A stretch of DNA of 40,408 nucleotides from Methanobacteriota archaeon (GCA_012519255.1 JAAYQQ010000116.1:1-40408); one strand, 5' to 3'. Positions 1 through 40,408 are shown, numbered from the stretch's first letter. Numbers and translations are program-made. The notes: generated by a model not told the origin, from the sequence alone.

Positions 1-721
1 CAGTCCAATCACCCGCCACATCAGGAGTGAAGGTGACAGATGCTACGCCGGTAGTGTCAGCTGGAGTGGAAGCGGTCAGGACCTTCGTGATCCCATTTGG
101 ATCGATGAAGGCGAACGTTATATCCGTCGTCCTGGCCCCATACCACTCACCATCTATGAACAGCACCTCGAACATCACACTATACTCATAGCTCTGTCCA
201 AGGACATTCTCGACGGGAGCTTTTAGCCAGGTCCAACGGACCGGCTGAGGTGGTGTGGTAGTGCTATCCTCCGCAACGGTAAACGTTGCAGACATCGAGG
301 TGGGTGAGTACCTCCCGGAGCCCAAATAGGTCGCTGTGAGCACGTAATCGCCTGGCATGGTCGCCACATAATCTATGGAGAACCTGCCATTACGATCCGT
401 CTCGGTCGTAGCGCCCTGGAGGGGAGCGGATACGCTCCCATCGGGGAGAATGACCTCAAGATCAATGGTGGCACCTGGTATGCCGCGCCAGAACCTTAAT
501 TGGCCATCTACATGTATGGCTTCGTTGATTTCAAAGCTGGAAGTTTCCATCGTCAGGGTGATTGACGGTTGGAGCGTGTTTTTAAAATACCACGAGCTAA
601 CAGACACGTCACTCCGCTTGCCTTCAACGACCGTTGTTGCCGGAGCCAGTAACATGGCTACTGCGATTATGGCAACCAACGGGCCAACATACTTTTTATT
701 AAACCATTTATCTTTTTTCAT
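1..721 (-). CDS. Secreted/surface protein with Ig-like repeats, C-terminus beyond left edge
   Basis: The minus strand is open from an ATG at 719-721 to the window edge, giving 240 codons without a stop. The N-terminus starts with lysines (MKKDKW) followed by a hydrophobic run (about residues 12-28) ending in Ala/Thr residues, which looks like a Sec signal peptide. The rest is beta-rich. A segment around residues 60-150 has the pattern of bacterial/archaeal Ig-like (Big/PKD-type) repeats, including GDYVLTATYLGSGRYSP and a terminal TFTV strand. A Thr/Pro linker and a second similar domain follow. It is probably an extracellular or S-layer-associated adhesin-like protein. No catalytic motif is visible in this part. 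AT-rich TATA-like stretches lie upstream at about 765-790. Exact role unknown; only the N-terminal third or so may be present. Confidence 0.75.
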   Translation of the reverse strand, partial: MKKDKWFNKKYVGPLVAIIAVAMLLAPATTVVEGKRSDVSVSSWYFKNTLQPSITLTMETSSFEINEAIHVDGQLRFWRGIPGATIDLEVILPDGSVSAPLQGATTETDRNGRFSIDYVATMPGDYVLTATYLGSGRYSPTSMSATFTVAEDSTTTPPQPVRWTWLKAPVENVLGQSYEYSVMFEVLFIDGEWYGARTTDITFAFIDPNGITKVLTASTPADTTGVASVTFTPDVAGDWT

Positions 722-833
722 TCGATCAGCTCAGTTGTTTTCACCCTCTTTCGATTGGATTTTATCTTTTTTTATAAAAGTTTTATATTATAGATTTCAT
801 ATTGTTGTATCTACGTAATTACCGGTAGCAAAC

Positions 834-863
834 CACCCCCAGGTCGGAAAAGAAGGGGGGGTG
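834..863. repeat. Inverted repeat / G-C hairpin upstream of the secreted-protein gene
   Basis: CACCCCC (834-840) and GGGGGTG (857-863) can pair perfectly as 7 bp with a 16-base loop. The rest of the 722-1178 gap is AT-rich with no supported gene. The hairpin could be an operator or a transcript end; there is no evidence to choose. Confidence 0.35.
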
Positions 864-1178
864 ATTTATAATCGCTTAACCCAGATATCAATCATGATTA
901 TCTTTGTTAACGTTACTAAATATTATTTTACCAATATTGTTCTTAATAAAAGCATACGCCTATATTTTAAAAGGCCCATAGGATTTTGTAACATCAGAAG
1001 GGGCGGCGCTCATTGCTTCTTCTTGCTCTCTTCGAATTGAAAGCGATGCAGGCCAAAATTGAGTTATCACATGTGGCCCCCCTCCCAATTTCATAGTTCT
1101 ATGACATTGAGTAAGTAGTTATCGCCTGGAACAGAAGGCAATCGTAATAATTACCAAGTGATCGCATAAATAACATGA

Positions 1179-1412
1179 ATGAGGGGAGCTTCTCGTTTTC
1201 TAAGAGCCCTTGTGCTATCTACATGGATCTACAGTTTTATCCTATGGCTTTACATAGCGGCTCGAATCATTATCAGCGGTGTGGACATGGGTAAGCCATT
1301 CCTTGATTGGATACCACATATCACATTTCTCAATCTTGGCATCTTAACCTTCTGTCTTAGCTTCCTATGCTTAATCATCTATCTTACGTTCTGGGGGCCA
1401 CGTAGTAAGTAA
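1179..1412 (+). CDS. Small two-helix membrane protein, hypothetical
   Basis: This 77-residue ORF starts at ATG 1179 and encodes two clear hydrophobic segments, roughly residues 10-33 and 47-71, separated by a short polar loop (GVDMGKPFLDW). The N-terminus is basic (MRGASRFLRA) and the C-terminus ends in PRSK. It is therefore predicted to be a small integral membrane protein. An overlapping ATG at 1175 is in another frame and gives no membrane protein. No convincing Shine-Dalgarno sequence is seen, so a leaderless start is possible. It lies 52 bases before the longest herA frame in the same orientation, but a TATA-like element between them suggests separate transcription. I do not recognise a family. 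Confidence 0.5.
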   Translation: MRGASRFLRALVLSTWIYSFILWLYIAARIIISGVDMGKPFLDWIPHITFLNLGILTFCLSFLCLIIYLTFWGPRSK

Positions 1413-1436
1413 AGCCTTCTGTCCCTGGTTCACCTG

Positions 1437-1447
1437 TTAATATATTA
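1437..1447 (+). promoter_or_regulatory. TATA-like element upstream of herA
   Basis: TTAATATATTA at 1437-1447 fits an archaeal TATA box. Initiation would fall near 1465-1470, close to the first TTG of the herA frame. It probably drives the herA-mre11-rad50 operon. Confidence 0.45.
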
Positions 1448-1584
1448 TTGATAGATAGCGCTGTTTGAAAATATTATATTCTTACCATCTCGAGCGGGGG
1501 AAGAAAAGGGGCCATTCATTATCTGCCATTAGAGACAGGGGCCCTCATGATCGCATATCCATCAAACATCGCTTAGAAAAAGGC

Positions 1585-3168
1585 TTGAATAAGCAAGCAG
1601 TTAACCTACGCGGAGGGAAGTCAATCGTTCACATAGGCAGAGTCGTAGGCAATAGCGTCATGGAAACGATGTTCAGGATGAATTTCGGTGAAGAGCTCCA
1701 GGTCGGAGAGATGCTAGTGGTGGAGAATGGTTCTACCTCAGAGCGCTATCTGATCAGAGTAATGGACATCGAACATGGAGCAGATGCTGAGGAGACTGAT
1801 TGGATGCTTACCGAGGCCGGCCTCATCCTCAGGATGGATGCTCACGATGCTGACTATGACTTCGATTCTGTAAAGAGTAGATTATTCTGTACTGGCATCT
1901 GTGCGCCGCTAGGGTGTGTTGGGGAGGCATTCAGGAAGACCAAGACCATTCCCCAGCATTTCTCCACCGTCCGACGCACTTCCATAGATGACTATCAGTT
2001 CCTTAAGAGCAGTCTGGGAGACATTCAGGTGGGCAATCTGCGCTCCGGCGATCACGTTCTTGATTTCCCGGTGGGTATCTCGGGGAAGGCGCTGCCGCAC
2101 CACATAGGTATCTTCGCTACCACGGGCATGGGTAAGAGCAACCTGATGAAGAATCTAGCACTTTCGTGCATGCGGCTGCGCAAGTACGGTTTCATGGTCC
2201 TGGACCCCCATGGCGAGTATTACGACGGTGGAGAGTCTGAAAAGAAAGGGCTGAAGCATGCTGGCATGGATGATGCCCTGGTGGTTTTCTCATCCCGCAA
2301 ACTGGACGGACCATACAATACCCTGCACGTCGCCGCCTCAGAAATTCAAATCGCAGATTTGGAGAATTTGTATGAGTTCTCCGGGGCACAGCTGGAGTTC
2401 ATGAATTCTGCCCAGTACCGCTTTGGAGATACGTGGCTGACGGACATCAATGATAAGAGCGTCCAGGAGATAATCAAAACACTTGGGGAGGGCAAATACC
2501 ACGAGGGCACCATCAATGTGGTGAAGCGCCGTCTGGAATCGTTGTTCCGCTTCGACCTCATCTCCAGAGATCCCAAATTATCAATTACCAATCACATCAT
2601 CGACTGTCTCCACGACGGGAAGGTCGTTCTGGTCGATACCTCGAACATGTATGAGGCGGAGGAACTGCTCATCTCAACCGTGCTCAGTCGTGCCATCTTC
2701 GAGAAGAATAAGGCGCTATATGCTGACAAGGCCAAGTTCGACAAGGTACCACCGACACTCATAGCCCTGGAAGAAGCTCAGCGCGTGCTCACTGAATCCA
2801 AGGGGAGTATCTTTGCCCAGATCGCCAGAGAAGGACGAAAATTCAAGACCGGCCTTTGTGCTGTCTCACAACAGCCGAAACTCATCGATTCAGAGATCAT
2901 TTCACAGTTCAACACCTTGTTCATCCTGGGGCTGGCGGACAGGAGAGATAGGGAAATCCTGAGGAATTCGGCCAAGCAAGATATCTCCCAGCTCGATAAC
3001 GAGATTCAGATGCTCATGCCCGGCGAGGACCTCATCGCCTCGCCATTCACGCCTTTTGCCGTCCCTGTGAAAATATATCTCTATGAAGATTATCTTAAGA
3101 AAGTGGCCTCTGAGGGCGAGACCAGGAAGAGGTTCAGGAAGACGCCAGTGGGCGCCGCGTTCTACTGA
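1585..3168 (+). CDS. herA: HerA-type bipolar DNA helicase/translocase
   Basis: HerA is a hexameric DNA-pumping ATPase of the HerA/FtsK superfamily that works with Mre11-Rad50 and the nuclease NurA in resecting double-strand DNA ends. The N-terminal HAS barrel starts at about HIGRVVGNS. Then come Walker A (TTGMGKSN, near 2120-2145), a DPHGEYY segment, a Walker B-like LIALEEAQRVL (near 2760-2790), an arginine-finger region AREGRKFKTG, and the C-terminal SQFNTLFILG and LMPGEDLI segments typical of HerA. The frame is open upstream to a TTG at 1465, but those 40 residues are basic and unlike the HAS domain. I therefore prefer TTG 1585 (527 residues), although the TATA element at 1437-1447 would also suit 1465. 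It is followed by mre11 and rad50 in the same orientation. No nurA is adjacent. Confidence 0.92.
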   Translation: MNKQAVNLRGGKSIVHIGRVVGNSVMETMFRMNFGEELQVGEMLVVENGSTSERYLIRVMDIEHGADAEETDWMLTEAGLILRMDAHDADYDFDSVKSRLFCTGICAPLGCVGEAFRKTKTIPQHFSTVRRTSIDDYQFLKSSLGDIQVGNLRSGDHVLDFPVGISGKALPHHIGIFATTGMGKSNLMKNLALSCMRLRKYGFMVLDPHGEYYDGGESEKKGLKHAGMDDALVVFSSRKLDGPYNTLHVAASEIQIADLENLYEFSGAQLEFMNSAQYRFGDTWLTDINDKSVQEIIKTLGEGKYHEGTINVVKRRLESLFRFDLISRDPKLSITNHIIDCLHDGKVVLVDTSNMYEAEELLISTVLSRAIFEKNKALYADKAKFDKVPPTLIALEEAQRVLTESKGSIFAQIAREGRKFKTGLCAVSQQPKLIDSEIISQFNTLFILGLADRRDREILRNSAKQDISQLDNEIQMLMPGEDLIASPFTPFAVPVKIYLYEDYLKKVASEGETRKRFRKTPVGAAFY

Positions 3169-3184
3169 CATTCAGCCATGAGAA

Positions 3185-3367
3185 ATGTCACGAATGGAAA
3201 ATAAGAACGACCCCATGCAGACTGAAAGAGCAGGAGCGAGAAGAAGGGGGAAACTCTTTGATGATGCCTCCAATTCCACCGTTCGGAAGAAAAAGGCTAA
3301 AGAGTGCCAACCTCCTTCCAGCGACTTGAGGAGTATGAATTTGGGCACGGCAGAGGTGGACAATTGA
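3185..3367 (+). CDS. Possible small basic protein between herA and mre11
   Basis: A 60-codon ORF fills most of the gap between herA and mre11. It is highly charged (RAGARRRGK and VRKKKAKE segments) with no hydrophobic core. Its stop codon (TGA 3365-3367) overlaps the probable TTG start of mre11 (3364-3366) in a TTGA arrangement, as seen for translationally coupled genes. No good Shine-Dalgarno sequence precedes ATG 3185, and no family is recognised. It could be a real disordered accessory peptide or simply the open leader of mre11. Confidence 0.3.
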   Translation: MSRMENKNDPMQTERAGARRRGKLFDDASNSTVRKKKAKECQPPSSDLRSMNLGTAEVDN

Positions 3368-4494
3368 GGATCGTACATGTCGCAGATACTCATCTAGGCT
3401 ACTCGGCCTATCGCAAGGTATGCGACGAGGATAGCGCGTTCAAAGGCCTGAATCAGAGAGAGGTAGATACTTACCGCTCGTTCGAGGCATTCGTGGACCA
3501 GGTTCTCGAGCTTCGTCCTGATGCAGTTCTGCACAGTGGCGATCTCTTTGATGCAGTGCGGCCATCCAACCGTGCGCTCAGTTTCGCTCTGGAGCAATTG
3601 GTACGTCTCTCCGAGGCAGATATTCCGGTTGTACTCATCGCTGGCAATCATTCCACCCCAAGGATTCGGGAGACCGGATCTGCGTTCAGGTTGTTCGAAC
3701 ATCTTCCCGGCATCTATCCAGTATATAGAGGCGCATACGAGCGCATCGATTTGGGCGATCTTGCCGTGCATGCCATCCCCCATACAGACGGGGAGTCATT
3801 CAAGGAACAGCTGCCCTGCATATCTCGCTCTGGCGGGGCACGTTATGAGGTAGCCATGCTCCACGCCGGCGTGGTCGGATTCAAGGAGTTCCGCATGAAC
3901 GAATTTAATGAACAGATTGTTGATTCTTGTTACCTGCGAGATGAGATGGATTACATTGCCCTGGGGCACTATCATCAGCATTACGATGTGGCCCCAAACG
4001 CAGCATACAGTGGCTCCACAGAGCGTTTTTCCTTCGCCGAGTCGGGGCAGGCCAAGGGATTCCTGGAGGTCGACCTCGCATCTGGGACCAGGAAGTTCAT
4101 GGAACTCCCGGCCAGACCCATGATCGATCTCGGACCGATTGACGCGCGGCGGCTTGACGCGACATCCCTCAGGGCCGAGATCGAGTCCCACCTGGACCGC
4201 GATCTAGAAGGTAAGATCGTCCGCCTAGTGGTGAAGAATCTACCGCGGATGACCTATGAGGCCCTCGATTTCCGGGGGCTCAAGGAACTGGCTGCGGGGG
4301 CAGTACACTTCGAACCGCGATTCGAGATCGAGCGGGAGAAGATATCCATCCAGGCCGGGGCCGCCACCATCAACTCATTAGAGCATGAGTTTGTGTCCTT
4401 CCTACAACGGTATCCGATAGAGGGTGTGGACAAGGACTCGATACGCAAGCAGGGGTTGAAATATCTCAAGAGGGGGCTGGAAGAATCCGACTAA
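3364..4494 (+). CDS. mre11: Mre11 DNA double-strand-break repair nuclease
   Basis: Mre11 is the manganese-dependent exo/endonuclease subunit of the Mre11-Rad50 complex, processing DNA ends before homologous recombination. The calcineurin-like phosphoesterase motifs appear in order: VADTHLG at the N-terminus, HSGDLFD, IAGNHST, MLHAGV and LGHYHQH, which together provide the two-metal site. A C-terminal capping and Rad50-binding region follows, for 376 residues in total. The start is taken as TTG 3364 because the protein then begins (M)RIVHVADTHLG as in the family, and GAGGTG at 3353-3358 is a well-spaced Shine-Dalgarno sequence. A longer frame from GTG 3304 adds only 20 non-conserved residues. 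It sits directly before rad50, as in most archaea. Confidence 0.96.
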   Translation: MRIVHVADTHLGYSAYRKVCDEDSAFKGLNQREVDTYRSFEAFVDQVLELRPDAVLHSGDLFDAVRPSNRALSFALEQLVRLSEADIPVVLIAGNHSTPRIRETGSAFRLFEHLPGIYPVYRGAYERIDLGDLAVHAIPHTDGESFKEQLPCISRSGGARYEVAMLHAGVVGFKEFRMNEFNEQIVDSCYLRDEMDYIALGHYHQHYDVAPNAAYSGSTERFSFAESGQAKGFLEVDLASGTRKFMELPARPMIDLGPIDARRLDATSLRAEIESHLDRDLEGKIVRLVVKNLPRMTYEALDFRGLKELAAGAVHFEPRFEIEREKISIQAGAATINSLEHEFVSFLQRYPIEGVDKDSIRKQGLKYLKRGLEESD

Positions 4495-4505
4495 TATATC
4501 TGGAA

Positions 4506-6896
4506 ATGGAAAACTATCGAAAGTTCCATTCGGCCCAGGTCGAGTTTCCCGATGGGATCATTGGTATCATGGGCCCCAATGGCGCAGGGAAGTCCACCCT
4601 CATTGAGGCCATCTCCTGGGTTCTGTATGGCAACAGCAGTGTGGATCGAACGGTCAAGGAAGGCATCAAGCGTGCCGGGGCCGGGCCCAATGAAGACTGC
4701 TCCGTCACGATCATCTTCGAACTTGGAGGGGTGGAATATCAGGTCAAAAGATCAATGAGGGGCAAGAACCTCAAGGTGGACGCCGAGCTGCTTGGCAATG
4801 GAGAGGTGTTGGCATCCTCAGAGCGCTCAGTCACCTCCTTTGTGGAGAAGATCCTGGGAATGGATTACCGTTCATTCTTCCACTCGGTTTTCGCCCGTCA
4901 GCGGGAACTGTCCGCCCTCTCGGCCCTGACACCAGCAGATCGTAAGAAGCTCATCGTTCGCATGCTGGATCTTGATATCCTGCAGGATGTGATAAATGAC
5001 ATCCGACAGGATGAACGAGATGAGAAGAGAGATCTTCAATTCATAAATGAGCAGCTCCTTACGCCAGAACGCCGCCCCAAGCGCGAGGTATTAAATGAGG
5101 AGCGAGAGAAACTGGAAGCTGAACTGAGTGCGCTTGAGCAGCAGTTAGAAGCTGCCAATCTCGAGTCGCGCAGGCTGGAAGAAGAGTGGAAAAAGGCTAA
5201 GGGGCATAAAGAGTGGACCGCACTCAAGGAAGAAGAGTATCGAAAGCATGACCGGCGCCTCTCGGAAAAACGCAAGGAACTGGAGGGGCTGCAACAACAG
5301 CGGGGCATTCTAGAGAAAGATCTAAGTGCCCTGCGTATCCGCCTGGAGGCCCTGCCGGATCTAGAGAAGAAAAAAGAAGAATATGACGAGCTGCTCAGGC
5401 AACGAGATGCCATGGAAGTTGGGCTGCGCTCGCATGAAGAGAGAAAATCTATCCGGGCATCCCTGCAGCGTAACGAGGAAGGGATAAATCGCCTGGAGCG
5501 CGCCATAGAAGAGAGTGTTAATGAGCTGACAGAGCTCAGGAACCCTCAGGAGAGTCTTGGCACCGTCACTCAGAACCTTGCCAAAATAGAGGAGGATATC
5601 GCAGCGGGTCTGGATCAGAGATCTACTATAGACTATGAGGTACAGAGCCTCCGCCGAGAGATAAAAGATCTATCCCAAAAGCGAGCAGAAGTGAATGAGC
5701 TAGGTGCGGAGGGCATCTGCCCCACCTGTGAGAGAGTACTGGGCGATCATCACCGCCATCTTTTAAACAAGCTGGATGAACAGAACTCCAATAGGGCCAC
5801 CCTCTTGAAGTCACGGGAAGAAGAATTGGGGATTTTAGAGGAAAGGCTGGGAGTTGAAAAGCGTAGACAAAAGATACTGGAAGAGCGTAAGGAAAAGTTG
5901 CAAGTCGAAGTGAACAGGGTTGAGTGGCTGGACGCTAGTCTGCATGACTCCAAGAGTGAACTTGAGGAACTTGTCGAACGAAAAAAGCAGCTTGAGGACA
6001 GGCTCTCGGCCCTTGGAGACGATGATTTTGACGAACGCACCTTTGCCAACATTAAGAACCGCATTTCTGACCTACGTGCCGATGTGAATGAATTCCAGGC
6101 GCTTTCTGGAGAGTCTTCCAGATTGCCCAATTTGGAATCCAGGCAGAAAGAGCTGGAAAGCGGCATTGAAAAGAGGGAGAGGGAGCTGCAGAGTATTCAG
6201 GCCGAACTCACCGCGGTGGGCTACCAGGAAGGAGACTATCGCAAGGCGCTGGATATGTATGAAAAGGCACTGAAGGCGCGTGAGGCAGGTTATGCCGAGG
6301 TGTCGCGTAAGGTCGACGCCATCGAGCACATCCGGCAGAGGATCTCGGACAAGGACGCCGCCATCGCCGATATCGCCAGAATGGAAAAGAGCGTGGAAGG
6401 CAGAACCAAACGAGTAGAGGAGCTCGCTACACTCAAACACGTAATGGAGGACTTTAAGCAGAACGTGACAGAACGCATCTCTCCTACACTGTCAGAGATC
6501 TCGTCAGACCTGTTCGTCACCATGACAGATTCCAAATATGGGGGTATCGAGATTGATGATAACTACGACATGGAGATCTACGACGGCGGGGAGAAATATC
6601 CTGTCTCGCGATTCTCCGGCGGGGAGGGCGACCTGGCTAACCTATGCCTCCGTCTGGCGATCTCAAGGGTGCTGGCCGACCGCTCGGGCAATGATATCAA
6701 CATTCTCATCCTCGACGAGATATTCGGCTCACAGGACCAAATGCGGAAAAGAGCCATCATGTCGACTCTCAATCATTTGGAGAAACAGTTCCATCAGATC
6801 ATCCTCATATCCCACATCGACGACACCAAGGATCTCATGAGCAATGTCATCACAATTAAGGAACTGGATGACGGGACCAGTACAGTGGTCGCCTGA
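4506..6896 (+). CDS. rad50: Rad50 SMC-like ATPase
   Basis: Rad50 is the ATPase partner of Mre11, tethering DNA ends through its long coiled coil. With M1 at ATG 4506, Walker A is GPNGAGKS (residues 23-30) and a Q-loop lies in FARQREL. Heptad-rich coiled coil runs from about residue 180 to 640, broken by the zinc-hook CPTC (C405, C408). The ABC signature FSGGEGD begins at about residue 703, Walker B is ILILDE (D737, E738), and a switch histidine lies in LISHID. Length (796) is normal for archaea. The eight in-frame codons before ATG 4506 (from 4482: R-I-R-L-I-Y-L-E) match the usual first beta strand of Rad50 but contain no ATG, GTG or TTG. The real start may thus be a non-standard codon at 4485 that overlaps mre11. 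Confidence 0.96.
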   Translation: MENYRKFHSAQVEFPDGIIGIMGPNGAGKSTLIEAISWVLYGNSSVDRTVKEGIKRAGAGPNEDCSVTIIFELGGVEYQVKRSMRGKNLKVDAELLGNGEVLASSERSVTSFVEKILGMDYRSFFHSVFARQRELSALSALTPADRKKLIVRMLDLDILQDVINDIRQDERDEKRDLQFINEQLLTPERRPKREVLNEEREKLEAELSALEQQLEAANLESRRLEEEWKKAKGHKEWTALKEEEYRKHDRRLSEKRKELEGLQQQRGILEKDLSALRIRLEALPDLEKKKEEYDELLRQRDAMEVGLRSHEERKSIRASLQRNEEGINRLERAIEESVNELTELRNPQESLGTVTQNLAKIEEDIAAGLDQRSTIDYEVQSLRREIKDLSQKRAEVNELGAEGICPTCERVLGDHHRHLLNKLDEQNSNRATLLKSREEELGILEERLGVEKRRQKILEERKEKLQVEVNRVEWLDASLHDSKSELEELVERKKQLEDRLSALGDDDFDERTFANIKNRISDLRADVNEFQALSGESSRLPNLESRQKELESGIEKRERELQSIQAELTAVGYQEGDYRKALDMYEKALKAREAGYAEVSRKVDAIEHIRQRISDKDAAIADIARMEKSVEGRTKRVEELATLKHVMEDFKQNVTERISPTLSEISSDLFVTMTDSKYGGIEIDDNYDMEIYDGGEKYPVSRFSGGEGDLANLCLRLAISRVLADRSGNDINILILDEIFGSQDQMRKRAIMSTLNHLEKQFHQIILISHIDDTKDLMSNVITIKELDDGTSTVVA

Positions 6897-7263
6897 TCTG
6901 GATTCTTGTTGATCTGTAGAGCGGCACCGACCTCTCAATTGAGCTGGCCAAATATTGTCGGCAACCCATGGGCAAGAGATCATGTCCATCGGCACACGGG
7001 TGAAGCATATCACGTATCAAATCCTCATCTGCCACAAATGATATGCAACCCTACATGGGAGCGGACGCCATCGAATTGGGCCTTAGATATCCAAGAAGCA
7101 TTGGTAACGGCACTTCCGCCCCGCACAATTGAGGGGTATTGTGCCAGCAAAATTGGGACATGTCGATGCACATATCTGCTGTGCTGAATTGAATGAAACG
7201 GCCTCCAAAGAATTGTCTTCCATGAAGAAATTACTCTTGTAGAGAATATGAGTATCTTTACGC
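6897..7263. other. Intergenic region between convergent rad50 and PH-domain gene
   Basis: These 367 bases separate two convergent genes. An open frame at 6906-7187 has no recognisable domain and unlikely composition, so I do not call a gene. No nurA remnant is visible. T-rich stretches near the right end could terminate transcription. Confidence 0.4.
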
Positions 7264-8151
7264 TTATAATTTGGAGATTATCTCCTGTCGCTTGGCTTCA
7301 TACTCTTCTTGAGAAATGAGCCCCTTATCCCTCAGTTCCTTCAATTTTACCAGACGCTCCTCCGCTTCCGTCGCCGAGAAGGTCGGACCAGACTCCACTG
7401 GAGCGGATGGTGGCGTGGGAGTGGAAATAGTCCGATGTGCTGGAGTTGGCTGGGTCTGTCGGAGGATCGCCTCTTCGGCCTTCTTGCGTACCTCGAATGG
7501 TCTGGGAATGTTCTCCCAGATTACTGCGCCACGGTGGTCTGCCCGGAGGGTGGGAGAATCAGAATCTATGCCCCCTGTTTCTCCCGAAGTAGAGAATGTT
7601 AGGTCACCGTAGCGGAGGATGCGCTCGAACAGCGTCTGATGCACCGTAACGTTGGAAATGCGATCATAACGAGTATCGCCAAAACGGATGTTGAGCACAC
7701 CATATTGAGTCAGGATGCGCCGATCGGTGATGGCAAAAGCAGTGTGAGACCATACGATGTAGTCGTACAGGAATGCGATGAGACCTATCAATATCGGAGT
7801 AAGAGAAAGGGCAGGGTTTATGAGCACACCTACTACCCCCAGCAAGATCACCGCGCCTCCTGCCATCAGGGCAAGAAGGCCCATCTTAAGTGTGGATGCT
7901 GGCATGACAAGCAACAATACTATCAAGATTGCCCATAGAGACACATCGGCGGTGAGGGCGGTGACGGAGGGGTAGCTGATCAAGAGAATTGTGCTGAACA
8001 CTACAGTCAGGAATAGTAACGCCAGTGGCTGGAAAAGATAAACTATGGAGGAGGGGCGCCCCTCCCATAATAGCACCTCGCCGGCGGTGAGGCGGTTGCG
8101 CGGAAATATGGGTACCCTATGAACCTGGGTGTGCGAAGACACATTGGTCAT
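7264..8151 (-). CDS. Membrane protein with bacterial PH-like (YdbS-type) domain and SHOCT tail
   Basis: This 295-residue protein has an N-terminal cytosolic stretch including LTAGEVLLWEGRPS, then four or so hydrophobic segments (about residues 40-60, 72-90, 92-112 and 118-140). A bPH_2-type domain follows, recognisable from FAITDRRILTQYG and YDRISNVTVHQTLFERI, about residues 145-225. After a Pro/Thr-rich linker, the C-terminus is a SHOCT motif (KLKELRDKGLISQEEYEAK), a short helical hairpin often found at the end of oligomeric membrane proteins. The function is unknown; such proteins are thought to act as membrane scaffolds. A TATA-like element on the minus strand at about 8173-8183 is 25 bases from ATG 8151, suggesting a leaderless mRNA. 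Confidence 0.85.
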   Translation of the reverse strand: MTNVSSHTQVHRVPIFPRNRLTAGEVLLWEGRPSSIVYLFQPLALLFLTVVFSTILLISYPSVTALTADVSLWAILIVLLLVMPASTLKMGLLALMAGGAVILLGVVGVLINPALSLTPILIGLIAFLYDYIVWSHTAFAITDRRILTQYGVLNIRFGDTRYDRISNVTVHQTLFERILRYGDLTFSTSGETGGIDSDSPTLRADHRGAVIWENIPRPFEVRKKAEEAILRQTQPTPAHRTISTPTPPSAPVESGPTFSATEAEERLVKLKELRDKGLISQEEYEAKRQEIISKL

Positions 8152-8207
8152 CGGAGAACTAATGAGAGGAAAGAGTATAATTACAACATTACCTGCCCCA
8201 TCTCATC

Positions 8208-9209
8208 CTACTCTTCCCATACTGATTCCAGGTCGACGTGTTCCCTTATGGTCCTGGCGATGAGATCGATCTTATCCATATCATCTGGATCGATGCGTGC
8301 GATTAGATGATCCAGGCGATCAGATGCTTCCAGAGTGTTCAGATCTGTCAGTAGCACCGGAACTCCAACCTCATAGGCTCGAGAGATCACGGGTTTGGTC
8401 GGCATAAGGCCTCCGGTAAGCACCAGACAGGAGGTGTCGGTAGATAGTGCAGCCATCAAGACGTCCGCACGATCGCCCCCAGTAACAAGGGCCTTGCGGG
8501 CCACCCGGCGCATATAGGTAAGGGCAGTCTCGGGACTCATTGCACCGATCATCAGTCGTTCCACCGTTCCATCCATACCTTTTCCCCCTACGAGCACCTC
8601 AGCGTCGAGCGCCTCGGAGACCTCTCGGACGCGGTAGTGGCGCAGCTCCCTTAATGGAGGTATCTCTCCGAGCACCCGCACACCCTTGGACGCAAGGAGT
8701 TTTCCAATACCGGCATCCTCTACCTGATTGAGGATCACGCCTCGGAAGTCAAGAAGACGTTGCTCCATCAACTGACGGAGCATGCAGATCTTATCCAGGG
8801 CGGGAAGCTGGGCCGATGACACCAGGATCACAGGGGCATCAAGGGCCTTAGCAATGGACATACCCGACACCGCACCCAGGCAGCCAGTGGTGATATCCCT
8901 CGTCCCTTCGATGAAGACGATATCCGCCTCGCCCCGGATATGGCGGCACGTGGCCATGATGTCCTCAATAAGGACCGGCCGGTACGCGTCGTAGACGAAT
9001 GGGGACAGTTCTTCTTCCGTCCAGTCCAGGCCCAGCGCCTTCTTCATCAGATGAGCATCCTGGTCAAACACCCTCCCCTCGCGGGATAACATGACCTCCC
9101 GGAAGGGCTTGAAATAACCTACCTTGCCGGGATAATTCTTGGCCAGCCCAAGGGTGACCATGCTCTTGCCTGAACGCTCCGTGACCGATCCTAGGAATAG
9201 ACTTCTCAT
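8208..9209 (-). CDS. P-loop (dethiobiotin-synthetase-like) plus DRTGG-domain protein, Pta N-terminal-like
   Basis: This 333-residue protein resembles the N-terminal, non-catalytic part of long phosphotransacetylases. It has an AAA_26 P-loop domain with SVTERSGKSMVTLGL near the N-terminus and VFIEGTRD, followed by a DRTGG domain (ALVTGGDRADVL, LTGGLMP, VPVLLTD). The phosphotransacetylase catalytic domain itself is absent. The start is ATG 9209, which overlaps the stop of the upstream synthetase gene in an ATGA arrangement and has a GGAGGG Shine-Dalgarno sequence. An open extension of 15 residues upstream is discarded. Coupling to an ADP-forming acyl-CoA synthetase suggests a regulatory or nucleotide/acyl-CoA-sensing role in acetate or acyl-CoA metabolism (inference). 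Confidence 0.85.
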   Translation of the reverse strand: MRSLFLGSVTERSGKSMVTLGLAKNYPGKVGYFKPFREVMLSREGRVFDQDAHLMKKALGLDWTEEELSPFVYDAYRPVLIEDIMATCRHIRGEADIVFIEGTRDITTGCLGAVSGMSIAKALDAPVILVSSAQLPALDKICMLRQLMEQRLLDFRGVILNQVEDAGIGKLLASKGVRVLGEIPPLRELRHYRVREVSEALDAEVLVGGKGMDGTVERLMIGAMSPETALTYMRRVARKALVTGGDRADVLMAALSTDTSCLVLTGGLMPTKPVISRAYEVGVPVLLTDLNTLEASDRLDHLIARIDPDDMDKIDLIARTIREHVDLESVWEE

Positions 9210-11305
9210 GACATTTCCCTCCTTATGGTGGCCAGGGCATCGACCGCACCACACCCCTGACCCTCGTCCCCCACCATTACTGGGTTTATCTCGAACTCGG
9301 TGAACTCGGGGAAGTCCATGGCAAGCTGGGCAACCCTGAAAATGACCTCCTTGAGTGCCGGTATGTCGGCCGGTTTCCTCCCCCTGGCACCGGCAAGAAT
9401 GGGATACCCGCGTATGGAACGTATAAGCTCATCCACTCTCCGCGGAGTAAGAGGTGCGATGGTCTGGGCGACATCCTTCAGCACTTCTACGAAGATGCCA
9501 CCCAATCCAAATGTGATAATTGGCCCGAACTGCTCGTCACGGACCATGCCCACTATGGCCTCTCGGCCAGAAAACATCTTCTCCACCGTTGCCCCATCCA
9601 CATGAGCCAGGGATAGGCGGGTCCGCATCCTGGACATCATCAGCTCGAAGTTGCGGCGCACCTCCCCCTCATTCTGCAGATTGACGATGACGCCCCCAAC
9701 GTCAGTTTTGTGAGCTATATCAGGCGATGATACTTTCAACACCACCGGGAAGCCAATGCTCCTGGCCAATTCAACGGCCTCACTAGCGGTGCGCGCCAAC
9801 CCGCTTGAGGGCACATTGACGCCATACGCTCGAAGGACTTGCTTGCCCTCCCCCTCACTGAGTGAGGTTCTGCCCTCACTACGCACACGGTCAAGGAGCT
9901 CCCTCACCACGGCGCGATCGCCAGTTATGAGTGGTACATCGCCACCATCTATCAGCCCCCTTGTCTCCTGATATCGAACCATGGCGGCCAATGCCCTCAC
10001 TGCCCTATCGGGAGACACGTAGTTTGGTATTCCCGCCTCGAGTAGAATATTCGCCCCAGCGGCGACATCGGTCCCGCCCACGAATGCAGTCACCACGGGC
10101 ATGTCTGCCTGTCGCGCCAGGGAGACTATCGCCCGGGCCACCGCGGAGATGTCCAACAGGTCGCTGGGGGCGATCATGGCTAGAACACAGTTAACATTGG
10201 GGTCTTCCATGACTGTTCGGGCAGCGAACTCATAACGAGTGGCATCCGCATCACCGATAACATCTACAGGATTATAGAAGTTTGATTCCTCGGGCAATCT
10301 GGTCTTGAGGCGAGCCACGGTCTCCCTGGCAAGGGTGGCCATCCCAAGGCCATGATCGGAGCAGGCATCCGCCGCCATTACTCCCAGGCCACCAGCGTTG
10401 GTGATGATGCCAACGCCGTCCCCCTTGGGTAGAGGCATATTGGCGAAGGCCTGGAGAAGATCAAAGAATTCATCGATGGTCATGACCCTAATGACTCCGG
10501 CCTGTGCCAGGGCCGCATCATAGATCTTATCGCTACCCGACAATGCCCCGGTATGTGAGGAAGCCGCCTTCGCTCCAGTATCTGTGCGGCCAGCCTTTAG
10601 TGCCAGGATGGGTTTGTACCTCGAAGTAGCACTGGCCTGTTCAATGAATTTCCGTCCCCTATCCAGACCTTCCACATACATGCCAATGACGGTGGTCTGC
10701 TCATCCTCTCGGAGATATTCCAACAGGTCCACCTCATCGATATCTAATTTGTTCCCCACCGATATGAAGTGAGAGAAACCGACCCTGGTGCTCTTTGCCC
10801 AGTCCAGGACGATAGTGCCCATGGCTCCCGACTGCGAGGTGATGGCCACACCACCCATGCTAGGATAGTCATCTGTGAATGTGGCATTCATCTTGTTGGG
10901 AGTACTGATGATGCCGAGACAGTTGGGGCCCAATACCCTGATACCATGTCGAGAGGCGATTTCCCCTACTCTTTTCTCCAATTCCGCCCCCTCCTTGCCA
11001 GTCTCTCGGAATCCTGCGGAGATTATGACGGCAGCCTTGACTCCCTTGGTTCCTGCCTGTTCCATCACCCGAGGCACTGCTATATTGGGCACCACGACAA
11101 CGGCCAGTTCCACCGGACCAGGTATCGAGACGAGGTCGGGATATGCTTTCAGGCCCAGGATATAATCCGCACCGGGATTGACAGGGTAAAGGTCGCCAGA
11201 AAAGCCCGACCTGATGAGATTGCGTAGAATGACATGGCCGACCTTTTCCTCCTTCGTGGAAGCTCCAATGACTGCAATGGAACGGGTCTCGAATAGCGCC
11301 CTCAT
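9206..11305 (-). CDS. ADP-forming acetate/acyl-CoA synthetase, fused alpha-beta
   Basis: The enzyme converts acyl-CoA, ADP and phosphate to the free acid, ATP and CoA (or the reverse). It is a 699-residue single-chain form of the archaeal ACD. The N-terminal CoA-binding Rossmann domain begins RSIAVIGAS. Succinyl-CoA-synthetase-like domains follow, with the active-site histidine in SSHTGALSG (near residue 250). The C-terminal ATP-grasp domain (from about residue 480) shows FPVVLKVSSPDIAHKTDVGG and the FGLGG/EINPV segments. Start ATG 11305 has a GGAGG Shine-Dalgarno sequence 7 bases upstream; the frame extends 55 residues further without conserved sequence. It lies 34 bases after the DUF72 gene and overlaps the DRTGG gene, so the three probably form one operon. 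Substrate specificity (acetyl versus other acyl) cannot be read from sequence. Confidence 0.93.
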   Translation of the reverse strand: MRALFETRSIAVIGASTKEEKVGHVILRNLIRSGFSGDLYPVNPGADYILGLKAYPDLVSIPGPVELAVVVVPNIAVPRVMEQAGTKGVKAAVIISAGFRETGKEGAELEKRVGEIASRHGIRVLGPNCLGIISTPNKMNATFTDDYPSMGGVAITSQSGAMGTIVLDWAKSTRVGFSHFISVGNKLDIDEVDLLEYLREDEQTTVIGMYVEGLDRGRKFIEQASATSRYKPILALKAGRTDTGAKAASSHTGALSGSDKIYDAALAQAGVIRVMTIDEFFDLLQAFANMPLPKGDGVGIITNAGGLGVMAADACSDHGLGMATLARETVARLKTRLPEESNFYNPVDVIGDADATRYEFAARTVMEDPNVNCVLAMIAPSDLLDISAVARAIVSLARQADMPVVTAFVGGTDVAAGANILLEAGIPNYVSPDRAVRALAAMVRYQETRGLIDGGDVPLITGDRAVVRELLDRVRSEGRTSLSEGEGKQVLRAYGVNVPSSGLARTASEAVELARSIGFPVVLKVSSPDIAHKTDVGGVIVNLQNEGEVRRNFELMMSRMRTRLSLAHVDGATVEKMFSGREAIVGMVRDEQFGPIITFGLGGIFVEVLKDVAQTIAPLTPRRVDELIRSIRGYPILAGARGRKPADIPALKEVIFRVAQLAMDFPEFTEFEINPVMVGDEGQGCGAVDALATIRREMS

Positions 11306-11339
11306 ACCAGAGCCTCCCGGGGCTACGCCATTTATGATT

Positions 11340-12239
11340 CTATTTTCGCTTGTGCATGAGGAATGTTCCCAATGTGGCCTGATCATGCACTTGTACCTCT
11401 CTTTCCCGGTGAGGTATGGAGAGCATATCCATGAGCTGGAAGGCATTCTTGGCCCCTTTGGCCCGCTCACTGTTGTTGAAATACACCCTCACATCCTTGA
11501 CAGTACCTTCCAGGTTGGCGATGGTTTCCTTCCAGGGGATGAGCTCTTCCTCCGAGTACAGGTAATTGTATCGGCTTACTCGACTATCTTCTTCCCTCTC
11601 CTCATCGAACCAGGGACCATAGTTGCGGCCATGGAGGCGCACGTAGGCATGATCGGCAGTGACATCCTGAACCTTGGGGAAGCTGGGCCCATCAACCAGT
11701 ACGTTGGCGACGTTGTAGCTACTCAGAAGCTTCGCTGTCGTCGGATCAAGCCTGGTGCGATCATCCCCAAGCCAGGAGCGGTGGCGGAATTCCACGGCAT
11801 AATGATATTTCTCGGTATCAATGGCCTGAAGGACCTTCTCCATCACGATGAGCGATTCATCGCCGTGGTGGAAGTGAGGAGATAACTGGATGAGTATGCT
11901 GCCCAAAAGGTCATTCTGCGCCAGCGGCTTCGCGCAGGACTCCTCGAAGGCGGAGGCGGCAATGCCTGCCCTATCCCCCTCCATCTCGACCATGGCCTCA
12001 TGCGTTACTCTCCGGGGCATCTTGACTGAATACTCAAAGTCCTTGAGCGACCGTCCCTTCCTTATCCAGCCATCAAGCATGATTCCATTGGAAAATCGAT
12101 AGAAGGTGCTGTTGATCTCCACGGTGTTGAAGTATGAAGCGTAGTAACGTAACCAGTCCTCCTTTTTCCTAGCTAGAGCTACTGGGTAGAAACGACCGAC
12201 CCAATCTTCAAATGACCATCCGCTACAACCAATTAGCAC
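11340..12239 (-). CDS. DUF72 family protein (YecE-like TIM barrel)
   Basis: The family hallmarks are present: IGCSGWSFEDWVGRFYP at the N-terminus, YFNTVEINSTFYRF, HYAVEFRHRSWL, DGPSFP, AYVRLHGRNY, and VYFNNSERAKGAKNA near the C-terminus. DUF72 proteins are TIM-barrel proteins of unsettled biochemical function. I choose the GTG at 12237-12239 because GGAG lies 6 bases upstream and the protein then starts just before the conserved strand, as in relatives (299 residues). The longest frame begins with TTG at 12308 and adds 23 non-conserved residues. It is first in an apparent operon with the acyl-CoA synthetase; a functional link is not established. Confidence 0.9.
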   Translation of the reverse strand: MLIGCSGWSFEDWVGRFYPVALARKKEDWLRYYASYFNTVEINSTFYRFSNGIMLDGWIRKGRSLKDFEYSVKMPRRVTHEAMVEMEGDRAGIAASAFEESCAKPLAQNDLLGSILIQLSPHFHHGDESLIVMEKVLQAIDTEKYHYAVEFRHRSWLGDDRTRLDPTTAKLLSSYNVANVLVDGPSFPKVQDVTADHAYVRLHGRNYGPWFDEEREEDSRVSRYNYLYSEEELIPWKETIANLEGTVKDVRVYFNNSERAKGAKNAFQLMDMLSIPHREREVQVHDQATLGTFLMHKRK

Positions 12240-12309
12240 AGACACCTCCGTATTGATTTCATCTCTGCCTACATATATTTTCTTAATGTGGAAACTTCCT
12301 CCGTGCAAT

Positions 12310-12962
12310 CGTATACCATTTGGCCGGATGTGGCAATTAATGGATTCGATTAAGTATATTGAATGGGAAATTCGAGCGACTACAGTACATCAGGTTATCT
12401 TGCTATAACTTCAAGAATGTTCTGTATCGAAACATTTTAACATTTTAAGGATGAAATATGATACGAACGGCTCATTCGTAGCGTTAAGAATTTGAAAATC
12501 GAAAGGAACCCCCAGGTGCAGCAAAGTCATGAGGGACCGTGAATAAAATTGCAGCGTTGTGATTTGCCCCATTCGACTGACTTTGTCTAGGCAAAGTATT
12601 ATGAGTAGTGAGAGCATGAAATGAATGCTCCTTGAAACCGGAGATGACCAATGATTCTCCTTGCATGCTTGGGGCGCACAGTGCGTCGTTAATATGGGTC
12701 TCTTCAAGAACCTCCGACGTGACGTCGGGTCATGATTGGAGAACAACCCCGACGCACGACAATAAACCCCCGGCCTGGGTCAGTGTGGGGAGAATAGGCA
12801 TACGCCGTCCATGAACCAATCTGTTAAGGTCCGGGGGACACCACACCCTCCTGCGCGCTCATTCTCTGCAGGACCGGGTGAGATCATTAGATCGACCTAT
12901 CTGAAATGAGCTAATATTCTTTTATCGATCCTGCTCGACCACTCAATGTCCAAAGAAGGCCG
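12310..12962. other. Non-coding region with strong secondary-structure potential
   Basis: About 650 bases without a supported gene. CCGACGT-G-ACGTCGG (12714-12728) is a perfect palindrome. GTGCGTCG (12681-12688) can pair with CGACGCAC (12750-12757), enclosing it. CACCC plus TCCTGC (12844-12854) pairs with GCAGGA plus GGGTG (12868-12880), an 11-bp stem with a 2-base bulge and a 13-base loop. These suggest a small structured RNA or a regulatory site, strand undetermined. No RNase P or SRP RNA signature motif was found. An open frame at 12411-12746 (minus) has no protein-like character. Confidence 0.4.
12844..12880. repeat. Bulged 11-bp stem-loop
   Basis: CACCC (12844-12848) and TCCTGC (12849-12854) pair with GCAGGA (12868-12873) and GGGTG (12876-12880). 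Only two bases are bulged and the loop is 13 bases. It is the strongest hairpin of this intergenic region. Confidence 0.6.
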
Positions 12963-13940
12963 TCATAGTCGGTAGATCTTGGTGCGGAGAATTGAATCTT
13001 TGACAAAGATGTCGTCCGGCCCGCCGCTCTGCCTGGCCAGGATGAAACGTTCCAGAATAGAATCCATCTCATCGGCGTAGTGGAGGGCCACCGCCTCGGG
13101 GATGGATGGACCTATGGGCGATCCCTTATCATTGGAGCCATGGCTAGCCAGCACCATATGAATGAGCTTCAGACGAGTGTTTACAGGGAAATCTGGGATG
13201 GCATCGCAGGCCTCCCGGATCATGCCTGTGCCAATGACCAAATGACCCAACATCCGACCGTCCACCGACTCTGAGATGGAACTCTGGACATCATAGCAGC
13301 GCACCTTGCCCAGATCATGGAGGATTGCACCCGCCAACAGGAGGTCGCGGTCTAGATCTGGATATATTTGAGAAATTTTGTCGCAGATGCTCACCACATT
13401 GAGGGTATGCTCAAGCAGGCCCCCTATCCAGCCACAGTGATAAGATACCGAAGCAGGCGAGTGCTTGAAACTACTCGCCAGATCATGGTCGGAGAACAGT
13501 GATAGAAGTAGGGAGCGGGTAAAGGAATCCTCAATTGCCCCGATATAATGCATGAGTTCCGAGAACATTTCATCAATATCCTTGGACGTGCAGGGCAGGA
13601 ATTCCGCGGGATCAAATTCATCGTCCGCGGCCGGCTCAATGATGTCACCTGTGGCAGGGTTGATACCAATGGATAAACGGCCATTCCAGCTGCTGGTAGT
13701 GCCGACCAGCCGGACGAGCGAGTTCACCTTCAGCAGATCGTGCTTCATGCGCACCGCGCCCTCGTCACGACCCCCCCAGTAAGTGACAAGAATTTCTCCA
13801 CTGGCATCTGCCACCTTCATCCTGAAGAAGTAACCGTGCCTGTATTCCATCGGCACATCCTTCGAGCGCAAGGCGTAAACTCCCTCTACTACCTCGTTTT
13901 CTGATGTTATGTCTTCAATCCTTTGTCTGCCGCATTCCAT
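12963..13940 (-). CDS. OB-fold plus HD-domain protein, YhaM-like 3'-5' exoribonuclease
   Basis: The N-terminal half (about residues 10-105) is an OB-fold nucleic-acid-binding domain, with YFFRMKVADASGEILVTYWG and LVRLVGTTSSWNGRLSI. The C-terminal half is an HD phosphohydrolase domain with the metal ligands in EHTLNV, AILHDLGKV, MLGHLVIG and MVLASHG. This order matches the YhaM family of 3'-5' exoribonucleases, which trim RNA (and in some cases single-stranded DNA). The length of 325 residues is normal. Start ATG 13940 is preceded closely by GGCGGAG. It lies in the same orientation as the metallopeptidase gene upstream (69-base gap). Ribonuclease activity is inferred from the architecture. Confidence 0.85.
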   Translation of the reverse strand: MECGRQRIEDITSENEVVEGVYALRSKDVPMEYRHGYFFRMKVADASGEILVTYWGGRDEGAVRMKHDLLKVNSLVRLVGTTSSWNGRLSIGINPATGDIIEPAADDEFDPAEFLPCTSKDIDEMFSELMHYIGAIEDSFTRSLLLSLFSDHDLASSFKHSPASVSYHCGWIGGLLEHTLNVVSICDKISQIYPDLDRDLLLAGAILHDLGKVRCYDVQSSISESVDGRMLGHLVIGTGMIREACDAIPDFPVNTRLKLIHMVLASHGSNDKGSPIGPSIPEAVALHYADEMDSILERFILARQSGGPDDIFVKDSILRTKIYRL

Positions 13941-14009
13941 CTCTCCGCCTCAACTGGCAATCAATAAGTATGATATTAGAATATGGCACCCGCCATTCCC
14001 AGGAATGAG

Positions 14010-14690
14010 TCAGACTGGCCGGCTAGCGAGACGCCGCAGCCATTCTTCCGACTCCCTCCACCGAGGATGCAGACGCTCCCTATTCCGAAAGTTCTTGTCA
14101 TGATGCCGCCGGTTGGGACGCATACCATCCTCGATGTGTAACAACTCATGATAGAGAACGTACTCGGAAACGTAACTGGGCACGTCTACCGAGTCAAGGA
14201 TGGAGGAGACTGCCACCACCTTCATGAGCACTGAGCAGTAACCCACCCGGCGCCTATTCTCTCGCACCGTCCAGTTGAACACTGCGTCGGGGCATGCTCG
14301 CACCAGCCCCTGTTCTCTAAGCGATAGATACGCATCCTGAAGATCGTACACCTGTCCATGGTGATCCAGGGTAAGATTCCGGGAGCGCTTCAAATAGATC
14401 GGTTGATTTCTATTCACAAAGTCCTTCGACCCCATCCAGGTGATGAGACTGTCTGAGTAGATGCCCCTGGGCCCCTCCCCGGTGAGGCAGCCATACAGGG
14501 AGTTGGCAAAGTCCTCTAACACCCTTCTGTCCGCCCCTCTGAGATAATCAGATATTTGGAATCGCACGGAATGCCCTGACCTTTTCCAGGTGCTCTTGAA
14601 CTCCTTGAAAGGAGCGAACTCGGCCTCGACATCATCATAGCCATTGGCAAGCCCGAGCGATTGGAAAGTGTAAATGAGGTCGGCGGTCAT
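14010..14690 (-). CDS. Predicted zinc metallopeptidase (SprT/YgjP-like)
   Basis: The protein carries the zinc-protease helix motif HELLH in YVLYHELLHIEDG, followed 10 residues later by HHDKNF, which supplies the probable third ligand. The spacing and C-terminal placement resemble YgjP/SprT-like (WLM-clan) minimal metallopeptidases. The N-terminal part has no recognisable domain. I choose ATG 14690 (226 residues); the frame is open 13 codons further to a TTG at 14729. The protein has no signal peptide, so it is probably cytosolic. Substrates are unknown. An alternative reading is a non-proteolytic metal hydrolase. It is divergent from the DHH gene with a 126-base gap. Confidence 0.75.
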   Translation of the reverse strand: MTADLIYTFQSLGLANGYDDVEAEFAPFKEFKSTWKRSGHSVRFQISDYLRGADRRVLEDFANSLYGCLTGEGPRGIYSDSLITWMGSKDFVNRNQPIYLKRSRNLTLDHHGQVYDLQDAYLSLREQGLVRACPDAVFNWTVRENRRRVGYCSVLMKVVAVSSILDSVDVPSYVSEYVLYHELLHIEDGMRPNRRHHDKNFRNRERLHPRWRESEEWLRRLASRPV

Positions 14691-14816
14691 GTCAGAGCAC
14701 TCTCTGAGATAATGGAGTATGGTTATCAATCTACTCTCTGGGGGCTTCGAGCACGTTATCTAATTTGATAGCCAGATACGGACCTTCATATGAACCTCTA
14801 GAGACTCGCTATCTCA

Positions 14817-15746
14817 ATGGATAATAGTGGGTCAAGGAGACTCGTCACTCGCGGGAACCTTGACGGCATCGTCTCCGCCGCAGTGTTCTTAAATCGTTTC
14901 CCCGGCTCTCCGATCAAATTCGTCACCTCTCCCGCCTCCGCGGCGACAATGCTTCATTCGATCGGCGGCGATATCGTCTACCTGGCCGATCTCTCCCTGA
15001 CACCTGAGCTTACTCATACAGTGGAGCACTGTGACATGGAAGTGAGAGTCATAGATCATCATCCTTCCACAGTCCGTGCCGACTATGCCACCATAGATAC
15101 TCGCGTCAGCGCCGCCACACTACTTTATCGTGTGCTAGAAGGGCGAGATATGGACGACGTTGTCGCCCTGGCCGATCTGTATGAGCGTTGTGACACTCCC
15201 CTCCTGAGTGCTGCCATTGCCCGCCATGGGTGGGAGGTATTGAAGCACGAGGCTGAAGTCCTCGACTTTGCATGGCGTATTGGAGTGGGAGATGATGCTT
15301 TCCGTTTGGAGGCCGCCACCCTCCTTTCATCAGGCTCCCTGCCCTCCTGCCACCCATCCATACTTAAGAGATATGGCGCCATGGTTCGAGGGGGCGGCTG
15401 GGACAAGGCCCTCGTATCAGTGAGAGAGGCCATGAAATTTCGCGGGCGAATCGGTGTTCTCGAGCTAGGGAAAAGGAGAAGGTCGTTCCACGGTTTTGGC
15501 TCACGAGCCTTATCTGAGGTAGCCAGGCAGGAAGGATGCAAATACGCCATCATGGTCCGAAAAGGGAGAGACAGCTCCGTCATCTCCCTGCGCTCGGTAG
15601 GCGGCACCACCGATCTGGGTCATTTCATTGAGGACTTCACGAAAAGGAATGGCCTGGAAGGAGGGGGGCATCCCTCTAGCGCCGGTGCGAGGATACCCTC
15701 CGCAACGGTGCCTTTGCTCCTTGAGGAGCTGGAGATCATGGCCTGA
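14817..15746 (+). CDS. DHH/DHHA1 family phosphoesterase with altered motif I
   Basis: The protein has the RecJ/NrnA-type layout: an N-terminal DHH domain with motif II (LADLS, D58) and the DHH motif itself in VIDHHPS (D80-H81-H82), then a C-terminal DHHA1 domain ending in GGGHPSSAGARI, which binds substrate. Motif I, usually T-H-x-D-x-D-G, reads TRGNLDG (residues 11-17). The usual His is Arg and the first Asp is Asn, while D16 is kept. These proteins hydrolyse short oligonucleotides, cyclic dinucleotides or related phosphodiesters using two manganese ions. The changed motif could weaken or alter metal binding. No other domain is present (309 residues). It converges with the permease gene, 9 bases away. 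Confidence 0.88.
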   Translation: MDNSGSRRLVTRGNLDGIVSAAVFLNRFPGSPIKFVTSPASAATMLHSIGGDIVYLADLSLTPELTHTVEHCDMEVRVIDHHPSTVRADYATIDTRVSAATLLYRVLEGRDMDDVVALADLYERCDTPLLSAAIARHGWEVLKHEAEVLDFAWRIGVGDDAFRLEAATLLSSGSLPSCHPSILKRYGAMVRGGGWDKALVSVREAMKFRGRIGVLELGKRRRSFHGFGSRALSEVARQEGCKYAIMVRKGRDSSVISLRSVGGTTDLGHFIEDFTKRNGLEGGGHPSSAGARIPSATVPLLLEELEIMA

Positions 15747-15755
15747 TCACGTACT

Positions 15756-17996
15756 TCATTCGTCAGACTCGGGCGGACCGGCCCGCTTGTATATGAGCAC
15801 TGGACACTTGGCGTTCTTGGCGATGGTGTCCTGTACAGGCCCGAAAGCATACGGGCCCCACTGCCGAGTCGATGAGGCTCCAATGACCAAAAGATCATAA
15901 GCCAGCGATTCGGCCACGATGCCCCCTATGAAGCTCTCTGGGCGGATCTCGTTGACGATAACCGGGACCCCCTTTGATTCGACTATTTTTCTTAGACGGT
16001 TGGAGTACTCGGTCGCTCTGATGAGATATTTCTCATTCACTATGACATTGAGGATGGTAACCCTGGACTCATTTGCCAGGGCGATATCGGCCGCCACCTC
16101 GGTGGCCCTGCTGACATGCCACTGACTCCCGGAGAGTACCAAGATATTATCAGGACGCAACTTGCCCTCCGCGCGCAGGACGAGGATATCGCATGGGGTC
16201 CTGCGCACGATGTCATCAGTTTTGCGGCCAAGTATGCGCTTCTGCGTGCGAGTGTAACCCTTCCAGCCCATGATGATGACGTTGACCGCCTCATCTCGTG
16301 CGGTGTCGATTATGCTTGTGACCACATCATGAGAGATAAGGACAATGGCCCTGGTCTTCATTCCCCGCATCTCGGAGTAGCCCTTCAGCCTTTCTAGCAT
16401 CTTCTTTCGGCCCTCCACACGCTTATGATCTACTGCGCTTAGCGGTACAGTTGTGGGCACCTCAATGACGTTGGTAAGTAGAATTTCTCCACCTCTTTGG
16501 GCCGCCATTTCAACAGCCAGGTCGATCAGACCTTCGTTATGGGGATCATCCACGGGAATAAGGATGCGAAAGAGTGCCCTGGCTTCATCAGAGAGTGGAG
16601 CCCGGGACGGGGCCACAAAGGCCTCTATCTCCCGACGACCCCTGACAAAATAATGAATTATCAGGCCGGCAAAGATAATGGCCAGAGCAAAGTACCAGGC
16701 CAGAGTGTCGTGGTAGAACAGCATCACGGCCAGGAACAGCTTGCTTACCACGCCAATGATGGGGACTATGGGGAACAGGGGCATGAGGAAAGTGCGTTTA
16801 ACGTCTGGTCGCTTCTTGCGCAGGCTGATGGCTGCTACATTCACGAGGACGAATAACAGTAAGATCATCACGTCCGCGACCGCGGCGACCTTTTCGATAT
16901 CCAGGGCCACGGCCATGAATACAATGATCGCCCCACTGGCCAGGATAGCCATGGCAGGAGTGTGATTTACAGGGTGGAGTTGCCCAAAACGAGAGGGAAG
17001 ATTTCCATCCCGACCCATGGCAAAGGATACTCGGGACGCGGAGAATACTATTGAATTAACTGCAGCCACTGAACCAATGATCATACCGATGGACATTAGC
17101 GCGCCGCCGATTAGGGGCACCGCACGATCGGCCGCTATGGTGAGAGCAGCCTCTCTGCCTAACGCAGCCTCTTCCCACCCGATAATGGCAAAGGTCACGG
17201 CCGCCACTAGGATGAACAATATGGCCGAGATCGTGATACAGAGGAACATGGCCCGTGGGATCGTCTTCTCAGGGTCCTTGACCTCCTCTCCGGTCTGGGC
17301 GACCACCTCGTAGCCCTCGAATATCATAAACGTAAAGCCCATGGATGTGGCAATGCTGAGATACCCGAACGGCAGAAGTTCTGGACCAAATCCAGACGCT
17401 CCAGGGGCCGCAGGATCGGTAAGGACATATACCAGGCAGAATAGACAGAACAGGGAGATAATGCCGACAAGGAACACCGATATAAGGATCTCCGACCGAC
17501 CTGCGCCCTTAACTCCTCGGTAATTAATATAGCAAAAGAAAACCGCGATGGCCACGGTGAGAATGGTCTCCACTATGGCGATATCGACACCCGAGCTGAG
17601 AAACCCGACCTGCTGAATGAGCAGACCGACGCCTTTGCCAAAGCCAATGGCATACACTGAGCAGGCAATGCAATGACCCACCCAGGACATCCATCCTCCC
17701 AGGAATCCCAGGGGGGCGAAGAGGCCCTCTCTTATCCATAGGTAGCCTCCTCCAGTCTCTGGAAACCCTGAAGCCAGTTCCGCATAGGCTAAAGCGGTGA
17801 AGATGGTGACTGCATAGTTCAGGATGAAGGCGATCAGTAAGCCGGGGCCAACAATATTGGTGGCGATGCCGATTAGCAGGAAGATGGAAGAGCCTATGTT
17901 CGGACCTATGCCGATCATTAGTGCCTCGGTCAGGCCCAGGTCCCGACTCAATGACACCTCCACTCCTGTGGAGTGGACCCTCTGGTGATCTGACAT
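15756..17996 (-). CDS. APC-family amino acid permease fused to two universal stress (UspA) domains
   Basis: The N-terminal 450 or so residues form about 12 membrane helices with the APC signature near the first helices (IGIGPNIGSSIFLLIG) and GFTFMIFEGYEVVAQTGEE in helix 6. It is thus a proton-coupled amino acid or polyamine transporter. Two Usp-like domains follow in the cytosol. The first (about 480-610) includes ILIPVDDPHNEGLIDLA and VIIMGWKGYTRTQKRILG; the second (about 620-740) includes ILVLSGSQWHVSRATEVA and LLVIGASSTRQWGPYAFG. Both retain G-rich nucleotide-binding loops. This fusion is known in archaea and bacteria and is thought to link transport to nucleotide or stress sensing. Start ATG 17996 follows the GNAT gene by 59 bases. 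Confidence 0.92.
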   Translation of the reverse strand: MSDHQRVHSTGVEVSLSRDLGLTEALMIGIGPNIGSSIFLLIGIATNIVGPGLLIAFILNYAVTIFTALAYAELASGFPETGGGYLWIREGLFAPLGFLGGWMSWVGHCIACSVYAIGFGKGVGLLIQQVGFLSSGVDIAIVETILTVAIAVFFCYINYRGVKGAGRSEILISVFLVGIISLFCLFCLVYVLTDPAAPGASGFGPELLPFGYLSIATSMGFTFMIFEGYEVVAQTGEEVKDPEKTIPRAMFLCITISAILFILVAAVTFAIIGWEEAALGREAALTIAADRAVPLIGGALMSIGMIIGSVAAVNSIVFSASRVSFAMGRDGNLPSRFGQLHPVNHTPAMAILASGAIIVFMAVALDIEKVAAVADVMILLLFVLVNVAAISLRKKRPDVKRTFLMPLFPIVPIIGVVSKLFLAVMLFYHDTLAWYFALAIIFAGLIIHYFVRGRREIEAFVAPSRAPLSDEARALFRILIPVDDPHNEGLIDLAVEMAAQRGGEILLTNVIEVPTTVPLSAVDHKRVEGRKKMLERLKGYSEMRGMKTRAIVLISHDVVTSIIDTARDEAVNVIIMGWKGYTRTQKRILGRKTDDIVRRTPCDILVLRAEGKLRPDNILVLSGSQWHVSRATEVAADIALANESRVTILNVIVNEKYLIRATEYSNRLRKIVESKGVPVIVNEIRPESFIGGIVAESLAYDLLVIGASSTRQWGPYAFGPVQDTIAKNAKCPVLIYKRAGPPESDE

Positions 17997-18055
17997 GGCG
18001 GTCCCTGCTTGGGTATAATACGGTCAGATGAGGATTTCTATTATTGGGTAAAGTG

Positions 18056-18550
18056 TCAGGCCGATCCAGCAGAGAGTGAGGGATTTTCCACCCCTTCGCC
18101 ACCCCTATCGAGGACCTTGCGCATAAGATAATTATTGCCCTGTCTGGAAATGGCCCGGTAGCCCCTATGACGGTAGAACGCGATGGCCGGCCGATTGGTA
18201 ATCTGCACCCACAGATCAATGGAATTCATTCCATTATGGTATGCCAGCTCTGCTATTCGCTTCATCATATCGGTTCCTAGGCCCTGGCCCTGGAAATCCC
18301 TCTGCACCTGGATCGAGTTGATCAAAAGATTATCTGCCCGTATGTCCACCGAGTAATACCCGATGATCTCCCCATCCTTCTCCAGCACCTCGTTGAGGGC
18401 GGTTGGCCTGAGGATGAACCGCATAATGTCCTCATCTCGCAACTCCACTCCCCAGGAAGAGAAAATTATGTTGGCCATGTTGTCATGGCTGAGGCTCATG
18501 ACCTTGGGAAGATCTCGACGGACCATTTCCCGATAGGAGGCGCCAAGCAT
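18056..18550 (-). CDS. GNAT-family N-acetyltransferase
   Basis: The acetyl-CoA-binding motif A is visible as VQRDFQGQGLGTDMMKRI, preceded by the beta-4 strand (LLINSIQ) and followed by DLWVQITNRPAIAFYRHRGY, the beta-5/alpha-4 region typical of RimI-like GNAT enzymes. The N-terminal strand is YREMVRRDLPKVMSLS. I take ATG 18550 (164 residues) as the start; the frame is open 41 codons upstream to 18673 but that part is not GNAT-like. It could acetylate protein N-termini or a small molecule; the sequence does not decide. It lies upstream of, and in the same orientation as, the permease gene. Confidence 0.85.
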   Translation of the reverse strand: MLGASYREMVRRDLPKVMSLSHDNMANIIFSSWGVELRDEDIMRFILRPTALNEVLEKDGEIIGYYSVDIRADNLLINSIQVQRDFQGQGLGTDMMKRIAELAYHNGMNSIDLWVQITNRPAIAFYRHRGYRAISRQGNNYLMRKVLDRGGEGVENPSLSAGSA

Positions 18551-18873
18551 CGAATTTTGGAAATGTTGACTCAATGAAATTAAACCTTCGTAGCTGGACC
18601 TTGTAAAGAAATGCAATAGAAAAGCTGGACGAGCGAGCCGGTTTCGGAGCATGCTGGAGCCTTTCAGGAACATTTGTTTGCTACGAAAATAGGGTCTGGC
18701 CCTATGTCAAACGGCGCATATTCAGAGAGACCCAGGCGGAATGATAGAAGGAGTGATGGTTGTTCTGAGCACAATGCCAGATGAAAACATGTTTCAGAAA
18801 TCTGAGCCCCATGAGAGCAGCCCGCCATCCTCTCGGAGAAGAAAGGGAATACTGTATCGGTCTGGCGTCGTAC

Positions 18874-18883
18874 TTATATATAA
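18874..18883 (+). promoter_or_regulatory. TATA box of the HesB-like gene
   Basis: TTATATATAA at 18874-18883 is a near-ideal archaeal TATA box. Initiation near 18904 would leave a leader of about 19 bases before ATG 18923. Confidence 0.65.
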
Positions 18884-18922
18884 TGACAGGTCTCAAGTGT
18901 CAAGAACGGCGAGGTTATTAAC

Positions 18923-19246
18923 ATGGTAGAAGTAAGCGCTGAGGCAGTCAATTTCATCAACGACCTGCTCGAGAAGAACTCCAAGAAGGGCTTCGGGATC
19001 CGTATCTACCTGGCGGGCATGGGCTGTTCCGGCCCTCAGTTCGGGATGGCGTTCCAAGAGGAGAAGAAAGAAGGGGATAACGAGCAGAAAGCCGATGGAT
19101 TCTCGTTCTATTTCGATGATGAGACCAAAGAAATGCTCGAGGGCTCCACCGTCGACTATATCGAGACCCCAGCCGGGTCTGGGCTTATCGTCAACAATCC
19201 CAACCTAAGGTCTTCCTGCGGCGGTTCCTGCGCGGGTTGCCACTAG
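18923..19246 (+). CDS. HesB/IscA-like iron-sulfur protein
   Basis: A 107-residue protein with the HesB/IscA fold pattern: an N-terminal helix (VEVSAEAVNFINDLLE), a beta strand GIRIYLAGMGCSGPQFGM, FSFYFDDETKEMLEGSTVDY, and a C-terminal cysteine cluster SSCGGSCAGCH. A-type proteins bind Fe-S clusters or iron through one Cys in the middle (here in GMGCSG) and two at the end. Here the tail has three cysteines in C-x3-C-x2-C spacing. It probably carries or delivers Fe-S clusters. A strong TATA box lies at 18874-18883. Two small same-strand genes follow, but the second has its own TATA-like element. Confidence 0.85.
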   Translation: MVEVSAEAVNFINDLLEKNSKKGFGIRIYLAGMGCSGPQFGMAFQEEKKEGDNEQKADGFSFYFDDETKEMLEGSTVDYIETPAGSGLIVNNPNLRSSCGGSCAGCH

Positions 19247-19308
19247 GTAAATATCTTACCGCCGGCTCCCGCCGGTCAGCTCTTTTCTCATTCTCGTTTT
19301 GTGCGATA

Positions 19309-19318
19309 GCATTTTATG
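19309..19318 (+). promoter_or_regulatory. TATA-like element before the DUF1059 gene
   Basis: CATTTTATGC lies about 40 bases upstream of ATG 19353, and a start near 19338 leaves the GGAGGT Shine-Dalgarno sequence (19342-19347) in the leader. Confidence 0.4.
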
Positions 19319-19352
19319 CCATCGGCATCCAAACCTCCCATGGAGGTATGGA

Positions 19353-19523
19353 ATGGAACTGCAATGCCCCAAGTGTGACTATGTAGCTATGGGAGCAGAT
19401 GAGGCCGAGGCGCAGGAAAAGCTGAGAGAACATGCCCAATCGGCCCATGGGATGGACGAGAGCGGCTTCAATAAGATGCTGAGCGATATGAAGCATAAGA
19501 TAAGCGAATTATTTGGCAGGTGA
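19353..19523 (+). CDS. DUF1059 small zinc-binding protein
   Basis: The 56-residue protein begins MELQCPKCDYVAMGADEAEA and has the DUF1059 pattern. A C-x2-C pair sits at the N-terminus and a His pair comes after a helix (EHAQSAHGMDE), forming a C2H2-like zinc site. The function of the family is unknown. The start at ATG 19353 is supported by GGAGGT at 19342-19347, five bases away; the same frame is open upstream but without conserved sequence. It lies 106 bases after the HesB-like gene on the same strand. Confidence 0.8.
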   Translation: MELQCPKCDYVAMGADEAEAQEKLREHAQSAHGMDESGFNKMLSDMKHKISELFGR

Positions 19524-19554
19524 ATTGAAGGAGTTCAAAGGTTCGCTACTTACC

Positions 19555-19926
19555 ATGGCCCTCTGGGCTGAGAATATAGTATTCGTATACAACATCGATT
19601 CACATCTAATAAGCGAAGCCAGGGATTATTTTACCAGGCTGTCGTCCGCTCACGCACATAGGTGTCACCTTGTCTTCCTGACACATCACGCCATGGGGAT
19701 GAAAACAGAATGGAAGGAGTTCATCTCAGGACTGGGGATACCTGTGGAGTTCCTGCATCGGGATGAGTTCATGGATCGGTATCCCCATATCATGACCGAG
19801 CACCCCGTGATCCTGCAGCAGGTGAGGGGAGACCTGTCTGTGCTTCTGACCGCCCAGGAGATCAGATCATGCACAACCATGAAAGAGCTGGAGAAGGCCA
19901 TACAGAGGAAGCTGATCGAGCGATAG
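19555..19926 (+). CDS. Conserved-looking hypothetical protein
   Basis: I do not recognise this 123-residue protein. It is soluble and alpha/beta in pattern: a first strand (NIVFVYNIDSH), a helix, a second strand (HLVFLTHHAMG), a helix (WKEFISGLG), a strand plus helix (VEFLHRDEFMDRYP), and a C-terminal helix pair. This is reminiscent of a small Rossmann-like domain. The start is uncertain. ATG 19555 is used, but the frame is open back to a TTG at 19513, which would overlap the DUF1059 gene and place GGAG (about 19530) inside the coding sequence. Tight packing behind DUF1059 suggests co-transcription. Confidence 0.6.
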   Translation: MALWAENIVFVYNIDSHLISEARDYFTRLSSAHAHRCHLVFLTHHAMGMKTEWKEFISGLGIPVEFLHRDEFMDRYPHIMTEHPVILQQVRGDLSVLLTAQEIRSCTTMKELEKAIQRKLIER

Positions 19927-20300
19927 GGCGAGCGGTTGAGGCATAATATGTGCGGACGGTCTGCCAATATCGAGGCCGGAATGGTTCGATCCTCCGCCGA
20001 TTGCTTTTTGTCTGATGTGTCGAACCAAAAGGGACTCCAACGTCGGGGCTGACGATGGGGGAGTCGTTTATCCATTAAGGAAGTTCAGAAAGACCGGGGC
20101 ATGCGGTCAATAGAGGCCTTGGCGCCCATGGCCCTGGCATCATTCATATCCACAGCGATGGGTGGCGCTCCAGGAAGGCACCTTGTGAGGGACCTTGTGA
20201 GAGAGGACTTAATTGGAATAGCCCACACTCGGGAGATGGGAGCTCCATGTTGAGATGGCAGACCATAAATTCTTTACATGTTCGATAGTATCCTCAGGCA
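19927..20300. other. Intergenic region with a tandem 10-mer and a small ORF
   Basis: Only the 50-codon ORF at 20101-20253 has any coding look. It contains a direct repeat, ACCTTGTGAG, at 20180-20189 and 20192-20201. No RNA gene is recognised. Confidence 0.35.
20101..20253 (+). CDS. Possible 50-residue small protein or gene remnant
   Basis: The ORF from ATG 20101 to TGA 20251 has balanced, protein-like composition, with helical segments such as SIEALAPMALASFI and HLVRDLVREDLIG. The protein-like sequence continues upstream of the ATG (SIKEVQKDRG) until a stop at 20050, with no start codon there. There is no clear Shine-Dalgarno sequence or TATA box. It could be a decayed gene end or chance. 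Confidence 0.22.
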   Translation: MRSIEALAPMALASFISTAMGGAPGRHLVRDLVREDLIGIAHTREMGAPC

Positions 20301-21887
20301 GTGTTCATCGAGCATCCCCTCATCAGGCCAGACAGTATTCAAGAGAGGGAGTATCAGAAAGAGTTGGCGAGCGCCTGTCTAGGCGCATCCACACTGGTCG
20401 TCCTCCCCACAGGTCTCGGAAAGACAGTGGTGGCACTGCGAGTGATCGCGGAAGTCCTGGTCGTGGAAGGAGGGAAGGCGCTGCTTTTGGCACCCACCAA
20501 ACCACTGGTAGAGCAGCATGCTAGATTCCTGAAAGAGCAACTGATGAATAGAAAGGTTGTCGTTCTCACTGGAGAGGTGACACCAGAGGAGCGGGAGTTG
20601 GAGTGGATACAGAACGATGTTATCGTCTCCACCCCCCAGGTCATTGCTAACGATCTCCGCAACGAGAGGATATCTCTTCGGGACGTCCGGCTGATCATAT
20701 TTGATGAGGCACACCGTGGCGTGGGCAACTATGCGTATGTCCACATTGCCTCAGAATATATGGGCATGAATGGCAGGGTGATAGGTATGACCGCCTCGCC
20801 CGGCTCAAATATGGCCAAAATACGGGAGGTCTGCAGCAATCTCGGCATCGAGAACATCGAGATCCGTTCGGAAGCTGACCTGGACGTGGCCAATTACGTC
20901 CACGATGTCCATATGGATTGGGTGGAAGTGGAGATACCTCCAGAGATGAAGAGTTTGTCGCGCCTCCTGCGCCAACTGTTCACACGATGCATCCGTTCGT
21001 TGGTAGAGATGGGCATGATGACTCCTGCCCGTCCGCCATCGAGGAGATATCTGCTAGAGGTCCAAATGGCCATACAGGGTAAGCTCAGTTCGGGGGAGAG
21101 GAACGGATCATACTATCAGGCGCTGAGTCTCATCGCCACGGCCATCAAGGTCGACCATGCCATTGAGATGGTGGAAACTCAGGGCCTTTCGGCGTTGCGC
21201 AGCTATCTGGAGAAGATCAAGGAAGATGCCGAGTCTGAAGAGGGATCTAAAGCCTCCAGGACAATCGTGGGATCGGAAGAATTTGAGCGCTTGGAGGAGA
21301 TGATCGATGGCCTCCAGATGGAACACCCCAAGATCTCCAGGGTTATGAGCATAGTAAGTCACCAGATCAATGAAAAACCTGACGCGAGAATCTTGGTGTT
21401 CACGCAATACCGCGACACTTGCGAAATGGTCTCCAGATACCTTGCCCGCATCGATGGTGCAAGTGTCACAAAGCTCATCGGACAGTCCGGCCGGGGCAAG
21501 GATAAGGGGCTGAGGCAGAAGGAACAGATCGATGTATTGCAGCGCTTCAGAGAGGGAGAGTTCAACGTCCTTGTGGCCACATCGGTCGGCGAAGAGGGAC
21601 TGGACGTGGCCAATACCGACCTCGTGGTGTTCTACGAGCCAGTGCCATCGGAGATACGGAGCATCCAGCGCCGCGGGAGGACTGGGCGCAGTAGAGCAGG
21701 GCAAGTGGTGGTGCTCATCACTGCTGGCACCAGGGACGAGGCCTCATTAAAGGCAAGTGAGAGAAAGGAACGAGAGATGCGTAAACGGCTACGCTCGCTG
21801 AAGGAGCAGCTGGACCGCGATAATGCCAAGGAGAATGGTGCGAAGGCCTTGAAAAGGGGTCAGAATACCTTGACCGACTTCTTCTGA
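20301..21887 (+). CDS. Hef-like superfamily 2 DNA helicase without nuclease domain
   Basis: This is a 528-residue helicase of the Hef/MPH1/FANCM group. The motifs run in order: Q-like RPDSIQEREYQ, Walker A LPTGLGKT (K41), LLLAPTKPLVEQH, VVSTPQVI-type VSTPQVIANDL, DEAH box IIFDEAHRGV (D135), MTASPG, ILVFTQYRDT, VATSVGEEGLDV and IQRRGRTGR. The insert between RecA domains (about 200-330) is the helical thumb typical of Hef. Hef of Pyrococcus continues into an XPF-type nuclease; here the protein stops after the helicase and a short basic tail. It probably remodels stalled forks. The start is GTG 20301. It lies 69 bases before the DNA ligase gene on the same strand. Confidence 0.92.
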   Translation: MFIEHPLIRPDSIQEREYQKELASACLGASTLVVLPTGLGKTVVALRVIAEVLVVEGGKALLLAPTKPLVEQHARFLKEQLMNRKVVVLTGEVTPEERELEWIQNDVIVSTPQVIANDLRNERISLRDVRLIIFDEAHRGVGNYAYVHIASEYMGMNGRVIGMTASPGSNMAKIREVCSNLGIENIEIRSEADLDVANYVHDVHMDWVEVEIPPEMKSLSRLLRQLFTRCIRSLVEMGMMTPARPPSRRYLLEVQMAIQGKLSSGERNGSYYQALSLIATAIKVDHAIEMVETQGLSALRSYLEKIKEDAESEEGSKASRTIVGSEEFERLEEMIDGLQMEHPKISRVMSIVSHQINEKPDARILVFTQYRDTCEMVSRYLARIDGASVTKLIGQSGRGKDKGLRQKEQIDVLQRFREGEFNVLVATSVGEEGLDVANTDLVVFYEPVPSEIRSIQRRGRTGRSRAGQVVVLITAGTRDEASLKASERKEREMRKRLRSLKEQLDRDNAKENGAKALKRGQNTLTDFF

Positions 21888-21925
21888 TATACCAATTATG
21901 AGAGATGTGGCCGCCATCCAAATCC

Positions 21926-21935
21926 GATTAAATAG
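21926..21935 (+). promoter_or_regulatory. TATA-like element before the DNA ligase gene
   Basis: GATTAAATAG at 21926-21935 is about 26 bases before ATG 21957, which lacks a Shine-Dalgarno sequence. This suggests a leaderless mRNA. Confidence 0.45.
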
Positions 21936-21956
21936 GTCAATGACATTCCTTTTCCT

Positions 21957-23708
21957 ATGCCCTATCAGGACCTGGTGAAGGTCTACGAGGCCATCGAGTC
22001 AACGTCATCCAGATTGGAGATGACAGAGATCCTCGCCAACCTATTGCGTTCCTCCGATTGCGCTCACGTCAAGCGTATCATCTATCTGACCCAGGGGATG
22101 TTGGTTCCTGAATTCTGTCCCGAGAAGCTGGGTCTGGCAGACAAGTTGTACCTGCGCACCCTGGCCATGGCTTCCGGAGTGAGTGAGTCATCCATCCGCA
22201 AGCTGTGGAACAAAGAAGGTGATCCGGGCACGGTCACGGAAAAGGTGTTGGAGAACAAACGACAGACCACGCTATTCCCTCGCCCCCTCACCCTCGATCG
22301 TGTTTATGAAACACTACTGAAGGTTGCCAGGGCAGAGGGTAGCGGCTCACAGGAAATGAAGATGCGTCTGCTTGCCGATATCCTCCATGACGCCAAACCT
22401 CATGAGGCCAAGTATATCGCCCGCATCGCCACGGGAAGGATGCGGCTGGGGGTGGCATCACAGACCGTGATAGACTCACTTGCACTGGCCTTTGCCACCA
22501 GGGAAGACAAGGAGGCGGTAGAACGGGCTTACAATGTGACTTCAGACCTTGGCCTGGTTGGAGAGGTTCTTTGCCGGGAAGGGCTGGAGGGGCTTGACCG
22601 TCTGCACGTGATGGTGGGGAATCCTCTACGAGCCATGCTGGCCGAACGTCTACCATCTCCAGATGAGATACTGGAACGCATGGGGGGTCGGGCCCTGTTC
22701 GAATACAAATATGATGGATTGCGCGTCCAGGCCCATATAACAGAAAAAGGGATCAAACTGTATTCCCGTCGGTTGGAGGACCTTACAGAAGGCTTCCCTG
22801 ACGTGGTAAGAGCGCTGAAGAAAGCATTTGTCTGCAAGAGCGCCATCGTTGAGGGAGAGTGCGTCCCGGTGGACATTAACACCGGGGAGATGCTGCCATT
22901 TCAAGAGGTGTCCCATAGGCGGGGGCGTAAGCATGGTCTCAAAGGCGCTATTGAAGAGTATCCCGTAAGGCTGTACCTGTTCGACTGCATTTACCTTGAC
23001 GGAGAGGACCTAACCATGCATCCCCTCTCCGAGCGAAGGGCGGCCCTCATGCAATGCATCCGGACTACCGAGGATATCCAGCTGTCAGAGGCGAGGGTGC
23101 TCAGCTCGGTGGAAGAGGTGGAGGACTTCTTTAGGGATGCTTTGATCGCTGGCTGTGAGGGCCTCATGGCCAAATCCCTCGGTGATGATTCTATCTACCG
23201 TGCAGGGGCGCGGGGCTTCTTGTGGATCAAGTATAAGAAAGAATACCGGTCGGAGATGAATGATACTGTCGACCTTGTTGCCGTGGGCGCATTCTATGGT
23301 AGAGGCAAGCGGGGCGGGATGTACGGCGCACTGCTAATGGCTACCTACAATCATGAGACAGATAAGTTCGAGACCGCCTGCAAGCTGGGGAGCGGGTTCG
23401 ATGATGCCACCCTTGCCATCCTACCAAAGAAACTGGACCGCTTCCGGCTGCCGGAGAAACATGCATCGGTCGAATCACGGATGGAAGCAGACATATGGTT
23501 CGAGCCAGCAACGGTACTGGAGGTGTTGGGCGCGGAGATCTCGGTGTCGCCGATACATACCTCAGCCTTCGGCAGGGTCCGCGAGGATGCAGGTCTGGCG
23601 ATTCGGTTCCCACGATTCACCGGGGCCTTCCGAGACGATAAGGAGCCACGGGATGCTACCACCACACAGGAACTGCTGGAGATGTACGAAAGCCAGTCGA
23701 AGAAGTAG
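21957..23708 (+). CDS. lig: ATP-dependent DNA ligase
   Basis: The enzyme seals nicks with ATP, joining Okazaki fragments and finishing repair. The 583-residue protein has an N-terminal DNA-binding domain (about 1-215), then the adenylation domain with nucleotide lysine K251 in motif I EYKYDGLR. Motif III lies in RLYLFDCIYLDG, motif IV in GCEGLMAKSL and motif V in FLWIKYKKEY. The C-terminal OB domain contains the motif VI region GLAIRFPRF. This is the standard archaeal/eukaryotic ligase I order and length. Start ATG 21957 is probably leaderless. It is followed after 151 bases by rpoL with its own promoter. Confidence 0.95.
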   Translation: MPYQDLVKVYEAIESTSSRLEMTEILANLLRSSDCAHVKRIIYLTQGMLVPEFCPEKLGLADKLYLRTLAMASGVSESSIRKLWNKEGDPGTVTEKVLENKRQTTLFPRPLTLDRVYETLLKVARAEGSGSQEMKMRLLADILHDAKPHEAKYIARIATGRMRLGVASQTVIDSLALAFATREDKEAVERAYNVTSDLGLVGEVLCREGLEGLDRLHVMVGNPLRAMLAERLPSPDEILERMGGRALFEYKYDGLRVQAHITEKGIKLYSRRLEDLTEGFPDVVRALKKAFVCKSAIVEGECVPVDINTGEMLPFQEVSHRRGRKHGLKGAIEEYPVRLYLFDCIYLDGEDLTMHPLSERRAALMQCIRTTEDIQLSEARVLSSVEEVEDFFRDALIAGCEGLMAKSLGDDSIYRAGARGFLWIKYKKEYRSEMNDTVDLVAVGAFYGRGKRGGMYGALLMATYNHETDKFETACKLGSGFDDATLAILPKKLDRFRLPEKHASVESRMEADIWFEPATVLEVLGAEISVSPIHTSAFGRVREDAGLAIRFPRFTGAFRDDKEPRDATTTQELLEMYESQSKK

Positions 23709-23827
23709 AGATCCAACGGAGACAATGGGGTTAACGACCAGAAGCCGCTGGCCACGAGCGACCTAAGAATACGTTGTAGTGATTGCAGACTTATATCGTC
23801 ACAGAATATGATGGGGTTCACGAAAAC

Positions 23828-23837
23828 CTTTATAATC
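23828..23837 (+). promoter_or_regulatory. TATA box of rpoL-truD
   Basis: CTTTATAATC at 23828-23837 lies 25-30 bases before ATG 23860, with no Shine-Dalgarno sequence between. This is the spacing of a leaderless archaeal promoter. Confidence 0.6.
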
Positions 23838-23859
23838 AGGCGGAATATTGGACGCAACC

Positions 23860-24132
23860 ATGGAACTTCACCTCCTCGACAAGGATAAAAATTCTATTCA
23901 GGTCCAGATTCCGGACGCGGATATGACCCTGATCCAGCCCCTCACCAACGAGCTCCTCACCGATGAGGGCGTGGCCAAGGTAAAATACATCACTGGCCAC
24001 CCTGAGCTCGACATTCCTGTATTGTTCGTTCAGGTCAAGAGCGGTAAGCCTCAGACTGCTCTCAAGAGGGCCGCCAAGACCATCTCAAACGAGTTTAAAG
24101 AAGCCCGTGAGATGCTAGAGAAGAGCAAGTAA
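23860..24132 (+). CDS. rpoL: DNA-directed RNA polymerase subunit L (Rpb11/RpoL)
   Basis: RpoL pairs with subunit D to form the assembly platform of archaeal RNA polymerase, equivalent to Rpb3/Rpb11. The 90-residue protein matches the family: an N-terminal strand MELHLLDKDKNSIQVQIP, the helix DMTLIQPLTNELL, VAKVKYITGHPELDIPVLFVQ and the C-terminal helix beginning PQTALKRAAKTI. A TTG four codons upstream (23848) is also in frame, but ATG 23860 fits the family start and sits 25 bases from a TATA box. The truD start follows the stop after two bases, so the two genes are co-transcribed. Confidence 0.9.
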   Translation: MELHLLDKDKNSIQVQIPDADMTLIQPLTNELLTDEGVAKVKYITGHPELDIPVLFVQVKSGKPQTALKRAAKTISNEFKEAREMLEKSK

Positions 24133-24134
24133 AC

Positions 24135-25436
24135 ATGCAGGAGAGTCGCTCCCTCGAAGCGGCCATCGGACTGGAAGTCTATTTATCGGATGCCCCTGGC
24201 ATCGGCGGTCGTTTAAAACGCTCTCCAGAGGATTTCCTGGTCGAGGAAGTCTCCACCTATCCTCCCCGCGTTGAGGGTGGGCAAATCACCATTGCAAGGG
24301 TCACTGCCCAGAATTGGGAGATGAACCGCCTGGTGCGTCAGTTATCCAGAGCCTTGGGCATTTCCAGGGAACGCATCGGCTTCGCCGGTACCAAGGATAA
24401 GAGGGCAATCACTTCTCAATTAATGTCCTTCCCCGTGCCAGCTGAACAACTGCTCGAACTCGACCTCCATCAGATCACCATCTCCGATCCATACCCTGCC
24501 AAGAAAGGGATTACCATTGGCGATCTCATCGGCAACGCCTTTGTCATAAAAGTGACGGAGACGTCGCTACGAGGGCAAGAACTGAAGGAAGCCATTGAGA
24601 CAACCTCGGCGCAACTCAGGGAGATGAAGGGGTTTCCCAACTACTTCGGAGTGCAGCGCTTCGGTGCGGTTCGGCCAATAACACACGAGGTAGGAAAGTG
24701 GATTGTCAAGGGTGACCTGGAACGGGCAGTTATGACCTATGTTGCCAATCCCGTGCCCAGGGAAAATGAAGATACACGAGCTGCTCGACAAAGGCTTGCC
24801 GAGAGCGGGGATTTCGAGGAGGCTCTCGGATATTATCCCAGGAAGATGACCTTTGAACGAACCATGATCGGCCATCTCGCTCGCCACCCGGGAGACTTCG
24901 CTGGAGCAATATCTGCCATGCCATCCAACCTCCAGATGATGTTCGTACATGCTTACCAGTCCTTCATTTTCAATCGAATACTAAGCGAGCGCATCCGGCG
25001 CGGGATACCCATTCACCTCCCCATTGAAGGCGACTTGATCCTCCCGGCCGACAGGCAGGGGATTCCAGAACATGGCCAGGGAGTGCCCGTTTCCAAAGAC
25101 AATCTCGACCTTGTGGAGAAACAGGTACGCTCAGGCAGAGCGTTCGTCAGCGGTGTTCTTTTTGGCACTGAATCCGAACTAGCAGAAGGAGAGATGGGTG
25201 AGATCGAACGTAGGATCATTGAAGAGGAGGGCTTGCAGAGAGATGACTTCATGGTCCCCCCACTACACAAGTGTAGCTCCAAGGGCACTCGCCGAGAACT
25301 GCTAAGCGCGGTCAAGGACCTAAGAGCCAAGGCAGATGATGATAGTGTGACCTTCTCTTTCACGCTAAACAAGGGCTGCTATGCTACAACCTTGCTGAGA
25401 GAGTATCTCAAAAAAGACGAGCTCATGGACTACTGA
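24135..25436 (+). CDS. truD: tRNA pseudouridine(13) synthase TruD
   Basis: TruD converts uridine 13 in the D-arm of tRNAs to pseudouridine. The catalytic aspartate is D88 in GFAGTKDKRAITSQ. Other family segments are RSPEDFLVEEV near the N-terminus, GNAFVIKV, FPNYFGVQRFG and the C-terminal VTFSFTLNKGCYATTLLREY. A family-specific insertion (TRUD domain) lies in the middle. At 433 residues it has normal archaeal length. ATG 24135 follows the rpoL stop by two bases. Confidence 0.96.
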   Translation: MQESRSLEAAIGLEVYLSDAPGIGGRLKRSPEDFLVEEVSTYPPRVEGGQITIARVTAQNWEMNRLVRQLSRALGISRERIGFAGTKDKRAITSQLMSFPVPAEQLLELDLHQITISDPYPAKKGITIGDLIGNAFVIKVTETSLRGQELKEAIETTSAQLREMKGFPNYFGVQRFGAVRPITHEVGKWIVKGDLERAVMTYVANPVPRENEDTRAARQRLAESGDFEEALGYYPRKMTFERTMIGHLARHPGDFAGAISAMPSNLQMMFVHAYQSFIFNRILSERIRRGIPIHLPIEGDLILPADRQGIPEHGQGVPVSKDNLDLVEKQVRSGRAFVSGVLFGTESELAEGEMGEIERRIIEEEGLQRDDFMVPPLHKCSSKGTRRELLSAVKDLRAKADDDSVTFSFTLNKGCYATTLLREYLKKDELMDY

Positions 25437-25956
25437 GCGTCTGCAGTGATGCAGGCTAGATGCAGCCAGCTTATTCTTTCCAATATGTGTAGAAATTGAC
25501 TGAATATTCCGCAACCTTCGGGATCTGATCGATCGTGTCGATCTCTCCGTTAACGCGCTAACATCTGCGCCTACAATATGCTCAATAGAGGAAGTTAGCA
25601 ATCTATGGCTAGATCCTCTTGCTATGGGGAATTCATCAGGGCCATAACGCTCTCCCGATGCAGGCTGGAACCTCGTTCACCGCCCCTCAGCAATATGGCA
25701 GTCCCCCCATAGAATCATTCAGCGAGCAGGTAACTTTTGAGGGCAATAGCCACACACCAGTGCATATTGAGAGTCTTCTTGTTGACTCTCTATGCGCCCC
25801 TTAGATGGTTTATGAGGGCGGGATAACTCCCCCCATGCACATGGCGATCAGGGGCGCGCCTAGATGGGCAGGCCCATTGGCCCTACGATAATGCGGAGCG
25901 GTTGCAATGAGCTAATGGGCCGGCGCATGGCGATGAGGGGTCTGAAGAGAATTTGA
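25437..25956. other. Intergenic region with several inverted and direct repeats
   Basis: No gene is supported in these 520 bases. AGAGGA (25587-25592) pairs with TCCTCT (25614-25619), enclosing TAGC/GCTA. GAGAGTC and GACTCTC form a 7-bp hairpin near 25769-25791. GGCCCATT (25871-25878) pairs with AATGGGCC (25914-25921). ATGGCGATCAGGGG (25841-25854) recurs with one mismatch at 25927-25940. truD and the TPR gene converge here, so transcript ends or a small RNA are possible. Confidence 0.4.
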
Positions 25957-28900
25957 TCAGAGGCGAGTGAGGTCTCGATTTCCTCCACTCTCCTCTTCCT
26001 CCTCTGGCGCTTCCAGGAGCTCCCTGAGCCTCTCCAGCCTGTCACCCTTCTTGGCGTCCGCAGATACTGCCCTATCCGCCGGTTCGGGCTGCGATGCAGC
26101 TGCGGGAGCCGGTTCAGGCTGTGGTGCGGCTACTTCCTCCGTATTGGATGGAGACTGATAGGCCAAGGCAGCCCTGACCAATGAGCAGGCGCCCCTCCTC
26201 TTGTTGGTCGTAGATTGCGCGGGAGCGGTGGGCGCAGGAGAAGGAGTTGCTGTGGGAGCAGGGGGATTCATGTACTTCTCTGCTATCTTCATGGCTCGCT
26301 CGGCCCTGGCCTCGCGGTCAGACTGGAATGCGATTTGACCGTTCTTTTTGTTCTTTTTCTTGAGCCTGCTTCGCTCCGCCTCGGCCAGCCGCTTCTGGGC
26401 CCATCGTTGCTGGATGGCACGCCTCTGTTCTTCGGTCTCGATTATATCGGAGTCATCCACTGCTTCCGGATCATTTGTGCCGTCCACGAAGTTAAGAGGG
26501 GTCCTACATCGGGGGCATCCTTCAAAGCGCGTGCAGTCCATACAGAACAGGGTCCCGCAGTTGGGACATACGGTCACCGCAGGTTCCCCATGGAAGATGC
26601 AGTTACGATGATTGTATCGTCCGGTTTCAGGATAATATTTTACCGTGATCGCATGGGAACGATCCATGCTTGATAGGGGCTCTTCGGCCCCATTCCTCAG
26701 TCTGAAAATACTCAGTTCTTGTGCCTCCTTGACATAATGTGGATTCTGACCTTGTTGTGCTGCTCGCTCCTCGGGAGCATCTGGTACATAATCCGTTGAG
26801 GGTGGCGCCCTACCATCTTCGGGCAGAGGGGTAGCAACGTATTGTCTGGCCGGAGCGGCAGATCCGTTGAAGGAGTTTAACATGCTAACGATCCGCCTAG
26901 CGGTATACATCCCCAGATCAAGGTACTGCATCACACCTAGAGTAGAGTGGGCATTCTCGGGGAGAGCCAAGACTGCACGGAGCAAACGCTCGGTGTTCTT
27001 GTCCGGTCGCTCCGGGGGAAAGTTCATGTTATTCACTACCTCGATGTAAGCAAGGACCTCCTTGGCCTTCCCAACGTCCCGTTCGGGCAGATGCATGAAC
27101 ACCTCGGCCAGGCGCAGCCCCTGACGAGTGTAATTGGGGTTACCAAGGGTGGCCAATAGGACGTCACGGGAGAGTACCTCATATGCCTGGAAGGTACCGT
27201 CGTCGAGGGACTCTATATCGATCATCTCCTTGGTCTGAAGATACTCGGTCACATCGTCCAGGGCGTCGAAGGGGAGTCCACATTCCTTGAAAGCCTCCTC
27301 ACGAGTCACTCTCCTGTTCTGACGGTACTCAAACTCCAGCACCTTGGCCGCATATATGCAGATCTCCCTCTCTTTTAACCGGCGTTCCAGGACCTCATTG
27401 GTCTCCTTGGCCGACTCCAGGTCGGGATCCAGTTCAAGGGCCTTATCGATGGCCCGCTTGGCCTGATCGAGCTTGTCCATGCGCATGAGAATGCGCCCCT
27501 TGCCACTCCAGGCATACTTGTCATGGTTCGCGTTGGCCAAGACTGTGTCAAAGCAGCGGAGGGCCTCCTCATCTTCCTCCAGCTTCTCCAGCAGAGCAGC
27601 CTTGTTTAGCCATGCCCTGTTATTGGTATTATCAATAGCAAGGGAGCGGTCTAGAGAGTCTACCGCCTCTCCCAGTCGCCCCATCTTGGCCTGAACTATG
27701 CCGATACGCATCCATAGAATTGCATCCTCTCCCATATTGGCCGCCTGGACGTAAGATTCGAGGGCCTCCTCAAGACGCCCCAGCTCTTCCTCTACATGTC
27801 CCTTGGAACGTAACATCGCCGCGGTGCCAGCACCCAAATCCAAGGCTCGGGAGTAGCTCTCTGTAGCCCCGTATTTGTCACCTAATTTGTAGAGTACATT
27901 GCCCCTGTACTTCCATGCCTGGCCATTATTGTCGTCGATTTCAATCGCCTGATCCAGCGCGATCAATGCGTCCTCATATTTTCCCTGAGATGCCAGGGCA
28001 CGGCCCCGATTCACCAAGAAAGAAGAGTTGCCGGGATCGGCCTCTATTGCCCTATTGAAGGCGTCCAACGCCCCCAATGGATCCTCGCACATCAGCAGGG
28101 CACAGCCCTTATTGTTTAACATTGTTGAATCGGCGGGATCGTTCCTCCACCCCTGGTCAAAAGCTTGGACGGCCTGAGCATATTGTCCCAAATGCATGAG
28201 GGCAAACCCTAGCTTATTCAGCACGGCACGGTCTTCGGGGTCAGACTTCAGGGCATAGTCATACTCAACGGCGGCTTCTTCCAACCGGCCCAGGGCGGAG
28301 AGGGCATCCCCTCGATCGGCGTGAGCATCCTTGCTGAGGGGATCGATCTGAAGCAGTAAGTCACAGATCTCGATCACGCCCTCGTGATCGCCCTTGTTGA
28401 TGAGTACTTCCTTCTTGCGCTCCAGTGCTTCCTGATCACGAGGTTCGACGTCGAGGACGCAATCATATGTCCTGATAGCGTCGTCAGCCCTACCGATTCC
28501 TTGATAGGCGGCCGCCTTGTCCATGATCGCCCCCTTATTTCTAGGGTCAAGCCGAAGTATCTGGTTCGCTATATCGACTACATCTTCGTTGCGCCCGAGA
28601 GCCTTGAGGGCCTCCTTCAGGGCATTGAGGATCTCAAGATCCTTTTGGCCCAAGGCGATGACCCGGTCAAAGGTATTGGCCGCTTCAGCGTGCAGACCCA
28701 CCTTAAGGAGGGAGTGGCCCCTCTGGACATGGGCGAAAACGTTCCCCTCATCCAACACAATGGCTCGCTCAAAGCACTCAATTGCCTGGCTGTGCTTCTC
28801 CAACACGGCCAGCGCGACACCTTTGCTGATCCAGATATTGAAATCCTTGGGATCCAGTTCGAGTGCCTGACCATACGATACCACGGCTTCCTCATGACGA

Positions 28901-30696
28901 TTATCGGCGACCAGTGCGAGGCCACGGGACCACCACAGCAGTCGGTTGTCAGGGTCAAGAGAAATTGCCTTGGCCAGAGCCTCGGCCGCCTCGGCAAAGC
29001 GGTCCAGCGCATAGAGTGAGTCGCCTTTCAGCCTCCAGAAGTCAGGATCTTCAGGAAAGAGTTGAGTTCCTGCAATGGCCTTATTGAATGATTCCTCATA
29101 CTTCCCCTGAGAGTGCAACACAAGGGTGAGGTCACGAAGGGCATCCTGATTGCCGGGCTCGAGCTCAAGGGCATCCTGATATGTCTTAACGGCCTCTTCC
29201 TTCCTACCCAGACTGTTAAGGGCCACTCCCATGTCCACGAGGGAAGTGGCGTTCTTGGGATCCAACTTCATGATCTTTTCGCCCGTGGACAGGACCTCCT
29301 TGTCCTTTCCCAGGCCCTTGTACGACTCCTTCATGGCGATAAGGACGGCGAGCTCGTCGTGATAGATCTTCAATGCCTTATCCAGGACCTTTAGGGCATC
29401 CTGGAAGCGGCCGATCTCATTATAGGCCATACCAAGGGCATACATGGTCTCGGCATCATTGGGGCGCTGGGCGAGAAGGGCTTCACACTCCTTCACCGTA
29501 TCCTCCGGGAGGCCAAGAGCGATGGTAGCGTCGCGGCGCATGGTCATTAGATCGGACTCCCGAGGGAACCGGGACAGTGCAAAGGCCACGGCATCTAGGG
29601 CCTCCCTGGGTTTGTTTGCCTTTAGAAGGGCCCCCACGTGAGCCTTTAGTGCGGGCAGATCTGGTTTAATGCTGACCACAAGCTTGGCCGCATCGGCAGC
29701 CTCCGCCCATTTGGAGCGCGCAGTGAGAACACGTAGATGACTTTCCGCGGCAGAAAGGTCCCTTGAATCCAGAGTCAGGGCCGTGGCATAGACCTTCTCT
29801 GCCTCTTCCAACCTATCTAGCTTCTCGAGGATGTCTCCGACCTCGAGCCATGCTTCCTTACGGTCCACATCAGCCCGGAGAGCCTCCTTATAGAAGCCCA
29901 CAGAGGCCTCTAGCTCTCCCTTGTTCCGCAGCGCCTGAGCCTTGCCCAGGTTCGCTTCGTATGATGTGGGATCGATCTCGAGGGCAGAATCGTAGACGGC
30001 GGATGCGTCATCCCAACGGCCCGCCTCCATCATGATGCTTCCCTTGACCAGTAACACATCGGTGTTTTGATGTCCCTGAGCAACGATTTCGTCAAGGACC
30101 TTGACCGCTTCATCATACCGCTTGGCCTTTAGGAAAAGCTCTGCCTTGTGCAGGGTCCATAAATAGAAGTCATCTTTGGCGATGAGTAAGTCTACTATAT
30201 CCAAATCCGAGGGATCGAGCTCAGCAGCCTTCTTAAGAGACAGGATGGCATCTGGCATCATGTCGGCCATCTCGAGGACCCTGGCCTTCTCAAGGTGTAG
30301 GGATTTATCCAATGGACGGAGCTCGATGGCGTCATCCAATAGGGCAAGGGCTTCGGGGAATGAGTCTTGAGCTGAGAGAACGTTTGCCTTGGCAGCCATG
30401 GCAGGAGGGTAGTGCTCATGCAACGTTAGTGCCCTTTCTGCCGACAGAAGGGCATCGTCCAGCCGACCTGCCTTGAACTGGACTCGGCTTAGAGATGCTA
30501 GAGCATCGGCAAAGTCACGGGCATGAGGGCTCTTCTTCTGGAGGTCCACGAATAATATTTCCCTAGCCTTATCTAGCTCGTCGTAGACTTCCTGATCCAG
30601 GGCTTGGGTCAAACGCAGTTCAGCGCTCTCAATAAGCTTCCTGGCCCTATAGAGTCCCCTGAGCTCCCTATCGCGGAGCGATTCTAAGAATCCCAT
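25957..30696 (-). CDS. Giant TPR-repeat protein with C-terminal zinc-ribbon module
   Basis: The protein of about 1579 residues is mostly tetratricopeptide repeats, roughly thirty 34-residue units with the pattern seen in LWLNKAALLEKLEEDEEALRC-type helices. They run from about residue 60 to 1190. A region with winged-helix-like segments (RVTREEAFKECGLPF) follows. A cysteine-rich module around residues 1360-1405 has three C-x2-C pairs (CPNC, CMDC, CPRC) and a C-x2-H (CIFH), so it probably binds two zinc ions. The tail is Pro/Ala/Thr-rich, then highly acidic (EEEEESGG). There is no signal peptide. It is likely a large scaffold; partners are unknown. Start ATG 30696 has an AAGGTG Shine-Dalgarno sequence. 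An in-frame ATG at 30726, about 28 bases from a TATA-like TTTTTATC, is an alternative leaderless start. Confidence 0.88.
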   Translation of the reverse strand: MGFLESLRDRELRGLYRARKLIESAELRLTQALDQEVYDELDKAREILFVDLQKKSPHARDFADALASLSRVQFKAGRLDDALLSAERALTLHEHYPPAMAAKANVLSAQDSFPEALALLDDAIELRPLDKSLHLEKARVLEMADMMPDAILSLKKAAELDPSDLDIVDLLIAKDDFYLWTLHKAELFLKAKRYDEAVKVLDEIVAQGHQNTDVLLVKGSIMMEAGRWDDASAVYDSALEIDPTSYEANLGKAQALRNKGELEASVGFYKEALRADVDRKEAWLEVGDILEKLDRLEEAEKVYATALTLDSRDLSAAESHLRVLTARSKWAEAADAAKLVVSIKPDLPALKAHVGALLKANKPREALDAVAFALSRFPRESDLMTMRRDATIALGLPEDTVKECEALLAQRPNDAETMYALGMAYNEIGRFQDALKVLDKALKIYHDELAVLIAMKESYKGLGKDKEVLSTGEKIMKLDPKNATSLVDMGVALNSLGRKEEAVKTYQDALELEPGNQDALRDLTLVLHSQGKYEESFNKAIAGTQLFPEDPDFWRLKGDSLYALDRFAEAAEALAKAISLDPDNRLLWWSRGLALVADNRHEEAVVSYGQALELDPKDFNIWISKGVALAVLEKHSQAIECFERAIVLDEGNVFAHVQRGHSLLKVGLHAEAANTFDRVIALGQKDLEILNALKEALKALGRNEDVVDIANQILRLDPRNKGAIMDKAAAYQGIGRADDAIRTYDCVLDVEPRDQEALERKKEVLINKGDHEGVIEICDLLLQIDPLSKDAHADRGDALSALGRLEEAAVEYDYALKSDPEDRAVLNKLGFALMHLGQYAQAVQAFDQGWRNDPADSTMLNNKGCALLMCEDPLGALDAFNRAIEADPGNSSFLVNRGRALASQGKYEDALIALDQAIEIDDNNGQAWKYRGNVLYKLGDKYGATESYSRALDLGAGTAAMLRSKGHVEEELGRLEEALESYVQAANMGEDAILWMRIGIVQAKMGRLGEAVDSLDRSLAIDNTNNRAWLNKAALLEKLEEDEEALRCFDTVLANANHDKYAWSGKGRILMRMDKLDQAKRAIDKALELDPDLESAKETNEVLERRLKEREICIYAAKVLEFEYRQNRRVTREEAFKECGLPFDALDDVTEYLQTKEMIDIESLDDGTFQAYEVLSRDVLLATLGNPNYTRQGLRLAEVFMHLPERDVGKAKEVLAYIEVVNNMNFPPERPDKNTERLLRAVLALPENAHSTLGVMQYLDLGMYTARRIVSMLNSFNGSAAPARQYVATPLPEDGRAPPSTDYVPDAPEERAAQQGQNPHYVKEAQELSIFRLRNGAEEPLSSMDRSHAITVKYYPETGRYNHRNCIFHGEPAVTVCPNCGTLFCMDCTRFEGCPRCRTPLNFVDGTNDPEAVDDSDIIETEEQRRAIQQRWAQKRLAEAERSRLKKKNKKNGQIAFQSDREARAERAMKIAEKYMNPPAPTATPSPAPTAPAQSTTNKRRGACSLVRAALAYQSPSNTEEVAAPQPEPAPAAASQPEPADRAVSADAKKGDRLERLRELLEAPEEEEESGGNRDLTRL

Positions 30697-30864
30697 CCCA
30701 ACACCTTGCTGTCTGCTAATCGCCATTGTTACACAAAAAGCTTTTCTCGTAGGGCGATAAAAATGCAATGTGGCATCATGCCGTCAGACAGAGCTCCGCT
30801 TTATCTTTATGAAATAGCATATAGATGGGGATCTACAGAAAATGGTGGGATGTTGTAGCAAAAC

Positions 30865-30874
30865 ATTATATATT
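30865..30874 (+). promoter_or_regulatory. TATA box of the candidate non-coding RNA
   Basis: ATTATATATT at 30865-30874 predicts initiation near 30895, just before the first hairpin of the structured region. No protein gene follows. Confidence 0.45.
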
Positions 30875-30894
30875 CAATAACATAATTACCGAAT

Positions 30895-31210
30895 GCGTCT
30901 GACATAGGTCGGACAAACACTTTAAGATGGGATGCAAACTTGATCGGCTACGTGCCGGAACAAGTAATGGACCTCTTTCTCATTCCGACAAAGGATGAGT
31001 TCAAACGTCCCTGGCTGCCTGAAAGGCCTTATCTTAATCATAAGTGCGAGGATGGCATGCTTTGCAGGCGCGAGGATTCGCCTCTGATCTGATTGGGAAG
31101 AGTATGACCAGACGTCTGGGATGGGAGGGCGTCTGGCATTGTCCAGAACTTTACCGATCACGAGCTGTGGAGGAAGCATTGGATGGGAGTGCTTCCTCAC
31201 CCCCTTTATC
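30895..31210 (+). ncRNA. Candidate structured non-coding RNA with twin GGATGGGAG loops
   Basis: No convincing protein is encoded here, yet hairpins follow one another: GTCTGAC/GTCGGAC (30897-30914, loop of 4, one G-U pair), CTCAT-CC/GG-ATGAG (30979-30999), CTTAT/ATAAG (about 31029-31045), CCAGACG/CGTCTGG (31108-31136) and GAGGAAGCA/TGCTTCCTC (31170-31198, 9 perfect pairs). The last two each show the same nine bases, GGATGGGAG, in the loop. A TATA box at 30865-30874 is correctly placed for a transcript from about 30895. Both ends are estimates. RNase P and SRP RNA consensus elements were looked for and not seen. The class is unknown. Confidence 0.4.
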
Positions 31211-31262
31211 CTTCTATGTTGCTTGATACATCTGTGCCAGTGTGAACTAACCTCTCAATAAT

Positions 31263-31273
31263 GCTTTTAAAGG
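31263..31273 (+). promoter_or_regulatory. TATA-like element of tRNA-Gly
   Basis: GCTTTTAAAGG at 31263-31273 lies about 27 bases before the tRNA 5' end, the usual spacing for archaeal tRNA promoters. Confidence 0.5.
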
Positions 31274-31296
31274 GGGAGCGTGATAGGGTGCGCCGC

Positions 31297-31370
31297 GCAG
31301 GTGTAATCTAGCCTGGTTAGGATTTCAGCCTTCCAAGCTGAACGCCCGGGTTCGAATCCCGGCACCTGCA
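31297..31370 (+). tRNA. tRNA-Gly (anticodon TCC)
   Basis: The acceptor stem GCAGGTG (31297-31303) pairs perfectly with CACCTGC (31363-31369), with A as discriminator. The anticodon arm TCAGC-CTTCCAA-GCTGA gives anticodon TCC. The T arm is CCGGG-TTCGAAT-CCCGG. There is no intron and no encoded CCA. It reads GGA (and, by wobble, GGG) glycine codons. Confidence 0.97.
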
Positions 31371-31813
31371 CTTCTTTTCCCACCCATTCAAAATCTTATG
31401 AAGAATTGATGGTGATCGACTTACTGTATTCTGAGCTCAAGCCACATCCCAATTAGAAAGAGGGTAAAGAAAACTTAACAATTACAGACGATCTACCGGA
31501 ACAGGGATGCGTGACCTGATAAAATAACCAAATGGGCTATTGCAAAAGAATATTGGGATAGAAAAAAGATTGGCGAGAGGGGTCGGGCAAACCCCTGTCT
31601 CACCTAGGGATGATATTTCATTGTCGGTATCGCAACGCACACCATAGGACTGATAGATTTCTTCCCAACCACAGTCATCTTCATCGGTATGCATCACACA
31701 CCTCTAATATCGAGATACCTCGCCCCCCTTATATCCTAAACGGGGGGAGGTCACCGAATACCGATAATGCGCCTCGCCCATCTGGGTGCCCCTATTTGGG
31801 AGTGAAAGTGAAA
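31371..31813. other. Intergenic region between tRNA-Gly and arcS
   Basis: The only candidate gene is the small minus-strand ORF at 31482-31694. No RNA or repeat was recognised in the remainder. Confidence 0.35.
31482..31694 (-). CDS. Possible small acidic-headed protein
   Basis: This 70-codon ORF has several signals of a real gene. GAGGTG (31699-31704) lies four bases before ATG 31694, and GGATATAAGG (31728-31737) is TATA-like and about 38 bases upstream of the ATG. The N-terminus is MHTDEDDCGWEEIYQS, acidic with three cysteines overall in the first 40 residues. The second half is hydrophobic (LFSIPIFFCNSPFGYF). No family is recognised. It may be a genuine small protein or a degraded one. 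Confidence 0.35.
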   Translation of the reverse strand: MHTDEDDCGWEEIYQSYGVRCDTDNEISSLGETGVCPTPLANLFSIPIFFCNSPFGYFIRSRIPVPVDRL

Positions 31814-33535
31814 CTACTTGCGGCGACGTTTATGCCTCACTCGGACCGCTTCACCCCTTCGGCTGTCCTCCATCTCCGCCCCGGACATTACTGCTACGCC
31901 CACTCCCTCTACCTCTCCGTTGCGTAGCAGCACCGCCTCATCACCCGGCCGCAACCCGGGATCTGCGCCCTGCACACCTACAGCAAAAAGGCTTCCTGAT
32001 AGGTTGAAATCACCCATCTTCACCCATCCCAGGCCGTGATCTCTAAGCTTCTCAGCCCCATCAAGGGTAAGGGACAGCATGCCTCTTTCTGGAGTAAGCA
32101 TGGCTAGTTGGACCTTGCCGCTCATCACCTTTAGGTAAGGATATCTGCCTGTCACTGTGGCGTCATCGAGCAATATGCCAGCATCCTTTCCAAACTGATA
32201 ACGGGCTATGGAACGGAGTGTTTCCACACGATCAATGGCCCGAGGAACCTTATCTATCTCAGAACAGGCTCGCTTTAGCTCGTCCCTTAGCCGATCCAGA
32301 GACGCCCTGCTTGTGGCACTCCCAACCGCAGTGGGGATTGCTTCCACGACCTCAGACACGAATTCGCTCTCTATCCCAAGATGATTAATGATTGTCGAGA
32401 AGCCAAGGCCAGCGGCATGGGCGACCAGTTCCTGCACCATCCCGCGCTCCTCGCAGTCCCAATCACCCGTCACCGGAATATCGTACTGGGCAGCCGGATA
32501 GAATAGTTCAAGCTCCCGAGGCACCGCCCCCAATGGAGAGGTTATGATGAGCTCCTGTACAACACAGGAATTGGGAACAGAAAGCAACACTTCCTCGAAC
32601 ATCCGGTGACTCTTGGAAGTATAGTATGGCTTCTTTGCCGAGCAGGGGAGCAGAAGCAATATCTTCTTATGGGGCGCAGGAGCCCAGCGCTCCATTACTC
32701 GCCTTCTAAATCGCCAAACATCCGGACGGAATAGTGCCTGTTTGGTGTTGGCATAGAAGGCCGGCCCAACTAGCGATGTATGCGCTTCCTGGTGTTGATA
32801 GTGCTCACGGTCGAGAATGCGTAGGGCGGCCACTCCCCAGGGGGTGGCATGAGCACGAGTCTCCACAAGCTCTCGGAGACGGCCGATCTTGATCATGTGA
32901 CGGATTAATTGTAGTTCCTTCCAGGCCGCATCTAGGTTATGCCCCACCGCTTCCTCCGGAGAGGATACCAGCCAAGAAGCTTCATCCGCGCCAAACGAGC
33001 CTTCTGGGAGGAGAACTCGACCCCGTGAACCCTGATAGATCAATAGAGAAGAGTCGAGCAGGTCGACGCCCATGTAGATGAGAAGGGCAAGATTGGATGG
33101 ATCCATGATGCCAGGAGCATAGATCAGCCGATTGTAGCCCACCGCGCGGCGCAGTGATACTATCGCATCTACGAATCCTCGGGCATCCCGCCAGAACTCG
33201 AAGGCGTTGCTCAGTACAAAGACCTCTTCCGGCCGGGAGCGCAGGTCAGATGGTGACCCTCTCACGATGATGGCGCCAGAGGCATCCTCCCAGGAGGATT
33301 CCCCCCTCTGGTAGGACAATGGTGGATTGATTCCTTCCGGCATAATGAATGCCGTTTTACCATCGATTAGCGCGTGAAGGCCGCCTTCCTGCCGGACCAG
33401 GGTGGACTCGGCATAGGGAGGGGCTGGGTGAAGGGTAGAAGAGTAGAATAGAATATTTGGAAGCATGACCCTGGAGCCCTCAAACGTCCATTGGACGGTC
33501 CGGGCAAGGCCAGCACGGTCTGTGACCTCGAGCAT
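31814..33535 (-). CDS. arcS: Archaeosine synthase ArcS (TgtA2)
   Basis: ArcS acts after TgtA in making archaeosine at position 15 of archaeal tRNAs; it is a paralogue of the tRNA-guanine transglycosylase. The hallmark LLLPCSAKKPYYTSKSH, containing the catalytic-type cysteine, lies around residues 295-312. The N-terminal part keeps the TGT-like barrel remnant (YNRLIYAPGIMDPSNLALLI). The C-terminus (about 490-573) is a PUA RNA-binding domain (GDFNLSGSLFAVGVQGADPG). The 573-residue length is normal. Start ATG 33535 follows the DsrF-like gene by 48 bases. A TATA-like stretch at about 33553-33566 could give a leaderless mRNA of its own. Confidence 0.92.
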   Translation of the reverse strand: MLEVTDRAGLARTVQWTFEGSRVMLPNILFYSSTLHPAPPYAESTLVRQEGGLHALIDGKTAFIMPEGINPPLSYQRGESSWEDASGAIIVRGSPSDLRSRPEEVFVLSNAFEFWRDARGFVDAIVSLRRAVGYNRLIYAPGIMDPSNLALLIYMGVDLLDSSLLIYQGSRGRVLLPEGSFGADEASWLVSSPEEAVGHNLDAAWKELQLIRHMIKIGRLRELVETRAHATPWGVAALRILDREHYQHQEAHTSLVGPAFYANTKQALFRPDVWRFRRRVMERWAPAPHKKILLLLPCSAKKPYYTSKSHRMFEEVLLSVPNSCVVQELIITSPLGAVPRELELFYPAAQYDIPVTGDWDCEERGMVQELVAHAAGLGFSTIINHLGIESEFVSEVVEAIPTAVGSATSRASLDRLRDELKRACSEIDKVPRAIDRVETLRSIARYQFGKDAGILLDDATVTGRYPYLKVMSGKVQLAMLTPERGMLSLTLDGAEKLRDHGLGWVKMGDFNLSGSLFAVGVQGADPGLRPGDEAVLLRNGEVEGVGVAVMSGAEMEDSRRGEAVRVRHKRRRK

Positions 33536-33583
33536 ATCATGGCCATACCAATAAAGGTAATAAAAGGATATGGAAAGTGACCT

Positions 33584-33943
33584 TCAGAAAGTGGTCACGA
33601 GCTGATGCTGGGCAATGATATCTCGCGCCTCTGCCCAGGAGATCATATTCACATCCTCCAGGATATCGATATTCTCAACCCTGGCATGGAGGTCCTCTTC
33701 CACACAATAGACAGACGCCCCCATATCCAGAAGGTCCTGGAGAGCCTCGAGATTGGACGGCATGCCCAGAGCTCCTGGCCCCTGATCAGCCACTGCATTC
33801 AGTGTGCCATCCCCAATGAGCATGACCGAGGCCTGCGGCACCAGGCCACTGACCAGGACGCCGAGGGCCAATCTCATACCTGCAAAGGCATCCTCGCCCC
33901 CATATGGTTGCTTGGAGATTAATGTGAGAAGACTGTTAGCCAT
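33584..33943 (-). CDS. DsrF/TusC-like sulfur-relay protein
   Basis: A 119-residue DsrE-fold protein. It has the family's opening strand and loop (LLTLISKQPYGGEDAFAGMRLAL), a central strand ASVMLIGDGTLNAV, and GASVYCVEEDLHARVEN with a single cysteine. It matches the DsrF/TusC subfamily, a partner in the heterohexameric DsrEFH/TusBCD complex that passes persulfide sulfur. The gene is last of the sulfur cluster, four bases after the DsrE-like gene. Assignment to F/C rather than another DsrE paralogue is by position and length, so moderate. Confidence 0.75.
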   Translation of the reverse strand: MANSLLTLISKQPYGGEDAFAGMRLALGVLVSGLVPQASVMLIGDGTLNAVADQGPGALGMPSNLEALQDLLDMGASVYCVEEDLHARVENIDILEDVNMISWAEARDIIAQHQLVTTF

Positions 33944-33947
33944 CTTA

Positions 33948-34304
33948 TCACCTCGCCAGGGTTACCATGCGGTCGCTCTCCGACACAAACCGAGAGAGGT
34001 CATTGGTGATGCTTCCGATCACGGTTCCCTTTATCTCTTCCCCCCGCTTGATGCCGCGGGCGCTGGTACATGTGCTACATACTATTACTTCAGCCCCGTG
34101 GGCGACCAGCTCGGCGGTTAGCTCACCCACATTGGGGAAGCGCTTGGGGTCCTGCCCTTCCTTGATCAAAGTGACCCCCTCTCCGTAACCGAAGATCTTG
34201 ACATTATGGCCCTTGTCCAAGGCGGCTTTGGCCAGCTTGACTGCCACGTTGGTATCCATGTTCATCATGGTGCCTGAACGTATCTGTATGGTGAGAGTTC
34301 CCAT
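33948..34304 (-). CDS. DsrE/TusD-like sulfur-relay protein
   Basis: This 118-residue protein has the DsrE fold: TLTIQIRSGTMMNMDTNVAV, then GHNVKIFGYGEGV, and the cysteine loop HGAEVIVCSTCTSARG. The C-x2-C in this loop includes the position of the sulfur-carrying cysteine of DsrE/TusD. Expected role: accept persulfide from TusA and pass it on. The start ATG 34304 is 10 bases after the DsrH-like gene's stop. Confidence 0.78.
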   Translation of the reverse strand: MGTLTIQIRSGTMMNMDTNVAVKLAKAALDKGHNVKIFGYGEGVTLIKEGQDPKRFPNVGELTAELVAHGAEVIVCSTCTSARGIKRGEEIKGTVIGSITNDLSRFVSESDRMVTLAR

Positions 34305-34314
34305 TTTTATCCAC

Positions 34315-34617
34315 TCATAGTGTTATGGTCAGGTCGTAGTCCTGCATTATCAGATCAACCGCCTGCGGATAGTCGATCTCCTGAAATTCCGGACACATCT
34401 TCCCCTTGAAGCCACGAGCCTCTAGGTCGTCGCTCATCACATAGATCTCATCTGCCACGTCCATCAACTCCTCCCCCTTCTCTCTACAGACTGAAAAGAG
34501 AGTGGCATCCTGGAAAAGGAGAATTCCCACTCTGTCATCCCCTCCCAGGGCAGCCAGCGCATCTAGACTTCGATACTCGTATGGCGATTTTAACAGTATG
34601 AATAATTTAGAAGGCAA
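34315..34617 (-). CDS. DsrH/TusB-like sulfur-relay protein
   Basis: A 100-residue protein starting KLFILLKSPYE, as in DsrH/TusB, with GILLFQDATLFSV, EIYVMSDDLEARG and a C-terminal DYPQAVDLIMQDYDLTITL, the helix and strand that close the domain in this subfamily. Two cysteines (SVCREKG and GKMCPEF) are present. It would be the third subunit of the DsrEFH-type complex. Start ATG 34617 follows the DsrE2-like gene by 12 bases. Confidence 0.75.
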   Translation of the reverse strand: MPSKLFILLKSPYEYRSLDALAALGGDDRVGILLFQDATLFSVCREKGEELMDVADEIYVMSDDLEARGFKGKMCPEFQEIDYPQAVDLIMQDYDLTITL

Positions 34618-34629
34618 CTTAAGTCCACC

Positions 34630-35040
34630 TCAGCCGATGAAGTACTGCATATCAGTGTCTGCAGCAATGTTGAGGAAACCAGAAGCTCCCAACACCTTTA
34701 CTCCTTCGCACATAACCTCTAGTGGCATATTCATCAGGGCCATGGTAGTGCTGCAGGCATAAAGATTAACTCCCAGATCCCTGGCAGTATTGAGCTGCTC
34801 GGCAAAGTTCTCCACTCCTCCCCTGGCCATCTTCTTGGCGAACATGCCTGTGAACAAACGATACATACCTGGCAACTTGGGCTTCGCTCCCTTCTTGAGA
34901 AGGTTAAGTCCAAAGAACGTGAAGAATATATGAACCTCCATTCCCATGGCAGCAGCGGTGTTGCCGATGAACATTGCCATCATGCCCTTATCAAAAGTGC
35001 CTTCCGACACAACGATTGCTAGCTTTTTTGTTTCATCCAT
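34630..35040 (-). CDS. DsrE2-like (DsrE/F/DrsH superfamily) protein
   Basis: The 136-residue protein begins KKLAIVVSEGTFDKGMMAMF and has MGMEVHIFFTFFGLNLL, FAKKMARGGVENFAEQL and GVNLYACSTTMALMNMPLE, the pattern of DsrE2-type peroxiredoxin-like sulfur proteins. The cysteine in YACSTTM is the conserved one. Members often sit beside TusA and rhodanese genes and accept sulfur from TusA. The hydrophobic segments (FFTFFGLNLL and FLNIA) are short and need not span a membrane. The gene lies 101 bases from tusA on the same strand. Confidence 0.8.
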   Translation of the reverse strand: MDETKKLAIVVSEGTFDKGMMAMFIGNTAAAMGMEVHIFFTFFGLNLLKKGAKPKLPGMYRLFTGMFAKKMARGGVENFAEQLNTARDLGVNLYACSTTMALMNMPLEVMCEGVKVLGASGFLNIAADTDMQYFIG

Positions 35041-35141
35041 TTGAACCGGCCTCCTGCGTCTTGGTGACTTGCGTCCCTATCCTGGCATTTTGTCGAGCGC
35101 CCTCCCGATGATGGCATCATAGTTCTGCCGCTCTCTGCACA

Positions 35142-35366
35142 TCATTTTAGCTTCCTGATCCGATAGGAGAATACACCTCCGGACTCCTTGGCCTCGACGA
35201 GCTGATTGCCTGTCCTCTGACACCATGACGGGACATCTTCCCTGGAGCCGACGTCATCAGAGAGAAGTTCCAGCTCATCGCCGACCTTCATCGTCCTCAT
35301 CTTCTTTGCCAGTTGCACTATCGGCATAGGACACATCATGCCCTTGCAATCCAGTACTTCTACCAT
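35142..35366 (-). CDS. tusA: TusA-like sulfur carrier protein
   Basis: The 74-residue protein has the TusA signature DCKGMMCPMPIVQLAKKM, where the Cys of CPxP carries persulfide sulfur. It also has VGDELELLSDD and a C-terminal SYRIRKL strand. TusA receives sulfur from a cysteine desulfurase and hands it to DsrE-type proteins, for example for thiolation of tRNA or for cofactor synthesis. Start ATG 35366 is preferred because the protein then opens MVEVLDCKG as in the family. A GTG eight codons upstream is inside the operator palindrome. First gene of the cluster, divergent from the HTH regulator. Confidence 0.9.
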   Translation of the reverse strand: MVEVLDCKGMMCPMPIVQLAKKMRTMKVGDELELLSDDVGSREDVPSWCQRTGNQLVEAKESGGVFSYRIRKLK

Positions 35367-35384
35367 ACTCCCACTTCCTCGGTT

Positions 35385-35412
35385 ATGCACGGTTGTGCAT
35401 TAATTATATATA
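35385..35412 (-). promoter_or_regulatory. Promoter and inverted repeat upstream of the tusA cluster
   Basis: ATGCAC-GGTT-GTGCAT (35385-35400) is a perfect 6-bp inverted repeat. Immediately next to it lies TTATATATAA-type TATA sequence (about 35401-35412) reading toward tusA. The repeat would overlap the transcription start of the cluster, so it may bind a repressor, perhaps the divergent HTH protein. Confidence 0.5.
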
Positions 35413-35420
35413 ACCGCTAC

Positions 35421-35452
35421 CTTATAATACTTATCTATAGGCGCCTAGGCGC
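35421..35452 (+). promoter_or_regulatory. Promoter and palindrome upstream of the HTH regulator
   Basis: CTTATAATAC (35421-35430) is a TATA box for the regulator gene. GCGCCTAGGCGC (35441-35452) is a perfect 12-base palindrome covering the expected initiation site (35447-35456). It is placed for autoregulation. Confidence 0.55.
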
Positions 35453-35472
35453 ATAAGCGCGAGGGGAGCGGA

Positions 35473-35832
35473 ATGCGGACTCAAGTGTCATTCACTAACA
35501 TATCCAACTGTAAAGATATTGTTCAGTGCGCCTTCTCATTAAATGATTTTGAGATTGAGGTATATAAGGGGACTCTTGCCCACGGCCCAATAAGGGCGGA
35601 TGATCTGGCGGATAAAATGGGGCGGGACCGCTCCACAGTGTATAGGGCACTGCAGCGTCTGCTCACTTGCGGGATGTGTTATCGAGAGACTCGCTCCCTA
35701 CGCAAAGGCGGATATTATCATGTGTACATGAGCATCAGCAAAGAGGAACTACGAAAGAAATTGATATCATGCGTGGAGGAATGGAATATGCGTATGCAGA
35801 AGGCCCTCTCCCATTTTGATGAAGATATCTGA
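35473..35832 (+). CDS. Cysteine-rich TrmB-like winged-helix regulator
   Basis: A 119-residue DNA-binding protein with a winged helix-turn-helix: LSLNDFEIEVYKGTL-type first helix (here FSLNDFEIEVYKGTL), GPIRADDLADKMGRDRSTVYRAL as the HTH with recognition helix, then wing GYYHVYMSISKEELRK. The order resembles TrmB-type archaeal regulators but without their sugar-binding domain. It has five cysteines, including C-x2-C (TCGMCYR) just behind the recognition helix. Redox or sulfur sensing is possible (inference). Start ATG 35473 has GAGGGGAG at 35461-35468. It is divergent from the sulfur cluster and probably regulates it. Confidence 0.82.
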   Translation: MRTQVSFTNISNCKDIVQCAFSLNDFEIEVYKGTLAHGPIRADDLADKMGRDRSTVYRALQRLLTCGMCYRETRSLRKGGYYHVYMSISKEELRKKLISCVEEWNMRMQKALSHFDEDI

Positions 35833-35886
35833 TTATCGTAATCTCATGATCTTTTGCGTGCATCGTCCCCACCTTGCTGGAGCAGC

Positions 35887-35896
35887 TATTAATAGG
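35887..35896 (+). promoter_or_regulatory. TATA-like element of pyrBI
   Basis: TATTAATAGG at 35887-35896 lies about 30 bases before ATG 35924, giving a very short leader. Confidence 0.4.
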
Positions 35897-35923
35897 CCTC
35901 TTTGTTATTCTTGAGCGAGTGCC

Positions 35924-36853
35924 ATGAGCTTAAAAGGCAAAGACGTGGTCTCGATCCGGGACCTCTCTCGGGAACAGATTGAACAGGTGATGGACCTAGC
36001 GCAGAAGCTAGTACCATATGCCAAGGGCGAGATGACTACCAAGGCTATGGAGGGGAAGATCATGGGAAACCTATTCTTCGAACCATCCACCCGGACAAGG
36101 CTTTCCTTCGAGAGCGCCATGGTTCGCCTGGGTGGAAGATTCGTTGAGATCGCCCACCCCACAAGTTCTTCAGTGGTCAAGGGCGAGACCCTTGCTGACA
36201 CCGTACGCATGGTAGAAGGCTACGCAGATGCAATCGTGTTGCGGCACCCTCACGAAGGAGCGGCCAGACTCGCCGCGAAATATAGCTCAAAACCGGTCAT
36301 CAATGCCGGGGACGGAGCAGGCCAGCATCCTACCCAGACGCTCCTGGATATGTTCACTATCCAGCAAGAGGCGGGTGCCATCGCCGGGAAGAATGTCGTC
36401 ATTGTGGGCGATCTTAAGTACGGTCGCACAGCACATTCCTTGGCCGAAGCTCTGGGCATGTTCGGCGCGGAGCTCACTTTCGTTGCGCCACCGCTCCTGC
36501 AAATGCCTAAGGAGACCCTCAATCAACTCGAGAGTGCTGGCATCAAGCCCAAATTATTCTCTGATCTCAAAGATGTCATATCCGAGGCAGATGTATTGTA
36601 TGTTACAAGGATCCAAAGGGAACGCTTTCCCGATCCATCAGAGTACCTAAAAGTGGCTGGTTCCTACCGCGTGGACAATGCTCTACTTCACGAGGCCAAG
36701 AAAGACCTTGTGATCATGCACCCCCTTCCAAGGGTCGATGAGATCGCCCCAGAGGTGGACTATACGGAGAATGCCAGATACTTCCAGCAGGCGTTCAATG
36801 GCGTTCCCGTCCGAATGGCGCTGATCATGCTAGTCCTGGGAGGTGAGCTGTAA
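35924..36853 (+). CDS. pyrB: Aspartate carbamoyltransferase catalytic subunit
   Basis: PyrB condenses carbamoyl phosphate with aspartate in the first committed step of pyrimidine synthesis. The carbamoyl-phosphate site is FFEPSTRTRLSFESAM (around residues 48-62), with HPTS-type, RHPHEG and GDGAGQHPTQTLLD segments, and the aspartate-binding HPLPRVDEI near the C-terminus. The 309 residues match archaeal catalytic subunits. pyrI starts immediately after the stop (TAA then ATG), so both subunits come from one mRNA, making the regulated (PyrB)6(PyrI)6 enzyme. Confidence 0.97.
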   Translation: MSLKGKDVVSIRDLSREQIEQVMDLAQKLVPYAKGEMTTKAMEGKIMGNLFFEPSTRTRLSFESAMVRLGGRFVEIAHPTSSSVVKGETLADTVRMVEGYADAIVLRHPHEGAARLAAKYSSKPVINAGDGAGQHPTQTLLDMFTIQQEAGAIAGKNVVIVGDLKYGRTAHSLAEALGMFGAELTFVAPPLLQMPKETLNQLESAGIKPKLFSDLKDVISEADVLYVTRIQRERFPDPSEYLKVAGSYRVDNALLHEAKKDLVIMHPLPRVDEIAPEVDYTENARYFQQAFNGVPVRMALIMLVLGGEL

Positions 36854-37309
36854 ATGAAGGATTTTCGCGTCACACCCATCCGCAACGGTACTGTTATAGA
36901 TCATATCAACTGCGGACGAGCGCTCAAGGTGCTGCGCATCATCGGCATTACCGAGAGTGTGCGATCGACCGTGTCCATTCTCCTTCATGTGCCCTCGAAG
37001 AAGGATGGTTGGAAGGATGTCATTAAGATAGAAGATAGAGAGCTCGATTCCAGAGAAGTGGATAAGATATCACTTATCGCTCCCCGGGCAACTATCAATA
37101 TCATACGCGACTTTAATGTCGCTCAGAAAACCCAGGTCAAGATGCCTGAGATAGTCAAGGGCATAGTGCGATGCGGGAACCCCAATTGCATCACCAACAT
37201 GAACGAACCCGTCGAGACGGAATTTGTGGTGGAAGCGAAGAAGCCATTGGTGCTGCGTTGCCTATATTGTGACCGCATCCAGGAAGATGTGGCCGATCGA
37301 TTGATCTGA
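36854..37309 (+). CDS. pyrI: Aspartate carbamoyltransferase regulatory subunit
   Basis: PyrI binds nucleotide effectors and holds the catalytic trimers together. The N-terminal nucleotide domain has RVTPIRNGTVIDHI and LISLIAPRATIN-like segments (here KISLIAPRATIN). The C-terminal zinc domain has four cysteines, in CGNPNC and RCLYCD, that bind the structural zinc. The length of 151 residues is standard. ATG 36854 directly follows the pyrB stop codon. Confidence 0.97.
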   Translation: MKDFRVTPIRNGTVIDHINCGRALKVLRIIGITESVRSTVSILLHVPSKKDGWKDVIKIEDRELDSREVDKISLIAPRATINIIRDFNVAQKTQVKMPEIVKGIVRCGNPNCITNMNEPVETEFVVEAKKPLVLRCLYCDRIQEDVADRLI

Positions 37310-37465
37310 CCCCCGATACGCCAGCGGCCGGACGATGGGCTCCTCTTCGAATAAAATCATTAAATGGGCCTGCAAAGCGGTAATGTTATGATCACAGGCG
37401 CATAGAACATTAAGTCGTATCGAGAGAAGTACTTCCTTCAAAGAACAAACCATTTGTCGGATACC

Positions 37466-37855
37466 TCACCTCAGCCAAACCAACCTCTCCCTCGCTGTGG
37501 TGACGACCTGGTTCATTGACTCGAGTATCTTGGAATCCTCTACCTCACTGTTCACCGTAGCCACTATCAATAGGCTGGACGAGAGTTCGGTGATGAACAA
37601 TTTGGTATTCCTGAAGACTGCCAAAACATAGTCGATCTTGTCTCTGAATACGTCTTTCTTTGTAGCCTCAGCGGCCGAGAACATGATAGCGGCCATGGCC
37701 GAGAAGGTCTCTGCCCGGGCAGATGAGGCAGCTCTTCCAGCGACCATTAACCCCGTCTTTGAGACGATGGAAACGCTCTGAATGCTCTGAACCTGAGGAA
37801 ACTCTCCATGAATGATATCCTCAAGGATGTTCTCGACAGACTTGGCGTCCTGCAA
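37466..37855 (-). CDS. Roadblock/LC7-domain protein
   Basis: A 129-residue single-domain protein of the Roadblock/LC7 fold. Signatures are VSIVSKTGLMVAG near residue 28, the helix ETFSAMAAIMFSAAEAT, and KLFITELSSSLLIVATV. Archaeal members regulate small GTPases or act in motility and polarity modules, but no GTPase gene is near here. The start is TTG 37855, supported by GGAGG about 7 bases upstream. A 6-bp inverted repeat (37872-37888) and a TATA-like element (about 37893-37901) precede it. The gene is divergent from the UPF0200 kinase gene. Confidence 0.85.
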   Translation of the reverse strand: MQDAKSVENILEDIIHGEFPQVQSIQSVSIVSKTGLMVAGRAASSARAETFSAMAAIMFSAAEATKKDVFRDKIDYVLAVFRNTKLFITELSSSLLIVATVNSEVEDSKILESMNQVVTTARERLVWLR

Positions 37856-37871
37856 AGTTTTTCCTCCAAAC

Positions 37872-37888
37872 CTTCAGATTAACTGAAG
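37872..37888. repeat. Inverted repeat in the leader of the Roadblock gene
   Basis: CTTCAG (37872-37877) and CTGAAG (37883-37888) are perfect inverted repeats with a 5-base spacer. They lie between the likely TATA element and the Shine-Dalgarno sequence, as an operator or leader hairpin would. Confidence 0.4.
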
Positions 37889-37992
37889 CAGGGATAAATA
37901 AGCGGTGATATGGTTAAATCCTTTCTCTTGGGCCAAACGCGGTCATCACGCATGGACTCGCTGAGGCGGGGCGAGTATGGCGGCATGGTCTC

Positions 37993-38000
37993 TTTTATAT
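37993..38000 (+). promoter_or_regulatory. TATA box of the UPF0200 kinase gene
   Basis: TTTTATAT at 37993-38000 predicts initiation near 38023, about 19 bases before ATG 38042. Confidence 0.45.
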
Positions 38001-38041
38001 GGGAAGCTCATGTGGTGAGGCGTATTGTTGGAAGATAGACC

Positions 38042-38578
38042 ATGACGCGAGTGTATATCCTCACCGGGATGCCAGGGGCAGGTAAGGAAGAGTTTGTCAA
38101 AGTGGCCCAGGAGAATGGATATAAAGTTGTGAGGATGGGCGACGTTGTCAGGGAAGAAGCACCCCGCCGGGGAATCGCCATGTCCGATCAGGATGTGGGC
38201 GGTTTCGCCTCATCGGAACGTAAGAAGCATGGGCCAGGAATCTGGGCGACTCGCTGCATTCCCTTGATCGGAGATGATGATACTGTCATTGACGGCTCCC
38301 GCAGCACCTTCGAATTCAACGTGTTTCGGAAGACGCTGGGCGATAAGGTACGTCTGGTGGCCATCCATGCTTCCCCCTCTCTGCGTTTCGAGCGATTGAA
38401 GCGACGCAACCGCTTCGATGCCCCTCGGACAGAAGAGGAGTTTCGGCAAAGGGACGAACGAGGGAAGGGATGGGGATTGGGCGATCTTATAGTCAAGGCC
38501 GAACTGATAATTATTAACGAAGGAACTCTTGAGGAGTTTTACGATAAGGTAAGGGAGGTGCTGAACGAAGCATGGTGA
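38042..38578 (+). CDS. UPF0200-family nucleotide kinase (adenylate-kinase-like)
   Basis: The 178-residue P-loop protein begins MTRVYILTGMPGAGKEEF. The Walker A is GMPGAGK (residues 9-15) followed by E rather than S/T, a variation tolerated in this family. The NMP-binding part includes RMGDVVREEAPRRG. LVAIHASPSLRFERLKRR and RDERGKGWGLGDLI form the lid and the arginine-rich region. The archaeal UPF0200 family is related to adenylate and dephospho-CoA kinases; its substrate is not settled. In some archaea this kinase is fused to a second domain (UPF0201); here it ends, and the next gene overlaps it by seven bases. Confidence 0.85.
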   Translation: MTRVYILTGMPGAGKEEFVKVAQENGYKVVRMGDVVREEAPRRGIAMSDQDVGGFASSERKKHGPGIWATRCIPLIGDDDTVIDGSRSTFEFNVFRKTLGDKVRLVAIHASPSLRFERLKRRNRFDAPRTEEEFRQRDERGKGWGLGDLIVKAELIIINEGTLEEFYDKVREVLNEAW

Positions 38579-38907
38579 ACTTCAAGATAATAGGAATCTG
38601 TAAGCAAGAAGCCCTCTCAATAGTGCCCACTGAAGATGTCAGATATGATCTAGAGAGAATGACCGAACTTCTATCCCAGGCCGGGCATGACGTCAATGAT
38701 CAAGGCCTTATGGTGACGGTCTCCAGCAATGGTCACACCGTGACTATCTACACCAACGGCCGTATGCTCATAACTGGGGTTAGCACCAAGGAAGAAGCGG
38801 CCCAAATCGCCACCTCATTATACGACACTGCGGAACCTTCCCGAGAATCGGTCGCAGACAGAGCGCAACCACCTTTGGATTATTCCGACATGGATGAATC
38901 CTTTTGA
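38572..38907 (+). CDS. Small protein resembling one half of TATA-binding protein
   Basis: The 111-residue protein has an alpha/beta pattern of strand (NFKIIGICK), helix (DVRYDLERMTELLSQ), three strands, and a closing helix (EEAAQIATSLYD). The segment TVTIYTNGRMLITGVSTKEEA looks like the strand-turn-strand of a TBP repeat (the canonical form has IFRSGKM and TGAKSEEDA). It is therefore probably a single TBP-like domain, about half of TBP, with an acidic tail. Whether it binds DNA is unknown. ATG 38572 overlaps the UPF0200 stop and has GGGAGGTG at 38553-38560, so the two proteins are translationally coupled. Confidence 0.7.
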   Translation: MVNFKIIGICKQEALSIVPTEDVRYDLERMTELLSQAGHDVNDQGLMVTVSSNGHTVTIYTNGRMLITGVSTKEEAAQIATSLYDTAEPSRESVADRAQPPLDYSDMDESF

Positions 38908-39247
38908 TGATTATCTGCCCGGCTCAAAGGAATCCTGAACCTGTCATTCAGGTGCATTATGGGCGCATTTCACATCCCATCCAGGTATCTTGGGAGTATT
39001 CCTTGGCCCCCTATCAGCGACTCTACAAAACTCATGATCTCTGTAAGGATGTAAACATATGGCGCCCCGATGTGGGAGGTCATCAATATCCTTGTTTGAG
39101 GGCCTTTGGTATGGACATTGCAGCACTATTGTCGCGATAGAAAGCAGACACCCCATCAGTACGATAGCTCCATATCATGCCTGATGTCCCACGTGGGCCA
39201 AACGTGCCCAGTATCATCTTCTTCACAGAGATACTTCTATCCATACT

Positions 39248-39258
39248 GATTTATATAA
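39248..39258 (+). promoter_or_regulatory. TATA box upstream of a small ORF and DUF92
   Basis: The TTTATATAAG-type element at about 39249-39258 is 26 bases before ATG 39280, the distance of a leaderless start. Alternatively it gives the DUF92 gene a leader of about 265 bases. Confidence 0.5.
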
Positions 39259-39279
39259 GAAAGAACGCCATCGTCGGTA

Positions 39280-39444
39280 ATGGGTATTTGCCATTCACAA
39301 CGACCGCAAACTCCTCACCTATCCAAACTATTGGTTGAAATTGACCGCGAGTGGTCTGAATCTGTGCCCGACTCAGGCAACAATATATTCGTTGGCCAGG
39401 GAACACTTCATGGGCGAGATATTCACAGATCTGGGAGGAATTAA
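39280..39444 (+). CDS. Possible leaderless 54-residue protein
   Basis: The ORF starts at ATG 39280, at the position where transcription from the TATA box at 39248-39258 should begin. Its middle (SKLLVEIDREWSES and NNIFVGQGTLHG) is protein-like, but no family is recognised. The overlapping frame that ends at 39562 is equally protein-like but lacks a start, so at most one is genuine. A frameshifted or decaying gene is also possible. Confidence 0.25.
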   Translation: MGICHSQRPQTPHLSKLLVEIDREWSESVPDSGNNIFVGQGTLHGRDIHRSGRN

Positions 39445-39546
39445 CCTGGGCGAAAGGATAACTTTGCTGGGGCAAGGCAATAGGCCAAAGGGGCGGGGTA
39501 GGAGAGTTTCGTTTCCATCTCCCAACATAAATATGAGGTTATTCTC

Positions 39547-40293
39547 ATGTCCTATCCTATGATTGACCTGGAAAGTCTGGCCATAGTTTTTCTACTATGC
39601 ATTGTGCTCGCCATCCTTTCCTATCAATTCGGTCTGCTCACTGCCAGCGGAGCCGTTTCATCCTTTGCTGTGGGAATGATAATAGGTGGCCTAGGCTCCA
39701 TCGGCTGGCTGGTCACGCTTATTGTGTTTACATTCATGGGTTTCTTCGTGACCAAGTTCCGTTTCCAACTCAAGGAGAAGCGCGGACTGCAGGAGGGGAA
39801 AAAGGGAGAACGCACCTATCGCAACGTCCTGGCCAACGGCCTCATCCCTACCATTGTGGCCGTGCTAGCGTTCACGCTGGGTGAACAGGATGCCGAGCTT
39901 GCCGGACTTGCCTTCATCTCCGCCATCAGCGTTGCCGCATCCGACACCGCCGCCAGCGAGCTGGGGGTACTCTCCCCTAAAGCCTATTTGATCACCACTG
40001 GCCGCAGGGTACCCCCGGGGACGGATGGAGGAGTTTCCGCTCTTGGCACAGCAAGCTGCATCCTTGCGGCGGCAGTGGCGTCACTGACGGGTTGGATCAT
40101 TATCTTCCCCCACAACATCCTTGATCCATTATTGCTCATCCCAGTGACCATGGGCGTTACGGGATGCATGATCGATAGCGTCATAGGGGCCACGCTGGAA
40201 AGGCGAGGATACGTTACTAAATTGGGCAATAATATGATCTCCATGGCCATAGGGGCCCTCCTTGCCGCCATCATATATCTCGCCCTTGTCTAA
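39547..40293 (+). CDS. DUF92 family integral membrane protein
   Basis: The 248-residue protein has about six membrane helices and the DUF92/TIGR00297 signatures: GLLTASGAVSSFAVGMIIGG, a basic loop KRGLQEGKKGERTYRNVLANG, then ISVAASDTAASELGVLSPKAY, TDGGVSALGT and a C-terminal GATLERRGYVTKLGNNMISM. Plant VTE6 of this family is a phytyl-phosphate kinase. The archaeal members may act on prenyl phosphates in lipid synthesis (inference from the family). Start ATG 39547 has GAGGT at 39535-39539, seven bases away. Confidence 0.88.
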   Translation: MSYPMIDLESLAIVFLLCIVLAILSYQFGLLTASGAVSSFAVGMIIGGLGSIGWLVTLIVFTFMGFFVTKFRFQLKEKRGLQEGKKGERTYRNVLANGLIPTIVAVLAFTLGEQDAELAGLAFISAISVAASDTAASELGVLSPKAYLITTGRRVPPGTDGGVSALGTASCILAAAVASLTGWIIIFPHNILDPLLLIPVTMGVTGCMIDSVIGATLERRGYVTKLGNNMISMAIGALLAAIIYLALV

Positions 40294-40327
40294 TCCAGGA
40301 TTGGCGAAGGGAGAGATATAGAAATGA

Positions 40328-40336
40328 TTAAATATG
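40328..40336 (+). promoter_or_regulatory. TATA box of 5S rRNA
   Basis: TTAAATATG at 40328-40336 is about 25 bases before the estimated 5' end of 5S rRNA. It is a dedicated promoter rather than read-through from a 23S gene. Confidence 0.55.
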
Positions 40337-40356
40337 ACCGTTCCTTTCACGAACTT

Positions 40357-40408
40357 GGTATGACGGCCACAGCGGCGGGGATACACCCGGTCCCATCCGA
40401 ACCCGGAA
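40357..40408 (+). rRNA. rrf: 5S ribosomal RNA, 5' part cut by window edge
   Basis: ACGGCCACAGCGGCGGGG followed by the conserved segment CCCGGTCCCATCCGAACCCG matches helix II, loop B and helix III of archaeal 5S rRNA. The 5' end is estimated by lining up GGCC with E. coli 5S position 9, so it may be off by a few bases. Only about 52 of some 120 bases are present. The gene directly upstream codes for DUF92, so no 23S rRNA precedes it. Confidence 0.85.

Follow-up and report, generated by a model that had tools for sequence, protein, structure and literature searches.

The locus

The window, the whole 40,408-nt stretch of DNA that was analysed, comes from a 1.75-Mb genome in 149 contigs that is a member of the methanogen order Methanomassiliicoccales. 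An earlier note on this DNA had recognised five small sulfur-carrier genes, arcS and a divergent regulator; all seven ORFs were confirmed and identified by profile searches (Table 1). The note had given the DsrEFH-like genes in the order E-F-H, but the actual order is H-E-F: the minus strand reads tusA, dsrE2, dsrH, dsrE, dsrF, arcS, and the regulator gene (REG), then pyrB and pyrI, follow on the plus strand. The five carrier genes, hereafter the module, are separated by 4–12 nt from dsrE2 onwards; 101 nt lie between tusA and dsrE2, and 48 nt between dsrF and arcS. An IscA-like gene is found elsewhere within the window.

Table 1. Features of the sulfur-carrier locus, in window coordinates
Feature	Position	Strand	Evidence
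tusA, TusA-type sulfur carrier, 74 aa	35142..35366	-	PF01206 E=2.7e-26; Pfam 91.6 bits; start ATG 35366
dsrE2-like sulfur carrier	34630..35040	-	PF13686 E=1.2e-28; PDB relatives 2qs7, 3pnx, 3mc3
dsrH/tusB-like subunit	34315..34617	-	TIGR03011 54.9 bits, above cut-off; PDB 2hy5_C DsrH E=1.1e-10
dsrE/tusD-like, also YchN-like subunit	33948..34304	-	PF02635 E=2.3e-17; PDB 1jx7 YchN E=1.2e-8; 2hy5_A DsrE E=2.9e-5
dsrF/tusC-like subunit, weak assignment	33584..33943	-	TusC models below cut-off; PDB matches E=0.01-0.03
arcS, archaeosine synthase alpha subunit; neighbour, probably own transcript	31814..33535	-	NF040592 E=9.6e-128; PCSAKKPY motif
REG, single-domain TrmB/Lrs14-like winged-helix regulator, divergent from tusA	35473..35832	+	PF01978 E=6.1e-14; AlphaFold pLDDT 85
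Promoter/operator element CGGTTATATATAATTAATGCACAACCGTGCATAACCG with TATA box, inverted repeat of 6 bp and repeated AACCG	35380..35416	-	conservation
TTTTATTA box, probable TATA box of leaderless arcS transcript, centre ~26 nt 5' of arcS start	33558..33565	-	
pyrB-pyrI, syntenic anchor beyond REG, retained where module absent	35924..37309	+	

The tusA start at 35366 is most likely the correct one, favoured over a GTG at 35390 because 35416–35380 is a conserved non-coding element. The peptide MHNRAKP was considered as the TusA N-terminus and rejected, its DNA being conserved even where the frame stops short of TusA.

Carrier proteins and their cysteines

Judged by profile matches, the identities of TusA and DsrH appear secure, whereas DsrE2, DsrE and DsrF are best described as family members that fall under the curated cut-offs for characterised bacterial proteins. 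DsrE scores 27.9 bits against the TusD model (cut-off 89.25) and DsrF 24.6 bits against the TusC model (cut-off 94.15); TusC models match 15 of 16 DsrF orthologs, all below cut-off. The labels dsrE and dsrF are therefore to be read as weak similarity assignments, and DsrE, whose best solved relative is E. coli YchN, seems equally YchN-like and DsrE-like.

The cysteine of the TusA CPxP motif (CPMP) is invariant in all 24 sequences of relatives. Across the order, DsrE2 has a single invariant cysteine, C96 (22/22), the CxxC motif of DsrE (C76, C79) is likewise invariant (24/24), a DsrF cysteine is conserved in 20 of 26 sequences, and DsrH has no conserved cysteine. This pattern is consistent with relays in which sulfur is carried on the DsrE-type subunit. 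Three genomes (G004, G008 and G034) lack dsrE2 from the module.

Conservation, loss and regain of the module

We surveyed 41 genomes of Methanomassiliicoccales. The module is present in 30, of which 28 contain dsrH and two (G024 and G025) have contigs that begin inside the module. It adjoins arcS in 28 of the 30; the other two (G013 and G028) stop at contig breaks. The neighbourhood survey called for in the earlier note thus returned an adjacency that is not unique to the window's genome, and the full pyrB-REG-module-arcS order recurs in a class-level outgroup (G246). Recurrence in 28 genomes of the order and in this outgroup argues that the arrangement is not due to chance, and its occurrence at class level that it is ancient. 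In a more distant member of the phylum (G068), REG stands divergent to dsrHEF-tusA without arcS or pyrB.

The module is absent from 11 genomes: nine of family f2, G006 and G001. The f2 clade is probably gut-associated, judging from the biology of Methanomethylophilaceae and from genome size. The spacing between arcS and pyrBI is 64–105 nt in eight module-less f2 genomes; in G006 it measures 91 nt, and in the f2 genome G023 the two lie 4.2 kb apart. G001 retains REG with a 341-nt spacer, module and element both being gone. As arcS is still found beside pyrBI in module-less genomes, arcS-pyrBI synteny is independent of the module. Conversely, the module lies away from arcS in six related genomes (G137, G152 and those behind L146, L148, L152 and L155): about 242 kb away in G137, which is a single contig, and on different contigs in the other five.

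The concatenated module and ArcS give broadly congruent trees, in which some deep nodes are poorly supported, so largely vertical inheritance of the module with losses fits the data. The exception is the gut species G137, which groups with the gut f2 genomes in the ArcS tree and with family f1 in the module tree (supports 0.79–0.95); this discordance indicates that G137 apparently re-acquired just the five module genes by horizontal transfer, with neither arcS nor REG.

arcS is probably transcribed separately

ArcS of the window has a DUF5591 + TGT_C2 + PUA architecture and scores 427 bits against NF040592, slightly under the cut-off of 440. Its PCSAKKPY sequence satisfies PC-X3-KPY, which we take to be the motif of the ArcS archaeosine synthase alpha subunit. 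An ArcS-related match occurs in 41/41 genomes and a long match in 39/41.

Within -38 to -18 of arcS, an A/T-only 8-mer occurs in 23 of 26 module genomes versus 5 of 1,696 coding control windows, and A/T content at -29 to -24 is 92–100%. The same box precedes arcS in module-less G001. Some members have an extra gene between dsrF and arcS, encoding a DUF116 protein at L138. arcS therefore probably has its own promoter, with a TATA box and a leaderless transcript, and appears to be a syntenic neighbour that is transcriptionally separate and outside the pathway.

These observations bear on the tRNA-directed pathway at which the earlier note had hinted. On this reading NcsA/TtuA or ThiI would use sulfur from the module to thiolate tRNA bases, and the module's place beside arcS, maintained in 28 genomes and a class-level outgroup, would reflect a shared role in tRNA modification. 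The carriers do resemble TusABCD, and candidate acceptors are present: the search for acceptors and desulfurases recovered NcsA/TtuA, ThiI and the cysteine desulfurase family, but not MnmA. No true MnmA was found among the genomes of the order, where PF03054 matches are weak and partial; in the window's genome they correspond to an NcsA/TtuA-like ORF (C20) and the C-terminal half of ThiI (C11). However, NcsA/TtuA-type proteins (38/41 genomes) and a two-part ThiI (41/41) occur irrespective of the module, equally in genomes without it, and no co-variation of the module with these enzymes was seen among the 41 genomes. arcS has its own probable TATA box, it keeps its place beside pyrBI where the module is missing, and the two are apart in six genomes; TusE and MnmA are both absent. 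Moreover, ThiI and NcsA of archaea contain Fe-S clusters, and the ThiI of M. maripaludis works with sulfide in vitro (PMC5372739), while the known lysine-transfer reaction of ArcS requires no sulfur (PMC11298593). A tRNA direction read from the arcS adjacency is accordingly not supported, and we regard it as unlikely. The long-kept arcS neighbourhood, traceable to class level in G246, nevertheless leaves room for a functional link.

Partner genes

The earlier note had called the relay complete. This is true only in a relative sense, as DsrC/TusE (PF04358) was found in 0 of 41 genomes with a positive E. coli control. Its further suggestion, that with no Dsr reductase nearby the use is not dissimilatory, was borne out: no dsrA (TIGR02064) exceeds the cut-off in any of the 41 genomes, and the search for a dsrAB locus elsewhere in the window's own genome gave no dsrA match whatever. 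In bacteria and archaea with DsrEFH these genes are usually linked to dsrAB, with oxidative dsrAB in 75.9% of type I and reductive dsrAB in 73.9% of type II DsrEFH genomes (PMC13293266), which would suggest that the module, too, serves to oxidise or reduce sulfur in a dissimilatory way. With no dsrA above cut-off and no dsrC/tusE in 41 genomes, a non-dissimilatory use of the module is well supported by the gene content; the dissimilatory reading is largely refuted for Dsr and seems to us highly improbable. Beside the module, no genes for an Hdr-like complex or a lipoate-binding protein were seen.

Cysteine desulfurase-family proteins are encoded in all 41 genomes, module-less ones included. 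Related clusters in G058 and G055 pair desulfurase-family genes either with dsrHEF or with tusA and dsrE2, and in many members of the order DsrE2 paralogs adjoin aminotransferase-V (desulfurase-family) genes. The latter association, together with the IscA-like gene in the window and the abundance of Fe-S proteins in methanogens, could indicate that the relay supplies sulfur for cluster assembly or to a MoaD/ThiS-type carrier. But neither suf genes nor MoaD are directly linked to the module, and gut lineages do without it although they still require Fe-S clusters; we think Fe-S or cofactor supply about as doubtful as the tRNA route.

A cysteine-rich regulator and a single probable operator

Wherever a genome has REG and the region between REG and tusA is intact, that region contains CGGTTATATATAGTTGTTGCACAACCGTGCAAAACCG or a near copy. 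This nearly invariant 37-bp element, a promoter/operator that is new here, comprises a TATA box, the inverted repeat TTGCAC-AACC-GTGCAA and a repeated AACCG; in the window's copy the arms are changed jointly, to ATGCAC and GTGCAT, so that symmetry is preserved. Searching the 41 genomes with up to 3 mismatches returned 28 sites in 26 genomes, of which 26 are tusA-proximal and two (G010:C7 and G021:C3) are elsewhere, each with 3 mismatches. Genomes that lack the module or REG yielded 0 sites in the same search, and the reversed element gave 0 sites across the 41 genomes. A wider REG regulon, sought by the same element search, thus came down to essentially only tusA sites. The near-exclusive location of the element at tusA and its co-occurrence with REG plus module make REG look like a dedicated regulator of a single divergent promoter.

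Profile searches assign REG to the TrmB/Lrs14/Sta1-type winged-helix regulators; the solved structures nearest to its AlphaFold model (pLDDT 85) are 3r0a, 1sfx and 6cmv, the last being AbfR2. REG has four cysteines (C13, C19, C66 and C100) that are invariant throughout the order; C13 and C19 are kept out to G068, and C19 aligns with a cysteine in M. mazei 3r0a. OxsR, a single-domain member of the TrmB family, is a proven thiol switch that acts through an essential cysteine in its N-terminal region (PMC9426492), and by analogy we infer that REG may sense sulfur or redox state.

A regulated persulfide relay as the best reading

Taken from the sequence data, our best reading, which we hold at roughly even chances, is that the module is an accessory, self-contained persulfide relay under thiol control that operates without TusE, DsrC or DsrAB. 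The five carriers would form a regulated cytoplasmic relay for protein-bound sulfane sulfur. REG would bind the 37-bp element overlapping the tusA promoter and repress both tusA and itself; as reactive sulfur rises, its invariant cysteines would become oxidised or persulfidated and binding would change. A cysteine desulfurase would probably load TusA with sulfane sulfur, and the DsrE-type proteins would carry this sulfur in persulfide form, on Cys96 of DsrE2 and on the DsrE CxxC. An acceptor in biosynthesis or storage would then receive it, with no part for TusE/DsrC or DsrAB. REG could also be an activator, or respond to a signal other than sulfur.

We count in favour of this relay the carrier families, their catalytic cysteines, the absent partners, the co-occurrence of element and REG, the desulfurase adjacency in G058 and G055, the G068 arrangement in which REG is divergent beside dsrHEF-tusA without arcS, the five-gene regain in G137 and the OxsR precedent. 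Against it stand the presence of desulfurases in module-less genomes and the long-kept arcS neighbourhood. The fuller proposition is more tentative, and we lean somewhat against it: that this is an undescribed, inducible TusA/DsrE2/DsrEFH-like relay lacking TusE/DsrC, MnmA and DsrAB, with a four-cysteine thiol-sensing REG, a single-site operator and some other acceptor.

Methanogens are believed to take their sulfur directly from sulfide, and some have no cysteine desulfurase (PMC5372739). To the study of how activated sulfur moves in these organisms the module offers a defined entry point: a putative regulated carrier relay found across most of one methanogen order, missing in gut lineages and apparently re-acquired once. 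With a single operator and a cysteine-rich REG, its signal is directly testable. The locus also urges caution in deducing function from a conserved neighbour, as arcS adjoins the module in 28 genomes but is apparently transcribed separately.

Comparison with known systems

We found no description of the module in Methanomassiliicoccales in the open-licence literature, and a study of DsrEFH types does not mention the order (PMC13293266). The E. coli TusA-TusBCD-TusE-MnmA relay shares with it the TusA CPxP cysteine, a TusB-like subunit above cut-off, the TusD-like catalytic cysteine position and three tandem subunits. However, the TusD and TusC scores of the module are far below cut-off, it has neither TusE nor MnmA, and it adds DsrE2, an H-E-F order and a dedicated cysteine-rich regulator. 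The same carrier families make up the Allochromatium vinosum route from DsrEFH, TusA and DsrE2 to DsrC (PMC3397948), and the best match of the module's DsrH is 2hy5_C; the module differs in lacking DsrC, DsrAB and other dsr genes, in gene order and in the CxxC of its DsrE. DsrEFH type II of sulfate reducers is also linked with tusA, but mostly accompanies reductive dsrAB and yeeE (PMC13293266).

Among archaea, the Metallosphaera TusA-DsrE3A-DsrE2B cluster (PMC4175335) likewise places tusA with dsrE-type genes; it adjoins Hdr-like genes, whereas the module has three DsrEFH-like subunits and no Hdr-like neighbours. Methanococcus maripaludis TusAD (PMC11097638) is a Tus-like methanogen pair of unexplained role that is induced on selenium depletion, but it consists of two genes only, with no DsrEFH set reported. 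OxsR of Haloferax volcanii resembles REG in its single PF01978 domain and conserved cysteine in the N-terminal region; unlike REG, which has four invariant cysteines and an element found about once per genome, OxsR controls many promoters (PMC9426492).

Operator, TusA start and gene order around the module

In several genomes, the conserved 37-bp operator element between the divergent regulator gene and tusA can be read as an in-frame MHNRAKP-like extension of TusA, so the start codons annotated for TusA possibly lie too far upstream. One relative (G021) carries a second operator-like copy with three mismatches. At the other end of the module, one compared locus, L138, has an inserted gene for a DUF116 membrane protein that separates dsrF from arcS (the archaeosine synthase alpha subunit gene), and the dsrF-arcS gap is also wider at L140, L142 and L151. 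Some members of the order have an additional DsrE-like gene with a CxxC motif between tusA and dsrE2.

Elsewhere in the window, an IscA/HesB-type gene lies ~12.6 kb from arcS, and a small protein gene immediately follows an AAA/adenylate kinase-like gene.

Sulfur-transfer genes across the order

ThiI is apparently split across Methanomassiliicoccales into two ORFs at different places, one encoding the N-terminal part (~290 aa) and the other the PP-loop part (~220 aa), found in G000 and most of the other 40 genomes. Many members of the order have a second dsrE2 paralog immediately next to a cysteine desulfurase-like gene of aminotransferase class V; the window's genome does not have this pair. 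In a distant phylum member (G055:C18, locus L196), a protein with a YeeE/YedE-type Sulf_transp domain, tusA, a cysteine desulfurase-family gene and dsrE2, the last on the opposite strand, form a cluster.

Locations of the features discussed (G, genome; C, contig; L, compared locus)
Feature	Location	Strand	Domain
MHNRAKP-like TusA extension read from the operator	window 35366-35390		
Second operator-like copy	G021:C3:148907-148927		
DUF116 membrane protein gene	L138:6475-7173		DUF116
DsrE-like CxxC gene	L056 (G040), L059 (G022), L065 (G019)		
IscA/HesB-type Fe-S biosynthesis protein	window 18923-19246	+	PF01521
Small protein	window 38572-38907	+	TATA-binding protein (weak match)
ThiI-part ORFs	G000:C57:3456-4052 and G000:C115:49741-50286		
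Second dsrE2 paralog with aminotransferase class-V gene	G009:C4:279513-280883; G036:C13:8705-10226; G040:C22:26695-28215; others
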